Below, in pieces: positions 1 through 64,000 of a stretch of 64,000 bases of DNA. The translations under genes and the position numbers were made by a program. The stretch's first letter is position 1. Each line of letters begins with the position of its first letter. The notes below the pieces were generated by a model. The model did not search any database. It was not told the origin of the DNA and saw only the letters and a list, made by a program, of their open reading frames with translations. This DNA is from Staphylococcus sp. IVB6240 (GTDB lineage Bacteria; Bacillota; Bacilli; Staphylococcales; Staphylococcaceae): assembly GCF_025558425.1 (NCBI RefSeq), contig NZ_CP094718.1, positions 1,426,001 to 1,490,000 on the forward strand, written 5' to 3'.

Positions 1-493
1 TTCGTGTCTCCGGTATTAAATGAATATCAAAACTTGTTGTTCCTTTTTTGAATACTGTTAAGCTAACACCATCTACAGCAATAGCGCCTTGTGGTATCAT
101 CTGCTTCAAAATATGATCCGGTGCTTTAATCGTATAGATCCATTCATTTTGAGATTGCTTAATATTCAGGATTGTCCCTTTGTCATCAACATGTCCTTGT
201 ACAAAATGGCCCCCTAAACGACCTGTCGCTAATAAAGCACGTTCAAGATTGACCGGTTGACCTGTGGACAGTGTCCCTAAATATGTTTTATTTTCAGTAC
301 CTGTTATGACTTGAACTGTAAACGATGTAGCATCAAATCTTACAACGGTTAAACAAGTACCATTGACACTTATAGAATCACCAATATGCATATCACTTAA
401 TATTTTCTCGCATTGAATTGTTAGTTCAGTTGTGGGGTTTTGCTTTTTGATTGATTGAATGGTTCCAATTTCTTCAACGATACCTGTAAACAT
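1..493 (-). CDS. ribE: riboflavin synthase alpha subunit, 3' end missing
   Basis: Riboflavin synthase converts two 6,7-dimethyl-8-ribityllumazine molecules into riboflavin plus the pyrimidinedione in the cytoplasm. The visible 164 codons begin MFTGIVEEIG, the invariant N-terminus of the family. They contain the first lumazine-binding repeat (residues about 1-95, with DSISVNGTCLTV) and most of the second (GHFVQGHVDDKG, then VDGVSLTV). The family usually has about 200-215 residues, so roughly 40-50 codons lie beyond the left edge; there is no sign of damage. It starts 4 nt after the ribD stop, with AAAAGGAA upstream of the ATG, so it is the second gene of a rib operon that presumably continues to ribBA and ribH. 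It is controlled by the FMN riboswitch ahead of ribD. Confidence 0.95.
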   Translation of the reverse strand, partial: MFTGIVEEIGTIQSIKKQNPTTELTIQCEKILSDMHIGDSISVNGTCLTVVRFDATSFTVQVITGTENKTYLGTLSTGQPVNLERALLATGRLGGHFVQGHVDDKGTILNIKQSQNEWIYTIKAPDHILKQMIPQGAIAVDGVSLTVFKKGTTSFDIHLIPETR

Positions 494-497
494 GACA

Positions 498-1544
498 TCA
501 TTTCCTTTTCATTTGTAATTTCATGTCAGTATCTATCATTTCAGAATGGACAATTTCAAAATTTGTAAGTTGGTCAAGTGGTGTCACACCATCTGTTTGA
601 AAATATTGGTATTTCCCTCGACCACCTATTATTTTCGGGGCTAAATAAAGGATGAAGGTTGAAATAAATTCAGAAGCTAAAAATTGTGAAGTCAGCTTTG
701 GCCCAGCTTCAACTAATACACGACCAAAACCTCTTTTATATAAATCTTGTAATACACTCTTTACGTCAGTTGTTGGTAGATAAATAATTTGGACATGTGC
801 TAAAGATGTCGTCAATGCACGATTATCTGTATAAATATAGACAGGTGCAAGTTGATCATGAAATATTGCGGCATCCCAGTTAATATGACCAGAATGCGTC
901 ATGATAATACGTGCAGGATGACGTCCTTCAGGGATACGTACTGTGAGACTCGGATTATCCGCTTCTAATGTTCCGTTTCCAGTAATAATTGCATCGTGCA
1001 TATGCCGTAATTGAAAGACATCTTCTTTCACAGCTTTAGACGTAATCCACTGGCTTTCTTGATCATCCGTTGCTTGTTTGCCATCCATACTTGCACTGAC
1101 TTTCACAGTGACAATAGGGACTTCAGATGTCTTAGATGCAAAAAATGGTGCATATAAGTCTTCGGCAAGTGGGTGTGGCACATATTGCACCTCGATCCCT
1201 TTTTCTGACATCATCTCATGTCCTGTTGCTGGAAGTGTGATATCTCTCGCAGCATAAACAACTTTTTGTATGCCTGTTTCGATAATCTTTTGCGCACAGG
1301 GTGGTGTTGCACCAAAGTGTGAACATGGTTCTAATGAAACATAAATTGTTGCACCACTCACATTTTGTTCACCCGCCATATCAATTGCTTGAATTTCAGC
1401 ATGCTTGTCACCTTTTTGAAGATGCGCACCCATGCCAATAATACGACCATCTTTTACGACAACAGCACCTACTGGTGGATTAACACCTGTTTGTCCTTCT
1501 ACCATTTCAGCTAAACGAATTGCATGTTCTAAATAGTTATTTAT
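498..1544 (-). CDS. ribD: bifunctional riboflavin deaminase/reductase RibD, probable AUA start
   Basis: RibD deaminates the pyrimidine intermediate and then reduces its ribosyl side chain in riboflavin synthesis. The N-terminal deaminase has the zinc motif HAE and LEPCSHFGATPPC; the C-terminal reductase includes VKVSASMDGKQA and the closing ...VEAGPKLTSQFL region. The frame is open up to an ATG at 1658, but that extension crosses the riboswitch terminator and cannot be the normal start. A Shine-Dalgarno of ten matching bases (GAGGTGATCC, 1556-1547) leads to codon ATA at 1544, with 8 nt after GAGG. A start there gives 348 residues beginning (M)NNYLEHAIRLAEM, which from memory aligns end to end with S. 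aureus RibD. The next ATG in frame would remove half of the first helix. An AUA start is rare, so this remains an inference. Confidence 0.85.
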   Translation of the reverse strand: MNNYLEHAIRLAEMVEGQTGVNPPVGAVVVKDGRIIGMGAHLQKGDKHAEIQAIDMAGEQNVSGATIYVSLEPCSHFGATPPCAQKIIETGIQKVVYAARDITLPATGHEMMSEKGIEVQYVPHPLAEDLYAPFFASKTSEVPIVTVKVSASMDGKQATDDQESQWITSKAVKEDVFQLRHMHDAIITGNGTLEADNPSLTVRIPEGRHPARIIMTHSGHINWDAAIFHDQLAPVYIYTDNRALTTSLAHVQIIYLPTTDVKSVLQDLYKRGFGRVLVEAGPKLTSQFLASEFISTFILYLAPKIIGGRGKYQYFQTDGVTPLDQLTNFEIVHSEMIDTDMKLQMKRK

Positions 1545-1562
1545 TTGGATCACCTCAAATCT

Positions 1563-1599
1563 AAACAAAAAACCACCCGATTGTTGGTTTCGAGTGGTT
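1563..1599 (-). terminator. rho-independent terminator of the FMN riboswitch
   Basis: On the minus strand AACCACTCG (1599-1591) pairs with CGGGTGGTT (1579-1571), with one G-U pair, followed by TTTTGTTT. It lies between the FMN aptamer and the ribD Shine-Dalgarno, the position of the expression platform in a transcription-terminating riboswitch. Confidence 0.85.
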
Positions 1600-1721
1600 G
1601 GTTTTATCTTATACTGCTTAAAGTACAAAGCAGATAAATTCAGTAATTTTTCCATCACAAAATAAGCAATAGCTTTATGTTATTTTACACAAAGTATAGC
1701 ATGTCATGGTCTACTGATTAT

Positions 1722-1855
1722 TCTTCCTCCCATCCAGACTTTTACTGTCGGCTCTAGATTCTCACTAGATCAGCCATAGTCAACGTATCATCGTTCACTA
1801 CAGGTCGCAGGCTTAAATTACTGCCGGTTGGGATTTCCACCCAGCCCCGAAAGAA
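1722..1855 (-). ncRNA. FMN riboswitch (RFN element)
   Basis: The minus strand carries the RFN consensus blocks in order: TCGGGGCTGGGTGGAAAT, CCAACCGGCAGTAA, GCCTGCGACC, TAGTGAGAATCTAGA, GCCGACAGT and GTCTGGATGGGAGGAAG. Ligand binding is expected to promote the terminator at 1563-1599 and shut off ribD-ribE. It is a known class; the identification rests on sequence blocks that are near-invariant. Confidence 0.96.
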
Positions 1856-2030
1856 TATCATTATGAAATTGTTTGAGATTCAAGATACGACACAGTGGTT
1901 ATTAAAATCAATGTTTTCTTACACTTACGATATGTATCAAACAAAGCGTGAAATGTATTCAACATGGCCACTGTTCGAATATAGCTTAACGCATTTTAAG
2001 AATCTTGACAATCGATTTGCAACTAAATTT

Positions 2031-2214
2031 TATAATATAGAGGTAGTAAGAAAAGCGTTTAGAATTTGAGCAGTATCGAAGCAATGAAGTAAAATCGTTT
2101 TTTGATTTTGTCTCATTGCAACATTCTGACGAGAATGCTATTTGTCAAATACTGATATCATGAGGTTGTAAGTGGTGCGCTTTGGGCTTAAGCGGAACAC
2201 AAGCCATTTTTTTT
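2031..2214 (+). ncRNA. candidate small RNA ending in a terminator
   Basis: A plus-strand run carries an exact TTGACA (2005-2010) and an exact TATAAT (2031-2036), though with a long 20-nt spacer. It is followed by a 16-nt-arm imperfect hairpin (2081-2096 with 2104-2119), a second hairpin CATTCT-GACG-AGAATG (2122-2137), and GGCTT (2185-2189) pairing with AAGCC (2201-2205) before a run of eight T. This is the layout of a structured non-coding RNA of about 170 nt. The wide promoter spacing and short terminator stem keep confidence low. It could also be a decayed mobile element. Confidence 0.35.
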
Positions 2215-2352
2215 AATAAATTGTGGTGTTCTGTCGAAAATCTTGCGCCTTGAACAGCGACACCACAAAGTTGAAAAAAGAATATTTGGGATTCTATTGA
2301 ATATTCTGCTCCTTAAATACTGACATTTATTCACTATAATAGCCATAAACGT
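2215..2352. repeat. spacer with two inverted repeats
   Basis: Between the candidate RNA and the next gene are TTGTGGTG (2221-2228) facing CACCACAA (2261-2268), and AGAATATT (2279-2286) facing AATATTCT (2300-2307). No gene is visible. Either hairpin could help stop transcription from the flavoprotein gene on the minus strand, although no strong U-tract follows. Confidence 0.4.
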
Positions 2353-3840
2353 TTATACCGTTTCTTGGCATTGTTCTAATTCTGAATAAAGCTGTTTCAC
2401 GCTATTGACTACTTGTTGTACAATCATTGTAACCCCATTACGTTCAAAATTAACACCATTTGTCATTTGTCCAAATGCACGTAGATTTGATAAAGTTCCA
2501 TATCTTGGGCTAATTACTTCATTTGTTTCTGGCACAATTTGAATCCCTCCTGTTGGATGTGCTTGCACAATATGCTTATCTGCCATATCAAGTAACAATC
2601 CATCTGACGCATCCAATTGATCCAGTTTTGTTTTCGGCCCTGTCGCATTGATGACAACATCTACAACTGTATTATGCTGTTTATCTTCAAATGCTAATTG
2701 ATATCTTCCGTCTATATTTTCTACTTTTTCTAAACCCGAATAAATTTTAAGCTTTTTATTCTCTATTGCTTCTATAATAAACTGCGCTGTATCTCTCGGC
2801 ATGGGATTCATATTTTCTTTGAAGTAGTGATGATATCGATCTAGAAATAACATCTGATCCTCATAGGTGAAACTATTCCAAATCCAGTTCATATTGTCTT
2901 TCAGCGTCATCAAAAAGCTTTGTAAGCGGCCTAATGATTCGGCGTGAGACAAATCATAACTTAAGTCTTCTACAACATCCCCTGTTCTGCGATCCAGTAA
3001 AGATGAGAGTGGAATATCTAATAATTCACATTCCTGATGAACGAGTTCGATGGCCTTTTGTAAGGGAACGACACCCATATTTTCTGATTTTATTTCATCA
3101 AATGCTGATTTAGTTAAAAATTGTAATGTAATAGGCACCATTTCTCCCCGAACGCTTGGTAACTTTCCACCTCTACTTGCTAGTGTTAGCGATTGATTAT
3201 GATGATTTAACACATATCGAATGACATCTAAACTGGCAAGACCTGTTCCAATCACAGCAACTTTATCGTGTTCTGATACTTCATCTAATGTGTGGTTGGC
3301 TGGATAGGGTTCATGGATATAACGTGGTAATCCTTTTAACTGATATGGATCATGATATGATAGCGTTCCAATTGTAAGAAAAACATAATCATATGTAGCT
3401 GTAAACTTATCTTTTTGTCCTGCACTGACAATGATCTTTTTAGCATGAATATGTCTCGATTGCTCAACAATACCGATTTTTGTCACTTCATGAGGAATCA
3501 CACGAATATTATTATAATGATTGATATATTTATCTAAGTAACTCTTCATATAATGACCAAATACAAAACGTGGTAAATATTCTGCATCATCATAGTCAAA
3601 ATCCTTCTGCGTATCATACCACTCATGAAATTCTTTTATGTTATCTATATTGAGTGACAACATATCTGCTGGTACATTAATCAGTAAATCATCGCTATCA
3701 TTTTGGAACGGTTCCCCTTGTCCCATATTTTTTGTATTATCAAAGATGTCAATTTCCAATTGCTCAAATTTTTCGTTTTTGACAAGTTGTCTCAAAACAC
3801 TGACACCTGCCGTGCCCATCCCAATAATTGCTACTTTCAT
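2353..3840 (-). CDS. FAD/NAD(P)-binding protein of unknown substrate
   Basis: A 495-residue cytoplasmic flavoprotein. Residues 1-20 hold a Rossmann dinucleotide-binding start (VAIIGMGTAGVSVL) and a second one is at about residue 194 (VAVIGTGLASLDVI); the NATGP motif near 400 is typical of two-dinucleotide-fold oxidoreductases. It fits the FAD-NAD(P)-binding group (Pfam NAD_binding_9) found in staphylococci as a stand-alone gene. The substrate is unknown, and a monooxygenase or hydroxylase role would be a guess. The start ATG is preceded by AAGGTGATG at good spacing. It is transcribed alone, divergently from the small peptide gene at 4041. Confidence 0.75.
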   Translation of the reverse strand: MKVAIIGMGTAGVSVLRQLVKNEKFEQLEIDIFDNTKNMGQGEPFQNDSDDLLINVPADMLSLNIDNIKEFHEWYDTQKDFDYDDAEYLPRFVFGHYMKSYLDKYINHYNNIRVIPHEVTKIGIVEQSRHIHAKKIIVSAGQKDKFTATYDYVFLTIGTLSYHDPYQLKGLPRYIHEPYPANHTLDEVSEHDKVAVIGTGLASLDVIRYVLNHHNQSLTLASRGGKLPSVRGEMVPITLQFLTKSAFDEIKSENMGVVPLQKAIELVHQECELLDIPLSSLLDRRTGDVVEDLSYDLSHAESLGRLQSFLMTLKDNMNWIWNSFTYEDQMLFLDRYHHYFKENMNPMPRDTAQFIIEAIENKKLKIYSGLEKVENIDGRYQLAFEDKQHNTVVDVVINATGPKTKLDQLDASDGLLLDMADKHIVQAHPTGGIQIVPETNEVISPRYGTLSNLRAFGQMTNGVNFERNGVTMIVQQVVNSVKQLYSELEQCQETV

Positions 3841-4040
3841 ATTTCATCACCTTCAAAATTTCATTTCATTCATTTATACCCTAATTCAAACAAAATTGTA
3901 CATAACCTTTTAAATTTATTCCTTCAATATGATCATATTTGTTGTCATGTTATAATGATTAAAAGGACATCTATAAAACTTTAACCTCTATATGATTCAA
4001 ACAAATTTAAACTTAAAAATCTAAACTGCGAGGTGTTTTC

Positions 4041-4121
4041 ATGTTTAAATTTTTAATGAAAGTTGCAATTTCAACAGTCATTCTTTTTTTCACACTCGGA
4101 CGTAAAAACAAAGCACAATAA
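4041..4121 (+). CDS. 26-residue hydrophobic peptide
   Basis: A very short frame, MFKFLMKVAISTVILFFTLG followed by the basic tail RKNKAQ, has a clear Shine-Dalgarno (GAGGTG, 4030-4035) 5 nt before the ATG. A TATAAT lies about 85 nt upstream (3951-3956). Its stop codon falls within a strong hairpin that ends the message. One transmembrane helix with basic residues at both ends is the build of small membrane peptides, including type I toxins and small regulatory proteins. I do not recognise a family. Expression and function are unproven, but the compact promoter-SD-ORF-terminator layout argues that it is real. Confidence 0.5.
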   Translation: MFKFLMKVAISTVILFFTLGRKNKAQ

Positions 4122-4148
4122 AGCGTTAGTCGCTCTATTGTGCTTTGT
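4109..4148. terminator. bidirectional terminator hairpin
   Basis: AAAGCACAATA pairs perfectly with TATTGTGCTTT, extended by AGCG/CGCT, with T-rich sequence on both sides. It separates the small peptide gene (plus) from sagB (minus), which converge here. Confidence 0.8.
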
Positions 4149-4153
4149 TTATG

Positions 4154-5017
4154 TTAATAATTTTTTCCATCTTGATGTTTCGTATCGCCTTTATAAACAT
4201 ACCAGTTAAAATATTTACCTTCTGTTTTTAAATCTTTATAGAAATCAGCGATAATCGTTGCATTACTTTTTGCCCAATTGATATCTGTGGCATATTGATG
4301 TTCCCCAGGATCTTTAGGATTCCATCTCATACTATATAATGTATTTTGATCTTCATGCGATAAGTAATGGTCATGAATAAACTTCGCACCACCATCAATA
4401 GCCTTTTCAGGTGTATCCCAACCTTGTTTCTTGGCGTACTCTGCACCTGTCTTAATTGGGTCTTCATCTAAAGCACCCACACCATAAAAGTTGTAGTACT
4501 TTTTACCATCAATTTCAACACCATTAGATAATTCTGATACAACAGAACCTGTTTCTAAAAGTGCATGTGAAATGAGATAAATCTCATTCACATGTTGCTT
4601 TTTCGCGGCTTTAATAAAGTCATCTGTATGATTTAATAATGTTGGATGTTCATAAAGCATACGTTTTATTCTGTTTTTATCAATCCCTTGATATTTTGAT
4701 AAATCTAGGAATTGATATTTTTGACGCTCATCATCCATAAATACTGAACTATCCATTGCATCTTTTATCTCAGCATCTGACGCATCACGCCAGTTTGTAT
4801 TATCTTTATTTGATACTTGTTGACTTGTGTAATTATTAATCTGTTTTTTTGCGGCTTCTTCTAATGTTACATTTAATGTTTCCACTGATTCGACTTGGTC
4901 AACTGATTCAAAGAAAATCTGATCCTTTATCATATTGAAAAAAGTATAAGCTGCTAAAACAGTGATAACCAAAAGCCCCACAATCACAATGATTGAACTT
5001 TTGTTATGTTGCTTCAT
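4154..5017 (-). CDS. sagB: membrane-anchored endo-N-acetylglucosaminidase SagB
   Basis: SagB cleaves nascent peptidoglycan glycan strands on the outside of the membrane and so sets glycan chain length. The 287-residue protein has an N-terminal membrane anchor (about residues 7-27), a linker, and a GH73-type glucosaminidase domain with the motif SHALLETG (catalytic Glu about 155), then YNFYGVGALDEDP and a C-terminal WY-containing segment. The size and arrangement match S. aureus SagB. The ATG at 5017 is chosen over the in-frame GTG at 5023 because GAGG lies 7 nt before it. The gene stands alone, converging on the small peptide gene. In S. aureus the membrane protein SpdC is the known partner; it is not in this window. 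Confidence 0.85.
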   Translation of the reverse strand: MKQHNKSSIIVIVGLLVITVLAAYTFFNMIKDQIFFESVDQVESVETLNVTLEEAAKKQINNYTSQQVSNKDNTNWRDASDAEIKDAMDSSVFMDDERQKYQFLDLSKYQGIDKNRIKRMLYEHPTLLNHTDDFIKAAKKQHVNEIYLISHALLETGSVVSELSNGVEIDGKKYYNFYGVGALDEDPIKTGAEYAKKQGWDTPEKAIDGGAKFIHDHYLSHEDQNTLYSMRWNPKDPGEHQYATDINWAKSNATIIADFYKDLKTEGKYFNWYVYKGDTKHQDGKNY

Positions 5018-5121
5018 CGACACACCTCTTCAGAATGTACTTATAATGATTTCACACTCGAACTCAAATTTTACCATTATCTTATATTTTTCACAATTCT
5101 ATTTAAGTGATGTTACAGATA

Positions 5122-5168
5122 AATAAAAGAACAGTAATATCTATGTAACTTTATGCATACACTGTTCT
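5122..5168 (-). terminator. terminator after the 73-residue gene
   Basis: Minus-strand AGAACAGT and ACTGTTCT form an 8-bp stem around a 24-nt loop, followed by TTTTATTT. It lies just after the stop of the gene ending at 5192. Confidence 0.6.
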
Positions 5169-5191
5169 ATAGGATAACGGTTTTTTGTAAA

Positions 5192-5413
5192 TTACAATGG
5201 TCGTTGATAATCCATTAGAATATAACTCATCGCTTGTGAACGGCTTTTATAATAATACTTTGTCAAATCAACAGTACCTTCTACATCCCCATCACGGTAC
5301 ATCATTTCTCGTTGAATGTTATTGATCATAATAAAATCTGCATTATCACGAATCTTATCTAAATCTTCGTTGCGTGCAAAAAAGTGTACTAAGTTGAAAT
5401 GTTCGTAATCCAT
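5192..5413 (-). CDS. conserved hypothetical protein, 73 residues
   Basis: A short, charged soluble protein with the central stretch MINNIQREMMYRDGDVEGTVD and the end SRSQAMSYILMDYQRP. GGGGGAA precedes the ATG at suitable spacing, and a terminator follows. It has no signal peptide, membrane helix or recognisable catalytic motif. I have no function to offer. Its position between sagB and sigS probably recurs in staphylococci, but I cannot check this. Confidence 0.6.
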   Translation of the reverse strand: MDYEHFNLVHFFARNEDLDKIRDNADFIMINNIQREMMYRDGDVEGTVDLTKYYYKSRSQAMSYILMDYQRPL

Positions 5414-5609
5414 TACGATTCCCCCATCAATTGATATATTAAAAATAACAAATTCATTTGAAATGCATCATTTCTTACCATTTTACGCTTATTTATTGGT
5501 AATAATCAATGTTTAAAACATAAAATACCATATATCAACATATGCAACAATCTTGAACTTATGATAGAAATACTGTGACCGGTCAAAAAGATGGAAGGAG
5601 ACTCACTTT

Positions 5610-6083
5610 ATGAACTTTAATGACACTTTCGAACGCTATCACAAGTATATTCACTACTTGCTACATTCTTTTCATATTCGCTATCATTATGATGAATTTT
5701 ATCAACTTTTACTGATAAAATTATGGGAACTACATGTCTCTTTTGACGCCTCACGAGATACAAAATTTCATTCTTATATCACTTATCGCCTCAGATATTA
5801 TCTGATTGACCTCTTACGACAATCCAATCGTTCTCCTCAAATAGAATCATTAGATACCGCAGACATACCACTTCAAAAAACACATGATAACGACTTATTA
5901 TTTTCCATTCAGCAATGGGCATTAAAACTCCCTTATACACATCGTCACTGGCTTTTACTTTACTTACGTGGCTATACTCAAGTAGAAATAGCAGCACGGT
6001 TAAATCGTTCAACCTCATCTATTAAAAACTATAAAAAAGCGACCCTCAAAGCTTTACGACAATCTTACTTTACCGAATACTAG
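5610..6083 (+). CDS. sigS: ECF-type RNA polymerase sigma factor SigS
   Basis: A 157-residue sigma-70-family factor that directs RNA polymerase to its own promoters. Region 2 is seen in YDEFYQLLLIKLWE and FHSYITYRLRYYLIDLLRQ (about residues 28-75). Region 4 is the helix-turn-helix LRGYTQVEIAARLNRSTSSIKNYKKATLKALRQ (about 120-152). Length and sequence fit staphylococcal SigS, an extracytoplasmic-function sigma factor tied to stress and virulence in S. aureus. GGAAGGAG precedes the ATG. The stop codon TAG overlaps the Shine-Dalgarno of the next gene, so the two are translated together. No anti-sigma factor with membrane helices follows, unlike most ECF loci. Confidence 0.88.
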   Translation: MNFNDTFERYHKYIHYLLHSFHIRYHYDEFYQLLLIKLWELHVSFDASRDTKFHSYITYRLRYYLIDLLRQSNRSPQIESLDTADIPLQKTHDNDLLFSIQQWALKLPYTHRHWLLLYLRGYTQVEIAARLNRSTSSIKNYKKATLKALRQSYFTEY

Positions 6084-6094
6084 GAGGATACACT

Positions 6095-6535
6095 GTGCAT
6101 TCATATTCAAATATGGCTTTTGAATCATTGCTTTATATTAAAACATCACAACATTCAAATCAAAATCTAGATTTATATTTTTTAACGCATCAAACACATA
6201 CGTCTATAACACTTTCTAAACTAATAAAACACATTTTAAAATCTCACAATAAGCACGGTTACACTCAAAAAGAACTCATACATCAACATCTAGGGACACA
6301 TCATCTCACGCCAATATACATTTCCCCACGCCTTATTTTATGTCCTTTACAATCACATCGTGCGCCCATCCAATATATCATCAATATGCCCCGTGTAGTA
6401 GGCATGACTTCACAACAATCTGAAACAATCATTGTATTTAAACACAACCATCGCATTACCGTTCCTTATCCAATAGCTGTATGTTTAAAACAATGGAAAG
6501 CTGCTCAAATCCTCTCACAACTATCAGATATTTAG
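6095..6535 (+). CDS. SigS-linked protein (EcfX-like)
   Basis: A 146-residue soluble, His-rich protein starting at GTG (AGGAGG 7 nt upstream, overlapping the sigS stop). In S. aureus the gene directly after sigS has been called ecfX, and size and position agree; its role is unknown. The middle part (YISPRLILCPLQSHRAPIQYIIN) resembles the ComK family pattern of a DNA-binding competence regulator, which is a tentative impression only. No membrane helix is seen, so it is not a classical membrane anti-sigma factor. Its stop overlaps the convergent membrane-protein gene by 4 nt. Confidence 0.65.
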   Translation: MHSYSNMAFESLLYIKTSQHSNQNLDLYFLTHQTHTSITLSKLIKHILKSHNKHGYTQKELIHQHLGTHHLTPIYISPRLILCPLQSHRAPIQYIINMPRVVGMTSQQSETIIVFKHNHRITVPYPIAVCLKQWKAAQILSQLSDI

Positions 6536-6981
6536 TTTACCTTATTATATTTATATTCAACTAAACGCTTCGTAAAGAATGCATTTGCTACCTTCATCAT
6601 GACTATGGCACCTACCATTAATAATACACCACCTAATAATGCAGCAATAACTGTCAATGTTGAAAGTGATACTTGTGGATTAATAAAGTAATTTGCCGCA
6701 TTTAAACTTAGCAACATACCTGTAATTAAAACACCTAGTAAAAGGATGTTTGTAATAAACAGTCCTAATAAGGTCATGAATAAATGACTAGAATCGACAA
6801 CTTTATCCTTAAAGACATGTTCTTTTAAATAAAAACTCGCAAATCTCCCAGGTGTTTTAAATTTGTTTTGAATATCAGCAATATGTTCTTCACTCAGTAA
6901 TTCAGCAAGTTTTGATTTCTCTTTGCGATTCAAGTACCATAATTGCTTTTCCACTTTATATTTATATATCTTATGTTCCAT
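6532..6981 (-). CDS. HAAS/DUF1700-like membrane protein
   Basis: A 149-residue protein: an N-terminal charged helical domain (KQLWYLNRKEKSKLAELLSE, typical of the HAAS/DUF1700 four-helix module that binds PadR-type regulators), then two hydrophobic segments (about residues 66-90 and 103-130) and a basic C-terminus. Such proteins generally transmit envelope signals, but no PadR gene lies next to it here. AAGGAG precedes the start. The 4-nt convergent overlap with the sigS-linked gene means the two mRNAs are antisense at their 3' ends. Function unknown. Confidence 0.6.
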   Translation of the reverse strand: MEHKIYKYKVEKQLWYLNRKEKSKLAELLSEEHIADIQNKFKTPGRFASFYLKEHVFKDKVVDSSHLFMTLLGLFITNILLLGVLITGMLLSLNAANYFINPQVSLSTLTVIAALLGGVLLMVGAIVMMKVANAFFTKRLVEYKYNKVN

Positions 6982-7023
6982 TTCTTACTCCTTGTCTCTA
7001 TTCTTTAAAGTCAATCATCACAT

Positions 7024-7080
7024 AAAAAAACGGGAGCGACAAGTACCAATTTGATATTTCATAGGTACACGTCGTTCCCA
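7024..7080 (-). terminator. terminator of the transaldolase gene
   Basis: Minus-strand GGGAACGACGTGTACC pairs imperfectly with GGTACTTGTCGCTCCCG around a 17-nt loop, followed by seven T, directly after the gene ending at 7088. Confidence 0.85.
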
Positions 7081-7087
7081 TTTCAAT

Positions 7088-7798
7088 TTATAAAATACTT
7101 AAACCAGACGCTTGAATATCTTTCGCAAATCCTTTAACCGTATCAACAGATAATGATTCAATATCACGACCGATATTCGAAACTTTTTTCACGACATCAG
7201 CTGGACAAGTAATAATGTCTGCACCGATTTCGTCTGCTTGAATGACATTAAATAACTCACGGCAGCTTGCCCATAATAATTGCACGCCTTTTTTGCTGTG
7301 CGTGATGCGAACTGACTCTTTCATAAGTGGTAGAGGATCAACACCTGTATCTGCAATACGTCCTGCGAATACAGAGACATATGTTTCAACACCCTCTGTA
7401 ACTGCATCTGTAATCGCTTGTACTTGTTCGATTGTATAAACTGCAGTGACATTTAATTTAACACCTTGTGCTGATAACTTTTCAATCAATGGTAACATCG
7501 ATTCACCTTTTGTGTTAACAATTGGAATTTTAACAAAAATATTTTCACCAAATTGCTGAATCACTTTAGCTTCTTTTTCCATTGTTTCCATATCGTCACC
7601 GAAAACTTCGAATGAAATTGAAGCATCTGGAATTGCTTTGACAACATCTTGTGCGAAGGCAGTATAATCTTTAACCCCTGCTTTAGCCATTAAACTCGGG
7701 TTCGTTGTGAATCCGTCTACTTCTTTATTCTGATATGCTTGTTTCATCTGTTCGATGTCTGCACCATCAGCAAATACTTGTACTTTTAATTCAGTCAT
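7088..7798 (-). CDS. tal: transaldolase (small, FSA/TalC type)
   Basis: A 236-residue TIM-barrel enzyme of the short transaldolase/fructose-6-phosphate aldolase family, which transfers a dihydroxyacetone unit in the non-oxidative pentose phosphate pathway. The motifs are VFADGADIEQ near the N-terminus, GFTTNPSLMAKAG, FVKIPIVNTKGE (Schiff-base Lys about residue 90 by family knowledge) and VSVFAGRIADTG. The ATG at 7798 is chosen because AGGAGG lies 8 nt upstream; the frame extends nine codons further without a ribosome site. It is monocistronic with its own terminator. Confidence 0.88.
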   Translation of the reverse strand: MTELKVQVFADGADIEQMKQAYQNKEVDGFTTNPSLMAKAGVKDYTAFAQDVVKAIPDASISFEVFGDDMETMEKEAKVIQQFGENIFVKIPIVNTKGESMLPLIEKLSAQGVKLNVTAVYTIEQVQAITDAVTEGVETYVSVFAGRIADTGVDPLPLMKESVRITHSKKGVQLLWASCRELFNVIQADEIGADIITCPADVVKKVSNIGRDIESLSVDTVKGFAKDIQASGLSIL

Positions 7799-7964
7799 AA
7801 ATTTGCCTCCTAATGATTGATACATTTTATTTATTTTAGTTATAACATTTTACCTCATTAAAAGCTATTTTTAAGCTTTAATTAAATAATAAAAATACGC
7901 TAAACCTTTATTCTTAGTTCATAAATATGCTATTATTACAAGCGATCATAAAGGAGGCAGTCAC

Positions 7965-8267
7965 ATGTCTAAATCGAAAAAATATTTCTACTTAACCATA
8001 TTATTAATATTAGCAAGCTTTTATTTTAATGCTCAGAATCCTATTTTAAATCATCATTTTGACTCAATTATTAAAATTATTATTGTGAGCAGTGTCATTA
8101 ATGCACTGATTCTTATCTTCGCCATTCGCTTTGCTGATAAATCCATTAAACATTTACCTGAAAAGAGAAGTTGGATTCATCGTGCAGCAAAATTTCTTCC
8201 ATGGCTGCTTCTTATTGTACTATTGATTCATTTAATTGCTGCAATCCATACATTTGGCATTATTTAA
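7965..8267 (+). CDS. small membrane protein, three helices
   Basis: A 100-residue protein with hydrophobic segments at about residues 8-24, 31-55 and 80-99, separated by basic loops. AAGGAGG sits 8 nt before the ATG. It ends 6 nt before crcB1 and is probably co-transcribed with the fluoride channel genes. No family recognised. Confidence 0.6.
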   Translation: MSKSKKYFYLTILLILASFYFNAQNPILNHHFDSIIKIIIVSSVINALILIFAIRFADKSIKHLPEKRSWIHRAAKFLPWLLLIVLLIHLIAAIHTFGII

Positions 8268-8273
8268 TAAGGA

Positions 8274-8654
8274 ATGAGGCAGAGATTCTTGAAATATTTT
8301 ATGATATTTATCGGTGGTAGTTTTGGGGCCTTGTTGAGATATACTTTATCTTTTTTGCCACAAATGTACTCACTTCCAATCGGTACATTTGTAGCTAATT
8401 TATTAGGCGCCTTTTTAATGGGCTTTTTCACTGCAACAACATTGCGACTTCTCACAACGCATCCGCACATAAAAAAAGGACTAACAACTGGTTTCATCGG
8501 GGCGCTGACAACATTTTCAACTTTCCAATATGAATTGATACAACTATTTGATACACAATCATGGGTAATACTCATTTTCTATGGATTGTTGAGTTATATC
8601 GGTGGCCTGATAAGTTGCTTTTGGGGATATCGTTTAGGAGTGGCAGCATCATGA
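8274..8654 (+). CDS. crcB1: fluoride ion channel subunit CrcB/Fluc 1
   Basis: A 126-residue, four-helix membrane protein of the Fluc family, which exports fluoride through a dimer of antiparallel subunits. Family marks are GGSFGALLRY near residue 15, GTFVANLLGAFLMG and GALTTFSTFQYE (the TTFSTF block lines the pore). AAGGA lies only 3-4 nt before the ATG. Its stop overlaps the start of crcB2 (ATGA). Tandem crcB genes usually encode a heterodimeric channel. I see no fluoride riboswitch upstream. Confidence 0.9.
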   Translation: MRQRFLKYFMIFIGGSFGALLRYTLSFLPQMYSLPIGTFVANLLGAFLMGFFTATTLRLLTTHPHIKKGLTTGFIGALTTFSTFQYELIQLFDTQSWVILIFYGLLSYIGGLISCFWGYRLGVAAS

Positions 8655-9001
8655 CAATACTTCTAATACTGCTAGGTGGTGGTATGGGTGCTACCTTGCG
8701 TGCCATGCTAACTGATATAATTAACCATTATGTGAAAACACCATTCCCTGTCGCAACAAGTTTAATTAATTTGTTAGGAAGTTGTCTTATTGGATTTCTA
8801 GGTGGTGTGTTCATCACCACAATGCCGTTATACAGTTTATTTATTACTGGTATTTTAGGAGGATTCACAACATTTTCTACTTTCCAACTTGATCTTGTTC
8901 AGCAACTCAAAAAGCGTCAATGGATACAATTTGGCTGTTATAGCCTCTTACAATTTTTCGGTTGTTTTATTAGCTGCTATATTGGAACACAAATATTATA
9001 A
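8651..9001 (+). CDS. crcB2: fluoride ion channel subunit CrcB/Fluc 2
   Basis: A 116-residue second Fluc subunit with GGGMGATLRAMLTD, SLINLLGSCLIGFLGG and GGFTTFSTFQLD. The ATG at 8651 overlaps the crcB1 stop by 4 nt, and AGGAGTGG lies in front. The frame is open upstream, but that part is the crcB1 3' end in another frame. A strong terminator follows immediately. Coupled translation fits equal production of two halves of one channel. Confidence 0.9.
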   Translation: MTILLILLGGGMGATLRAMLTDIINHYVKTPFPVATSLINLLGSCLIGFLGGVFITTMPLYSLFITGILGGFTTFSTFQLDLVQQLKKRQWIQFGCYSLLQFFGCFISCYIGTQIL

Positions 9002-9039
9002 AAAACCTGCATGCCTTAAAATTGGCATACAGGTTTTTT
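9002..9039. terminator. bidirectional terminator
   Basis: AAAACCTGCATGCC pairs with GGCATACAGGTTTT around an 8-nt loop, with A-rich and T-rich flanks. It ends crcB1-crcB2 (plus) and probably the NERD gene (minus). Confidence 0.88.
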
Positions 9040-9041
9040 GA

Positions 9042-9953
9042 TTAATTATAAGATTCAATTTCATCCATAATTGCTTGCAAATCATTCACATCATATTGAA
9101 TACGACCATGGAATACATATTTGTTAAAGAATTCATTCAGTTGTTCAGGTCCAACAAGTACCTTTGTTTTACTTTGTGGTGCATAACTTGATAATGTCAC
9201 ATCACCATCATGTTTTGGGTTGAAGTATAAAATCGGTGTTGGTGTATATTTATCATTAAGTTGATGTTGTAACTTAGCCGCCACCGCTTCAAGGCGTTCA
9301 ATATGCTTAGAATAATCAACGATAGAAAGTTGATGTGCTTGATCATCACTTTCATCCAATACAATCGTTTGAGATGTCGTTTCGTCTAATTGCAGTGTTT
9401 TGAAAACTTGTGCCATCATTGGGTTTTCTTCAAACTGATTGCGCGTCACACCTTGATAGACATGCCCTTTTAACAATTGAGAATCGATGATATACAATCC
9501 CGTACGTGTAAGGACTAAATGACTAATACGTGTAATATCATTCAAATCATCAGTTGGCATAAAAATGTTGGCCATGATGTGCATATCTTCTGGTCGAATA
9601 CGTTTCTCTTTGACTAAACGTTCACGAATACCTAATAAACGCATATCTGTAACATATTCACTACTATTGTTTGAAAATAACTTCAACGCATCGATTTCTC
9701 TGTTTTTAGAAGAAACCATTGTTTGGTAATCTTCTTTATGTTGCGTTTCTGCTTTTTTCTTTTCAATACGAATTTTTTCTAACTCTTCTTCATGTGACTT
9801 TGTTAACTGTTCTTCTTTTTCTTTGTATTGTGTTTCATATCTTTCCTGTGCTTTCTTTTTTCGATTAAGCGCAATCAAGAATAAAATAAAACATATGATT
9901 GCAATACCTACAGCAACAAATAAGCCTATTTCCATCGGGCCAAACTGTGTCAT
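9042..9953 (-). CDS. membrane-anchored NERD-domain protein
   Basis: A 303-residue protein with one N-terminal membrane helix (about residues 8-30), a highly charged predicted coiled coil (about 30-90, KKKAQERYETQYKEKEEQL onwards), and a globular part with ISHLVLTRTGLYIID. That motif resembles the beta-strand core of NERD (nuclease-related) domains. The likely topology puts the globular domain in the cytoplasm. Whether it retains nuclease activity cannot be told by eye. The gene is transcribed alone toward the crcB terminator. Confidence 0.6.
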   Translation of the reverse strand: MTQFGPMEIGLFVAVGIAIICFILFLIALNRKKKAQERYETQYKEKEEQLTKSHEEELEKIRIEKKKAETQHKEDYQTMVSSKNREIDALKLFSNNSSEYVTDMRLLGIRERLVKEKRIRPEDMHIMANIFMPTDDLNDITRISHLVLTRTGLYIIDSQLLKGHVYQGVTRNQFEENPMMAQVFKTLQLDETTSQTIVLDESDDQAHQLSIVDYSKHIERLEAVAAKLQHQLNDKYTPTPILYFNPKHDGDVTLSSYAPQSKTKVLVGPEQLNEFFNKYVFHGRIQYDVNDLQAIMDEIESYN

Positions 9954-10141
9954 ATTTAAAATCCTTTCTTTTATTTACATTTATACGTTGATTGCGGTAA
10001 AAACACTAAAGATTTTAGCAGAACCAAACTGCTCGCAAAATTACTATATTATTTTCATAGAGATCGTTTCAGTTCTACCGAAACCCTTACCTTTGAACAC
10101 CATTAATCTGTATCTTTAAATATACATCAATCATAAGTGAT

Positions 10142-11347
10142 TTATTTAGCTGTTTGTGCATGAACAGCTTCTTTTAATACACCCACTTTATCCGTGTTCT
10201 CCCATGGTAACTCAACATCTGTACGACCAAAATGTCCATATGCAGCAGTCTGTTTATAGATAGGACGTTGTAAGTCTAGCATTTGAATAATACCCGCTGG
10301 TCTCAAATCAAAGTGTTCACTTACTGCTTGAATTAACGCTTCTTCTGGGACTGTTCCTGTTCCAAATGTGTCAATGGCGATAGAAACTGGTTGTGCGACA
10401 CCAATTGCATACGCTAACTGTACCTCGCATTTTTCAGCAAATCCTGCTGCAACAATATTTTTGGCAACATAACGTGCAGCATACGCTGCAGAACGGTCTA
10501 CTTTTGTAGGATCCTTACCAGAGAATGCACCTCCACCGTGACGTGCATAACCACCGTACGTATCAACAATTATTTTTCTTCCAGTTAATCCTGCATCACC
10601 TTGTGGTCCACCAATCACAAATCGGCCAGTAGGATTAATGAAGAATTTTGTTTTATCATCTAATAATGCTTCAGGTACGATTGGATAAATTACATGTTCC
10701 TTAATGTCACGTTGAATTTGTTCAAGTTCAACTTCTTCATGGTGTTGTGAAGAAATAACAATCGTATCAATACGTTTGGGTTGATCATTTTCATCGTATT
10801 CAACCGTCACTTGAACTTTACCGTCTGGACGTAAGTAATCCAATGTTCCATCTTTTCTAACATCAGTGAGACGTTTTGCTAATTTATGTGATAAGTCAAT
10901 TGGTAGTGGCATAAATGAATCTGTTTCATTTGTCGCGTAACCAAACATTAGTCCTTGGTCACCTGCACCAATATTTAACACTTCATCATTAGAAGCATTT
11001 CGATATTCCAATGCACGATCTACACCTTGTGCAATATCTGGAGACTGTTCGTCTATCGCAGTTAAAACGGACATTGTTTTATAATCATAACCATACTTGG
11101 CACGTGTATATCCAATCTCCTTAACTGTTTCTCGTACTACTTTAGGGATATCAACATATGTCGACGTAGATATCTCACCTGCAATCAGTGCCATCCCAGT
11201 TGTTACTGTTGTTTCACAAGCAACACGTGCGTGGGAATCTCCTTTTAAAATCTCATCAAGTATTGCATCTGAAATTTGGTCAGCAATCTTATCCGGATGA
11301 CCTTCAGTTACTGATTCTGAAGTAAATAATCGTTTATTATTTGTCAT
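10142..11347 (-). CDS. metK: S-adenosylmethionine synthetase
   Basis: MetK makes S-adenosylmethionine from methionine and ATP. The 401-residue product carries [17 protein letters not shown] (ATP/Mg site), [32 protein letters not shown] and the P-loop-like [19 protein letters not shown], all hallmarks of the family. The ATG at 11347 is used ([19 protein letters not shown] upstream). The longer open frame runs back through the SAM riboswitch terminator and is not coding. Expression is controlled by that riboswitch. About 190 bp without a visible gene separate it from the NERD gene. Confidence 0.97.
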
Positions 11348-11398
11348 AATATGCTCCTTTAAAAATAGATTACGAACACTCTCTTTATCTGAGCTCAA

Positions 11399-11446
11399 AT
11401 AAAAAGAGCCTTTCACCACTACAGCACATACATAGAGTGAAGGCTC
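11399..11446 (-). terminator. terminator of the SAM riboswitch
   Basis: Minus-strand GAGCCTTCACTC and GGTGAAAGGCTC form a stem followed by TTTTT, between the aptamer and metK. It is the expression platform that stops transcription when SAM is bound. Confidence 0.88.
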
Positions 11447-11458
11447 AACGTCCATTCG

Positions 11459-11567
11459 CTCTTATCGTTCAGGTTCATCACCTGCAAACGGTTTGGCACC
11501 TTTCTTCGTTAAAAAGAGGTTGCTGGGTTTCATTGGGTCCATGTCCCTCCACCACTCAGGATAAGAG
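11459..11567 (-). ncRNA. SAM-I riboswitch (S box)
   Basis: The minus strand starts CTCTTATCCTGAGTGGTGGA and contains GGGACATGGACCCAATGAAA, CCCAGCAACC, AAGGTGCCAAACCGTTTGC and GGTGATGAACCTGAACGA before the closing strand GATAAGAG. These are the S-box conserved blocks in order. It senses S-adenosylmethionine and represses metK. Confidence 0.97.
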
Positions 11568-11768
11568 AATCCGTTGCTTTTATATTACATAAGTTTTGTG
11601 CGCATGTCAATTTCATAAATCTATTTGAATATAGAATTACAATTATAATGAAAGCGCCGTCAAAAAGCGATAATTCTCGCTAAATACAAATAAAAATCCA
11701 CTATAAAATTACTCAAAAACATATGACATTTTTTTGGATTTTTTGTGGGGATTATGTGCTAAATATGT

Positions 11769-11795
11769 TATACTTTTTAATTGTAAAGGCTTACA
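11769..11795 (+). promoter_or_regulatory. pckA -10 box and CcpA-like operator
   Basis: A TATACT (-10) at 11769-11774 is followed by TGTAAAGGCTTACA (11782-11795), with arms TGTAA and TTACA in perfect inverted repeat. This differs from the catabolite-responsive element consensus (TGWAANCGNTNWCA) at the central C. It would overlap the transcription start, where a bound CcpA represses. Catabolite repression of gluconeogenic pckA is established in related species; this exact site is my inference. Confidence 0.5.
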
Positions 11796-11825
11796 TTAAA
11801 GAACAAACTATTGGAGGGATTCATC

Positions 11826-13406
11826 ATGTCATTTGATACAAGTGCATTGAATGCATTAATTGACAAACCTACTTCTCATCTGCAACTTACAAAAACTGAA
11901 CTTTATAATAAGATTTTAAGTCGCAATGAGGCAGAATTGACAGAACTTGGGGCGATTAACGCAAAAACTGGAGAATATACGGGGCGTTCTCCAAAAGACA
12001 AGTACATCGTCAATAATCCACAAGTCATCGATGACATCGACTGGGGTACTGTAAACCAAGCCATTTCAGAAGATAAATTTTTAAATCTTTACCATCAAGT
12101 TTTAGAATACTTAGATGCAAAAGATGAAGTATTCGTATTTAATGGCTATGCTGGTAGCGATAAAGATTCCCAACTTAAGTTAACTGTCGTGAACGAATTT
12201 GCATGGCACAACCTGTTCGCACAAAACATGTTTATTCGTCCGAACTCAAAAAGCGAAGCAGAAAAAATAAAAGCAGACTTCACTATTATCTCTGCACCAA
12301 CATTTAAAGCTGATCCTGAAAAAGATGGCACACGTTCAGAAACATTCGTTATCGTATCATTCAAACATAAAACAGTCTTAATTGGTGGTACTGAATACGC
12401 TGGAGAAATGAAAAAATCTATCTTCTCTGTCATGAACTACCTATTACCAAAACGTGACATCATGAGTATGCACTGTTCTGCAAACGTAGGCCGCAAAGGC
12501 GATGTTGCTTTATTCTTCGGTTTATCTGGTACTGGTAAAACAACATTATCAGCTGACCCTGATCGTAAGTTAATCGGTGATGACGAACACGGTTGGAACG
12601 AAAATGGTGTATTTAATATTGAAGGTGGTTGCTATGCGAAAGCAATCAACTTATCAGCTGAAAAAGAACCACAAATTTTTGATGCCATCCGTTATGGTAC
12701 AGTACTAGAAAACTTGGTTGTTGATGAACATGGTTACATTGACTTTGATGATAATAAATATACAGAAAATACACGTGCAGCATATCCTATCGAACATATT
12801 GATAATATTGTTGTACCATCAAAAGCATCACATCCAAACACAATTATTTTCTTAACTGCCGATGCTTTCGGTGTATTACCACCGATTTCTAAGTTAAGCA
12901 AAGATCAAGCGATGTATCACTTCTTAAGTGGTTTCACATCTAAACTTGCAGGAACTGAACGTGGCATTACTGAGCCACAACCATCATTCTCTACATGTTT
13001 CGGCGCACCTTTCCTTCCATTAAATGCGAAAGTTTATGCAGACTTACTTGGTGACTTAATCGATAAACATGAAGTAGACGTATACTTAGTGAACACTGGT
13101 TGGACTGGTGGCGTATATGGTAAAGGTAACCGTATCGAATTGAAATATACACGTAAAATGGTTAACAGTGCCATCAATGGTTCACTGAAAAATAGTACAT
13201 TTGAAGAAGATGAGATTTTTGGTTTGAGCATTCCAACTGAAATCGAAGGCGTACCAACAACAATCTTACAACCTAAAAATGCGTGGCATGATAAAGATGC
13301 CTATGACAAACAAGCAACTGACTTAATTGAACGTTTCCGTGAAAACTTCAAAAAATTTGGCGAAGAAACACAACAATTACAACAAACTGGTGGTTTCAAA
13401 GGCTAA
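11826..13406 (+). CDS. pckA: phosphoenolpyruvate carboxykinase (ATP)
   Basis: PckA converts oxaloacetate and ATP into phosphoenolpyruvate, CO2 and ADP, the first step of gluconeogenesis. The 526-residue protein has [11 protein letters not shown], the substrate region FNGYAGSD, the kinase P-loop [10 protein letters not shown], the LIGDDEHGW metal-binding site and [10 protein letters not shown] near the C-terminus. GGAGGG lies 8 nt before the ATG at 11826; five codons of open frame upstream are ignored. It is a single-gene unit with its own promoter and terminator, divergent from metK. Confidence 0.97.
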
Positions 13407-13413
13407 TAACATC

Positions 13414-13450
13414 CAAAAAAGAGAGACAATGCGATTGTCTCTCTTTTTTT
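13414..13450. terminator. terminator after pckA
   Basis: AGAGAGACAAT and ATTGTCTCTCT form a near-perfect stem with a short loop and T/A runs on both sides. It lies between pckA (plus) and the convergent hydrolase gene (minus). Confidence 0.9.
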
Positions 13451-14220
13451 TAATCTTTTCCTTCAACTTTATTCATCCAATTTTGAATGTGTTCTAAAAC
13501 CTCAGCTAATGCATCCGGTCTTGGTACATGCCCTTCCAACATTTGATAATATGTCTCATAGCGTGCCCTTTTTTCTTCTAAATGATTAGCTAAGTGATAA
13601 GCTTGGTGAATCCCTACTTGTTCATCCAAACCCCCATGTACAATGAGAATCGGTGGCGCAGTGTGGTCAATGATACTCAGTGCATCGCGTTGTTGATAGG
13701 CTTCTGGATGCTTTTTAGGATGACCTACCATCCGACGTAACATGCCTCTCAAATCAACACGTTCTTCATACATAAGACGTATATCAGAAACACCACCCCA
13801 AATAATGTAACTCGTCGCATTGACAGCTTGAAACGTTAACAAGCCTTGAATACCCCCACGTGAGAAACCAATTAGATGAACTGGGGTATCTGGATACATT
13901 TCTTTAAGAATAGCCACACCAGCAATCACATCTTGTAGATCATCACCTGCAAACGCATCACGTCCATGACTGCCGTTATTCCCACGATAATAAGGCGCAA
14001 ATACAAGTGTAGACTCATTGGTAAACTGTAACATTCTACCCAATCGGACACGACCTACTTGTCCCTTTCCACCACGAAGGTATACAACGATACGGTTTAT
14101 TGGTTCCACTGGTGTGACTAACAAACCACGAACAAGCACACCATCCGCTTCATATTGGACCTCTTCAACACGATGAGAACCAATATCTGCTGGCATACGT
14201 TTATAACTGATAAAATCCAA
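13450..14220 (-). CDS. alpha/beta hydrolase, prolyl-oligopeptidase-like
   Basis: A 256-residue cytoplasmic alpha/beta hydrolase. The nucleophile elbow is GFSRGG (about residue 136), the acid lies in HGGLDEQVG (about residue 211) and the His in EGHVPR, giving a full Ser-Asp-His triad in the order of the S9 peptidase/esterase fold. The substrate is unknown. The start is TTG at 14220, preceded by AGGATGGTG, and it overlaps the last 20 nt of the Nudix gene, so translation is probably coupled. The two form a small minus-strand operon conserved as a pair in staphylococci, as far as I recall. Confidence 0.78.
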   Translation of the reverse strand: MDFISYKRMPADIGSHRVEEVQYEADGVLVRGLLVTPVEPINRIVVYLRGGKGQVGRVRLGRMLQFTNESTLVFAPYYRGNNGSHGRDAFAGDDLQDVIAGVAILKEMYPDTPVHLIGFSRGGIQGLLTFQAVNATSYIIWGGVSDIRLMYEERVDLRGMLRRMVGHPKKHPEAYQQRDALSIIDHTAPPILIVHGGLDEQVGIHQAYHLANHLEEKRARYETYYQMLEGHVPRPDALAEVLEHIQNWMNKVEGKD

Positions 14221-14671
14221 GTGACACCATCCTTTCTACACAAACTAATATCGCCTCATCAGATAATAAAGTACTTTTTTTATTGTCAGGAATTTCATCA
14301 ATATGAGATACAGTGATTGGACCATTCGTCTCTAAGTAATTTGATTTTTTCTCAATGTCCTTCACAATCACTACATAGACATCTTTTTTGAATGAAGTTG
14401 GTTGTGCATGAACCGTATATTGTGCGATGTAATAAAATGTTTCAATGGTTGCCCCTGTTTCTTCATATAATTCTCGCTGTAGTGCATCTTCACTCGTTTC
14501 CCCTGCTTCACACTTACCACCCGGAAACTCTATGCCTCGAACTTGATGGTCCGTCATTAACAATTGCCGATTATAAATCGGTAACGCTAGTACATGATCC
14601 CCATCAGCCACGTCATGTTGTGCACAAAATTTTAATGTCACACGTTGATTTGTCGCATCTATAAACTCCAC
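14201..14671 (-). CDS. Nudix hydrolase, YtkD-like nucleotide sanitizer
   Basis: A 156-residue Nudix enzyme. The signature box is complete at about residues 51-73 ([15 protein letters not shown] then RELYEETG). Length and flanking sequence ([21 protein letters not shown]) resemble Bacillus YtkD, an 8-oxo-dGTP diphosphatase that removes oxidised nucleotides. The GTG at 14671 is preferred because AAGGGAG lies at good spacing before it; the ATG at 14689 would put the ribosome site inside the gene. It is the first gene of the pair with the hydrolase, divergent from yidD. Confidence 0.75.
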
Positions 14672-14732
14672 AATCCAATCTCCCTTCATTCTATGTTACA
14701 ATATCTCTAATCATTCATATGGAGGCCATTGC

Positions 14733-14969
14733 ATGAAAACTTTATTTATTAAATGTATTCGTTTCTATCAGCGATTTATTTCACCTCTTACACCGCCGTC
14801 ATGTCGCTTTTATCCAACATGTTCGAATTATGCTGTAGAAGCCATTCAAGTACACGGTGCACTTAAAGGAAGTTGGTTGGCCATCAATCGTATTTTACGA
14901 TGTCATCCTTTTCATAAAGGTGGGTTTGATCCCGTACCATTAAAGAAAGACAAACATGATCATAAATAA
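14733..14969 (+). CDS. yidD: membrane protein insertion efficiency factor YidD
   Basis: A 78-residue protein with the YidD pattern: an amphipathic N-terminal helix ([15 protein letters not shown]), then [18 protein letters not shown] and [16 protein letters not shown], with three conserved cysteines. It works at the inner face of the membrane and aids YidC/Sec-dependent insertion. GGAGG lies 9 nt before the ATG. Its 3' end overlaps the convergent menC by 10 nt. Confidence 0.92.
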
Positions 14970-15952
14970 CGCTTTAACATAGATTGTTTAACAACAGGTG
15001 GTTCAAAATGCAATCGCCCGTTGTTTAAACTTCCTGACTTTTCAACAATATCCTCTTCAAAATAATAACCTGTCGGCGATATATCTCCAGCATAGTCACC
15101 GTATTGACTTACCAAAGCCGTAAAGTAACGGCTAAGCCCCAATTCATACATACCACCTACAACCACTGTTACACCTTGTTTGTGTAGCATCTCAATTAAC
15201 GATAAAGCACGATCAATACCACCTACTCTAAATGGTTTGATCACGACTACCTGCACATCAAACTGATTAACAGCATTTAAAATTTCATTTTCATCTGTTG
15301 CATGTTCATCGATCGCAATAGCTGGCATATTCTGTATTCCTTGTCCATCAATTAAATATGGAAAAGGTTCTTCAATATATGCTAAACGATATGATGACAA
15401 TTGTTCTAATAATGGCAAATCTTCCTCACATAATGTTTGATTGGCATCCGTGCTAATTGGAATCTCCGGATACATGACCGTTAACATTTTCACCTGTTCT
15501 ACGATATGTCGATTCCACTTAATTTTGATACGTGCCACATGATCCAAACGCAAGAGACGCTTTTGCATATCCCCATTAACCGTTACTGTCATTGGTACAT
15601 CAAATGAAGGCAAATCATGAAACATTTGGTATAACACCATCATGATAGTTGCCCGTGCAGCCGGTGTATCATTTAACATGTCTGCTATTTTCTGTGCTTC
15701 ATTAAAATCACGTATTTCCTGGTCTTTTATTCTCTCAAACCAATCTGTTAGGTTTTTTTTGACTGAATCAATTGTCTCAAAATGATACCAATCAGTATCA
15801 AACGCATTGCATTCCCCATACCATTCTTTCCCAGTCTCATCTACGACACCGATTAGTAGCGTCTTTCGTACAATCATTGTTGTTTTCGGTGTTTGAATTT
15901 TATGTTTAAAAGCTGGTGCATAATCATAAAAATGTAACTCCGATAATTTCAT
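14960..15952 (-). CDS. menC: o-succinylbenzoate synthase
   Basis: MenC dehydrates SHCHC to o-succinylbenzoate in menaquinone synthesis. The 330-residue enolase-superfamily barrel shows the catalytic KIKWN (Lys about 164), the metal ligands STDANQ, EEPFP and AIDEH, and the second Lys in VIKPFRVGG. It starts 2 nt after the menE stop and is translated with it; GGAGAAT precedes the ATG. The other men genes are not in this window, as is usual in staphylococci. Confidence 0.93.
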
Positions 15953-15954
15953 CG

Positions 15955-17358
15955 TTATTCTCCATTCAATAACTGTCTTTTTAATTTGCCTGTACTTGTA
16001 TAAGGCAATGATTGAACATATTTTATTTCTTTTGGCAACTTATACTTTGCAAGATGTTGTGATAAAAATGCATACATCTTTTCAATTTGTATATCTCCCA
16101 CCAAATATAGAATTGGGCGTTGCCCCCAATAATCATCTCTAATACCTACGCACATTGCATCTGATACTTCAGCATGCATCTTAGCAACACGCTCTATTTC
16201 ATTCGGATAGATATTTTCACCACCACTAATGATTAAATCTTTTCGTCTATCATGGATTACAACGTATCCATTCGAATCCACACTAGCGATATCACCCGTT
16301 TTGAAATAGCCTTCCTCATCAAATGTATTTTGCAAGCCTTCAGGATAAAGATAACCATCCATTACATTATCTGCACGCACACATAGTTCGCCATGGCCCT
16401 CTGAATTAGGCTGTACAATTTTAAGTTCACCATCAAAACGTCCGACAGCCTCCGGATTTATTGCGAGCATATCTGGACTTGCTGTTAAAAATTGTGAACA
16501 TGTCTCTGTCATGCCAAACGAATTATATATTGGCAGTTGATATGATAAAGCTAATGAGACAAAATCACGCTCTAACTTCGCGCCGCCTAACAAAATCTTT
16601 TCAAGTTGGTAAGGCTCTGTCAGCCCATTATCCATTAACCGTTTTAAAGTTAATGGTACCAATGACATATGTGTTATATTTTTATGTTTTACAGCATCCA
16701 ACACCTGTTGTTCATCAAACTTCGACATTAAATAAACTGTGAAACCATACAGAACACTACGTATCACAATACTTAATCCAGAAATATGATAAATTGGCAA
16801 TACTGTTAGCCAACGCGTTTCACTATCAAAGCCCAGATCTGACAAACATCTTTCAGCACTTGATTGGTGATTTGAAAATCTTTGAGGTACTGCTTTTTGT
16901 GTTCCTGTTGTACCAGACGTAAACATGATGGATGCAATAGATTTCACATCAAAAGGTGCTAAACTTCGCGTCCCTTCTTTTACTAATATATTTGAAGCAA
17001 CGTAGCAATTAAAATACTGAGGGAATTGGCTATCCATGTAACGCGATTGATAATTATCACTCACTACAATCGTTTTAACTTTAATAGACTGCATCTGTTT
17101 AATCACTTCTTCATCCGTTAAACGATTATTAATCATCGCAATTTCAATTTGGTACAACCAAGCACCGTGAATCAATGCAATTGCTTCTATTGAATTATCA
17201 ACAAGTAGCCCAATTCTTTTTTCTTGCAAGGCTGCGAGACCACTTCCATACTGCATTGCTAAATTCAATAATGACTTAAATGTCAGTTGCTCTCGCGCAG
17301 TTTCAACAGCTATTGCATTTGGTGTTTGATATGCACGTTGTACAAGCCAATGTTCCAT
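15955..17358 (-). CDS. menE: o-succinylbenzoate-CoA ligase
   Basis: MenE activates o-succinylbenzoate to its CoA thioester using ATP. The 467-residue protein is an ANL-family acyl-CoA ligase: the phosphate loop SIMFTSGTTGTQK (about residues 143-155), YNSFGMTETC, YFKTGDIASVD, the hinge DRRKDLIISGGENIYPNEIE and the catalytic Lys in TSTGKLKR close to the end. GGAGGAA precedes the ATG. It is the first gene of menE-menC. Confidence 0.93.
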   Translation of the reverse strand: MEHWLVQRAYQTPNAIAVETAREQLTFKSLLNLAMQYGSGLAALQEKRIGLLVDNSIEAIALIHGAWLYQIEIAMINNRLTDEEVIKQMQSIKVKTIVVSDNYQSRYMDSQFPQYFNCYVASNILVKEGTRSLAPFDVKSIASIMFTSGTTGTQKAVPQRFSNHQSSAERCLSDLGFDSETRWLTVLPIYHISGLSIVIRSVLYGFTVYLMSKFDEQQVLDAVKHKNITHMSLVPLTLKRLMDNGLTEPYQLEKILLGGAKLERDFVSLALSYQLPIYNSFGMTETCSQFLTASPDMLAINPEAVGRFDGELKIVQPNSEGHGELCVRADNVMDGYLYPEGLQNTFDEEGYFKTGDIASVDSNGYVVIHDRRKDLIISGGENIYPNEIERVAKMHAEVSDAMCVGIRDDYWGQRPILYLVGDIQIEKMYAFLSQHLAKYKLPKEIKYVQSLPYTSTGKLKRQLLNGE

Positions 17359-17704
17359 GAATCTTCCTCCAAAAATAATGTTCCTTCCTTATTATAGACA
17401 CAATTGAAAGCGAATGCATGATTCATGATTATCTTACTCAAACTATTTATATCGATATATTACAAAAGTGCCATACATAGTAAAAACCACAAGAATTCTG
17501 TAACTTTATATCTATTGTTATTTTAAAACATTTATATCAATTATCTCCTATATTGTTGCAAATAAGTTATACAAAGACTCGCATAGACAGGCTCTAAAAA
17601 ATCATAATATCTTAATATTTTAATAAATTACTAGATCTCCTGATGATATAATTAAATTGATAAAATATTATTTGTTTTTCAAAATAAATTTTGGGGTGAA
17701 TCAT
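17359..17704. other. intergenic region, menE/lipoprotein divergent promoters
   Basis: An AT-rich spacer of about 345 bp between divergent genes. TGAAAGCGAATGCA (about 17405-17418), just upstream of menE, has most of a catabolite-responsive element but with mismatches, so I treat it only as a possible CcpA site. No RNA gene or strong hairpin was seen. Confidence 0.4.
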
Positions 17705-18283
17705 ATGAAACGAATAGGAAGTCTTGCACTAGCAACACTTTTAATTCTTAGTGCTTGTAATCATGATCAGCAAGAAAACCAATCTTCTAACAATGAACAC
17801 GAAAAATCAAAATCTACACAACATGCAAGTAAGAAACCAGAAAAAACATCGACAAATACTGAAGATGTACAAAAAGTTGAAAGTAATAATCAAGCAACTG
17901 CTTCTAATCAGAATACAACGACTATTGATGTTTCAAATATTAAAGACAGAACAACATTAGAATCAGTTATTTATGGAAATTATAGTGAATTTGATAAAAT
18001 CAAAGCATACAATAGTGCCGTTGCGAATGGCGTGATTCCACAAGGTAATGTGTTAGAGGGTCCAGCTTGGGCAGCCTATGAAAGTTCACTAAAAGTTGAA
18101 AGTGGAGAAGAAAAATCTATCTATGATTATCCTCCAGAAGACGTCGATTATATAGATGATGATTTTGAAAGCACCACCGAGGAGCAAGCAGCAGATGAAC
18201 AATGGATAGATGATCAATTTGAATGGAATCAAAATGCAGATGACTATGAAGACGAAATGGATGAAAATACATCATACGAATAA
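17705..18283 (+). CDS. acidic secreted lipoprotein, unknown function
   Basis: A 192-residue precursor: a signal peptide (MKRIGSLALATLLILSAC) with a good lipobox (lipidated Cys 18), a Ser/Asn/Lys-rich linker (about 20-70), a short ordered part with RTTLESVIYGNYSEFDKIKAYN and VANGVIPQGNVLEGPAWAAYE, and a very acidic tail rich in Asp, Glu and Tyr (about 145-192). GGGGTGAAT precedes the ATG. The acidic tail could hold cations such as calcium or interact with the cell wall, which is inference. I do not recognise a family beyond staphylococcal lipoproteins. Confidence 0.7.
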   Translation: MKRIGSLALATLLILSACNHDQQENQSSNNEHEKSKSTQHASKKPEKTSTNTEDVQKVESNNQATASNQNTTTIDVSNIKDRTTLESVIYGNYSEFDKIKAYNSAVANGVIPQGNVLEGPAWAAYESSLKVESGEEKSIYDYPPEDVDYIDDDFESTTEEQAADEQWIDDQFEWNQNADDYEDEMDENTSYE

Positions 18284-18300
18284 TAAATAGCATAAAAGTT

Positions 18301-18333
18301 AAATCCCACCTAATTTTAGACGGGATTTTTTTA
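18301..18333. terminator. terminator between lipoprotein and YagU genes
   Basis: AAATCCC and GGGATTT form the stem, followed on the plus strand by TTTTTTT. It serves the plus-strand lipoprotein gene and may serve the convergent gene too. Confidence 0.7.
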
Positions 18334-18336
18334 AAT

Positions 18337-18846
18337 TTATTGCTTAATTTGTTTATATGCATTTTGATAAATATAATATCTTCTTACTAATTCAATCACC
18401 ATCATCCATACAATATGACCGAAGAATTCCGAAACATGTTCAAGGAATGGTTGATCAAACATACTTGGCACCACATGCATTAACGGCATAAGTATTAAAT
18501 GGAACCCAATCCATACAACGATACCAAATACTGAACCGTAACCCATCGCAACTTTTGCATAGCGTTTAACAAGTAAAATATAGATAAGTGCCACAGCTAC
18601 TGAAAAGCTAAAATGTATAATAAAACTTACCCATGGCATTGACTGCTCTGAAAATTGATATGTCATATGTGTAAAATCATGACTAAAACCAAATTTCTGT
18701 AATAATTCTTGTGGTGGATTCGTTGCATTTCGTTCCGGTGTTCTTGGCGGTAACATAACCTCCCATCCTAGTTTCACAATTCCAGAAATGACTCCACCAA
18801 TTATCGCAGCACAGATAACCTGGATAAATGTTAATTTATCTTTCAT
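18337..18846 (-). CDS. YagU/DUF1440-family membrane protein
   Basis: A 169-residue integral membrane protein with four hydrophobic segments (about residues 8-28, 69-90, 99-120, 138-155) and the motifs GGVISGIVKLGWEVMLPPRTPER and NPPQ near the N-terminus, typical of the YagU family. E. coli YagU has been linked to acid resistance; nothing here confirms a role. GAGGAGA precedes the ATG. Monocistronic. Confidence 0.72.
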   Translation of the reverse strand: MKDKLTFIQVICAAIIGGVISGIVKLGWEVMLPPRTPERNATNPPQELLQKFGFSHDFTHMTYQFSEQSMPWVSFIIHFSFSVAVALIYILLVKRYAKVAMGYGSVFGIVVWIGFHLILMPLMHVVPSMFDQPFLEHVSEFFGHIVWMMVIELVRRYYIYQNAYKQIKQ

Positions 18847-19067
18847 GATAAAATCTCCTCTACTTGTCGCTAGACATTTATTTTAAAAGCATTTTATCAA
18901 ATAAACTTATTATAAACTATAAATTTTTAGTATATATTTTGTCTGTTTTTCGACATGTTCGTAGTCCTGCTTATTTTAATTTTTAAAAGTGTCGTATTTA
19001 AATATTTACGCAAATTAAAATTAAATAGGAGTTATCAATGCCCCAATTAATAAATCGTACAGAATAA
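18847..19067. other. AT-rich spacer, no gene seen
   Basis: The region from the YagU-like gene to the tRNA operon terminator is strongly AT-rich. It contains only a nine-codon frame after AGGAG (about 19038-19067), which is too short to support. No other structure stands out. Confidence 0.4.
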
Positions 19068-19136
19068 CAAAAAAAGAGCAAGGTCAATGTGTCATAGAAT
19101 TATTTTCTCGACACTTTTTTTAACACTTGCTTTTCA
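19068..19136 (-). terminator. tRNA operon terminator
   Basis: On the minus strand AGCAAG pairs with CTTGCT and, inside, GTGTC with GACAC, followed by TTTTTTT. It sits about 40 bp after the last tRNA (Ser). Confidence 0.7.
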
Positions 19137-19174
19137 GAAATCCCATTAAATCAATGGTTTCAAGCTATATATAC

Positions 19175-19263
19175 CGGAAGATGGGGGATTCGAACCCCCG
19201 AGACGCTTGTGGCGCCTACACACTTTCCAGGCGTGCTCCTTCGGCCAACTCGGACAATCTTCC
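19175..19263 (-). tRNA. tRNA-Ser (GGA)
   Basis: 89 nt with a long variable arm, acceptor GGAAGAT/ATCTTCC, anticodon GGA in CTGGAAA, and GTTCGAATC in the T loop. No CCA is encoded. Last gene of the eight-tRNA operon. Confidence 0.97.
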
Positions 19264-19308
19264 ATAATAACACAAAAAATCAGAAGCGATATTTCACTTC
19301 TGATTATA

Positions 19309-19380
19309 TGACCCCTACGGGACTCGAACCCGTGTTACCGCCGTGAAAGGGCGGTGTCTTAACCGCTTGACCAAGGGGCC
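19309..19380 (-). tRNA. tRNA-Glu (TTC)
   Basis: 72 nt, acceptor GGCCCCT pairing with AGGGGTC, anticodon TTC in CTTTCAC, T loop GTTCGAGTC. No CCA is encoded. Confidence 0.97.
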
Positions 19381-19381
19381 A

Positions 19382-19456
19382 TGGCTCCACAGGTAGGACT
19401 CGAACCTACGACCGATCGGTTAACAGCCGATAGCTCTACCACTGAGCTACTGTGGA
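19382..19456 (-). tRNA. tRNA-Asn (GTT)
   Basis: 75 nt including an encoded CCA. Acceptor TCCACAG pairs with CTGTGGA; anticodon GTT in CTGTTAA. Confidence 0.97.
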
Positions 19457-19466
19457 ATAATTAAAA

Positions 19467-19540
19467 TGGAGCGGGTGATGGGAATCGAACCCACAACATC
19501 AGCTTGGAAGGCTGAGGTTTTGCCATTAAACTACACCCGC
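19467..19540 (-). tRNA. tRNA-Gly (TCC)
   Basis: 74 nt including an encoded CCA. Acceptor GCGGGTG; anticodon TCC in CTTCCAA; T loop GTTCGATTC. Confidence 0.97.
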
Positions 19541-19554
19541 ATTACAACGATATG

Positions 19555-19628
19555 GGCGGTTGATGGGAATCGAACCCACGAATGTCGGAACCACAATCCG
19601 ATGCGTTAACCACTTCGCCACAACCGCC
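19555..19628 (-). tRNA. tRNA-His (GTG)
   Basis: 74 nt. The extra 5' G (position -1) opposite C73, a hallmark of His tRNAs, is encoded. Anticodon GTG in TTGTGGT. No complete CCA is encoded. Confidence 0.97.
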
Positions 19629-19639
19629 GTAATAAGAAG

Positions 19640-19712
19640 TGGTTCAGGACGGAATCGAACCGCCGACACAAGGATTTTCAGTCCTTTGCTCTACCGACTG
19701 AGCTACTGAACC
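19640..19712 (-). tRNA. tRNA-Phe (GAA)
   Basis: 73 nt, acceptor GGTTCAG pairing with CTGAACC, anticodon GAA in CTGAAAA. No CCA is encoded. Confidence 0.97.
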
Positions 19713-19719
19713 ATAATAA

Positions 19720-19796
19720 TGGCGGTCCCGACGGGAATCGAACCCGCGATCTCCTGCGTGACAGGCAGGCGTGTTAAACCGCTCCACTACGGGACC
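19720..19796 (-). tRNA. tRNA-Asp (GTC)
   Basis: 77 nt including an encoded CCA. Acceptor GGTCCCG pairs with CGGGACC; anticodon GTC in CTGTCAC. Confidence 0.97.
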
Positions 19797-19807
19797 ACTC
19801 AAAAATA

Positions 19808-19881
<74 letters not shown>

Positions 19882-19911
19882 ACAATATTATTTAAAAGCA
19901 ATTACTTAATT

Positions 19912-19940
19912 ATATTATCACTTATCTAACAAGATGTCAA
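19912..19940 (-). promoter_or_regulatory. tRNA operon promoter
   Basis: Minus-strand TTGACA (19940-19935) and TAATAT (19917-19912) are separated by 17 bp. The start of transcription would be about 24 nt before tRNA-fMet. It is a strong, simple promoter, as expected for stable RNA. Confidence 0.8.
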
Positions 19941-20450
19941 TACAATTTTTATATTTTTTATCTCGCTAAGTACAAACAAAGATTGTTTAACAACTTAACG
20001 ACTTAGTCAGTATATATTTAATTTATTAAAAGGTCAACTCCCCTATCACAAGAATTTTGTGGAATAAAACACCTTTACAGTATTTATTGAATTATTGTAT
20101 CTAATTAGACTATAAAATATCAGTATTTATTTACTAAAGTCTAAAATGTTACTTTGTTTTATCATATATATTCAACTACTTGAAAATTACATTAACGTAA
20201 TTTAACTCAACTAACGATAATACTTTCAAAATTCTAATAGACATAACATCTACTCGGGGCTGAGACATAGTGCTAGGTTCCTTCCTTTTGAATATAGATA
20301 TAAGTTTAGTGGCAGTAGGTGTCTGAAGTGAAAATACGTTTTTAAAAACTTTTTTCACTCCTAGTCACCCTTGCCGGGGTGGGACGACGAAATCTTTTAT
20401 AGTAATAAAGATTTCTGTCCCACTCCCTTTTAACTAATATAGAATTCTAG
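19941..20450. repeat. intergenic region with staphylococcal 'GGGGTGGGAC' element
   Basis: The long spacer between the tRNA operon and the polyol genes has no supportable gene. It contains GGGCTGAGACATA (about 20258-20270) and, at 20376-20427, GGGGTGGGAC facing GTCCCACTCCC with GAAATC/GATTTC inside. This large hairpin is of the kind repeated in many staphylococcal intergenic regions. It may act as a terminator or be a remnant of a small non-autonomous element. Confidence 0.6.
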
Positions 20451-20502
20451 AATCCCTCCCTAACATCAAGACCACATTGATATGTGATGTTAGCGAGGGA
20501 TT
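20451..20502. terminator. long near-perfect hairpin after deoR
   Basis: Positions 20451-20468 pair with 20485-20502 (18 bp, one mismatch), and CACAT/ATGTG continues the stem after a 4-nt bulge, leaving a TGAT loop. It starts 18 nt beyond the deoR stop and probably ends that transcript, but no clear T-run follows, so another role is possible. Confidence 0.55.
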
Positions 20503-20519
20503 GCTCATAATATCATTTT

Positions 20520-21281
20520 TTAAACTTTTATAAATTGTCCAACCTGAATTTTATATTTTTCTTCGTTATATGCATTGTTTACATCATCCGTGATTAATAC
20601 ATCTATTGATGATATTGGACAAATATTGTGTAATGAAACCTTATCAAATTTTGAACTATCAGCTAAAAGGAAAATTTCTTTAGATTGTTCAACCATTATC
20701 CTTTTAGCTGGTGAAAGCTCTTCACTATAATGTGTAATTCCTTTTTCAAAATGTAGTGCAGGTGTTGCAAGAAACAATTTTGTTGGATTTAGGTCAGCCA
20801 ATGTGCGATCTGTAATATGCCCATTTAAAATATAATTATCTTTATATAAAATTCCACCTGTAACAATAATTTTGTTTTGCGAAGAATTTAAGATTGAGGC
20901 AATATGAATATCATTCGTTATAATCGTTAGATTTTGTTTATTGATTAAATGCTTAGCGAATTGTAACGTGGTTGAACCTGAATCGATGATAATAGTATCA
21001 CCTTCATTTACGAATGTTGCTGCTTTTTTACCAATATTTCTTTTTTCAGTGAAATGCGTTGATTCTCTTTCATGAAAATTAAGTTCATCTTTTACTTCAT
21101 CATGCTGAAGAACGACTCCACCATGTGTTCGCTTGATTTGATTATATTTTTCTAGATTTTTAAGGTCTCTTCTAATAGTAGCATCATGCACATCAAATAT
21201 AGTTGATAATTCGTGAACTGTTGCTGTTTTATTTTGCCTTAAATAATCGACTATATTCTGTTCTCTTTCAGCTGGCAACAC
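20520..21281 (-). CDS. DeoR-family transcriptional repressor of the polyol genes
   Basis: A 253-residue regulator: an N-terminal winged helix-turn-helix (LSTIFDVHDATIRRDLKNLEKYNQIKRTHGG, about residues 20-55, the DeoR signature) and a C-terminal sugar-phosphate-sensing domain with DSGSTTLQFAKHL and ADSSKFDKVSL. DeoR proteins usually repress adjacent sugar or polyol genes and let go when a phosphorylated intermediate appears. GTG at 21281 is chosen because AGGGG lies 8 nt upstream; another GTG three codons earlier is less well placed. It has its own promoter and lies at the end of the minus-strand dehydrogenase-permease-regulator run. Confidence 0.82.
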   Translation of the reverse strand: MLPAEREQNIVDYLRQNKTATVHELSTIFDVHDATIRRDLKNLEKYNQIKRTHGGVVLQHDEVKDELNFHERESTHFTEKRNIGKKAATFVNEGDTIIIDSGSTTLQFAKHLINKQNLTIITNDIHIASILNSSQNKIIVTGGILYKDNYILNGHITDRTLADLNPTKLFLATPALHFEKGITHYSEELSPAKRIMVEQSKEIFLLADSSKFDKVSLHNICPISSIDVLITDDVNNAYNEEKYKIQVGQFIKV

Positions 21282-21312
21282 TGTTAGCACCCCTAATTTG
21301 TGAATTTATTAC

Positions 21313-21341
21313 ATTATATCAAATATATAACTTTTTGTTAG
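21313..21341 (-). promoter_or_regulatory. deoR promoter
   Basis: An extended -10 TGATATAAT (21321-21313) with CTAACA 17 bp upstream (21341-21336), in the gap after the permease gene. It suggests the regulator is also made independently of the catabolic genes. Confidence 0.55.
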
Positions 21342-21347
21342 AGGTTT

Positions 21348-22580
21348 TTAGTCCATAGACGTTTTGGCATTGTTTGGTAATTTGATGAAATATGTCAAAA
21401 TTGAACTAAAGAAATAAAGTAATGCTAATATCCAAATGACACCTCTAGCTTCAACAACATCGATAAATAAATTTACAATCATAGGGCCAACAAACACAGG
21501 TAAACCAGCACCTAAATTCAATACCGCAAGTGCTGCCCCTTTATCTTTTTTAACAAGCGAAGGTACGAGAGCTGAAAGTGGGACATAAGCTGCTAAAAAT
21601 GCTCCCCATAAAACACCTACTACAGTAAGGATAACCAAATTCCCATCTGTCCATAAAGGAATATAACCGATTAATAGTGTTGTTATACCACATCCTACAC
21701 CGCCAAATAGCATAATTGTATTTCTCCATCCAAACTTATCTCCAACGATACCAAAAATAAGATTAAATGCGATATTTGATATAAAAATTCCAGACCAGAC
21801 ACCTAACCATTTTGAAGTCGGAATACCAAATGAAGCAAGGTAAATAGGTAAGAATACTGGAAATGCAAATTGAGCTGTTGTATTAATGATTCGTACGATA
21901 CCACCTAATAATACTTTGGGCTCGTCTTTCATAATTGTAATACCTTTTAAAAGTTCAGCTACTTTTTCTTTGGAGTTACCTTTATTCGCTGGTAGCGTAT
22001 CTCTATTCACAAATAATGCAAACAGACCACCTAATAGCACCCAAAATAGAGAACTCCAAAGCGTATTGATGTGACCTAGTACTTCAATAGCAACGATAGA
22101 ATATAAAGCACCCAAAACGTTTAAACCACCTGTAAATACAAACCAAAACCAACCAACAGCAGCTCCTAAATGTTTCTTCTCAGCTCTATATGAAATCCAA
22201 ACTAAAAATGAATAAGCAAACAATGGATAACCAAACCCTCTTAATGCATATGCAGGTATCATTAATGCGAGGTTCTCTGATGGAATCGCAAATCCAACAA
22301 AGAATATTGTTCCTAAAACGTATAACAATAATCCAAGTGACATTGTTTTCTTGCCACCAAGTGATTCAGCAAGTACCCCACTGAACCAACTTGATATTGC
22401 TATTGTCACACCATAACTTGCAAATAGCATACTTGTTTCTTTAATAGAAAAACCATGACTATGTAACCATGGACTAAGCCATCCAATCTCTAACCCGTCC
22501 CCCATCATAAAAATAAGAATTCCTATATAACCCCATATAATTTTCTTAGGCATACCTATTACAGTTAGATTTGTATTCAT
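21348..22580 (-). CDS. MFS polyol permease (RbtT/DalT/CsbX type)
   Basis: A 410-residue transporter with 12 predicted membrane helices. The start (GYIGILIFMMGDGLEIGWLSPWL) and RGFGYPLFAYSFLVWISYR resemble the polyol permease branch of the major facilitator superfamily, whose members bring ribitol or arabitol into the cell with protons. GGGGG lies before the ATG. It lies 24 nt downstream of the dehydrogenase stop with no terminator, so the two are co-transcribed. The exact polyol cannot be read from the sequence. Confidence 0.72.
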   Translation of the reverse strand: MNTNLTVIGMPKKIIWGYIGILIFMMGDGLEIGWLSPWLHSHGFSIKETSMLFASYGVTIAISSWFSGVLAESLGGKKTMSLGLLLYVLGTIFFVGFAIPSENLALMIPAYALRGFGYPLFAYSFLVWISYRAEKKHLGAAVGWFWFVFTGGLNVLGALYSIVAIEVLGHINTLWSSLFWVLLGGLFALFVNRDTLPANKGNSKEKVAELLKGITIMKDEPKVLLGGIVRIINTTAQFAFPVFLPIYLASFGIPTSKWLGVWSGIFISNIAFNLIFGIVGDKFGWRNTIMLFGGVGCGITTLLIGYIPLWTDGNLVILTVVGVLWGAFLAAYVPLSALVPSLVKKDKGAALAVLNLGAGLPVFVGPMIVNLFIDVVEARGVIWILALLYFFSSILTYFIKLPNNAKTSMD

Positions 22581-22604
22581 AATAATTAACCCCCTTTTTT
22601 CCTT

Positions 22605-23675
22605 TTACCAGTTGTATTTTAAGTAAGTTTTTTTCCAACCTTTATGAGCGGCTGCATCATCCATTGCTCGATTTAAATCTTTGATTTCTCTAATATCATA
22701 ATATGTCTCAGGAATTAATTTACGCAATGCTTTTTGATAGTTTGGATTATCAAAATGAGAAATTAATTGTTCAAATTCTTTCTTTGTACTTCGTGAACTT
22801 CCTGATAGAGTAAGGCCTTTTTCAAGAACATCTCTTGTATTAATTCCTACCAAATCCTCTGTTACACCCATTAACACAATTTGTCCTTGTCGATCTATTA
22901 AATCAATTGCTTGGTTAATCGCTGATTCTGAGAATTTTCCACCTGTACACTCAAATACCGTATGAACACCTGATTCATTGGTAAAATCATAATCAAATAC
23001 TAAATGTGTTGTGGCAAAATCATTAAATTCTTTTAATTTTTCTTCAACAGCTCCAAAAACAATTAAATTTTCTTTTTCAATACCGTGTATAAAATGTAGT
23101 GCTGTTGCTGATAAATAGCCTACTGGGCCATCACCAAATACTGCAACTTTTGGTGAATTTTTAGTTGTAATGTCCTGAAGCTGATTAATTGGAAATAAAG
23201 ATACTGAACATAATTCCGCTAAAAGTGCTACATCTTCATCTAAATCACTAGGAATTTTTACAACATTATCACCATGAATAACAAGTTTGCTTTGGCAAAT
23301 ACCATCAAATCCACTTCCCATAAACAAAGCATTTTCATCATAGTTATCTTGTAAATCTGTACTTGCAAATTCTCCTTTTTGTAAGCGTGAAGGAATGTTA
23401 GGAACGATAACAACTTTATCTCCTATTTTAATATCCTCATGATTTGACGCCTCCACTATTCCAATACCTTCATGAAATAATGCCATAGGTAGTTTTTTCT
23501 TCAAAGCTTCTGGTCGACGATTTCCTGTATAATAACGTAAATCAGCATGACACACACTAGCTTTTGTGGGTTTGACAATAATATCTTTATCTGAAAAATC
23601 ATGCTCTATCATCATTTCTTCAAATTGTCCCGGTTTTATCAATCGATAAGCCTTAGATTCTATTTTTTTGCTCAT
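22605..23675 (-). CDS. TarJ-like zinc polyol(-phosphate) dehydrogenase
   Basis: A 356-residue medium-chain dehydrogenase. The catalytic zinc ligands are visible (Cys in SVCHADLRYYTG, His-Glu in LFHEGIG), and the coenzyme site is VFGDGPVGYLSA. The second, structural zinc cysteines are absent. Many stretches (RYYTGNR, KLPMALFHEGIG, VVIVPNIP, VLEKGLTLSGSSRS) resemble TarJ, which reduces ribulose 5-phosphate to ribitol 5-phosphate for wall teichoic acid. Here there is no TarI cytidylyltransferase partner; the gene sits with a permease, kinase and DeoR regulator, so I infer a catabolic role (polyol phosphate to ketose phosphate). Its ATG lies within one of four operator repeats. Confidence 0.75.
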   Translation of the reverse strand: MSKKIESKAYRLIKPGQFEEMMIEHDFSDKDIIVKPTKASVCHADLRYYTGNRRPEALKKKLPMALFHEGIGIVEASNHEDIKIGDKVVIVPNIPSRLQKGEFASTDLQDNYDENALFMGSGFDGICQSKLVIHGDNVVKIPSDLDEDVALLAELCSVSLFPINQLQDITTKNSPKVAVFGDGPVGYLSATALHFIHGIEKENLIVFGAVEEKLKEFNDFATTHLVFDYDFTNESGVHTVFECTGGKFSESAINQAIDLIDRQGQIVLMGVTEDLVGINTRDVLEKGLTLSGSSRSTKKEFEQLISHFDNPNYQKALRKLIPETYYDIREIKDLNRAMDDAAAHKGWKKTYLKYNW

Positions 23676-23772
23676 TTATGTTCACTCTCCTATTTTTTGT
23701 TCATTTAAGCTTGTAAACACATAATATACGCTCATTTATGCGTTTGTCAAACTTATTTTGCTCATTTGCGTT
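23669..23772. promoter_or_regulatory. array of four direct repeats, candidate DeoR operators
   Basis: The core YTCATTT, in the context TTGCTCATTTATG, occurs at 23671-23677, 23700-23706, 23731-23737 and 23761-23767, all in the same orientation. Spacings of 29, 31 and 30 bp put each copy on the same face of the helix. One covers the dehydrogenase start codon, one follows its -10, one lies between its -35 and -10, and one abuts the kinase -35. They are the obvious sites for the local DeoR repressor. Confidence 0.7.
23721..23750 (-). promoter_or_regulatory. promoter of dehydrogenase-permease genes
   Basis: Minus-strand TTGACA (23750-23745) and TATTAT (23726-23721) with an 18-bp spacer that contains one of the YTCATTT repeats. 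Confidence 0.75.
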
Positions 23773-23799
23773 GATTTTATGTTTGTTTTTACTTATTAT
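23771..23799 (+). promoter_or_regulatory. promoter of the kinase gene
   Basis: TTGATT (23771-23776) and TATTAT (23794-23799) with a 17-bp spacer, 30 bp before the kinase ATG. The fourth operator repeat ends 3 bp before the -35. Confidence 0.7.
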
Positions 23800-23829
23800 A
23801 AAGGTATCCCATTCAAATGGAGGTATAAT

Positions 23830-25464
23830 ATGACGTATAGTATAGGAATTGATTATGGAACAGGTTCTGGAAGAGTTTTTTTAGTTCAAACAAAAACTGG
23901 TAAGATAGTTTCTCAATATATAAAGCCTTATACACACGGTACAATTGATCAGGAACTCTTTGGCGAGAAATTGCCACATGGATTTTCATTACAAAATGCG
24001 AATGATTACTTAGAAGTTTTAGAAGAAGGTATCCCTCATGTCTTAAAAGAAGCGGAAATTAATTCAAATGACGTACTTGGAATCGGTATAGATTTTACTG
24101 CCTCAACTGTTATCTTTGTTGATAAAGATATGAACCCTATTCACAATAAAATAGGATTTGAGGAAAATCCTCACGCTTATGTAAAACTATGGAAACATCA
24201 TGGAGCAGAAGAAGAAGCAAACTTACTTTTTAACACCGCTATTAAAAAGAAAAAAAGATGGCTAGGTAATTATGGTTATAACGTAAGTAGTGAATGGATG
24301 ATTCCAAAAATTATGGAAGTTATGAATAAAGCACCAGAAGTAATGGATGAAACATTTGCTATTATGGAAGCTGGTGATTGGATTGTTAACAAATTAACTA
24401 ACCAAAATATACGATCAAATTGTGGCATTGGCTTCAAAGCATTCTGGGAAGCGGAAAATGGCTTTCATTATGATTTATTTGACGAAATAGATAAGAATTT
24501 ATCAAAAGTAATACGAGATAAAGTAGATACAACTATCATTAATATTGGAGATTCAGCTGGACATTTGTCTAGTGAAATAGCTAGCAAGCTTGGATTGTCA
24601 ACAAACACGCAAGTTAGTCCATTCATTATAGATGCACATTCAAGTTTATTAGGGATTGGTGCAGAAAAAGAAAGACAAATGACTATGGTTATGGGTACAA
24701 GTACTTGTCATTTAATGTTAAATAAAAAACAAAAAAGAATTCCTGGTATTTCTGGTTCTGTTAAAGGTGCAATAATTCCTGACCTATATGCATATGAAGC
24801 TGGTCAGTCTGCAGTAGGAGATCTATTCGAATATGCTGTCAAGCAAGCACCTAAATCATATATAGATGAAGCGGAATCACGTAATATATCCATTCATCAT
24901 TTATTTGAAGAAAAAGCTGCAATGGCAAAGCCAGGTGAAAGTGGTTTGATTGCTTTAGATTGGCACAATGGTAACCGAAGTGTATTAAGCGATAGTAGTT
25001 TACGTGGCAGCATATTTGGTCTAACATTACATACCAAACCTGAGGAAATTTATCGTGCTTATTTAGAAGCTACAGCATTCGGGGCAAAAATGATTATGCA
25101 ACAATATGAAGATTGGGGTTTACATGTTGAAGATGTGTTCGCTTGTAGTGGTATTCCAAAACGCAATAAATTATTGATGGACATATATGCTAATGTTTTA
25201 AATAAAAAAATAGTAGTCATCGATAGTGAGTATACGCCAGCCATAGGTTCTGCTGTATTAGGAGCTGTTGTAGGTGGTGCTTATGAAACGATTCAAGAAG
25301 CAACACAAAATATGAAAGAACCCGTTTTATACGAAATTGAGCCAGATACTGAAAAAGTCGAACGCTATGAAGTACTCTTTAAAGCATATAAAGAATTACA
25401 TGATATCCACGGGTATAAAAAAGCACGTATCATGAGATCTATTTCTAAATTATATACAGAATAA
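23830..25464 (+). CDS. FGGY-family kinase, ribulokinase (AraB)-like
   Basis: A 544-residue carbohydrate kinase. The ATP-binding start YSIGIDYGTGSGRVFLV, GIGIDFTAST, the adenosine motif MVMGTSTCHLML, and VFACSGIPKRNKLLMDIYANVL match the ribulokinase branch of the FGGY family. AraB-type kinases are known to accept L- and D-ribulose and, more weakly, ribitol and arabitol. GGAGG lies 8 nt before the ATG at 23830; the open frame upstream crosses the promoter. No araA or araD lies nearby, so L-arabinose use is unlikely to be its purpose. Paired with the dehydrogenase, it would deliver pentulose 5-phosphate to the pentose phosphate pathway. Confidence 0.8.
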   Translation: MTYSIGIDYGTGSGRVFLVQTKTGKIVSQYIKPYTHGTIDQELFGEKLPHGFSLQNANDYLEVLEEGIPHVLKEAEINSNDVLGIGIDFTASTVIFVDKDMNPIHNKIGFEENPHAYVKLWKHHGAEEEANLLFNTAIKKKKRWLGNYGYNVSSEWMIPKIMEVMNKAPEVMDETFAIMEAGDWIVNKLTNQNIRSNCGIGFKAFWEAENGFHYDLFDEIDKNLSKVIRDKVDTTIINIGDSAGHLSSEIASKLGLSTNTQVSPFIIDAHSSLLGIGAEKERQMTMVMGTSTCHLMLNKKQKRIPGISGSVKGAIIPDLYAYEAGQSAVGDLFEYAVKQAPKSYIDEAESRNISIHHLFEEKAAMAKPGESGLIALDWHNGNRSVLSDSSLRGSIFGLTLHTKPEEIYRAYLEATAFGAKMIMQQYEDWGLHVEDVFACSGIPKRNKLLMDIYANVLNKKIVVIDSEYTPAIGSAVLGAVVGGAYETIQEATQNMKEPVLYEIEPDTEKVERYEVLFKAYKELHDIHGYKKARIMRSISKLYTE

Positions 25465-25594
25465 ATTGTAATATTGTATGTTGTTTAAATATATTATACT
25501 AGGATTCAAGACTACCTAGAAAAAACATGTTATCATGATTGAACTTCCTCGTTCATATCACAATCACAACGCAGTAATGTAAAAAGTGGTTCAT

Positions 25595-25726
25595 TTAAAT
25601 TAAACTATTTCTTAAGGTGAGATTTCTGGTTTCTCCAGGATTCTTGCCTTTTAAATTCTCATTCATTTTTACTTTTGTGTAGTAACTCATGTAATTACAT
25701 ATTTTCAGTCCTATATATTCGTTCAA
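25595..25726 (-). CDS. possible 43-residue peptide
   Basis: The frame begins with TTG at 25726 (AAAGGAGG, 7-nt spacing) and reads (M)NEYIGLKICNYMSYYTKVK... to TAA at 25595. It is Lys/Asn-rich with no motif or membrane segment. The ribosome site is excellent, but the TTG start, low-complexity composition and position after a terminator-like hairpin make it uncertain. It may be the remains of a larger gene that once followed the metal-box promoter. Confidence 0.25.
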   Translation of the reverse strand: MNEYIGLKICNYMSYYTKVKMNENLKGKNPGETRNLTLRNSLI

Positions 25727-25765
25727 AATGAATCCTCCTTTATCCAATTAAAACAATAAAAACCT

Positions 25766-25879
25766 AACAAATAAACGCCCAAGGACAATGACGGAAGATA
25801 AGTCATACCTTGAGCGCTTTGGAATCGAAACATTATTAGGAAAATATCATATTCATACCGACAGTTTTATTACTGTCTA
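25766..25879 (-). ncRNA. candidate metal-regulated small RNA
   Basis: From the promoter at 25885-25913 the minus-strand transcript would begin near 25878. It holds a 5' hairpin GACAG-loop-CTGTC, an unpaired AU-rich middle, and a terminator hairpin: CGCTCAAGG (25816-25808) with CCTTGGGCG (25784-25776), an inner stem ATGAC/GTCAT with loop TTATCTTCC, and the tail TTTATTTGTT. The pyrimidine-rich loop could pair with Shine-Dalgarno sequences. No open frame of note lies within it. The features are seen in the sequence; its existence as an RNA is inferred. Confidence 0.5.
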
Positions 25880-25884
25880 TAAAC

Positions 25885-25913
25885 ATTATATTTAGGTTAA
25901 CCTAAAAATTCAA
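25885..25913 (-). promoter_or_regulatory. promoter with DtxR/MntR-type operator in its spacer
   Basis: TTGAAT (25913-25908) and a consensus TATAAT (25890-25885) are 17 bp apart, and 16 of those 17 bp are the perfect palindrome TTTAGGTTAACCTAAA (25906-25891). The core TTAGGTTAACCTAA matches the operator type bound by DtxR-family metal sensors (MntR/SirR in staphylococci). A bound dimer would block RNA polymerase outright. Confidence 0.65.
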
Positions 25914-25928
25914 GTGATATCTATTATC

Positions 25929-26501
25929 TTAATCAAAATTTTTCAAGATTTTCTTTTTCAAGAACATAAATGTGTCATATCCGTCTTCTTTACAGAAATG
26001 ACCTCCTGTTTCTTCTTCATATAATTTACAGTCTAATACTTCACAAAGTTTTCGTGATGCATCAATTGGCACGACATAGTCATCCTTAGCTGCTACCCCA
26101 AACATATGAAGCACTTTATTATGTATTAATTCATAATCCAAATCCCATTTAAAAAATGAGTCTAATACATCATCATCAGGTAATAACTCATTTTGAGGTA
26201 AGTCCCCTTTGAAACCAGAAATCATAGCTAAGCTACCTACTCTTGGTACATCTAACTCATTAATAAATTTCAATGTTGTAATGACACCTAAACTATGAGA
26301 AATAAAAATGGTATCTCTATCTACATCTTTGATATGTTCTTGCATATATGATAGCCATTCATCTCCATTTGGTCTATCTGTATGAGGTAAATCTAAAACT
26401 GTTACGTTATGTCCTTCAATTTCTAAAGTCTTTTTTAACCATGGAAACCAATGATCTTGGCTATTCGCTTGATAACCATGTATGATGTAAACATTTGTCA
26501 T
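25929..26501 (-). CDS. RBBP9/YdeN-like serine hydrolase
   Basis: A 190-residue small alpha/beta hydrolase. HGYQANSQDHWFPWLKK near the N-terminus, the nucleophile SHSLG (about residue 70), DDYVVP and GGHFCKEDG supply Ser, Asp and His in the order of the RBBP9/YdeN family. The substrate is unknown. AGGAGG precedes the ATG. It ends about 15 bp from the metal-type promoter but is transcribed toward it, so the two units are in tandem and that promoter is not its own. Confidence 0.75.
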   Translation of the reverse strand: MTNVYIIHGYQANSQDHWFPWLKKTLEIEGHNVTVLDLPHTDRPNGDEWLSYMQEHIKDVDRDTIFISHSLGVITTLKFINELDVPRVGSLAMISGFKGDLPQNELLPDDDVLDSFFKWDLDYELIHNKVLHMFGVAAKDDYVVPIDASRKLCEVLDCKLYEEETGGHFCKEDGYDTFMFLKKKILKNFD

Positions 26502-26626
26502 AATGATGCCTCCTAGTTAATACTGTACTCCTATCATATCACACGTTAAAGCATTATTGACTTTTCATATAGGATTGTAGTAATTTTGTTGAAATTTCTG
26601 AATATTTCTTCTTTACATATTCAAAA

Positions 26627-26674
26627 TGAGAAGTAGCACTAAAGAATCTATTTGAATCCTTAATGCTACCACTC
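26627..26674 (-). terminator. terminator of hemEHY
   Basis: GTAGCATTAAGGATTC and GATTCTTTAGTGCTAC pair over 16 positions with few mismatches around a 5-nt loop, directly after hemY. The tail TCATTTTG is only moderately T-rich. Confidence 0.65.
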
Positions 26675-26676
26675 AT

Positions 26677-28080
26677 TTATCGAATATGTGTCATAAGATT
26701 TTCTACAGCTTTATGCGCTTGACTAATGCAATCTGGTAAACCGACTGCCTCAAACGGTGCACCTGTAATTTGTAAATGCTGATAATTTTCTAAGATATGT
26801 TGCTGAATCCGTTTAATATTATCAATATGCCCTACATGATATTGTGGACTGGCGTATGGCATTTTATTAACGATTGTAAACTCAGGTTCTCCTTTAAACG
26901 TCATCATCTGTTCTAAATCACGACGTGCAATAGCAACCAATTCTTCGTCTGTTTTTTCATTGACAATATTATCACCTTGTTTACCGACATATGCACGAAT
27001 TAATACTTTGCCTTCAGGTGTTGTATGTGGCCATTTCTTTGAAGTCCAAGTACAGGCAGTAATATCTGTTTGACTTGTACGTGCAATGACAAATCCTGTA
27101 CCGTCATGAATGTTTTCAATATCTTTTTCATCAAATGCGTATACAATTGTTGCAACAGATGAAGCTTGCAACTCATTGAAATAATCAAATACTGGATCTT
27201 TCGCAAACCATTTACGAAATACTTGATGCGGTGTTGCAACGATCACACCATCATAGTATGGTTCAGACCCATCGTCCAACTTCACATGATATCCTTGTTG
27301 TGTTGAAGTTAAATCTTCCACCTTCGTATTGTATTGTATTTGCACATCGTGTTGAATTAACCATTTTTCAACATGAACAATAAAGTCATATAGGCCACGT
27401 CTAAATTGTTTAAATTGTCCTTGTGGTCCAGACTGATTATGATCTTCTTTTTCAAGACGTGCTCTACGCACTTGTTGCATACCTTTAATAATACTGCCAT
27501 GTGTTTCTTCCAACGACTTAAAGTGTGGGAATGTACTCATCAAACTGAGTTCGTCAATGTCCGTCCCATAGATACCACTCAACAATGGTTCTATCAAATT
27601 CTCTAGCAGCTCATCACCTAGACGTGCACGGAAAAACATCCCTACTGACATGTCGCTTTCTGGCATATCCATTGGTTTAATTGTTAAATCTTTTAATGCA
27701 CGTAGTTTCCCTTTCATAGAGATCAATTGCGTTGTCATAAATGGTTTAATATCTGTAGGTATCCCTAGAATTGCACCACCTGGAATTGGATATAATTCGT
27801 TGTTCGCATAGATATATGATTGACCTGTTTGGTTCGTCACAATATCTTCATCAGCAATTCCAACATCTTTTGCAACGTCAGTCATAATTGTTTTACGACC
27901 TAAATAAGATTCTGGTCCTAGTTCAATAACATATCCGTCACGATACGTAGTCTTCACTTTCCCACCAGGTCTATCTGTTGCTTCATAAATCGTTACTTCT
28001 ATATTTGGATATTGTTTCTTAATAAAATACGCACTTGTTAAACCTGTGATTCCAGCACCTACAATTGCTACCTTAGTCAT
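26677..28080 (-). CDS. hemY: coproporphyrinogen III oxidase (HemY/CgoX)
   Basis: In Gram-positive bacteria this FAD enzyme oxidises coproporphyrinogen III to coproporphyrin III in the coproporphyrin-dependent heme route. The 467-residue protein starts with the dinucleotide fold VAIVGAGITGLTSAYF, then RPGGKVKT, ELGPESYLGRK and the C-terminal FAD motif FEAVGLPDCI. ATG at 28080 follows GTGAGG. A GTG at 28089 overlapping the hemH stop is an alternative. It is the last gene of hemE-hemH-hemY. Confidence 0.93.
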   Translation of the reverse strand: MTKVAIVGAGITGLTSAYFIKKQYPNIEVTIYEATDRPGGKVKTTYRDGYVIELGPESYLGRKTIMTDVAKDVGIADEDIVTNQTGQSYIYANNELYPIPGGAILGIPTDIKPFMTTQLISMKGKLRALKDLTIKPMDMPESDMSVGMFFRARLGDELLENLIEPLLSGIYGTDIDELSLMSTFPHFKSLEETHGSIIKGMQQVRRARLEKEDHNQSGPQGQFKQFRRGLYDFIVHVEKWLIQHDVQIQYNTKVEDLTSTQQGYHVKLDDGSEPYYDGVIVATPHQVFRKWFAKDPVFDYFNELQASSVATIVYAFDEKDIENIHDGTGFVIARTSQTDITACTWTSKKWPHTTPEGKVLIRAYVGKQGDNIVNEKTDEELVAIARRDLEQMMTFKGEPEFTIVNKMPYASPQYHVGHIDNIKRIQQHILENYQHLQITGAPFEAVGLPDCISQAHKAVENLMTHIR

Positions 28081-28085
28081 TGTCC

Positions 28086-29024
28086 TCACGCTTTCTTATA
28101 AATGTTAGAAATTTCATCTACAATTGCACCGATAAATAGCGGATGTGTATCCGGCATAGGTGGGCGATGGTAAGTAGCCCCTACCTCATCACAAACAACT
28201 TTACATTCATAATCATTGTCATATAAAACTTCAAGGTGTTCAGCTACGAAACCTACTGGTGTGTAAATAAAATGTTTGCTGCCTAATAAACCATGCAATT
28301 CACGTGTTAAGTCTTGAACATCTGGTTCCAGCCAAGGCATACCTGTATTACCTGCTGATTGCCAACCAACTGATATCTGTTTTAATGGAATGTGCTCAGC
28401 AATGAGTCGAGCAGTTTTTGAAATTTGTTCTGGATATGGGTCATGACTTTCTACAATCATCTTTTCCGGTAAACTATGTGCTGATACGACTAGCATTGTC
28501 TCTTTATGTTCATCAGTTGGAATGTTTTCCAAAACTTCATTAATACGCATTGACCAATAATCAATAAATTTAGGTTGTTCAAAATAACTATTCACATGAT
28601 GTAGTATCATACCGTATTCATCCGCTTTGTCTTTTGCACGTTTATTATAAGAGCCGATTGAGAACTTGGAATAATGTGGCGCTAATACAACAGTAACCGC
28701 TTCAGTAATACCATCTTGATGCATTTGCGCAACTGTGTCTTCAATAAATGGATGTATATGTTTTAAACCAATATACAACTTAAATTCGACATCTTTATAT
28801 AAGCCACTTTCATTAAGTGCTGTCACAAGTTCCTCACCTTGGCGTTCTGTCGTTCCAGCTAATGGAGACAATCCCCCAATTGCCTCATAACGTTGCGTTA
28901 AGTCATCTAACTCTTCTTGACTAGGTTTTCTACCACGTCTAATATCCGTATAGTAAGGTTCAATATCACTTTTTTTATATGGCGTTCCATAAGCCATTAC
29001 TAACAAACCAATTGTTGTTGTCAT
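28086..29024 (-). CDS. hemH: coproporphyrin III ferrochelatase
   Basis: HemH (CpfC) inserts ferrous iron into coproporphyrin III. The 312-residue protein has LLVMAYGTPYK, SPLAG, the catalytic His in VVSAHSLPEKM and the Glu in PVGFVAEHLEVLYD. Middle gene of the heme operon, 38 nt after hemE, with its stop reaching the hemY start region. Confidence 0.94.
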   Translation of the reverse strand: MTTTIGLLVMAYGTPYKKSDIEPYYTDIRRGRKPSQEELDDLTQRYEAIGGLSPLAGTTERQGEELVTALNESGLYKDVEFKLYIGLKHIHPFIEDTVAQMHQDGITEAVTVVLAPHYSKFSIGSYNKRAKDKADEYGMILHHVNSYFEQPKFIDYWSMRINEVLENIPTDEHKETMLVVSAHSLPEKMIVESHDPYPEQISKTARLIAEHIPLKQISVGWQSAGNTGMPWLEPDVQDLTRELHGLLGSKHFIYTPVGFVAEHLEVLYDNDYECKVVCDEVGATYHRPPMPDTHPLFIGAIVDEISNIYKKA

Positions 29025-29062
29025 TTTCTATCCGTCCTTTTACACACGTATTCAATATTACT

Positions 29063-30103
29063 TTATTTTTGAGCCGTATAATCATGAACAAATTGCGCTA
29101 CACGACGTAACGTATCAGGTGACACTTCAGGAAATACACCATGCCCCAGATTAAAGATATGTCCACCAGTATGTGCCAACCCTTGATCTAAGATTGGTTT
29201 AAGACGCGCTTCAATCACATCCCATGGTGCCAGTAAAATACTAGGGTCTAAATTACCTTGTACCGTTTTTGTCACACCTTGTTGGCCCGCTTCATGAATA
29301 GAAGTACGCCAATCAAGGCCTAATACATCAATAGGCAGTTCGTGCCATGCATCGATTAAATGACTCGCCCCTACACCAAATAAAATGACTGGCGTATCTA
29401 AAGCTTTAATCCCTGTAACTAACTTATTCATACATGGTTGAATGTAGTATTTGTAATCTTTTTCGTTCAAAGCACCCACCCAAGAATCAAAAATTTGAAT
29501 AATTTGAGCACCTGCTTCTACTTGTCCTTTTACATATGTAATAGACATTTCTGCCAGTGTGTCCATCAACTTAAACCAAGTCGCTTCATCACTGTACATC
29601 ATTGCTTTTGTTTTATTGTAGTTTTTAGATGGGCCACCTTCAATCATATAGCTTGCTAATGTAAATGGCGCCCCTGTAAAACCAATTAAAGGCACATTAA
29701 GTTGTTCTTGTGTCAATAACTCAATAGTATCCAGTACATACGGTACATCTCTTTTAGGATCGATTTGTCCCAATGCTGTGACATCTGAATACTGACGAAT
29801 TGGATTAGAAATCACTGGGCCAATACCTGATTTAATTTCTACATCTACACCAATCGCTTTTAACGGTGTCATAATATCTTTGTATAATACTGCTGCATCT
29901 GTGTTATATTGATCCACTGGTAACTTTGTCACATAAGCACAAATCTCTGGCTGATGTGTAATATCAAATAAAGAATATTTTTCTTTTAACTTTCGATATT
30001 CTGGCTGAGAACGACCCGCTTGGCGCATAAACCAAACCGGTGTATGCGTAGCCTTCTCCCCTTTAATCACTCGCAACATTGTATCGTTAAACGTATTATT
30101 CAT
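29063..30103 (-). CDS. hemE: uroporphyrinogen decarboxylase
   Basis: HemE decarboxylates uroporphyrinogen III to coproporphyrinogen III. The 346-residue barrel shows [16 protein letters not shown] near the N-terminus, [15 protein letters not shown], and [12 protein letters not shown] at the end. AAGGAGG lies 6 nt before the ATG at 30103; the open frame goes eight codons further but through the ribosome site. First gene of hemEHY, divergent from traP, whose homologue lies near hemEHY in Bacillus too. Confidence 0.95.
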
Positions 30104-30518
30104 GTCGTCCTCCTTGACTTTACTCATTCATATAAAGATTAGCACGCTTACATTAAAGAACTCTGTGAAAACATTGTCTTCTATAACTTTTTATTAGCAT
30201 TATTTGTTTCATAATATAGTCATTTTAATGTGAACGTATTCTATTAGTTAGTTTCAATTACATACATCATTAAGTATATCATGTAGGAATTAAAACCGTC
30301 TAAGTATGAATTCTCTACAATTTAAAAATAAAAACCACTAAAGTGACATCAATTAAGTATTAAAATCAATACAATGAATTCATATTGTAAAAAGACTTGC
30401 TAATGTGCTCTGAACTTTTGTATGCGCCTTTCTTATACGTTGCATATTCACTTTTTTAAATTTTATGTATATGATATTAATAGATATTGGTTTAAAAGAC
30501 ATTTATAGGGGGATAAGG
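30104..30518. other. intergenic region between hemE and traP
   Basis: About 415 bp of AT-rich sequence containing the divergent hemE and traP promoters. No hexamer pair is good enough to name, and there is no supportable gene, Fur-type palindrome or strong hairpin. Confidence 0.4.
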
Positions 30519-31031
30519 ATGAACTTTTATATTACTTATGGTACTTTTGGTTTTTTACAACAAATTCAAAACAAACATGAAGATCGTGAATTACTTATTT
30601 TTGCTGGTGAAGGTCAAGCGATTATATTAGAAGAAACAGAATCAGCAACTATTTTCCAACAACCAAATGAATATCTCGTATTATCTCGTTTGGGTCATTT
30701 ATCAGAATCTGATTTTCAAGTTTTAATTACAATTCCAACTTCAGAAGATCATAAATACCAACTTGAAAAACAATTAGAGATGTACCAACCTGAATTAGAT
30801 GACAATTCAGAATATCACAGCTATCGTTTATTAAAATCAACACATCAAAATGTTTATAAAGTACTTCTAGGATTTACGTCTCGAGAAGCTTATGAAGATT
30901 ATAAAAAATCAAGTGCGTTCCGAAACAATTTATCTTTAGAAGCCACTAAACCATTAGCTGGTGCTGCTACAGTACATACACCATATATCGAACAATATTT
31001 CTATCCAAGTGACGATTTATCAGAAGAATAA
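30519..31031 (+). CDS. traP: TRAP (HmoB-like heme-associated protein)
   Basis: A 170-residue protein of the antibiotic-biosynthesis-monooxygenase fold. It matches staphylococcal TRAP and Bacillus HmoB in length and position beside hemEHY. Visible landmarks are FYITYGTFGFLQQ at the start, SRLGHLSESDFQVL and TSREAYEDYKKSSAFR. TRAP was once proposed to control agr signalling, but later work failed to support this; a link to heme or oxidative DNA protection is more plausible. ATG at 30519 follows GGGGGATAAGG. Confidence 0.82.
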   Translation: MNFYITYGTFGFLQQIQNKHEDRELLIFAGEGQAIILEETESATIFQQPNEYLVLSRLGHLSESDFQVLITIPTSEDHKYQLEKQLEMYQPELDDNSEYHSYRLLKSTHQNVYKVLLGFTSREAYEDYKKSSAFRNNLSLEATKPLAGAATVHTPYIEQYFYPSDDLSEE

Positions 31032-31051
31032 ATTTAATGTGAGCATTTAAG

Positions 31052-31090
31052 AAACCCACCAAGTGCCATTTCAGCATTCGGTGGGTTTTA
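31052..31090. terminator. terminator between traP and ecsB
   Basis: AAACCCACC and GGTGGGTTT form a perfect 9-bp stem around a 20-nt loop containing further pairing, usable from both convergent genes. Confidence 0.88.
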
Positions 31091-31103
31091 ACAATTATTT
31101 ATA

Positions 31104-32318
31104 TTAATCACGCAGTAAGGATTCTTTATATTTTAATTTCTTAATCGTACGATGGATGGTTATATAGCCAACAATAAAGAACAATACGACAAAATAGCCA
31201 TGTGACAGATTAAATATGAAATATACAATACTTAATAAAATTGCCATGATACTCGTTGTATGTGTGAGAAACTTTTGGTATCCCTGAATCACTAAATCTT
31301 CAGATGGTGGCCAAACTTGTGGCCATAAACCGTACGCTTCTTGTGTATAAAATTGAGACATCTGTAGGATTAAAATATACATTGCCATACAACCTATGAT
31401 TAAACTAACGTATGGATGATTCAACCATGACATGAGTAGAACTGCAATAATAATCAGTCGCAACGTTAGGTTAAACGCATCTTTCCCACGTACAAAGTTT
31501 CTTTTAAATAAATACGGGTACATCGTTGTTTCATTGAACTTTTTCGGAGTTGCTAATAAAAAGTCTAAATAACGTCTACGAACTGCCCCTTCTTGCAACC
31601 CTTTTACATCTGTAAACATACTTACAAATTTATAATAATTCGCTTGATGCTGATGCGCTTGTTTGATTAAGAAAGTCCACGGTAATTGATGTTTGACAGT
31701 CAGTTTCTTTAACAGAAGGTAAATGATGATTAACGCGGCTGGACTTCCGAAACTATGTGAACTACCTGATGACAGCATCACATAAATACCCGATAGATTT
31801 AAAATACCAAGCACCACATTGACCGTCCAACCTTCAAGGCCATATAAAAACCAATGCCATTTGATCATTAAACCAATCAGTGGAAAGAATAAAGCATAGA
31901 TTCCTACTATCATAAAATGTAGCATTTGATTCGGTTCTAACGTATGTACCAATGGATAAGCAATCACGAGTAACACAATTTGTAGTGGTAGTCGTGTATA
32001 GTAGCTTGTCCAAATACCTTTGTGTATATAGTCCTGCATTTGTGATTCAAAAGGTAATAAAAATAAACTATCTGCTTCGACCAAATACGTTTTCAACGGG
32101 AAAATAGAACTCACAGCTAATACAATAGATATCATCAGATAATAATTAATACCTGTTGGAATATCTTTTAGCCATTCACCATAACCTAAAATAAAAGCAC
32201 CAATCAATATGACTAGAAAAACAGTAAAATGACCATTAAATATAAATTTATTATAATATTGTGCTTCTTTTCGCTTTGCACGATATCTCTCATTAAACAG
32301 TTTCTTTGCTGTCATCAT
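31104..32318 (-). CDS. ecsB: ABC transporter permease EcsB
   Basis: A 404-residue membrane protein with about eight to ten hydrophobic segments, following a basic N-terminus (AKKLFNERYRAKRKEAQYYNK). The family is the EcsB permease, partner of EcsA. The Ecs transporter influences protein secretion, competence and membrane-protein processing in Bacillus and staphylococci; it is thought to clear peptides from the membrane. Its start overlaps the ecsA stop (ATGA). No ecsC follows. Confidence 0.88.
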   Translation of the reverse strand: MMTAKKLFNERYRAKRKEAQYYNKFIFNGHFTVFLVILIGAFILGYGEWLKDIPTGINYYLMISIVLAVSSIFPLKTYLVEADSLFLLPFESQMQDYIHKGIWTSYYTRLPLQIVLLVIAYPLVHTLEPNQMLHFMIVGIYALFFPLIGLMIKWHWFLYGLEGWTVNVVLGILNLSGIYVMLSSGSSHSFGSPAALIIIYLLLKKLTVKHQLPWTFLIKQAHQHQANYYKFVSMFTDVKGLQEGAVRRRYLDFLLATPKKFNETTMYPYLFKRNFVRGKDAFNLTLRLIIIAVLLMSWLNHPYVSLIIGCMAMYILILQMSQFYTQEAYGLWPQVWPPSEDLVIQGYQKFLTHTTSIMAILLSIVYFIFNLSHGYFVVLFFIVGYITIHRTIKKLKYKESLLRD

Positions 32319-33049
32319 TGTCTGACTCCTTGCGTTGTACGAATGTAGATATCATCTAAAGTGGCATTTGGCATATTAAATTGTTCGCGTAATGTTTCTA
32401 AGTTACCTAGTCCAACGACTTCCCCTTGGTCTAAAATGATAAAACGATCACAATAGCGTTCTGCAGTTGCCAATATATGTGTGCTCATCAACACAGTGCG
32501 CCCTTCATGCTTCTTAGCTTCCATCAAATCTAACATCGACTGTATACCTAGTGGGTCCAACCCTAAAAATGGCTCATCAATAATATAAAGATCTGGATCA
32601 ACAATAAAAGCACATATGATCATTACTTTCTGCTTCATTCCTTTAGAAAAGTGGCTTGGGAAAACTTCCAGCTGTTCTTCAAGTCGGAATATTTTGAGAA
32701 GCGGCAACGCACGTTCCATTGCTGTTTCTTGATCAATGCCATATGCCATCGCTGTCATATAAATATGTTCTTTTAATGTCAATGTTTCATATATAACTGG
32801 GGATTCTGGAATATATGATAATTTTTTTCGATAAGCTTGTATATCTTCGTTGATATCAATACCAGAAATCGACATCTTTCCTTCATTCGGTGTTAATAAT
32901 CCTAAAATATGTTTAATTGTCGTACTTTTCCCCGCACCATTGAGTCCAATCAGTCCAACAATCTCACCTGGTTCGAGTGCAAAAGATATATCTTTAATAA
33001 CAGGCTTTTTTCCATATCCACCTGATAAATTTTCAACTTTCACTGTCAT
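32315..33049 (-). CDS. ecsA: ABC transporter ATPase EcsA
   Basis: A 244-residue ATPase: Walker A GLNGAGKST, Q-loop around YIPESP, signature HFSKGMKQK, Walker B LYIIDEPFLGLD and the switch His in STHIL. GGAGGTG lies before the ATG at 33049. The variant signature SKGMKQ is typical of EcsA-like exporters. It forms a translationally coupled pair with ecsB and is divergent from hit. Confidence 0.92.
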   Translation of the reverse strand: MTVKVENLSGGYGKKPVIKDISFALEPGEIVGLIGLNGAGKSTTIKHILGLLTPNEGKMSISGIDINEDIQAYRKKLSYIPESPVIYETLTLKEHIYMTAMAYGIDQETAMERALPLLKIFRLEEQLEVFPSHFSKGMKQKVMIICAFIVDPDLYIIDEPFLGLDPLGIQSMLDLMEAKKHEGRTVLMSTHILATAERYCDRFIILDQGEVVGLGNLETLREQFNMPNATLDDIYIRTTQGVRQ

Positions 33050-33185
33050 GTGTGCTGCACCTCCATAAAATGTATTGTACCAAATAGACATATGTTTACG
33101 CTATTTATGAGATAACCATAAAATAGTTACACGTGTTTCTCGTCATGCTATAATATTAACAAATGATCGGAGGGAGCAAATATTT

Positions 33186-33611
33186 ATGTCAGAAACAATT
33201 TTTTCTAAAATCATCGCCGGAGACATCCCAAGTTATAAGGTTTATGAGAATGATTATGTTTATGCCTTCTTAGATATTTCACAAGTCTCAAAAGGACACA
33301 CACTGCTCATTCCTAAAAAACCATCTGCAAATATTTTCGAAACAGATGCGGAAACAATGAAACATATCGGTGAGGCATTACCTATTGTTGCAAATGCGAT
33401 TAAAGCAGCTTTTAACCCGGATGGCTTGAATATCATTCAAAACAATGGTTCTTACGCATCACAATCTGTTTTCCATATCCACTTCCACCTGATTCCACGC
33501 TATGAAAATGATATCGATGGATTTGACTACAAATGGGAAACACACGAAGACGTCATTGACGATTCACAAAAAGAACAAATTGCCAACCAAATCGCATCAC
33601 AGATTCAATAA
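33186..33611 (+). CDS. hit: HIT-family nucleotide hydrolase
   Basis: A 141-residue protein with the histidine triad FHIHFHLIPRY (about residue 95-105). HINT-type enzymes hydrolyse adenosine 5'-phosphoramidates and similar bonds. AGGGAG lies upstream of the ATG. Its place next to ecsAB is conserved through the Bacillales. Confidence 0.93.
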   Translation: MSETIFSKIIAGDIPSYKVYENDYVYAFLDISQVSKGHTLLIPKKPSANIFETDAETMKHIGEALPIVANAIKAAFNPDGLNIIQNNGSYASQSVFHIHFHLIPRYENDIDGFDYKWETHEDVIDDSQKEQIANQIASQIQ

Positions 33612-33674
33612 TCATGTGAATATTCCAACATATAAAGGGTATAGCATTTAGGAGATAATGATAGGAGGATTTTT

Positions 33675-34034
33675 ATGAAATTAGCAAACATTACGCTAGG
33701 TTTAGCTGTTGGTGTTCTTACAGGCGTTAGTCTCGTATTATCAGAAAGACAACAACAATCACTTGGGACTAAAGCGCAAGTCGATCACAAAGCAACATCA
33801 GATATTTCAAGTGAATTAGATTTAATGGGCTTACAAATGAGTGACATCAAAACAAATGCAGTCACAATTAAAGAAGATGGTACTGAATTTGCAAAAACAA
33901 TTGGTGACGACATTAAAAAAATTATTGGAGAATTCAAGGCCGATATTACACCTAATATTGAAAGATTACAAGGTCATATTGAGAACCTTCAAAACCGTGG
34001 AGAAGAAATGACAAACTTTCCAACAAAAAAATGA
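33675..34034 (+). CDS. YtxH-like membrane-anchored protein
   Basis: A 119-residue protein with a single N-terminal hydrophobic segment (about residues 4-21) and a long amphipathic, predicted helical remainder. It corresponds in position and build to Bacillus YhaH/YtxH proteins. Function unknown. AGGAGG precedes the ATG, 63 bp after hit, so co-transcription is likely. Confidence 0.65.
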   Translation: MKLANITLGLAVGVLTGVSLVLSERQQQSLGTKAQVDHKATSDISSELDLMGLQMSDIKTNAVTIKEDGTEFAKTIGDDIKKIIGEFKADITPNIERLQGHIENLQNRGEEMTNFPTKK

Positions 34035-34107
34035 ATTTATGTCATATAAATTAAAAATATTTGATATTTTTAGTGAGTAAAATCAAATAATCAGATATAC
34101 TATAATT

Positions 34108-34137
34108 AAGCATGATACAATATATTGTATCATGCTT
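34108..34137. promoter_or_regulatory. 30-bp perfect palindrome before hpr
   Basis: A perfect palindrome with half AAGCATGATACAATA begins 2 nt after a TATAAT (34101-34106) and ends 26 nt before the hpr ATG. It may be the operator of the MarR-type Hpr at its own start site, or a terminator for the upstream gene (a run of T follows), or both. Confidence 0.55.
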
Positions 34138-34163
34138 TTATACAGTTGAAAGGAGATAGTAGC

Positions 34164-34694
34164 ATGAACGACAAACAGCACCAAATTGAGAGTATTTTAT
34201 ACACACATAAAGCTGCTATGCTATCTAAAGTCATCTGGAAAAATGCAAAAAATGACTGGCAAGCTTGGCTTAAAAAATCCGGCATTACAATGAATGAACA
34301 TTTAATTCTAATGACTATCTATGCATTTAATAAAGTAACAATATCTGATATTTCACGTTACGGTGTGATGCATGTATCAACTGCTTACAATTTCGCAAAG
34401 CGCTTAGAGTCACAAGGATTACTTAAACTTGAAAAAGATACAAATGATAAGCGTAATACATTTATCGTTTTAACTGATGAAGGTCATTCACTTGTGGAAA
34501 ATATTTTTGAACAATATGATATGTCTAAAAATAATATTTATCGTGTTGCTCAAGATTATAATGAGCAAATGTTTCACTTCCCTAGCTTTAGTGATGAGCA
34601 CTACCTTGTTTCACAATTACAGGGTAAAGGCTTCTTAGATGGTATCAATCAATGCCATGATCACTTAAGAAAAAATTTACTTGACGAGGAATAG
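34164..34694 (+). CDS. hpr: MarR-type transition-state regulator Hpr (ScoC)
   Basis: A 176-residue DNA-binding protein of the MarR superfamily; the winged helix covers NKVTISDISRYGVMHVSTAYNFAKRLESQGLLKLEKDTNDKRNTF (about residues 52-100), unbroken here. In Bacillus Hpr represses protease and sporulation genes; staphylococcal targets are less clear. AAAGGAG precedes the ATG at 34164; a longer open frame starts inside the palindrome and is rejected. Confidence 0.85.
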   Translation: MNDKQHQIESILYTHKAAMLSKVIWKNAKNDWQAWLKKSGITMNEHLILMTIYAFNKVTISDISRYGVMHVSTAYNFAKRLESQGLLKLEKDTNDKRNTFIVLTDEGHSLVENIFEQYDMSKNNIYRVAQDYNEQMFHFPSFSDEHYLVSQLQGKGFLDGINQCHDHLRKNLLDEE

Positions 34695-34745
34695 ATTGCA
34701 GTAGATAATACGTATTATCAAACTTAGCATAAAGGAGTTTCAACG

Positions 34746-35312
34746 ATGCTTAATTGTTCAAGATCGATTGACATTCATTCACGGTTTGGTATTCCACGTA
34801 TTGCATTTATTAGTTGTGTCACTGTAATTATCACATTTCTTATCAGTTTTGAAGTGTTTCATTATTACTCAAATGTGCCATTTACGGATAGACATTTTTT
34901 GATATTTATCTTTTCAATGCTATGTTTATATCCATTGCACAAACTGATTCATGTTATAACGGTATTACCTTATTTTAAATATATAAAAATGTATAAATTA
35001 ATGCCTCAAAAATGGATACCTATATATAATATCTTTTTAGATAAACCTGTGCGCAAATTTTACTTTTGTGTTTGTTTAATTGCGCCTCTTATTGTTATTT
35101 CTATTGGGTGTGTGCTAATCGCAACAACATTACCACACTATGGCCATTATTTTATGTTTTTGTTAGCATTAAATGCTGGGTATTCTGTAATGGACATTCT
35201 TTATTTGAAAGTGATATTATTCTGTAAAAGAGGACAATATGTTGAAGAACATGTAAACGGTTTTGTTCTTTTAGAAAAAAATGGTACATCGGATTATATG
35301 TCTATTGGCTGA
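34746..35312 (+). CDS. DUF3267-like membrane protein with altered metal motif
   Basis: A 188-residue protein with four hydrophobic segments (about residues 18-36, 48-66, 100-122, 128-150). Most DUF3267 proteins carry an HEXXH-type zinc-protease motif at the second helix; here the site reads HKLIH, with Lys where the catalytic Glu should be. The protein is therefore probably not a peptidase in this form. AAGGAG precedes the ATG. It lies between hpr and prsA. Confidence 0.6.
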   Translation: MLNCSRSIDIHSRFGIPRIAFISCVTVIITFLISFEVFHYYSNVPFTDRHFLIFIFSMLCLYPLHKLIHVITVLPYFKYIKMYKLMPQKWIPIYNIFLDKPVRKFYFCVCLIAPLIVISIGCVLIATTLPHYGHYFMFLLALNAGYSVMDILYLKVILFCKRGQYVEEHVNGFVLLEKNGTSDYMSIG

Positions 35313-35339
35313 GCCGTCATTGCTTAGCCAATTTTTTTA
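35305..35339 (+). terminator. terminator of the DUF3267 gene
   Basis: TTGGCTGAGC and GCTTAGCCAA pair (one G-T) followed by a long T run; it overlaps the end of the gene. Confidence 0.85.
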
Positions 35340-35476
35340 TTCTCTTTTTTATAGAAGGCCCTCTCCTCTCCCTCTTCCTTCTCATACATTAGTCGTATTC
35401 ACCCCATATTTCGTTGGTTAACCCTTGTGATTATGGTATATTATGTTTGTTACTTTTATAAAAAGGAGACAACACA

Positions 35477-36442
35477 ATGAAAAAAGGCTTACAAAAACTG
35501 ATTATTCCATTAACAGCAAGTGCGGTACTTCTTGGCGCTTGTGGTAACGGCGCACCAGCATCAAAAGACGAAACTTTAATTTCATCAAAAGCAGGCGATG
35601 TTAAAGTAGAAGATGTTTTAAAAGACATTGGTAACAATCAAGTAGCGAGTAGTTCATTTAAACTCTTACTCGGTAAAATTTTAGAAGATAAGTATGCTGA
35701 TAAAGTAGATGAAAAAAAACTTGATAAAGATCTCGACCAACAAATTGAAAAATACGGTGGTAAAAAACGTGTTGAAAGCTTACTAAAGCAACAAAACTTA
35801 ACAATGGATGAATACAAAGAACAGCGTAAACTTGTTGAATATCAAAAACTTTTACTCAATGAAAAAATAGGGGTCTCTGATAAAGAAATTAAAAATCAGA
35901 CTAAAAAAGCTTCTCATATTTTAATTAAAGTGAAGAAGAATGACGATGATAAAGAAGGCCTATCTGATAAAGAAGCGAAAAAGAAAATTAATGAAATCAA
36001 ATCACAATTAGATAAGAATCCTAAAGCATTCGATAAATTAGCTAAAGAAGAATCAATGGATTCAAGTAGCGAAAATAACGGTAGCCTTGGGTACGTTGTT
36101 AAAGGACAAATGGTAGAACCGTTTGAAAAAGCACTTTTCAAATTAAAAGAAAACAAAATTTCAGATGTTGTAAAAACAGATTACGGCTATCATATTATTC
36201 ATGCTGATAAACAATCTGACTTTAATCAAGAAAAAGGTAAATTAAAAACAAAATTAATCCAAAACAAAATTCAAAAAGAACCTGAATTGCTTACAGATGC
36301 TTATAAATCATTATTAGATGAATATAATGTAGACTATAAAGATCGTGACATCAAAAAGGCAATTGAGGACTCTATTTTAAATCCTGAAGCACTACAGAAA
36401 GCAGCTAGAGGCTCTCAAAGTGGTCAAGGCTTAGGTATGTAG
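35477..36442 (+). CDS. prsA: foldase lipoprotein PrsA
   Basis: PrsA is a membrane-anchored peptidyl-prolyl isomerase that folds proteins emerging from the Sec channel. The 321-residue precursor has the signal LIIPLTASAVLLGAC (lipidated Cys 21) and a parvulin domain in the middle (KASHILIKVKK ... ENNGSLGYVVKGQMVEPFEKALF ... TDYGYHIIHADK, about residues 145-235), flanked by Lys-rich helical parts. AAAGGAG precedes the ATG. Monocistronic with a strong terminator. Confidence 0.95.
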   Translation: MKKGLQKLIIPLTASAVLLGACGNGAPASKDETLISSKAGDVKVEDVLKDIGNNQVASSSFKLLLGKILEDKYADKVDEKKLDKDLDQQIEKYGGKKRVESLLKQQNLTMDEYKEQRKLVEYQKLLLNEKIGVSDKEIKNQTKKASHILIKVKKNDDDKEGLSDKEAKKKINEIKSQLDKNPKAFDKLAKEESMDSSSENNGSLGYVVKGQMVEPFEKALFKLKENKISDVVKTDYGYHIIHADKQSDFNQEKGKLKTKLIQNKIQKEPELLTDAYKSLLDEYNVDYKDRDIKKAIEDSILNPEALQKAARGSQSGQGLGM

Positions 36443-36448
36443 AATGAA

Positions 36449-36491
36449 GAAAAGGTGAGATAGCATAATGAGATGCTGTCTCACCTTTTTT
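36449..36491 (+). terminator. prsA terminator
   Basis: AAAAGGTGAGA and TCTCACCTTTT, with inner AGCAT/ATGCT, form a long stem followed by T residues. Confidence 0.9.
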
Positions 36492-36518
36492 ATAGTGAAT
36501 ATGATTAGAAGCATTACA

Positions 36519-36728
36519 TTACCAAAAACTTTTAATTTTCCCCTGCGCCTTTACTAAAAATAAACAGTATATATACACAGCTAGACATACTAAATGACAA
36601 TAAAAACTAAATGAATGAATTGTCTGCATGACATCTCCAGTTAGCGCAAATGACAATAAACGCCCTAAAATAATTATAATGATTAGACTAATTAATATAT
36701 AACCATTCATTATTTTCTCTACACTCAT
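36519..36728 (-). CDS. small two-helix membrane protein
   Basis: A 69-residue protein with two hydrophobic helices (about residues 9-29 and 37-60) and a basic end. AAGGAAGTG lies before the ATG. No known motif; Bacillus has comparable tiny membrane proteins (yhaI/yhaL area) near prsA, but I cannot claim homology. Confidence 0.5.
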   Translation of the reverse strand: MSVEKIMNGYILISLIIIIILGRLLSFALTGDVMQTIHSFSFYCHLVCLAVYIYCLFLVKAQGKIKSFW

Positions 36729-36875
36729 AGATTTTCACTTCCTTATGTTCTCTTTCACATTCTATTTTTCAAATTCCCATCTATTCTCAGTCTAACAAAA
36801 CAAATATTTAGTATGTTAATCAATTCCTAAGTGTTAATAATTCATTCCTAAATGTTTATCAATATTTATCTTTAC

Positions 36876-36924
36876 GAAAAACACCCTAAAAGTTAGACGT
36901 AAATCTAACTTTTAGGGTGTTTTG
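36876..36924 (-). terminator. terminator of yhaONM
   Basis: On the minus strand CACCCTAAAAGTTAGA and TCTAACTTTTAGGGTG form a 16-bp perfect stem followed by TTTTTCG, just after the yhaM stop. Confidence 0.92.
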
Positions 36925-36929
36925 AATAA

Positions 36930-37871
36930 CTAATTTAGCTTTTCTGGCTTATAGAAGCGTCGATTTTCAAGACCTCTAATTTTTTGTGTCATTGTGCCAT
37001 CTTCTGTAGACTTTAATGCTTTATCAAACATGTTCATACGTGCATCAATGTTATCAATAAAGTGCAAAATTTCAGCCTCTTTCACTTGTGGTAATTTAGG
37101 TGATCCAAACTCTAATTTCCCATGGTGCGCCAGGATAAGATGTCTTAACAATAAAACTTCTTCACCTTCAATGCTTAATTGTCTTGCCGCATCTGCAATC
37201 TCATCACTAGCAATAGGAATGTGACCTAACAAATTACCTTCTAAAGTATATGTTATGGCAACAGGTCCAGACAATTCAACAACCTTGCCAATATCATGTA
37301 AAATAATACCACTGTATAACAAACTCTTATTAATTGACGGATAAATGGCACTTAATTGCTTTGCTACTTCTAACATGGTAATCACATGATAAGCTAACCC
37401 TCCGACAAAGTTATGATGCATAGAACTTGCAGCCGGATAAATAAAAAATGATTGCTCATATTTATTTAAAATATGACGTGTGATTCGTTGTAAAGGTGCA
37501 TTTTCAATATCAAAGATAAAGTCGCGCAATTTTGTTTGCATTTCTTCAGTTGACATAGGTGCACGATCAATAAAATCACTAATTTTTACACCATCTGCTT
37601 CTGTTGCAAGACGATATTGTGTCATTTTAAGTTGACGATTATTGCGATAATTAATGACGTCCCCTTTTACATGAATCACACGTTCAGGCTTTAATGTTTC
37701 CATGTCATCTTTAGTAACAGTCCAGAACTTTGCTTCAATCTCACCACTTTGATCTTGAAGTTTTAAGGTCATATAGTCTTTTCCTTGGTTTGTGACACCT
37801 TGTGTTACTTGGTGCACTAAAAAGAAATGATCTACCTTATCCCCTGGCTTTAACGTTTCTACATGTCTCAT
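36930..37871 (-). CDS. yhaM: 3'-5' exoribonuclease YhaM
   Basis: A 313-residue nuclease that trims RNA 3' ends. An OB-fold comes first ([20 protein letters not shown], about residues 30-55), then an HD metal domain with the ligands [10 protein letters not shown] and ILHDIGK (about 150-200) and [12 protein letters not shown]. Third gene of the yhaO-yhaN-yhaM run, 22 nt after yhaN. Confidence 0.92.
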
Positions 37872-37892
37872 TGTACAGCACCTTTCTTTATT

Positions 37893-40817
37893 TTATTTCT
37901 CTAGTTTATTCAATGTAATACTATATTTTGTTGGAAATGTTGTGTCCTGATTACATGTGAAGTACAGAATTTGATAATGCTCAGGCATCGTTTTTAAGAA
38001 TGCCATCATACGTTTCTTACGCACAGCATCAAAGTGTACGAATGCGTCATCAATAATGATTGGTAATGAATAATATGGTTTTAAAATTTTGATCAAGCTA
38101 ATACGTAAAGCAAAATACAATAATTCTTTTGTTGATTGACTCAGTTCTAAAGGATGGTACATTTGGCCATCTTTATGGCGTACCATGACTTTCTCATTTT
38201 CATACGTCACTTGTGTATATTGTCCATCAGTCAAATGTGTGAAGATTTCTGTTGCCTCTTGTACCACTTTCGGTAAACGCTCATCTTTAATTTGTTTAAT
38301 ATGTGCATCTACCAATGCTTCAAGATAACTTAAAGCAGCCCAATCTTCAGCCATATCATTTAGTTGACCACGTAATAATTGATATTTGTGCTTCAGATGA
38401 CGTAATGTATTATCCGTTTCCATTTGATTGATTTGGGCTGTTAGATCACTCACTTCACTTTGCAGTGTAAGGAATTTCTCATTATAGTCATCAATTTGAA
38501 ACTCTAATTCTTGATGTTCTGCTTCTATTTGTGCCGTTGTTTTACTACTTAACTCTGAACTTTTTTCATAATTGTAATCCTGATTTTTTAAGAAATGTGT
38601 TAAGTCATTGTAACGTGACATAGACTGTGAATAATTTACAAAACGATCATGATGTCTATAGTAGCTTTCTTCATCAATAGCACCTGTAAATCCGAATAAT
38701 TTTTCAATCACACCATTATTATCGTTTAATCGTTGTTTCAAGTGTTTAATTTCATTTTCAAGTAATTGTAATTGCTCTTTATTGCGGTCAAATTTCATTG
38801 TTTCAGATTGGACATGTTTTAACCATTGGCGAACATCATGAAAGACTGATACACGATTGAATTGCTCGATATGTGGTGAGAATGCTGTTTCAGAATTTCG
38901 ATAAAACACTTCTAATTTTTCTTTGATTTGCGCTTTATTTTCTTGAGCTTTTGTTAAGTTAGCTTTTTGTGTTTTAATAGATTGGATTGTTTGAAGTGCA
39001 TCTAATAACAATTCATCTGATAACTTAGATGATACATGTAAGTCATTACGAATGCCTTCCACTTTCTCAATACTTTCTTGTTGTTGCGCTTGTGCTATTT
39101 CTAATTTTTGTTGTAACTGTTGTTGTTTTTTGGCAGAAAGTGCTAAGTTTTGTTTGCGTTGATCAATGCGATCTCTTAGTTGATATTGATCTGATAAATC
39201 AAAGTTTAAGTCATAAGTTTCTTCTAGATTTTTCACTTCTTGTTCGAGTGCTTGAATCTCTTCTGCAAAACGTTCGTTATGTCCAACTTCCTTCGTTTTG
39301 ATTGTAAAGACGGCAATAAAGAATAGCACAGCTAACACAGCAAAAATCGAAGCAAATAACATAGCTGGCATCATGAATGCGTAAACAGCCATACCTGCAG
39401 TAATCAGTGCCATCACAATGAAAATGGAACGTAACATATTCTGCTGTTTACGTTTAGCTTGTTGTTCGTTATCAAATGCTTCTTTCATTTTAACGAAGAG
39501 ATTACGCTTTTCATGCAATTCTAAAGAGCGGTTTTCATATACCTTTTTCTGTTCAAATGTTTCATCTGGTACCAATTCTTTTTGAAGTTCGGCAAGTTCA
39601 TTTTCATGAGATTGACGTGTGATCACATGTTCATCAAGTAGTTCTTCATATTGCTTGAAATTATATTGATGATTTCTCTTATCTTTTAACGCATCACTGA
39701 CATAACTTTTTTGCACATCAGACGTATCCACATCATCATATACTTCTTGCCAACCAATATTTGATTTTAAGCCTTCAATCTCACGCTCTGCATATTCTAT
39801 ATCACGTGATAATTGATTTAAATCACGTTCATATTGCTTAATGACTTCTTCTTGTTTGGCGATATCATCAACTTGTTTAACAGCATCCTGACTTGGTATC
39901 AAGCGGTGGTCATTGTCTAATTGTAATTGCTTAAACTTTTCTTCTCGTAAACCGATATCACGTTCAAGTTGTTGTGTCTGAATTTTAGCCGCTTCATAGC
40001 GATCAATTCCTTGCTCTGGGAATGTCACTGGTTCGACGTTCAAATCTGATTCTAACGCCTTCCACTCTTGAACTTGATCATGTAGCGCTAGTTCCTTTTG
40101 TTTTTCTTCAAAAAATGATGTCAGTTGGTCTAGATTTGTTTTTACTGTTTCAAGACGCCCCATGGCTTTGTCACGCGTTTCGATAAGTCTTTGATACGAT
40201 TCAAGTTGTGTTGACGTATCGCGAATCTGTAACTCAACTTCTTTTAATTCATTTAACTTTTGATTAATCTCTGGCTGTTGACCAGCTTTTTTATAGAGTG
40301 CTTGTTTTTTCTTATGAATTAAGTCGCGCATTCCAATAAATTCAGTAGAACCTAATGCACCTGCTTGCATCAAAAAGTTTTGCAATTGATTTTCTGTCAT
40401 ATGTTTATGAATATCTTGCAATCCTAGTACGTTAAAAGAAAAAATATCTTGGTACGTACGTTTATCAATATAATTCAGGTGTTCTTTTAACCAAGTTTCA
40501 TCTTTAATCGCGCCATTAGGGAGATACACTTTCACATCACCTTGTGCACTTCCTTTGACACGTTCAACATCTACTTCTGTGTGATCGTCTAAAATGAGCG
40601 TTACACGGCCACCATATTGATTCCCCATACGCGGTTCTAATCTCGGTTCATTCTCTTTTCGTGTTGGGAAACCAAATAGAATTGAGTGGATAAAGGCTTG
40701 TAATGTTGACTTACCCGCTTCATTTTCGCCAAATATTTGCGTGATATGTTGATTAAATTCAACTTTACGTTTAACAAATTGACCATAACCATAAATCTCT
40801 ACCGACTTAATCTTCAT
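37893..40817 (-). CDS. yhaN: SbcC/Rad50-like ATPase YhaN
   Basis: A 974-residue SMC-like ATPase: Walker A in IFGENEAGKSTLQ (about residue 33), two long coiled-coil arms broken by two adjacent hydrophobic segments near residues 465-510 (VMALITAGMAVYAFM, LFASIFAVLAVLFFIAVF), and the C-terminal ELSQSTKELLYFALR signature and IIIDDAFVHFD Walker B. The pair of membrane helices in place of a zinc hook marks the YhaN subgroup. It overlaps yhaO by 4 nt and presumably forms an SbcCD-like nuclease complex with it. Confidence 0.88.
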   Translation of the reverse strand: MKIKSVEIYGYGQFVKRKVEFNQHITQIFGENEAGKSTLQAFIHSILFGFPTRKENEPRLEPRMGNQYGGRVTLILDDHTEVDVERVKGSAQGDVKVYLPNGAIKDETWLKEHLNYIDKRTYQDIFSFNVLGLQDIHKHMTENQLQNFLMQAGALGSTEFIGMRDLIHKKKQALYKKAGQQPEINQKLNELKEVELQIRDTSTQLESYQRLIETRDKAMGRLETVKTNLDQLTSFFEEKQKELALHDQVQEWKALESDLNVEPVTFPEQGIDRYEAAKIQTQQLERDIGLREEKFKQLQLDNDHRLIPSQDAVKQVDDIAKQEEVIKQYERDLNQLSRDIEYAEREIEGLKSNIGWQEVYDDVDTSDVQKSYVSDALKDKRNHQYNFKQYEELLDEHVITRQSHENELAELQKELVPDETFEQKKVYENRSLELHEKRNLFVKMKEAFDNEQQAKRKQQNMLRSIFIVMALITAGMAVYAFMMPAMLFASIFAVLAVLFFIAVFTIKTKEVGHNERFAEEIQALEQEVKNLEETYDLNFDLSDQYQLRDRIDQRKQNLALSAKKQQQLQQKLEIAQAQQQESIEKVEGIRNDLHVSSKLSDELLLDALQTIQSIKTQKANLTKAQENKAQIKEKLEVFYRNSETAFSPHIEQFNRVSVFHDVRQWLKHVQSETMKFDRNKEQLQLLENEIKHLKQRLNDNNGVIEKLFGFTGAIDEESYYRHHDRFVNYSQSMSRYNDLTHFLKNQDYNYEKSSELSSKTTAQIEAEHQELEFQIDDYNEKFLTLQSEVSDLTAQINQMETDNTLRHLKHKYQLLRGQLNDMAEDWAALSYLEALVDAHIKQIKDERLPKVVQEATEIFTHLTDGQYTQVTYENEKVMVRHKDGQMYHPLELSQSTKELLYFALRISLIKILKPYYSLPIIIDDAFVHFDAVRKKRMMAFLKTMPEHYQILYFTCNQDTTFPTKYSITLNKLEK

Positions 40818-42007
40818 CTATTTTCAGCTCCCTTCAATTCTGCTTGAATCATTGCTTCAGCACGCTCAATTAACGCTTCACGATCATGTTTCATATAATG
40901 ATCTAAGTACTTCGAAGCTTTCGGATTCATGTAAAGATCACTTAATGCAGATTCATAGATATCATCTTGCTGTAATAATTCATCTGAAAATTCTCGTCGG
41001 ATAGAATGTGTTTCTAATTCTGTATAATTAACATCCAGAGTATCGATCATCACAAAATGTTGTTCATTTTCTTCAAAATCAACAATCATTGCCTTCACTT
41101 GTTCTAATGTTTGATAATCAATACGTTCATCGCCAGGTACATTTAATTGTAAACGGTAAAATGAACGACCTAACCCTCGAACACTTTGCTTAAACGCTTG
41201 TATCGTCTCATAAATCCCTTGTTGTGTGATATCAGTAATATCAATTGTAGCAGATTCAAAGCGAATGAATTGTGTCGGTACAAAGCGTGTCTCAAGCTTC
41301 ACGTGATCACCTTCAACAATCAGGCAGCCCTTTTCACCTTGTTCTTTAAAATGTCGCCCTTGAATATTACCTGGATAATGAATTTCTGGTAAATCACTTA
41401 GTTGCTCACGTTTATGAATATGACCAAGCGCCCAATAATGATAAAGTTTCTTGTTTAAATCTTCAATTCGAAATTCTGTATAACGATCAGAAACACCGGA
41501 TTTACTATAAGTTCCATGTAACATACCAATATGAACCACTTGACGATCTTCATTCAACGAATAATCGTCAATTTTATTTTCATAACTTGATAATGTTTCA
41601 TAACTAAAACCATGAATATGTACATGTTCACCAGTCTTTGTAATTGCTTGATAAGTCTCTACATTATTTGAAAACACAGTCACATTATCTGGCCATTCAG
41701 ATGTAATACGTTCTGATAATGGATCATGATTCCCATGGACAATATAAACAAAAATCTGTTCTTTTCTAAGACGTTCAAATTCTTCTTTTAGAAAGATTTC
41801 TGCTTTAAGTGTTCGATTGCGCTGATCAAACAAATCACCACTTATCAGGACAAAATCAACACCTTCACGTAATGCGACATCAACGATATTTTTAAAACTC
41901 TCATACGCACTATTCTCTACATCTTTAAGAATACTTGGACTGAGATGCTGCTTGGATACAAAAGGACTATCAAGATGTAAGTCAGCACAATGCAAAAATT
42001 TAACCAA
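40814..42007 (-). CDS. yhaO: SbcD/Mre11-like phosphoesterase YhaO
   Basis: A 397-residue metallophosphoesterase: CADLHLDSPF, ISGDLFDQ, HGNHD, HGFSYE and ALGHIHKRE are the five metal-binding motifs of the Mre11/SbcD nuclease family. It is the first gene of the operon and partner of the YhaN ATPase. The combination suggests DNA-end processing, and the link to the RNase YhaM in one operon is a puzzle noted in Bacillus too. Confidence 0.9.
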   Translation of the reverse strand: MVKFLHCADLHLDSPFVSKQHLSPSILKDVENSAYESFKNIVDVALREGVDFVLISGDLFDQRNRTLKAEIFLKEEFERLRKEQIFVYIVHGNHDPLSERITSEWPDNVTVFSNNVETYQAITKTGEHVHIHGFSYETLSSYENKIDDYSLNEDRQVVHIGMLHGTYSKSGVSDRYTEFRIEDLNKKLYHYWALGHIHKREQLSDLPEIHYPGNIQGRHFKEQGEKGCLIVEGDHVKLETRFVPTQFIRFESATIDITDITQQGIYETIQAFKQSVRGLGRSFYRLQLNVPGDERIDYQTLEQVKAMIVDFEENEQHFVMIDTLDVNYTELETHSIRREFSDELLQQDDIYESALSDLYMNPKASKYLDHYMKHDREALIERAEAMIQAELKGAENR

Positions 42008-42355
42008 TACTTTTCACTCCTCATCTCTATCATTCAACAAGTTTGAGATTTTATCTATACGACAATCCTTCTATCAATATTTTATTTATAGGATATTCAA
42101 TAGAGCGGGCTGGGACATAATAAATTTGTATGTTGGGAATTCAATCAAATGTATTCCTAAGTCATGATTTTCGGCAGATTTCCCATGATTTCGTCAAAAT
42201 TTGAAAAGTAATTTTTCTCATCACTCGGTTCTACTCAAATCTTAAAAATTTTTGTCTCAACCTCGGCTATATCATAGACGTATTTTTCTCAACCTTAACA
42301 CGTTTTATGTATTCTTATATTTTAGCATAATTCCTCTTTCAATGATGTTACAAAA
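42008..42355. repeat. intergenic region with 'GGCTGGGACATAA' element
   Basis: From about 42108 (GGGCTGGGACATAATAAAT) to 42263 (TTTTTGTCTCAACCTCGGC) lies an imperfect inverted-repeat element of a kind spread through staphylococcal intergenic regions. The remaining sequence is AT-rich and holds the yhaO promoter, which I cannot place precisely. No gene. Confidence 0.6.
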
Positions 42356-42413
42356 CAAAACACAATGCTCCCTACAAAGCATTTGCCATTGGCCACGCTT
42401 TATAGGGAGCACT
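42356..42413 (-). terminator. terminator after the YlbF/YheA gene
   Basis: Minus-strand GTGCTCCCTATAAAGC and GCTTTGTAGGGAGCAT pair over about 15 positions around a loop; TTGTGTTTTG follows. Confidence 0.8.
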
Positions 42414-42442
42414 TTAAATCTCAAATATTAGCTTATCAAGAA

Positions 42443-42787
42443 TTAGTCTTGGTAAATTTCGTCTAATGGTTTAACGATGATTTGATTGATTTCTTGGAAT
42501 ACTTGACTCATTTTTTGTTCAGCATTCATTAATTCAGAGATGTTTTCATCTTTTTCAATTTCTTGCGCTTGTTCTTGCGCTTGTTTGATTTCTTCTTCCG
42601 TTACTTGTTCACCTTGCATTTGTTTTTGTTGGAAGTTTAATTGTGTTTCACGGAATTCATCAAATAATTTTTTTGAATCTGCATTTGCATTTACTTTTGC
42701 ATATGCATCTTTGATTGCTTGATACTCGTCACTTTCACGTAACGCTTGTTCTAATTTGTTTGCATAATCATATAAATTTACAGCCAT
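42443..42787 (-). CDS. YlbF/YmcA-family protein (YheA)
   Basis: A 114-residue all-helical protein ([30 protein letters not shown]) with a Gln-rich heptad-like second half. It belongs to the YlbF/YheA family; relatives form the Y-complex that affects RNase Y, but this paralogue's role is unknown. AAGGAG precedes the ATG. It lies 85 nt after the yheB-like gene, as in Bacillus yheA-yheB. Confidence 0.78.
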
Positions 42788-42872
42788 TATTATCGCTCCT
42801 TAATTAACTATGTTGAAGTGGGCTTTCTCATCCCAACTTCTTTCCTTGCTAACAATACCATACTTTGAGAGA

Positions 42873-44003
42873 TTATACAAAGATTGCAATAACCCCTTGG
42901 AAGATTCCAATTAATCCACCTAAAATAAAACCGAGCAACATGATTAATTTTAGCTCTTTATTCGCAATTTCAAATATCAATTTTTCAATATAATCCAATT
43001 CAAAACGATTGATTTGCTCTTCAATTAATCCTCGAATATTCACACGTTTCATAATAGATGATAATCGGTTTGCAAGTATGCTCAAGATAAGATCAGTGAT
43101 TTTATCAATACCATCGATGTCCAAACGCTCAAACAAGCCTGGTACAAGTCGATTTAAAGGTTGATGTGCACGTTTTGATAATTTAAGTTGATCTAGAACA
43201 TAACCAGACACCTTACCATTAAAACGTTCAAATTGAGCATCTGAAACAACTTCAGACAAAGGCATACGCTTAAAGTTATGATATTCTTTGTCTATTTGTG
43301 TAGCGAGTATATGACGTGCCTTAGGATGGTTCGTCAAACGAATTAATTCAGTCTGAATACGATCCGCAATCGCTTCTTTTGTCATAAACATTTGCAACAT
43401 TGAAATAATCTTTCCTTTTTCAATAAAGAAAGTATCTAGCATTTCACAAATATCATTGTATCCTTTGTCTGATTGTAAATAATTTCGCGCCTTATCTAAT
43501 AACATGCCATCAAGTTCTGATACTTTTTTATCAAGAACAGACACAACTTCAGTCGGAACGATTTCTTCAAGTGCATGTTGGTTATGCATTTCGTATTTTG
43601 AACGTAGTTGCTCAGTTACAAACTTGTCAATCCATTGGTTACTTGTATTCACAACCTCAATATCAAAGTGTTCAGCTAAAGTTTGAATCGTCATATCATC
43701 TTGTTTTAGACGCTCTACTTGATTTGTAACAGTTTGTTTAATTGTCTGTCTCATTTCTGGTGCATCCAGCTTTTCACGGATTAATGATTCTGTTAATAAG
43801 TGATCTTCAACCACCTGACCAATCTTTACCGCAATTTCACCACGTCGTTTCGGGATTAATCCCGGCGTAAATGGCACACGCTTACCAAAAAGATAATATG
43901 GTTTAAATGGATGAAATAGCATCTTAACAGCAATCATATTGGTTACACCACCGATAACGGCACCAATGAACATCATCGATAAAATTACTAGTAATGCCTG
44001 CAT
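42873..44003 (-). CDS. DUF445 membrane protein YheB
   Basis: A 376-residue DUF445 protein with one membrane segment at each end (about residues 3-27 and 352-374) and a long helical middle. The N-terminal stretch GAVIGGVTNMIAVKMLFHPFKPYYLFG with FTPGLIPKRRGEIA is the family signature. Function unknown; co-transcribed with the YlbF/YheA gene. Confidence 0.82.
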   Translation of the reverse strand: MQALLVILSMMFIGAVIGGVTNMIAVKMLFHPFKPYYLFGKRVPFTPGLIPKRRGEIAVKIGQVVEDHLLTESLIREKLDAPEMRQTIKQTVTNQVERLKQDDMTIQTLAEHFDIEVVNTSNQWIDKFVTEQLRSKYEMHNQHALEEIVPTEVVSVLDKKVSELDGMLLDKARNYLQSDKGYNDICEMLDTFFIEKGKIISMLQMFMTKEAIADRIQTELIRLTNHPKARHILATQIDKEYHNFKRMPLSEVVSDAQFERFNGKVSGYVLDQLKLSKRAHQPLNRLVPGLFERLDIDGIDKITDLILSILANRLSSIMKRVNIRGLIEEQINRFELDYIEKLIFEIANKELKLIMLLGFILGGLIGIFQGVIAIFV

Positions 44004-44155
44004 TGTATTTCGCCTCTCAGTCTCTTAATCTACTTGGATATTATTCCACATTTTAGAAAGTTTAACCAATTTTTTAGCATTGGAATGAGAATTTCATTAG
44101 TTATTTAAATTTTGAATAGCTTTTTTCATTACAGTGATTCAAATATAGATTTCAA

Positions 44156-44190
44156 ATAAAAAAAGCTGCAACATCTTAAAATGTCACAGC
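44156..44190 (-). terminator. xdrA terminator
   Basis: Minus-strand GCTGTGACAT and ATGTTGCAGC pair around TTTAAG, followed by TTTTTTT, just after the xdrA stop. Confidence 0.85.
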
Positions 44191-44215
44191 CCTAAATCTT
44201 TTCTATCTTAAATGC

Positions 44216-44680
44216 TTATGCACGGATTAAATCATCTTTAGCATAACGTTGAAAATATGTTTCTGCTTCTCTTTGTTTTGCTGTACCGAAAATCGGTTGT
44301 TTGTCTGAATCTAGCACACGGTATAATTCACTTACTTTATTTGCTTGTAAAATGTAGCCACCACGTGTTGAGATTGTTTCCCAATAAATATCACTTACTG
44401 TTGAATATTTTGGGTATGCTGCTTGATTACGAGAGATTGTTTGAACAATTTCTAGAGGGTCACAACCAAACGTACTATTCAAAACTTCTGAATCTCTGAA
44501 TAAGGCACAGATTGAAACACATGTTGTCCAGTTTGGCAATACGCGTTCTTTTTCAATTTGAACTAATGTCTTTTTAGAAAGCCCAATTGTTTGTGCCATT
44601 GTATCTTGTGTGTACCCCGCTTCGATACGCACCATTTTAAATTTTGCTTGAATTAAATCCGTAAAACTTTGTCTATCCAT
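44216..44680 (-). CDS. xdrA: XRE-family regulator XdrA
   Basis: A 154-residue protein with an N-terminal Cro/CI helix-turn-helix (YTQDTMAQTIGLSKKTLVQIEKER, about residues 23-46) and a C-terminal part without known motif. Size, sequence and location beside gltT-airSR fit XdrA, which in S. aureus binds DNA, activates spa and affects beta-lactam resistance. An inverted repeat flanks its -10 (see below). Monocistronic. Confidence 0.75.
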   Translation of the reverse strand: MDRQSFTDLIQAKFKMVRIEAGYTQDTMAQTIGLSKKTLVQIEKERVLPNWTTCVSICALFRDSEVLNSTFGCDPLEIVQTISRNQAAYPKYSTVSDIYWETISTRGGYILQANKVSELYRVLDSDKQPIFGTAKQREAETYFQRYAKDDLIRA

Positions 44681-45141
44681 TTATTATTACGACCTTTCTT
44701 AAAGTGAATTTCCTCCGTACACAAGAAATTGCAATTATACACATTTCTTGAAACACAAATTACATATTAATACATATAGAAGTAAATGAAAAGGGCGATT
44801 TAAGTAAATTTTGTAAAACATTAAAAGGCGAAATAGTCGAAAAACTTACACGTCATCCTTAAAACTTCTTAATACCACTTTGTTTTTAATATACCCTTTT
44901 ATAAATTAATTACACCACAGTATTTTACCATATTTTACTTGACTAAACCGTTTCTATCCTAATTTTTTAAAAGTGGTACCAATGAAATTTAAAAAAGATG
45001 AAAGTTTATCACTTGGAATTTGAAAAATTATCATACTTAACTGAAATATTTTAGAAATAAATCAAATGATAGAAAGTATGTTAATCATGTTATTTCAACT
45101 GAATTCCTAAAATCTGAACATCCCTATTAATCTAAAATAAT
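44681..45141. other. long intergenic region upstream of xdrA
   Basis: About 460 bp without a supportable gene. It holds the xdrA promoter near its left end and otherwise AT-rich sequence. A plus-strand 13-codon frame from about 44982 lacks a ribosome site. No strong hairpin except the gltT terminator at the right end. Confidence 0.45.
44722..44750 (-). promoter_or_regulatory. inverted repeat around the xdrA -10 box
   Basis: CAAGAAAT (44722-44729) and ATTTCTTG (44743-44750) are perfect inverted arms with a 13-bp spacer that contains TATAAT on the minus strand (44739-44734). The position suggests an operator, possibly for autoregulation by the helix-turn-helix protein it precedes. Confidence 0.5.
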
Positions 45142-45194
45142 AAAAAACTCCTTATTAAACCGTTTTTCATAAATCAAACAGATTAATAAGGAGT
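45142..45194 (-). terminator. gltT terminator
   Basis: ACTCCTTATTAA and TTAATAAGGAGT form a 12-bp perfect stem with a large loop and a T-run on the minus strand. Confidence 0.85.
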
Positions 45195-45210
45195 ATATTA
45201 TATTAAATGA

Positions 45211-46497
45211 TTACTCAGCGTGCATATGTCCTTTAAGTTTACGTCCTTCATGTTCTGATAGGATTAACGCACATGCTGCATCACCTGTAATGTTAACAGC
45301 CGTACGTGTCATATCTAGAAGACGGTCGATACCTAAAATAATACCAATTGCAGCAGGATTTAAGTCAACGGCAGTCAATACCATGGCTAACATGATAAGA
45401 CCAACACCTGGCACCCCTGCTGTACCAACTGATGCGATAACTGCAATGACAACGACAGTTACTAATTGGCCAATTGTTAAGTCAGCACCCATTAACTGCG
45501 CGATAAAGATTGTAGCAACCCCTTGCATGATGGCTGTACCATCCATGTTGATAGTTGCACCCAACGGTTGAACGAATGATGCGATTTCGGGTTTTACACC
45601 CATTCTCTTCGTACATTCCATTGAAACAGGTAAGGCTGCATTAGAACTAGAGCCCCCAAATCCAACCGTAATGGCTGGTAAGAATCCTTTGAAAAATTCA
45701 ATAGGACTTCTTTTAGCAAGGAATTTCACAGCACCACCATAAACGACAAAGAAGTGTATAAATAATGCTGCGAGAACCACAATGAAGTATAAGCCTAATT
45801 GTTGAATTGCTCCAAAACCAGCGCCTGTAAACGCATGTGCCACTAAACCAAATGTTCCAATTGGTGCGAAAACGCTCATCACCATTGAAATAATATACAT
45901 GAGCACTTCGTTGAGTTGGTCAAAAAATTTATGTACAACTTTTGCTTTCTCACCAACCATCATAATACCAATACCGATAAAGATGGCAAATGTGATAATT
46001 TGAAGCATATTCCCTTCTGTCATAGCTTGAACAGCATTTTTAGGGAAGAAATTAATAACAGTTTGATCAAATGTTTGGTTAAACGGTGAATCTTCTGCAT
46101 TTTTTTGCGCAGTCAATTCTTTTTGATACGCTGTAACTTCTTCACTCTTCAATAATTCTGAATGTCCTGCACCCGGTTTGACAATAATTGCAAGACACAT
46201 CGCTAAAATGATTGCCAATGCAGTTGTTGATAGGAAGAAAACTAAGGTCTTAAGCCCAATTCCGCCTAATAACTTTGGATCACCAACACCAATAACACCT
46301 AATACAATAGATACAAAAACAACAGGTACCACTAGCATAAAGATCAGATTCAAAAAGACTTGACCAATTAAGTTAAAAACATATTGGTCTAAAAAAGTAA
46401 CAAACTTGGCACCTTCATAAAAGTTAAATATTGAGCCAATCGTAATCCCTAAGACAAGTGCGATGATTATTTTAACAGTAAGCCCCTTAAATTTCAT
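45211..46497 (-). CDS. gltT: proton/sodium-glutamate symporter
   Basis: A 428-residue member of the dicarboxylate/amino acid:cation symporter family. The two re-entrant loops are seen in GFGGSSSNAALPVSM (HP1) and SVGTAGVPGVG (HP2), with NMDGTA in helix 7 and DRLLDMTRTAVNITGD in helix 8. It imports glutamate and/or aspartate. The gene stands alone, divergent from mntE. A CodY-like box lies upstream (46629-46643). Confidence 0.9.
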   Translation of the reverse strand: MKFKGLTVKIIIALVLGITIGSIFNFYEGAKFVTFLDQYVFNLIGQVFLNLIFMLVVPVVFVSIVLGVIGVGDPKLLGGIGLKTLVFFLSTTALAIILAMCLAIIVKPGAGHSELLKSEEVTAYQKELTAQKNAEDSPFNQTFDQTVINFFPKNAVQAMTEGNMLQIITFAIFIGIGIMMVGEKAKVVHKFFDQLNEVLMYIISMVMSVFAPIGTFGLVAHAFTGAGFGAIQQLGLYFIVVLAALFIHFFVVYGGAVKFLAKRSPIEFFKGFLPAITVGFGGSSSNAALPVSMECTKRMGVKPEIASFVQPLGATINMDGTAIMQGVATIFIAQLMGADLTIGQLVTVVVIAVIASVGTAGVPGVGLIMLAMVLTAVDLNPAAIGIILGIDRLLDMTRTAVNITGDAACALILSEHEGRKLKGHMHAE

Positions 46498-46628
46498 GAT
46501 TCAATTCATCCCTTTCCATATACAAGAATTTTTCACATCAAATTCAACTTCAACTAACAACACGTATTTTCTGATGCGATAAGCTTGATATATCCCCTCT
46601 ATATCTTAAATTTTAGCTTATATTTAAT

Positions 46629-46643
46629 TATAGTCTGAAAATT
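46629..46643. promoter_or_regulatory. possible CodY box upstream of gltT
   Basis: TATAGTCTGAAAATT matches 12 of 15 positions of the CodY consensus AATTTTCWGAAAATT. CodY represses amino-acid uptake when branched-chain amino acids and GTP are plentiful, which would suit gltT. The match is partial in an AT-rich region, so it is weak evidence. Confidence 0.3.
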
Positions 46644-46754
46644 AATAATTTTGCAATAGTGTTTTTAATTATACAGATAATATTTTCCTTGTATACATAT
46701 AAAATGGTATAATTAAATTTAAACATTTCTTTCAAACTTTCGAGGTGCACAGAC

Positions 46755-47624
46755 ATGCAATTGGATAACAAAATCACACAAGCTAAAAAAGGGGCTTGGC
46801 TTAGTATTGTCACCTATACTCTGCTCACAATACTAAAAGTTTTATACGGCTGGCTCGCAGATAGCCGCGGTTTAACAGCGGATGGTATTAACAACGCAAC
46901 GGACGTCATTAGTTCTATCGCTATTCTAGTCGCACTTCACATCTCGATGAAACCAGTGGATGAAAACCATCCATATGGCCACTATCGTTCGGAATTCATT
47001 GCATCACTCATTGCTTCGTTCATTATGTTTGCGGTGAGTATTCAAGTAATTGTTACGGGGATCCAACATTTTTATCAAGGACAGTTTCGACAACCAAGTG
47101 AATCAGCTGTTATCGTAGGGATTATTTCAAGTGTTATCATGTTTGCAGTCTTTCTCTATAATCACAACTTATCTAAAAGGGTAAAAAGTAGTGCCTTAAA
47201 AGCAGCAAGTTATGATAATTTATCTGATGCACTTGTATCACTTGGTACAGTCATTGGAATTATTGGAGTATACCTAGGTGCGCCAATGTTGGATACATTG
47301 GCTGCGATTATTATTGGTCTCTTAATTATGAAAACCAGCATTGATATTTTTAAAGAAACAGCTGTAACGTTGACAGATGGTTATGATGAGGATCAGTTGT
47401 CATACATAAGAGAATGTATTGAACCGATAGAAGACATTCAAGAAATACGTGATATTAAAGCAAGAAGTCATGGAATGATTTCATTTATCGATGTGACCAT
47501 CGCTGTAAATCCAAATCTTACAGTCGTTGAAAGCCATGAAATTTCAGATTTAGTAGAGTCAAAACTAAAAGAACATTTAGGTGAAGTTGAGACGATTGTA
47601 CATATAGAACCTTATTATCAATAA
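46755..47624 (+). CDS. mntE: cation diffusion facilitator, manganese exporter MntE
   Basis: A 289-residue CDF exporter with six membrane helices and a cytoplasmic C-terminal domain (about 205-289). The metal site in helix 2 reads DGINNATD and in helix 5 DNLSD, i.e. Asn/Asp without the His found in zinc CDFs; this is the manganese subgroup. It pumps excess Mn(II) out against protons. GAGGTG lies before the ATG. Monocistronic, convergent with airR. Confidence 0.85.
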   Translation: MQLDNKITQAKKGAWLSIVTYTLLTILKVLYGWLADSRGLTADGINNATDVISSIAILVALHISMKPVDENHPYGHYRSEFIASLIASFIMFAVSIQVIVTGIQHFYQGQFRQPSESAVIVGIISSVIMFAVFLYNHNLSKRVKSSALKAASYDNLSDALVSLGTVIGIIGVYLGAPMLDTLAAIIIGLLIMKTSIDIFKETAVTLTDGYDEDQLSYIRECIEPIEDIQEIRDIKARSHGMISFIDVTIAVNPNLTVVESHEISDLVESKLKEHLGEVETIVHIEPYYQ

Positions 47625-47629
47625 AACAA

Positions 47630-47664
47630 GCCCCTTAAAAAGTGATTGACACTTTTTAGGGGGC
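47630..47664. terminator. bidirectional terminator mntE/airR
   Basis: GCCCCTTAAAAAGTG and CACTTTTTAGGGGGC form a nearly perfect 15-bp stem with a 5-nt loop, between convergent genes. Confidence 0.9.
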
Positions 47665-47675
47665 TAATTATTTCC

Positions 47676-48302
47676 TCAAATCAAATGATTGCTCATAGCA
47701 TATAATGCTGCCTGAGTACGATCTGTTACTTCAAGCTTCGACAGAATATGACTGACATGCGTTTTAATCGTTTTTTCTGACACAAAGAGTACATCCGCAA
47801 TTTCTTTATTTGTCTTCCCTTTCGCCATTTCTTTTAATACTTCTGTTTCACGCTTAGAGAGCTTATTCTGAACGTGGGGTTTATTATTGACGACTTCCAT
47901 CACTTGTTGGGCATCTTTATGAATCACTGTTTGACCATCTATGACGTGTTGGATGGATTGGATCAACTGCTCTGGCTCAACGTCTTTCATTTCGTAGCCA
48001 TCTGCACCACCTTGCATGGCAGAGATAACATGTTCTTCATCTACAAAACTCGTCAATACTAATATTTTAATCATAGGATAATGCGCTTTTAAATGCTTGA
48101 TAAGCGTAATTCCATTCATTTCTGGCATAACAAGATCGACGAGTATCAGTTCTGGTTCACATGTATGTGCTTGAAGTGCGTCTAACAGCTCTTGCCCAGA
48201 ACTATAACTCCCCACCACTTCAATCGTTTCTCTTGTTGATAATAAAAATTCAAGTCCTTGTCTGACAATATAATGATCATCAACGATTGCAATCTTAGCC
48301 AT
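47676..48302 (-). CDS. airR: response regulator AirR
   Basis: A 208-residue NarL-family response regulator: the receiver domain has the acidic pair IVDDH, phospho-acceptor Asp in LVDLVMPEMNG (about residue 56) and the Lys in GYEMKDVEP; the C-terminal LuxR-type helix-turn-helix is KRETEVLKEMAKGKTNKEIADVLFVSEKTIKTHV, in two runs. Partner of AirS, whose stop lies 1 nt upstream. In S. aureus AirSR (YhcSR) responds to oxygen/redox and controls respiration and cell-wall genes. Confidence 0.88.
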   Translation of the reverse strand: MAKIAIVDDHYIVRQGLEFLLSTRETIEVVGSYSSGQELLDALQAHTCEPELILVDLVMPEMNGITLIKHLKAHYPMIKILVLTSFVDEEHVISAMQGGADGYEMKDVEPEQLIQSIQHVIDGQTVIHKDAQQVMEVVNNKPHVQNKLSKRETEVLKEMAKGKTNKEIADVLFVSEKTIKTHVSHILSKLEVTDRTQAALYAMSNHLI

Positions 48303-48303
48303 G

Positions 48304-49431
48304 TTACATCTCCTCCCAACTATGATGTTTGTATGGGACTTTCACATACAACGTCGTTCCTTCATTATTTGAAATGGTCAATTGCCCTTTTAAAATTTTA
48401 ACACGCTGTTTGATGTTTAATAAGCCATGGTGCGCACGTTCATCAACAGCTGCAGGATCAAAACCTATCCCGTTATCTTTAATGGTCATTTCAAATTTTT
48501 CATCATCTTGGGAAAATGATACAAAGATTTCATCTGTTCCTGCATGTTTTTTTGTATTATTCATAGCTTCTTGTACAATTCGGTAAACATTGGTCTCAAT
48601 TTTATTTTCTAAGTCAATCAGACCTGAAACAGACACATGTATATCAATACCAATTAATTCAGCATATTGTTTCAAAGCATGTACCAGACCTTTTTCCAGT
48701 CCCACTGGCTTCAGTTGCCATATCAATGCTCGCATCTCATTTACCGCATTTTGACTGGTCATTTCTATTTGTGAAAATGCGCGTTTTGATACATCATCTT
48801 GTGCCATTTGTCCTGCCGCATGTGCTGTTAACTTCAATGAAAACAACATTTGGTTAACAGAATCGTGCAAATCACGCGCCAAACGATTGCGTTCATTAAT
48901 GCGTGCCGCTTCTTTTTCCTGATTCGTTAAATCAATACGTTTTATCGCAGAACCAATTTGAAAAGCAACAGACTCTAATAATTCTAAATCTTCATCACTA
49001 TAATGATCCGTATGAGGTGTTGCGACATTTAAAAGTCCAAATTGTTCTGTTCCTGATTTTAATGGCACCGTCGCATGATGTGTAATGTCTTCAGTTTCTG
49101 TCGCAAATTCACGACTTGCTAAATTGATACGAGAGCAATTGATAATATTCGAAGCCTTCGTTAACTTCTTATTATGATACGATTGGACACACCAACAAGT
49201 GCCCTCTACCATATACTTGCATTGATGATTGGTTAATGCTTTAGGTAAAGAGCGATGTGCCACTAGCGTATGTTCCCCAGCTTCATCAATAAAGAAAATC
49301 CAGCCAGTCGTAAAATCGCTACCATCAATTAAATAATCGAGGGCACCATCCATCATCGACTGCAACTCGGTCTCTTCGTTTAAAAACTCGGCAATTTCTT
49401 TTAATAATGCAAGTCGTGTTGGTTTCTCCAT
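48304..49431 (-). CDS. airS: oxygen/redox-sensing histidine kinase AirS
   Basis: A 375-residue soluble sensor kinase without membrane helices: an N-terminal GAF domain (about residues 20-170), a HisKA_3 dimer domain with the phosphorylated His in RNRLARDLHDSVNQ, and an HATPase with NNTKKHA and DNGIGFDP. Four cysteines at about positions 71, 79, 81 and 99 (spacing C-x7-C-x-C-x17-C) agree with the [2Fe-2S] cluster ligands of S. aureus AirS. ATG at 49431 follows GGGGAG. First gene of airSR. Confidence 0.88.
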   Translation of the reverse strand: MEKPTRLALLKEIAEFLNEETELQSMMDGALDYLIDGSDFTTGWIFFIDEAGEHTLVAHRSLPKALTNHQCKYMVEGTCWCVQSYHNKKLTKASNIINCSRINLASREFATETEDITHHATVPLKSGTEQFGLLNVATPHTDHYSDEDLELLESVAFQIGSAIKRIDLTNQEKEAARINERNRLARDLHDSVNQMLFSLKLTAHAAGQMAQDDVSKRAFSQIEMTSQNAVNEMRALIWQLKPVGLEKGLVHALKQYAELIGIDIHVSVSGLIDLENKIETNVYRIVQEAMNNTKKHAGTDEIFVSFSQDDEKFEMTIKDNGIGFDPAAVDERAHHGLLNIKQRVKILKGQLTISNNEGTTLYVKVPYKHHSWEEM

Positions 49432-49554
49432 CGTCTCATCTCCCCTATTCCTATCATCTGTATTATACATGTTCTCTTTTATTGTGAAAAATATATAGAC
49501 TGCTCACAAGTCACTCGGTTTTATGTTATGATAGAAAGGCTTAAGGAGGCTACT

Positions 49555-50382
49555 ATGAAGATATTTATCCCTCAACAATTTGACAACATGACATTAAGAG
49601 CCATGTTTCAATCTTTAAAATTACCAAAAAAAGAACTACATCAATTGAACATGTCTAAAGAAATTACCATTAATGATGCATCAGCGAATTTAAACACGAC
49701 TGTGCATACAGGCGATACAGTGGTATTACCGGATACAAATGCTGAAAGTCAATACCTACCAAGTTATCGCTATGCAAATATCGTTTACGAAGATGACTAT
49801 TTGGCTGTTGTATTGAAACCAAAAGGTGTAAAGACACATCCGAACGACTTAAAAGAAAGCAATACGTTGATGAATCACGTGATTTATACATTGAATTGTC
49901 CATATGTAGAACCAATTCACCGTTTAGACCAGGAAACAGTTGGTTTGCTTATCGTGGCAAAAAATCCATTGGTTAAAAAGATTTTAGACCGCATGTTAGA
50001 AGATAACGAAATTCACCGTATCTACCGTGCACAAGTCAAAAGTCTTTTACCAATTAAACCGCAAACGATTGATATGCCGATTGGTAAGGATAAGTTCCAT
50101 CCTAATAAACGTCGTGTATCTCCCACAGGTCAACATGCTGTTACACATATCATCGACTCGGAAATGTTGAAAGAAGGCGTCTGCCAGCTATACGTTAAGT
50201 TAGACACTGGCCGTACACATCAAATTCGTGTACACCTCGCAGAAATTGGGCATCCTGTTCTAGGTGACCCACTTTATAGCGATGCAACATTACGTCAATT
50301 AAAACTTGAAAGTTACAAAATTGAATTCGTCCATCCATTCACACAAGAAACCATTTCTGTATCATTGGATGATGTAGAATAA
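49555..50382 (+). CDS. RluA-family pseudouridine synthase
   Basis: A 275-residue enzyme that isomerises uridine to pseudouridine in RNA, probably 23S rRNA. The catalytic motif is PIHRLDQETVGLLIVAK (Asp about 131), followed by GRTHQIRVHLAEIGHPVLGD. The N-terminal S4-like part is short. AAGGAGG precedes the ATG at 49555. Divergent from airS. Exact target site unknown. Confidence 0.85.
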   Translation: MKIFIPQQFDNMTLRAMFQSLKLPKKELHQLNMSKEITINDASANLNTTVHTGDTVVLPDTNAESQYLPSYRYANIVYEDDYLAVVLKPKGVKTHPNDLKESNTLMNHVIYTLNCPYVEPIHRLDQETVGLLIVAKNPLVKKILDRMLEDNEIHRIYRAQVKSLLPIKPQTIDMPIGKDKFHPNKRRVSPTGQHAVTHIIDSEMLKEGVCQLYVKLDTGRTHQIRVHLAEIGHPVLGDPLYSDATLRQLKLESYKIEFVHPFTQETISVSLDDVE

Positions 50383-50383
50383 G

Positions 50384-50428
50384 AAAAAAGTTCGCTTTCC
50401 CCTATTAAGGTGTTAAGCGAACTTTTTT
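50384..50428. terminator. bidirectional terminator
   Basis: AAAAAAGTTCGCTT pairs with AAGCGAACTTTTTT, perfect 14 bp, between the convergent pseudouridine synthase and polyphosphate kinase genes. Confidence 0.92.
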
Positions 50429-50431
50429 AAT

Positions 50432-52591
50432 TTATCGTTTTAACTTATTGCGAAATCGATTGACCCAGCCTGTCGCGGCTTTCACAGGTTGCCCTGTTTC
50501 AACAATGTTATCTTTTTTTAGTTTAATACCATATGTCATGGCTTCTTCCATTAAATATTCCTGTGCATTTAGTGGTTCAAGTGCATTTTCTACATAATGA
50601 TACACACCGTAGCGATCTTGGTAACGGCCTTTTTGGTTGTCTGATAATTGTAAGTTCATGTAATCAACCAAACGTTCAGCAATTTGTTTATCCAAGACTG
50701 GGAATAAAATTTCAACACGCTTAATCATATTACGCGTCATCATGTCTGCAGAAGATAAGTAAATACGCGCATTTCCATTGTTTTGGAAGTAATAAATACG
50801 TGAATGTTCTAGTAAACGGCCAACGATACTCACCACTTCGATATTATCGCTCACGCCTGGAATACCGGGTTTTAAACAACAAATGCCTCTGATGATTAAT
50901 TGAACTTTCACACCTGCTTGTGATGCTTCAAAAAGCTTTGTAATGAGTGCTTTGTCTGTTAGTGAGTTCATCTTCATCATCATCTTACCATTACCATATT
51001 TCTTATGACTCTCTATTTCTTCATCAATACGTTCAATGAATAAATCACGAATTTCATATGGTGCGACAATTAATTCTTGATAATCTGGTTTGATCGAATA
51101 ACCACTTAAATAATTAAAGAAGTTCATCGCATCTTGTGCAATTTTCTTATTTGTTGTGATGATTCCCATATCTGTATAAAGCTTCGCCGTTTTATCGTTG
51201 TAGTTTCCGGTACCTAAATGGACGAATGGTACAAGCTCACCATTGATACGTTTGACAACTAATGTGATTTTACTGTGTGTTTTTAAGTGTGTCATACCAT
51301 ACATCACATGGCATCCCGCATCTTCTAACATACGTGCCCAGTGGACATTATTTTCTTCATCGAAACGTGCTTTTAATTCAACAAGCACTGTGACTTGTTT
51401 GCCGTTTTCTGCCGCATTTTTTAATGCTTCAATAATTGGCGAATCACTACTTACACGATATAACGTTTGTTTAATGGCCATTGTATTCGGATCTTCTGAT
51501 GCTTCTTTAATAAAGTCAACAATTGGATCAAATGACTCGTATGGATGATGGAAGAAAATATCACGTTTCAACGCTAAATCATAGACGTTGTGGTCACCTA
51601 ACGATTGTGGAACTTGTGGTGTGTATCGTGGGTATTTTAAATCTTTAAGTTTATTAGATAAATGGCCAACAAGTTCAAATACCATCGTTAAATCAAGCGG
51701 ACCATCTGTATAGTACACATCTTCATGTGAAAGCTCTAATGTGTCTATCAACCAATCCATCTCCAGGTCTTCTTGACCACGATTATCAATTTCTAAACGT
51801 ACAGCTGCACCACTTTTTCGTTCTTTCAAAAAGCGTTCAATCTCAATAAGTAAATCTTCTGCACCATCTTCATGAATCATTAGGTCCGCATTTCTTGTAA
51901 TTCTAAAAGTATATGTGTTCAGAATTTCATAGCCTCTAAATAAATATCCCATGAAGAATGTGATAATATCTTCAATTAAGATGATGTATTGCTTATTACC
52001 TTCATTGATTGTCGTAAAACGATCGAGCAACGTTGGAATTTGAACAATCGCTGAGTTGACTTCATTCCCCGTATCGACATCAACAAATATATTTAACGTT
52101 TTATTGTTCAATTTAGGAAATGGACGATACGCATCAATCCCTAATGGAGTAAGTGTTGGTAAAATTTCATTTAAGAAAATTGTTTCCAAACGTTCAATCA
52201 GAGTATCGCTTAATTCATCAGGCTTCGTTAGAAAAACATCATATGCTTTTAATTCATCTATTAATTCATTATAACGATGATATTGAAAGGCAACGTTTTT
52301 ACGATTTTTACGTTCTATCGCTTTTAATTGTTCAGAAGGTGTCAGCTGAGACTTATTTTCTGGTTTGTCATATCCCATCTTTACCTGGTCTTTAAGACCT
52401 GCCACACGCACCATAAAAAATTCATCTAAGTTTGAACTGCCGATTGCAATAAAATTGAGTCTTTCTAACAAAGGATTTGATTTATCACATGCTTCTTGTA
52501 GGACACGATAATTGAAATCGAGCCAACTTACTTCTCTATTGTTATAAAAACTAGGATCATTAATATCAATTTTCAAATTATTATTTGTCAC
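50432..52591 (-). CDS. ppk1: polyphosphate kinase 1
   Basis: PPK1 polymerises the gamma-phosphate of ATP into inorganic polyphosphate. The 719-residue protein starts with [16 protein letters not shown], carries the phosphorylated His in [12 protein letters not shown] and the second conserved His in [10 protein letters not shown], both in phospholipase-D-like domains. It starts at GTG with GAGGTGG upstream. About 400 bp separate it from ppx, so it may have its own promoter although both lie on the same strand. Confidence 0.94.
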
Positions 52592-52989
52592 TTTTTAATT
52601 CCACCTCATTTTATGTGCCTTCTACGATATTGTGATACAAAATTAAGACCTCCGTTGATAACGAAACAGCGCATGTATTCATTACTTTTGCACAAATACA
52701 TTATTTTTTAACTTTTCAGTCATCTTATGACAAGGACATACAGAAATTGGATCAAACGAGATTTCGATGTTAGCAGAATGAGAGCAGCAATCAAAATTAG
52801 TTCAAAAAATGATACAACTGCTCAAAAACCTGCTTCCTAAACACTTACAATTTGTTTCTAAATCATCATTTAAAAATATCCCAATGACTATTATTCATAA
52901 ATTTTTGTCATAAATGTTCACTGCTTCAACATCAATCTTTATTTTTTCGGCAGTCTTTACATCATCACTGCTTATTTTATATGCAAAAA
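52592..52989. other. intergenic region between ppx and ppk1
   Basis: About 400 bp, AT-rich. A 37-codon plus-strand frame from about 52725 has no ribosome site, and no hairpin or repeat stands out. It presumably contains the ppk1 promoter. Confidence 0.4.
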
Positions 52990-54516
52990 CTATTTTTTTA
53001 TAAATTGGATGTCCAACTTATTTTTTAAGATTTTTTCAATATGTTTCTTTTGGCGATTTGATTGATAAATCTCTGCAATGGGTTCACCTTGATAATACAC
53101 ACTCAACTCATACGGTTCTGAATCAATATTTAAGCTGAGCTGGTTAACGGTATTTGTATTTGAAATATTTAATGCATTCACAAACTTAATAATACCCCCC
53201 AGTGCTTGAATTTCATTCACTTCATCTTCAGTAAACCATTGCGTTTCGTCACTATATTGTTTCAATAAGGATTTGTTCTTGAAACTTGTTAATAACGCAA
53301 GTCGAACACGCTCTTTATGAGACAAACCATTAATACTTGAATTCGCAATAATGTAATACGTATGTTGAGAACTAGAATCTGAATCAATGAACTTTCCTAA
53401 ATAATAAAGATAAGCTGCTTGTAAAAACCGCTGTTTCACAACTGTATCTACGCTTAGTTTCCCCTGTACTTCAAGTTGTTCCAACAATTCTTCCGCTAGT
53501 TTTTGTCGCTGTAATGCACCAGTTGGTTCAATTTTGTATTCATTGGCTAAATGACGTAACGCATCTTGTTGTACCTGTTCTTTTTTAAATTCTCCAAGTT
53601 TAGACTTGGCAATTTGATGCATGATGAAACCTTCACGAATCCCTTTACGTGAAAATGTAAATGACGTCGCTTGAATCATGTCATATAACACGTTAAAGAC
53701 GACAACAGCAGGCACGATGATGTCCATACGATCTCGACTTAGACCATCCAAATTGGCCAATTCATCTCGAGAATAAGATTTTAACGTCTCATATACTTGT
53801 GATAGATCATCTTGCCCCATTGTATAGCCATGAACACCAGCAATTGGATATTGTCGTAAAGATTGATGAATACGTGCACAGTTACGTGCTGAACCACCAA
53901 TACCAATTAATGTCACTTTTTTATCAACAATCCATTCTGCCTTACTAAATGATTTTTTGAGAAACTTTTCCATTTTCTTAAGTGCTTCTTTATCATTGTG
54001 TGGTTTACCATCAAAGAACATACGCGTTAATGTCACAACACCAAATGGGAAACTAATCGCATGTTTTATTTTTTTATTTTTAAAATAGGTTAATTCCGTA
54101 GAACCACCACCGATATCGACAGTGACACCATCTTGAATATCAGTAGTATGTGTTACGGCATAAGAACCATAAAACGCCTCATCTTCTTCAAGGATTAAAA
54201 TCACATCAATACCGACTTTATTTTTAACAGCTTCCAAAATAGCCTCTCGATTCGTTGACTGACGAATTGCAGCAGTGGCAATCGGATAAAGTGAAGACAC
54301 ATGAAATGCTTCTGCCACTTTTTTAAAACTTTGTAGCGCCGTTATTAAGACGTGAATCCCTTCTTCTTGCATATGTCCTGCATCGTCTAAGTATTGACTT
54401 AGACGTGCAGGTGTTTTTATATTTTGAATCTCATTCAGTCCTGTATCATGATCAAACTCAAAAATAACAAGACGTATCGTATTTGATCCAATATCAATTA
54501 AACCATTGCGCTCCAT
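52990..54516 (-). CDS. ppx: exopolyphosphatase
   Basis: A 508-residue Ppx/GppA phosphatase with the actin-like ATPase fold: GLIDIGSNTIRLVIFE at the N-terminus, the phosphate loop TVDIGGGSTELTYF, LIGIGGSARNCARI and an HD-like helical C-terminal domain. It removes terminal phosphates from polyphosphate; with ppk1 nearby it gives a make-and-break pair. It starts 22 nt after the fumC stop, so it may be read through from fumC. Confidence 0.9.
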   Translation of the reverse strand: MERNGLIDIGSNTIRLVIFEFDHDTGLNEIQNIKTPARLSQYLDDAGHMQEEGIHVLITALQSFKKVAEAFHVSSLYPIATAAIRQSTNREAILEAVKNKVGIDVILILEEDEAFYGSYAVTHTTDIQDGVTVDIGGGSTELTYFKNKKIKHAISFPFGVVTLTRMFFDGKPHNDKEALKKMEKFLKKSFSKAEWIVDKKVTLIGIGGSARNCARIHQSLRQYPIAGVHGYTMGQDDLSQVYETLKSYSRDELANLDGLSRDRMDIIVPAVVVFNVLYDMIQATSFTFSRKGIREGFIMHQIAKSKLGEFKKEQVQQDALRHLANEYKIEPTGALQRQKLAEELLEQLEVQGKLSVDTVVKQRFLQAAYLYYLGKFIDSDSSSQHTYYIIANSSINGLSHKERVRLALLTSFKNKSLLKQYSDETQWFTEDEVNEIQALGGIIKFVNALNISNTNTVNQLSLNIDSEPYELSVYYQGEPIAEIYQSNRQKKHIEKILKNKLDIQFIKK

Positions 54517-54537
54517 ACGTATAGGTAGCCTCCTCGA

Positions 54538-55923
54538 TTATTTAGGGTGAACCATATCAGCAGGGCGAATCCATTCTTCAAACTGTTCTTCAGTGAGGTG
54601 ACCTGATTGAATTGCCGCTTCTTTCAATGTTAATCCTTCTTTATGTGCTTTTTTCGCAATTGATGCTGCATTTTCATAACCGATATGTGGGTTTAATGCT
54701 GTTACAAGCATCAATGATTGATTTAAGTAGTTATCGATATGTGATTCGATTGGTTCAATACCTACTGCACAATTTTCATTAAATGTGTTCATACCATCTG
54801 CTAATAAGTAAATAGACTGTAATGTGTTATGCAAGATGACTGGTTTAAATACGTTTAATTCAAAGTTACCTTGTGAACTTGAAATACCTACAACTGTATC
54901 ATTACCCATAACTTGTACAGCAACCATCGTTAACATTTCACATTGTGTTGGGTTGACTTTACCCGGCATGATTGATGAACCTGGCTCATTTTCAGGAATT
55001 GAAATTTCTGCTAAACCAGCACGTGGACCTGAAGCTAACCATCTTACGTCATTTGCAATCTTCATTAAGTCACCTGCAAGTGCTTTTAACGTTCCGTGTA
55101 ATTGCACCACTTCATCATGCGCTGTTAATGCATGGAATTTGTTAGGTGAAGACACAAAAGGATAACCTGTATTTTTTGAAATATTTGCTGCTACTTTGTC
55201 ACCAAATTCTGGATGTGCATTAATACCTGTTCCTACAGCTGTTCCACCAATTGCTAAATTCAAAATATGTTTTTTAGACTCTGTAAGCAGTTGTTCACAT
55301 ACGTCTAGCATGTAGCGCCAACCACTGATTTCTTCGCCAAGTGTAATTGGTGTTGCATCTTGTAAGTGCGTACGTCCAATTTTAATAATATCTTGATATG
55401 CTTCTTCTTTTTTAAGGAACGTATCACGTAAACCTTTTAATGCAGGAACTAACTTTTGTTCAATTTCATGATACAACGCAACGTGCATCGCTGTTGGGAA
55501 TGTATCATTAGAGCTTTGTGATTTGTTGACGTCATCATTTGGGTGAATTTTTTCATCGCTACCCTTTTCTGATAAATATTCATTCGCAACAAAGCTAACT
55601 ACTTCGTTTACGTTCATATTACTTTGTGTACCACTACCTGTTTGCCATACAACTAATGGGAAGTGTTCATCTAATTCACCTGCTAAGATACGATCACATG
55701 CATAAACGATCGCTTCCTTTTTGGCATCGCTTAACTTACCTAATTCGTTGTTTGCAATCGCAGCTGCACGTTTTAGTTGTGCAAAACCATATACGACTTC
55801 GATTGGCATTTTCTCTTTACCAACAGGGAAGTTTTGCTTACTACGCTGTGTTTGCGCACCCCAATATTTATCTCCTGGTACTTCGATTTCTCCAAATGTA
55901 TCGTGTTCAATTCTTACTGACAT
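54538..55923 (-). CDS. fumC: class II fumarate hydratase
   Basis: Interconverts fumarate and L-malate in the TCA cycle. The 461-residue protein has [34 protein letters not shown] (in two runs), [10 protein letters not shown] and the superfamily signature [11 protein letters not shown]. The gene shows no irregularity. Confidence 0.96.
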
Positions 55924-56052
55924 TTCATTCGACCCCTTTATATTTAATGTTCATACCTTCAGTTAAATTATAGCATTAAACGAAATATTCATTCAATTGG
56001 ATGTGGTATTTAAACGATAAAAATTAATGCGCTTTCATAAGTTTACACTAAA

Positions 56053-56098
56053 TAAAAAAAGCATACCTTAAAATGATATCATTTCAAGATATACCCTT
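56053..56098 (-). terminator. terminator of the 134-residue membrane protein gene
   Basis: A stem formed by GTATATCTTGAAATG and CATTTTAAGGTATGC, followed by TTTTTTT, just after the stop at 56105. Confidence 0.8.
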
Positions 56099-56104
56099 TA
56101 TAGA

Positions 56105-56509
56105 TTATTCTGTTTGATAACGTTGTTTCACTGCTTGAACAACTGCAATTGCCGCTAAAATATATAAAATCATACCGATAGCGACAGAAAGTGGACTTGT
56201 TTGAACGAGAATCGCCCAAATACCATTCAAACTTGCATAAAATTGATCTAAATATATGTATAAACCGATTGTAATTGCAATACAACATAGGACACTGATA
56301 ACAATTCCTTTTTGATTACTATGAATAAATGTATCAGCTGTGACTGTATGATCCACGAGCCCCTTAGACAAATTCAATTGCAATTGTACAACTTTAAACA
56401 ATACAGGTAAATACAATGTACCGAGTGCTAATGGAAAGCCTTTAATAGAAAGTAAATTGACGACCGTTGATAAAATCAAGAGCGGTACCCAAAATCGATA
56501 TAATTTCAT
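56105..56509 (-). CDS. four-helix membrane protein, unknown
   Basis: A 134-residue protein with hydrophobic segments at about residues 6-22, 24-42, 69-90 and 103-125. No motif recognised. It is flanked by its own terminator and by the terminator of the nagA group, so it is a separate unit. Confidence 0.55.
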   Translation of the reverse strand: MKLYRFWVPLLILSTVVNLLSIKGFPLALGTLYLPVLFKVVQLQLNLSKGLVDHTVTADTFIHSNQKGIVISVLCCIAITIGLYIYLDQFYASLNGIWAILVQTSPLSVAIGMILYILAAIAVVQAVKQRYQTE

Positions 56510-56810
56510 ATTTGTCCCCTATTAATTATTTATAAAGTCCCCATTAGTTTATCACATCTATTCACTAATGATAGTGACAATTTTACAACCATTTTATGAA
56601 GACACAATATAATAGCACACAATAAATTCATTCTAACGCTTTTATTAATTCATAAATAAATTCGATATCTCGATATAAGATTGATGACAGTGCGATTAGA
56701 ATTTATCTAAAACACTTTGGTGAATCTAAACATATGAACGACTGGATGCTTATTTTTGGGTACAGCTATCATCACGATTAACTGCTATGCTCACCACAAA
56801 GTTGGACATC
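56510..56810. other. AT-rich spacer
   Basis: About 300 bp upstream of the membrane protein gene. No gene, tRNA or convincing small RNA signal seen. Confidence 0.4.
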
Positions 56811-56857
56811 AAAAAGAGTAGTATACAATCCTATAAAATCAGGCTGCAAACTACTCC
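56811..56857 (-). terminator. terminator of the nagA group
   Basis: Minus-strand GGAGTAGTTTG and ATACTACTC pair as outer arms of a long hairpin, followed by TTTTTGATG; it closes the run queG-trmL-nagA-NagB-like-acidic protein. Confidence 0.7.
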
Positions 56858-56875
56858 TATTACTTATAAACGCAA

Positions 56876-57034
56876 TTATTCGTCAGTCTCACGATCACTA
56901 CGAACCGCTTCCTCGTGTGACTGTTCATACTTTTCTTCATCATTTTCTTCAGAGATTTGTTCCATCTCTTTACCTAACTCAACAACTTCATCAAAGCTGT
57001 CAACCATGCCATGTTCATTTTCTTGTTTATTCAT
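56876..57034 (-). CDS. acidic 52-residue protein
   Basis: A tiny, very acidic protein (MNKQENEHGMVDSFDEVVEL, then GKEMEQISEENDEEKYEQS and a charged end). The Shine-Dalgarno AAGGAGGG with 8-nt spacing and the terminator right after the stop support translation. It starts 18 nt after the NagB-like gene. Similar short acidic proteins are annotated as hypothetical in staphylococci. No function known. Confidence 0.65.
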   Translation of the reverse strand: MNKQENEHGMVDSFDEVVELGKEMEQISEENDEEKYEQSHEEAVRSDRETDE

Positions 57035-57052
57035 GACAGTCCCTCCTTATTC

Positions 57053-57652
57053 TTATGCAAAACGTGCTGAGAAATAAGCTCTAACATCTTCTGGTAAGCC
57101 TTGTGCTGCTGCTTCATCTAAAACAACATTGACCATACGATGAGATTTTAAACTTGATGGGACAAATGTTGTACTGCCGTTTTCTTCGTATAACTTACGT
57201 ACCACTTCAGCTTTTTCAGCACCTGTTAATACAAGAACGATTTCACGTGCCGTTAACACAGCATCATTCATTGGAATACCAATACTTCCATCTGTATCAA
57301 TTGTCACGACTTGTAACGTTAGCTTACCTTTATTTTCTTTTGTTTTTGCATGATGCTTGATGAATGCTTCTACTTTTTCATCTTCTGGGATTTCGTGAAT
57401 TTGTTTCTCAGGTACACCTAATGCTTTAAAATATGCATCATTTTTATCATAGTCTAAAATGTGAATTTGACTAAAATCTACCGGATTATTTTCAACATTA
57501 ATTTGTAAAGCGCCATTAACCGGTGCATCATCATTTTTTAAATGAATCCCTGCAATTGTTGTTGGATTATTGCTAAATTGTTTTCTTAAAATATCTGCTA
57601 CAAATGTTGCAGCTGTGTTTTGATCTTTGAAAATTTTAAAGTTCATTGCCAT
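57053..57652 (-). CDS. NagB-like protein with degenerate active site
   Basis: A 199-residue member of the glucosamine-6-phosphate isomerase/6-phosphogluconolactonase fold. By alignment in mind with E. coli NagB (Asp72, Asp141, His143, Glu148), the LDEY region survives as ILDYDKND, but the catalytic block reads TDGSIGIPMND (about residues 120-130): His143 is Ser and Glu148 is Met. The N-terminal phosphate loop is also not recognisable. It is about 40-50 residues shorter than NagB. It probably does not deaminate glucosamine 6-phosphate; a sensor or regulatory role is a guess. ATG at 57652 is chosen for spacing from GAGGAG. Downstream of nagA by 26 nt. Confidence 0.7.
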   Translation of the reverse strand: MAMNFKIFKDQNTAATFVADILRKQFSNNPTTIAGIHLKNDDAPVNGALQINVENNPVDFSQIHILDYDKNDAYFKALGVPEKQIHEIPEDEKVEAFIKHHAKTKENKGKLTLQVVTIDTDGSIGIPMNDAVLTAREIVLVLTGAEKAEVVRKLYEENGSTTFVPSSLKSHRMVNVVLDEAAAQGLPEDVRAYFSARFA

Positions 57653-57678
57653 CTTCATTCACTCCTCAATTGTGCTTA

Positions 57679-58851
57679 CTATTCGTCCGTATTATTCACT
57701 ACATACCCTGATTTAATCGTTGTTAAAACATCAATATGGTCATTCACAATAACAATATCGGCATCTTTGCCTTCTGTCAAACTTCCTTTATGAGATAGTA
57801 TATTCAACGCCTTAGCTTGATTATAACTTGTTACTCGCCATAAATCTTCTAAAGTTGCACCCGTAAAGTCCATTAAGTTGCGTAAACCGTCATTCATTTT
57901 TAAAATACTGCCGGCTAAGGCACCACTTGCTAAACGTGCTTCTTTCCCTTTAACAATGACATCTTGTCCACCGAGATCATACGTACCATCTTGTAAACCT
58001 TTCGCACGCATGGCATCTGTAATCAGATAAAACGCCTGATTACCTTTCATTCGATAGGCCACATCAACAGCAGCTGGGTGTGCATGAACCCCATCTACAA
58101 TTAATTCTGTATGTAAAAATGGGTTAGTCCACGCTGCTCCAAATACACCTGGTTCTCTATGTGCAAATGGTGTCGCCGCATTATATAAATGAGTCACATG
58201 TTTTGCGCCTAATTTGACCGCTTCATTTGCTTGTTCAAACGTTGCAACTGTATGCCCCATTGAAAAGATAATTTCATTGCTCAGCTCTTTTAACGTTTCT
58301 TCAGCACCTTCCACTTCTGGCGCATAAGTCATGATTTTAATTAATCCATTTGCTGTTTTTTGAAAATCATTCACCTGCTCAACAGATGGACGTTGAACAA
58401 ATACTGGGTTTTGTGCGCCCACTTTATGTTCAGAAATAAACGGTCCTTCCAAATGAACACCAAGAATTTCAGCAGCTGGTTTCGCTGAGTCTTGAGCTTG
58501 ATTTACATATTTTGATACAGCTTCCAATGCAGAATGAATTGCTGCTTCAGATTGGGTCATCGTAGTCGCAAGATAACTTGTTGTTCCTTCTGATAATAAA
58601 CCTTCAGAAAGCACTTTTAATCCCTCAGTCGACGCATCCATCACATCCTGTCCATATCCACCATGAATATGAATATCAATGAAACCAGGTAAAATGTGTT
58701 GTCCTGTCGCATCTATCACCTCTAAAGGCCCTTCATATGGAAAGTGTTTGATTTGATGAATTTGATTTCCTTTGACAATGATGTGACCGTCTTCTATCAT
58801 ACCATCTTCTGTATAAATAGATCCACCTTGTATGACGTACATCTCAGTCAT
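57679..58851 (-). CDS. nagA: N-acetylglucosamine-6-phosphate deacetylase
   Basis: NagA removes the acetyl group from GlcNAc-6-phosphate, feeding amino-sugar catabolism and wall recycling. The 390-residue amidohydrolase has the metal motif LPGFIDIHIHGGYG, HLEGPFIS, GHTVATFEQ, HLYNAATP and the catalytic Asp in LITDAMRAKG. AAGGG precedes the ATG. Part of the queG-trmL-nagA run with short gaps (20 nt to trmL). Confidence 0.93.
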   Translation of the reverse strand: MTEMYVIQGGSIYTEDGMIEDGHIIVKGNQIHQIKHFPYEGPLEVIDATGQHILPGFIDIHIHGGYGQDVMDASTEGLKVLSEGLLSEGTTSYLATTMTQSEAAIHSALEAVSKYVNQAQDSAKPAAEILGVHLEGPFISEHKVGAQNPVFVQRPSVEQVNDFQKTANGLIKIMTYAPEVEGAEETLKELSNEIIFSMGHTVATFEQANEAVKLGAKHVTHLYNAATPFAHREPGVFGAAWTNPFLHTELIVDGVHAHPAAVDVAYRMKGNQAFYLITDAMRAKGLQDGTYDLGGQDVIVKGKEARLASGALAGSILKMNDGLRNLMDFTGATLEDLWRVTSYNQAKALNILSHKGSLTEGKDADIVIVNDHIDVLTTIKSGYVVNNTDE

Positions 58852-58871
58852 AACAATCCCTTCTTTTCCAA

Positions 58872-59342
58872 TTATTGTAATCCTGGATAATCTTGTTGAC
58901 GTAATGCTTCATAAATTAAAATTGCTGCAGTATTAGATAAGTTTAATGCGCGTACATTTTCATTCATCGGTATGCGCAATGCTGTATTTTCATACTTATC
59001 TTTAACCCAACTTGGTAAGCCAGTTGTTTCCTTACCAAAAATAAAGTAATGATCCTTATCTCTATCTGAAAAATCTAATGATGTATGATTTTTAGAACCA
59101 AATTTTGTTAATAAATAATAGGTACCATTCGTTTTTTCAAAGAATTCTTCAATACTGTCGTAATACGTGATATCAACAAATTTCCAATAATCTAATCCTG
59201 CACGACGTAACATCTTATCATCCGTACTGAATCCAAGTGGTCGAATTAAATGTAATTTTGTATCTGTTGCTGCACATGTACGTGCGATATTCCCAGTGTT
59301 TGCTGGGATTTCAGGTTGATATAACACAACGTGAATTGTCAT
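58872..59342 (-). CDS. trmL: tRNA (cytidine(34)-2'-O)-methyltransferase TrmL
   Basis: A 156-residue SPOUT methyltransferase that modifies the wobble base of tRNA-Leu. Motifs: YQPEIPANTGNIARTCAA, DYWKFVDITYYDS, FGKETTGLP and the knot segment RIPMNENVRALNLSNTAAIL. The ATG overlaps the queG stop (TAATG). Next to queG it gives two wobble-base modification genes in one operon. Confidence 0.94.
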   Translation of the reverse strand: MTIHVVLYQPEIPANTGNIARTCAATDTKLHLIRPLGFSTDDKMLRRAGLDYWKFVDITYYDSIEEFFEKTNGTYYLLTKFGSKNHTSLDFSDRDKDHYFIFGKETTGLPSWVKDKYENTALRIPMNENVRALNLSNTAAILIYEALRQQDYPGLQ

Positions 59343-60472
59343 TATACTGTTCTCCTCGTTTCTAGTCCCTTTTTCATTTCAACTTGTACTTCTTCAATTT
59401 CTGAGTCATACCGTGACATAATATAGTCTTCCGCTTCATCTTCCAAAATTTGCCCAATTGCCCAATAAGCTGTTGCACGTATCATCGGTCTTGGATCATT
59501 TTCTGCGACATCTTTAAGTTCAGGAATTGCTTCTCTTTCTTTAAAGTGTGCCAGTGCTAACATCGCATTGCGTTGAATGGGTTTCTTGCCTCGCCATGCG
59601 CCTGCAAGATGACCATATGTTTCTTTAAATTCCTTATTGCTCATTTTTAATAATGGAATCAAACGTGGCTTCAATATTTCAGGTTCTAATATAATATCAT
59701 CCTGTTGTGTATTGATGCCTCTATTTCTTGGACAAACCTGCTGACACGTATCACATCCATAAAGTCGATTGCCGATTTTATAGCGATATTGATCAGGCAT
59801 ATAACCTTTCGTCTGAGTTAGAAAGCTTACACACTTTTGACTATTTAATTGCCCATCTCCCACCAATGCTCCAGTCGGACAACGATCTATACAAATGGTA
59901 CAGTCTCCACAACTATCCATAATCGGATCGTCTGGAGGGAATGGAATACTTACAAGCATTTCACCTAAATAGGTCCAAGTCCCTAAATCTGGGTTAATGA
60001 CAAATCCATTACGTCCTGTATAACCAAGTCCAGCGCGTTCAGCCACTGCACGATCAGACAAGACCCCTGTATCTACCATTGACATCATCCCAGCATCAGG
60101 GACACGTTCTTTTATATAAGCACTTAACGCATCCAAACGCTTACGCATAATACTGTGATAGTCTTGACCCCATGATGCACGTGCAAAAATACCGCGGCGG
60201 TCACCACGTTTACTTTTCGGGGCATCCGGTAATCGATTGGGATAACCCACTGCAATCGCAATAATCGAACGCGCTGAAGACATCGATAACTTAGGGTTCG
60301 TTCTCATCTCAATATCTGTAGGTTCAAAACCTGACGCATAGCCCTTCTCATGATATTCAACCAGCTTTTGTTTCAACTCATCAAATGGGTCAGCAGTTGT
60401 AAAGCCAATACTATCAATACCAATTGAATGTGCATAGTCAATTACATCTGCTTTCAACTGTGAAACATCCAT
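59342..60472 (-). CDS. queG: epoxyqueuosine reductase QueG
   Basis: QueG reduces epoxyqueuosine to queuosine at position 34 of certain tRNAs using cobalamin and two [4Fe-4S] clusters. The 376-residue protein shows SCGDCTICIDRCPTGAL and YGCDTCQQVCPRN (cluster cysteines), and C-terminal HEAT-like helices (REAIPELKDVAENDPRPMIRA in part). ATG at 60472 follows AGAGG at 8 nt; the GTG at 60481 lies in the ribosome site. First gene of its run. Confidence 0.92.
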   Translation of the reverse strand: MDVSQLKADVIDYAHSIGIDSIGFTTADPFDELKQKLVEYHEKGYASGFEPTDIEMRTNPKLSMSSARSIIAIAVGYPNRLPDAPKSKRGDRRGIFARASWGQDYHSIMRKRLDALSAYIKERVPDAGMMSMVDTGVLSDRAVAERAGLGYTGRNGFVINPDLGTWTYLGEMLVSIPFPPDDPIMDSCGDCTICIDRCPTGALVGDGQLNSQKCVSFLTQTKGYMPDQYRYKIGNRLYGCDTCQQVCPRNRGINTQQDDIILEPEILKPRLIPLLKMSNKEFKETYGHLAGAWRGKKPIQRNAMLALAHFKEREAIPELKDVAENDPRPMIRATAYWAIGQILEDEAEDYIMSRYDSEIEEVQVEMKKGLETRRTV

Positions 60473-60630
60473 ATTTGTCACCTCTCAAAAGTTACCCTCC
60501 TATTTTAACACATTTTGACAGTGGGAACAGAAAACTAATTTTATAAAACCTATCTATCTCGGTATCTTAAGAACTTGATTAAAAAGAACATGAAGATATA
60601 ATCATTTAAATTCTTAACACATATCCACAT

Positions 60631-60676
60631 AAAAAATCTCAAGCAGACTTTAAAATTTCGTCTAACTTGAGATTCT
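60631..60676 (-). terminator. terminator of the glutamine transporter operon
   Basis: AATCTCAAGTTAGAC and GTCTGCTTGAGATT form the stem, then TTTTTTATG, after glnQ. Confidence 0.88.
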
Positions 60677-60687
60677 TTTCTAAATTA

Positions 60688-61410
60688 TTATAGGACACGA
60701 CTTAAAAAGTTCTGTGTACGTTGATGCTGTGGATTTTCAAAAATATTTTCTGGTGTGTCATCCTCTACAACAACACCATCAGCCATAAAGACTACTCTGT
60801 CACTGACATTTTTCGCAAATCCCATTTCATGCGTCACTACAATCATCGTCATACCTTCTTTAGCCAAATCCGTCATAACGTTCAACACTTCACCAACCAC
60901 TTCCGGATCAAGTGCTGATGTCGGCTCATCGAATAGTAACACATCCGGGTTCATCGCCAGTGCACGCGCAATCGCTACCCTCTGTTTTTGTCCCCCAGAT
61001 AACTGATTGGGATAAGCATCCGCACGATCTTTGAGTCCAACTTTATCTAATAGTTCTAGTGCCTGTTTTTCTAAAGTTGCTTTGTCTCCTTTTTTAAGCA
61101 ATCCTGGTGCTAAAATGATATTTTCAATCACTTTTTTATGTGGGAATAAATTAAAGTTTTGGAATACCATGCCCATATCTTGACGTAATTTATCAACATT
61201 TGTTTCTTTAGCTGTTAAATCTTTACCTTCAAATATCACTTGACCCTTAGTGGGTGTTTCTAACAAATTCATACATCTCAATAATGTACTTTTACCACTT
61301 CCTGAAGGGCCAATGATTGCTACAACTTCCCCTTTTTCAACTTCCAAATTAATACCTGTCAAAACTTCATTTTTTCCAAAAGATTTATGTAGATCATGTA
61401 TTTTAATCAC
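60688..61410 (-). CDS. glnQ: amino-acid ABC transporter ATPase GlnQ
   Basis: A 240-residue ATPase: Walker [25 protein letters not shown] signature, Walker [15 protein letters not shown] and the switch VTHEMG. The polar-amino-acid subfamily is clear from the last part ([17 protein letters not shown]). It overlaps the permease gene by 8 nt and powers it; predicted substrate glutamine or a similar polar amino acid. Confidence 0.93.
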
Positions 61411-62860
61411 TGACGCTCAATCTCCCTTCAAAGAAATTCATTACACGTGAAAGCATGAATGTTAAGATGAAATACAATACTGCTGCAATTAATAGCGGTG
61501 TGAACGGATCAAAAGATGCCCCTTGTACAACTTGTGAGTTGAACATAATTTCACTCACACCAATTACAGATACAATTGATGATTCTTTAATAACAGTCAC
61601 GAATTCATTCCCTAATGCAGGCAAGATATTTTTTACAGCTTGTGGCATAATAACTGTTTTCATCGTTTGACCATAGCTTAATCCTAAACTTCTTGCTGCT
61701 TCCATTTGTCCTTTATCCACAGCGTTAATACCTGCACGGATAATTTCAGCGATGTAAGCTGAACAGTTAATCACCAATGCAATCGTACCGCAAATAAATG
61801 CTGATATATCAAGACCAAGGACTGCAGTCGTACCAAAGTATACTAAGAATACTTGTACTAAAAGCGGTGTCCCTCTTAAAAATTCAATATATGCAGATGC
61901 TAACCATTTCAGTGGTTTGATACTACTAATCTTCATCAATGCAAACAATGCACCAAAGTTGGCCCCAAAGAATACACCCATAATTGAAATTAAAATTGTA
62001 TTTTTTAAACCAGTCAAAAAGAATGTACCATATTTCGCGAAGAAGCTACCATCTTCTTTCATGGCTTGAGCTGCTTTTTCTGCATATTTATCAATTAAAT
62101 TTTTATCATTTACTTCTGCCACCGTCGCATTTACATTTGCTAAAAGTTCTGGTGAATTTTTAGGAACGGCCACTGCTGTCTGTTTTTCAGAATTTGCAAA
62201 TTCAACTTTTGATAAGACAAGGTCATCATTTTGTTTCAAATATGCATCAGCTACAGCACTGTCCATGACAACACCATCAATTTTATTACTCTTCAAAGAT
62301 AAAATCACTTCGGGAAGACGTGTTAAAGATTGTACATCCGCATCTTTAATTTCTGTTTGTGCCAATTCTTCTTGAGTCGTTTGTTTTTGCGCACCAATTC
62401 GTTTTCCTGTTAAATCATCTAACGTTTTGTATTTATCTGCATCTTTCTTTCTAATAACTACTGTTTGTTTAACTGTCATATAAGAATCTGAGAAGTCAAC
62501 TTCTTTTTCACGTTCTGATGTCGGTGTCATACCTGAAATAATCATATCGATTTTTCCAGTTTTCAATGCACCTAATAAACTATCAAATTGCATATTCACA
62601 ATCGTTAATTTTAAACCGTGATCATCAGCAATCTTTTTCGCTAATTCAATATCAATCCCTGCATATTCACGTTTCCCATTTATGGTACGTTCAAATTCCA
62701 TCGGTGCGTAGTCAGCAGATAAGCCGACACGCAACTCCCCACGCTCTTCTATTTTTTTCCACTTGTCATCCGCAGCGTAAGCAGGTTTGCCAAGAGGTAA
62801 TGTTGATAATAAAATTGCTAAAACAAATGCGATACAACCCAACTTTTGTATATATTTCAT
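61403..62860 (-). CDS. fused amino-acid binding protein/permease (GlnPH-type)
   Basis: A 485-residue fusion: signal peptide (about 1-29, ending AYAADD), a periplasmic-type binding domain (about 30-265; [44 protein letters not shown]), then a permease domain with about five helices ([58 protein letters not shown]). The fused layout is common in Firmicutes for glutamine uptake. ATG at 62860 follows GGAGG. First gene of the operon with glnQ. Confidence 0.9.
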
Positions 62861-62926
62861 CTCATAACCTCCTCTAATGTTATTCATTATTATACATATG
62901 TATGCAAGTTTATGCAATAACAATTT

Positions 62927-62962
62927 TAAAAAAAGCTATTGCCTTGAAATACTGGCAATAGC
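62927..62962 (-). terminator. terminator after the PTS IIC gene
   Basis: GCTATTGCCAG and AAGGCAATAGC pair around an 8-nt loop, followed by TTTTTTT, between the PTS gene and the transporter operon. Confidence 0.9.
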
Positions 62963-62982
62963 GAATTAACTTACAATATATT

Positions 62983-64000
62983 TTATTGTTTTGGTAATTC
63001 AAAACGATAAATCTCATTTGAATAACCAGGTAAGATTTTCTTACATATTTGATGTACAAAAAATGCTACGGTGAACGGAATAATGAAGTATGCAAATAAT
63101 AATAGTAAGGCATTCATCATCGGGTCGCCATCCATACGGTTAAATGCGTTGATTGGACCAACTAATCCTGTATAACCAAATCCTGCTGACATAGGTGTTC
63201 CTTTAATATCAACGAAGTAAGCCAATAATCCACCAACAACACCATTAATTGCAAGTGGTATCATGATAATTGGATGTTTTAAATAAACAGGAATCATCAT
63301 TTTGGCAGCACCAATTAATAACACAATATTGACACCAGCTTTATTAACGACTAATGAACCAAATAAGAAAGTCACACATGCTGCAACAATCCCCATATTA
63401 GCAGCACCACTACCAAGTCCAGCTAACGAAATAGCCGTTGCAATGGCTACAAGTGAGATTGGCGTTACCATTAACAATGCAAATGTCACAGCAATCAATA
63501 TACTCATCAATAATGGATTTAATTCTGTAAATGAATTGATGATTGATCCAAGTGTTCCTGTTACTTTTCGAACATATGGTAAAATCAGTAACCCAATATA
63601 ACCAGAAACAACTGGAATCACAACTGGCAAAATAATTAATTCAAGTGAGCCAAACTTACCGCGCAACAACATAAACATCGCACAGGCAAGCATCACAATA
63701 ATCATGATATTGATAATATCACCAATACCTTGCAACATGATTGTTCCGTTTTCAAAAACAACTGCACCAGATCCTAACATAGCAGACGTTCCAACGAACA
63801 CCGCACCTGGCCCTGAAAACTTAAACATATTTGCCGCAACAACACCGACGATAAATGCCATGAATGATTGAATGACGATAACGAGTTGGTAAATCAATTC
63901 TAAAGCTTCATTACCATCTTTAAAAAACTTCAATACTTCTCCTAAAAGCGCATTTGGTAAGAGTGCAATAACGACTCCTGCACCTACCGCATTTAATATA
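62983..64000 (-). CDS. PTS sugar transporter subunit IIC, 5' end missing
   Basis: The visible 338 codons encode a membrane protein with about nine or ten helices, and the frame remains open to the right edge (residues ...NAVGAGVVIALLPNALLGE precede the internal Met at 63933), so the start lies outside. GSGAANMGIVAACVTFLFG and KGTPMSAGFGYTGLVGP are typical of the stand-alone IIC family (PTS_EIIC_2). No IIA or IIB gene is visible. The sugar is unknown. Confidence 0.78.
   Translation of the reverse strand, partial: ILNAVGAGVVIALLPNALLGEVLKFFKDGNEALELIYQLVIVIQSFMAFIVGVVAANMFKFSGPGAVFVGTSAMLGSGAVVFENGTIMLQGIGDIINIMIIVMLACAMFMLLRGKFGSLELIILPVVIPVVSGYIGLLILPYVRKVTGTLGSIINSFTELNPLLMSILIAVTFALLMVTPISLVAIATAISLAGLGSGAANMGIVAACVTFLFGSLVVNKAGVNIVLLIGAAKMMIPVYLKHPIIMIPLAINGVVGGLLAYFVDIKGTPMSAGFGYTGLVGPINAFNRMDGDPMMNALLLLFAYFIIPFTVAFFVHQICKKILPGYSNEIYRFELPKQ

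Follow-up and report, generated by a model that had tools for sequence, protein, structure and literature searches.

A conserved small RNA gene, encoded on the minus strand of the window (i.e., the entire 64,000-nucleotide stretch of DNA that was analyzed), was shown by computation to combine an MntR-type operator with two blocks of complementarity to the sodA leader, a complementarity that is specific at genome scale. It is probable that this gene specifies a stand-alone, trans-acting sRNA which, repressed by manganese-loaded MntR, would block sodA translation as part of a manganese-sparing response. The original prediction had proposed a metal-sparing small RNA controlled by a DtxR/MntR-like box; the conserved box, the RNA structure and the lack of fit to a leader or coding function, described below, speak for such an RNA, stand-alone and controlled by MntR, while the terminator loop through which the RNA had been suggested to act is variable and appears to be secondary.

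The predicted promoter (25913-25885, minus strand) comprises a -35 element, TTGAAT (25908..25913), and a -10 element, TATAAT (25885..25890), separated by a 17-nt spacer consisting of a T followed by the perfect palindrome TTTAGGTTAACCTAAA (25891..25906), in full agreement with the architecture originally described. Across the 14 aligned orthologues the TTAGG-N4-CCTAA arms of the palindrome and the TATAAT hexamer are invariant, the -35 element reads TTGA or TTGC, the core of the RNA is (near-)invariant and the flanks are variable, while the operator occupies one constant promoter position in 15 genomes. Taken alone, the promoter is unremarkable, since the 3-kb region contains 12 promoter-like sites as compared to 16.3 in shuffled sequence. 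When up to three mismatches are allowed the palindrome has a single match in the window, which is exact; as 45 of 100 shuffles of the window also contain at least one match at this tolerance, the weight of the palindrome resides in its exactness and its place. Across the 2.195 Mb genome, exact, one-mismatch and two-mismatch copies occur once each (none for the reversed-pattern control), while at three mismatches 22 sites were found as opposed to 37 for the control, so that the three-mismatch list is mostly due to chance.

Among these three-mismatch sites, however, is GTTAGGGTTACCTAAA, located between the divergently oriented mntR and mntABC of the window's genome (designated G000), where the mntR product exhibits PF01325, PF02742 and FeoA domains and where the neighboring ABC transporter with a ZnuA-type binding protein is the expected mntABC. 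The mntR-mntA locus of genome G067 carries the box TTTAGGCTAACCTAAT. Because related boxes are present at mntR-mntABC in both genomes, the box of the sRNA promoter is of the type found at the manganese transporter, as the earlier comparison of the palindrome to MntR operators had implied, and the RNA gene shares with the MntR regulon a core-promoter operator (TTTAGGTTAACCTAAA) that resembles those of mntABC (GTTAGGGTTACCTAAA, TTTAGGCTAACCTAAT). The controlling metal is probably manganese, acting via MntR. Older work on S. epidermidis and S. aureus includes reports of iron effects on sitABC/mntABC (PMC1764749), which would suit control by iron or another metal, via MntR or another DtxR-type repressor, and a role in iron rather than manganese balance. 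Such control is considered unlikely in view of the same kind of box at the manganese transporter locus of the window's own genome, and of a predicted target, SodA, that is described as highly manganese-preferring (PMC13321213).

The 5' hairpin, AU-rich middle and terminator hairpin with the loop TTATCTTCC are all situated where they had been placed by the first reading of the sequence, and together they outline a candidate small RNA of ~113 nt (25766..25878, minus strand; about 115 nt had been anticipated), the putative ends of which are those dictated by promoter and terminator. This RNA (25878-25766) folds with a free energy of -32.7 kcal/mol as compared to -18.2 +/- 2.7 kcal/mol for shuffled sequence (z -5.4), and it is matched by model R1, which was built from the 14 aligned orthologues. 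The 5' hairpin, GACAGU-AAUAAA-ACUGUC (25860..25877), is maintained by compensating changes, in that a stem of at least five pairs is present in all 15 genomes while its sequences are quite different, with arm variants including GACAGU/ACUGUC, GAUAGU/ACUAUC, GAUGG/CCAUC and GUAGAA/UUCUAC, among others. The arms were assigned by hand, and the three rows marked as broken owe this mark to one pair too many in the assignment; when each sequence was tested singly, a fraction of between 0 and 0.06 of 300 shuffles folded equally well, the highest value being that of G045.

The intrinsic terminator hairpin (25773..25819) is formed by 12 pairs (25819-25808 with 25784-25773) and displays the anti-Shine-Dalgarno-like loop UUAUCUUCC (25801-25793), for which a duplex with sodA is predicted. 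Two-sided changes were observed at five of the 12 pairs among the 14 aligned sequences, and the covariation of 0.272, compared to 0.125 for shuffled alignments, was equaled in none of 500 shuffles. As the two outermost pairs fail in eight and seven of the 14 sequences, respectively, the stem that is common to the orthologues consists of 10 pairs. The U-tract that follows is weak in the window's genome (TTTATTTGTT) and strong in some relatives (TCTTTTTTT); a terminator scan of the 3-kb region called none at the 3' end of the RNA, where the hairpin is nevertheless present and is followed by this weak U-tract.

Between the two hairpins lie two invariant blocks, the first of which, UAUUUUCCUAAU (25835..25846), has the sodA Shine-Dalgarno sequence UUAGGAGGAU as its predicted partner, while for the second, GAUUCC (25821..25826), the predicted partner is GGAAUC, located where the sodA mRNA presumably begins. 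In the accessibility set, which includes the RNA of G037 as cut by its contig end, the mean unpaired probability of UCCUAAU was 0.53-0.88 in 13 of 15 genomes, the segment being mostly paired in G011 (0.29) and G030 (0.42); values for GAUUCC ranged from 0.29 to 0.94, this block being only partly free in some folds. The gene presents its own promoter and terminator without a conserved reading frame, as trans-acting sRNAs do, and a conserved, unpaired C-rich seed facing a Shine-Dalgarno sequence, as is characteristic of the C-rich type of Gram-positive sRNA. An Rfam search returned no family over the RNA stretch, neither at the gathering level nor at E<=1.

An AUG within the core is invariant, and the RNA might on this basis be suspected to encode a small protein. 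The peptides that would start at this codon are 5 to 51 residues long and dissimilar, the subgroups are set out of frame with one another by a single-nucleotide shift (UUUC-GAUUCC versus UUUAAGAUUCC) that leaves the RNA blocks in place, and the bases ahead of the AUG are CU-rich and lack a Shine-Dalgarno sequence. A coding function is therefore highly improbable, and this reading was rejected for want of a conserved peptide.

A search of other staphylococcal genomes combined with covariance analysis had been put forward as a means to evaluate the RNA, and its outcome, alongside the covariation reported above, was that, of 84 Staphylococcus genomes, 21 gave a match in the DNA search and 15 of these contain an orthologue of the entire block (G061 contains a second short match besides). 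The alignment comprises 14 of these orthologues, that of G037 having been omitted since its contig ends inside the RNA. Model R1 matches the same 15 of 84 genomes, 14 of which served to train it, and, at family level, 15 of 108 genomes representing one of five genera; under the stricter filters that apply to searches of more than 40 genomes, it detected no homologue of the candidate RNA in the other 69 Staphylococcus genomes. S. rostri is among the carriers, a scan of named genomes having yielded only S. rostri and one Clostridia contig.

The gene upstream of the RNA, encoding a serine hydrolase (PF06821; 25929..26501, minus strand), serves as a syntenic landmark, with the sRNA promoter starting 15 bp beyond its stop codon. 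A hydrolase match is present in 83 of 84 genomes, G052 being the one without, and in 15 of 15 cases the RNA gene adjoins, by coordinates, one of the closer homologues (53-100% identity), while G071, G054, G015, G001, G036 and G043 possess the hydrolase (47-72%), with no RNA found within the surrounding 3.5 kb. On the other side, the 3' end of a convergent, plus-strand FGGY kinase gene faces the RNA in the window's genome, and, as had been noted at the outset, no protein gene starts within reach of the promoter. Since MntR boxes usually head genes, for example mntABC and mntH, the block might instead be the 5' leader of a gene further downstream, such as one for a (decayed) transporter. Such a leader is, in our view, extremely unlikely: the transcript is ended by the terminator, and no same-strand protein gene of consistent identity is found downstream, where G041 and G074 merely show lone frames of 115 and 129 aa at a distance of 0.7-1 kb. 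In three of the four relatives scanned with Rfam the RNA is followed by tRNA genes, in the fourth by a group II intron, and in the window's genome by the convergent kinase. The leader reading, which had been named beforehand as the finding that would overturn the stand-alone RNA, was accordingly rejected on account of the terminator and the absence of a consistent same-strand gene.

With regard to the wider neighborhood, the kinase belongs to a polyol-type cassette (DeoR regulator, MFS transporter, alcohol dehydrogenase and FGGY kinase; window positions 20520-25464) that lies between the sRNA and a tRNA cluster at 19175-19958. In three relatives (loci L005, L016 and L053) a cluster of tRNAs and S774 starts about 170-225 nt after the sRNA, and the cassette therefore appears to have been inserted or rearranged in the window's genome. 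S774, a Staphylococcus sRNA in Rfam (19862-19958), overlaps the first tRNA of the cluster in the window and adjoins tRNAs at the three relatives' loci, and may be a tRNA-operon leader. The T-run of the sRNA terminator is abutted in G069 by a group II intron (matched by Rfam from L020:1721, with a reverse-transcriptase frame from 2134), the 5' end of which, identified by eye as GTGCGCCCGG at position 1638 of L020, is located directly at this T-run. As group IIC introns favor insertion after terminators, this arrangement counts in favor of the predicted terminator-ended RNA.

The invariant blocks UCCUAAU and GAUUCC are complementary to the sodA leader, where they find the Shine-Dalgarno sequence UUAGGAG and the hexamer GGAAUY at the presumed mRNA 5' end, respectively. 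A wobble-tolerant complement of the core (TTAGGRGRRTR, followed by ATG within 1-8 nt), written from the RNA alone, with sodA already in mind as a candidate, was searched in the 15 RNA-bearing genomes and matches the sodA start in all 15 (TTAGGAGGATGATTAATTATG and close variants), while no other matched string recurs with close variants in more than eight of the 15, by our own count. In the window's genome alone, a seed search with one mismatch missed sodA. The sodA leaders furthermore contain GGAATC or GGAATT 4-5 nt ahead of TTAGGAGG; as this hexamer is positioned 6 nt past a -10-like hexamer, it is placed at the likely start of the sodA mRNA. GGAATY is the complement of GAUUCC, with one G-U pair needed for the GGAATT version. 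The two-block pattern GGAATY-N2-9-TTAGGAG has 21 matches in the 15 whole genomes, 15 of which are sodA and the remaining six of which differ from one another in sequence, as compared to three matches for the reversed control; in the window's genome it matches sodA only. All 15 RNA-bearing genomes were found to contain a single superoxide dismutase gene.

The original prediction had pointed to the terminator loop for target recognition, and this holds to a limited extent. The loop harbors CCUCC, an additional anti-Shine-Dalgarno motif, in 10 of 15 genomes, and the best duplex between loop and sodA (UCAUCCUCC with GGAGGAUGA) reaches -16.8 kcal/mol; in G000 the loop retains pairing with sodA by way of wobbles. 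As the main seed, the loop was rejected, being variable and lacking CCUCC in five of 15 genomes (G000, G016, G058, G041 and G011). The stronger and invariant middle (UCCUAAU...GAUUCC) looks to be the principal targeting element, with sodA as its predicted target and the loop in a secondary role.

It is quite possible, though not the reading to which we incline, that the C-rich core of a genuine MntR-controlled sRNA acts as a general anti-Shine-Dalgarno element on several mRNAs, with sodA as one of many targets or not the main one. UCUCC and CCUCC suit any strong Shine-Dalgarno sequence, and IsrR and other S. aureus sRNAs are described as targeting such sequences via C-rich regions (PMC9410917). 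The seed also matches other starts, such as that of an SDR-like protein (L104, named by eye) in G000, and related seed sites occur in seven of the 15 genomes in a Na/Pi-cotransporter-like frame (440-448 aa, named by eye). When 140 gene starts sampled from G000, with enrichment for seed matches, were ranked by duplex energy, sodA came first if the consensus core was used and second, behind one other gene, if the core of the window was used. On the other hand, no start apart from that of sodA was seen to match in every one of the 15 genomes, no other two-block match recurred, and a plain anti-Shine-Dalgarno model gives no reason for the invariance of GAUUCC. As regards the Na/Pi-like frame, its site (L111, L118, L127 and L134) precedes an in-frame ATG (TTAGGAGAATATGCAATG and variants; seven of the 15 RNA-bearing genomes by string), and possibly constitutes a second target or an internal start.

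The sodA leaders of RNA-bearing and RNA-free genomes were then compared. Each of the 84 genomes has one sodA start of this type, and GGAATY is present within 20 nt before the Shine-Dalgarno sequence in 17 of the 84 leaders, these being the leaders of all 15 RNA-bearing genomes and of two of the 69 without the RNA, namely G071 and G052. Duplex energy, in contrast, failed as a discriminator, as the RNAduplex values for sodA leaders of RNA-bearing genomes (-17.3 to -22.1) overlap those of the others (-13.5 to -21.9), owing to the nearly genus-wide presence of UUAGGAGGAU; pairing with the Shine-Dalgarno sequence does not by itself tell the two groups apart. A sodA tree built for 41 of the 84 genomes, with a midpoint root for drawing only, places the RNA-bearing genomes in one part, together with G001 and G015 (neither RNA nor block) and with G071 and G052. 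Because of this shared location, the co-occurrence of RNA and GGAAUY represents few events, and the block could reflect shared ancestry. The RNA-bearing genomes do not form a clean clade, since G001 groups beside G011 and G030 (support 84/89), for which loss of both features, a second gain or a wrong fork are alternative explanations. The retention of GGAAUY in G071 and G052, the latter next to G022 in the tree, fits loss of the RNA or, for G052, which also lacks the hydrolase, an assembly gap.

Based on the identity and place of the box, manganese-loaded MntR would, under manganese-sufficient conditions, occupy the palindrome between the -35 and -10 elements and block transcription, while manganese starvation would free the promoter and allow synthesis of the terminator-ended RNA of ~113 nt. 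The core could then pair with the short sodA leader, GAUUCC with GGAAUY and UUYUCCUAA with the Shine-Dalgarno sequence UUAGGAGGAU, the CCUCC loop motif of 10 of the 15 genomes perhaps providing a second contact with the same Shine-Dalgarno sequence. Such pairing would be expected to block ribosome loading and thus to stop synthesis of the manganese-dependent superoxide dismutase, sparing manganese for other enzymes.

The predicted circuit is reminiscent of that of RsaC of S. aureus, an MntR-repressed RNA derived from the mntABC 3' UTR, which is reported to block SodA synthesis and to favor SodM, and which, like sodM, is said to occur in S. aureus and its close relatives only (PMC9294342, PMC9266662). 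The RsaC response is presented as manganese-sparing in a 2025 study (PMC12421985), and SodA is stated to be common to all staphylococci (PMC13321213). Both RNAs have manganese starvation and MntR as trigger, SodA as target, a translation block as outcome and a manganese-sparing logic, all of these being predicted in the case of the candidate; RsaC is processed from the mntABC 3' UTR, whereas the candidate RNA, of ~113 nt, would be transcribed from an MntR-box promoter of its own, elsewhere in the genome. RsaC is several hundred nt to more than 1 kb in length. In G000 the next, convergent gene is situated only about 54 nt past mntC, which leaves no room for an RNA from the mntABC 3' UTR. The presumed RsaC region of G067, a genome deemed S. 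aureus-like only by gene positions and a roughly 900-nt gap after mntC, shares nothing beyond 7-9 nt words with the candidate RNA, and R1 yields 9-11 bits (E 2.6 or worse) on this stretch. In the best reading, the candidate would be a functional counterpart of RsaC belonging to a separate RNA family.

We lean, with some reservation, towards the view that MntR-controlled silencing of sodA has evolved at least twice with unrelated RNAs, i.e., RsaC in the S. aureus group and the candidate RNA in a second group, to which S. rostri belongs. In this second group, GGAAUY at the 5' end of the sodA mRNA would serve as a docking block dedicated to the RNA, and silencing would affect the product of the only superoxide dismutase gene found. 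It follows from this last point that cells of the second group would give up superoxide dismutase altogether when manganese is short, and the resulting loss of superoxide protection is a point against the proposed circuit. If true, this would mean that selection favors the shut-off of manganese superoxide dismutase during manganese starvation for its own sake, even where no substitute enzyme exists. Furthermore, the convergent evolution of metal-sparing RNAs would become directly testable, and the compact, promoter-defined RNA (~113 nt) is easier to dissect than RsaC.

Parallels also exist with other metal-responsive RNAs. IsrR, a Fur-controlled, iron-sparing RNA of staphylococci, is likewise described as being under the control of a metal repressor, as using C-rich single-stranded motifs against Shine-Dalgarno sequences and as metal-sparing, but it differs in its regulator, Fur, and in its targets, which are nitrate and other iron enzymes (PMC9410917). 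For RyhB, PrrF, FsrA and NikS / s-SodF, too, a metal repressor is reported to silence an RNA that lowers metal-enzyme synthesis, with RyhB and s-SodF also targeting superoxide dismutases (PMC9294342, PMC12421985). These RNAs concern other metals and lineages, and no homology is claimed. IsrR is encoded at a different locus from the candidate RNA. An S. aureus sRNA named ManS may be MntR-dependent; should it exist, the R1 result given above, with no homologue of the candidate RNA in the other 69 Staphylococcus genomes, applies to it. In the literature searched, which for the most part did not extend to subscription papers and preprints, no MntR-dependent RNA outside S. aureus was recognized.

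The six other genomes with matches in the DNA search possess MntR-type boxes elsewhere, and boxes were discerned by eye before an mntH-like gene (L019) and mntA-like genes (L021 and L022). At L018 (G053) and L024 (G083), MntR-type boxes are located in a symmetrical, AT-rich setting beside a frame reading MKGNNN..LERNNALFNKYEA, which by eye is not mntABC, while at L023 (G007) an exact TTTAGGTTAACCTAAA is found amid AT-rich sequence with no assigned gene. Within the window's genome, the closest other copy of the palindrome, with one mismatch (L002 1501-1516, i.e., G000:C1:2143703-2143718), lies upstream of a frame for a trypsin-like serine protease (PF00089) with a signal-like N-terminus, starting 54 bp ahead of the frame's first start codon, and this protease gene possibly represents a third MntR-controlled unit.
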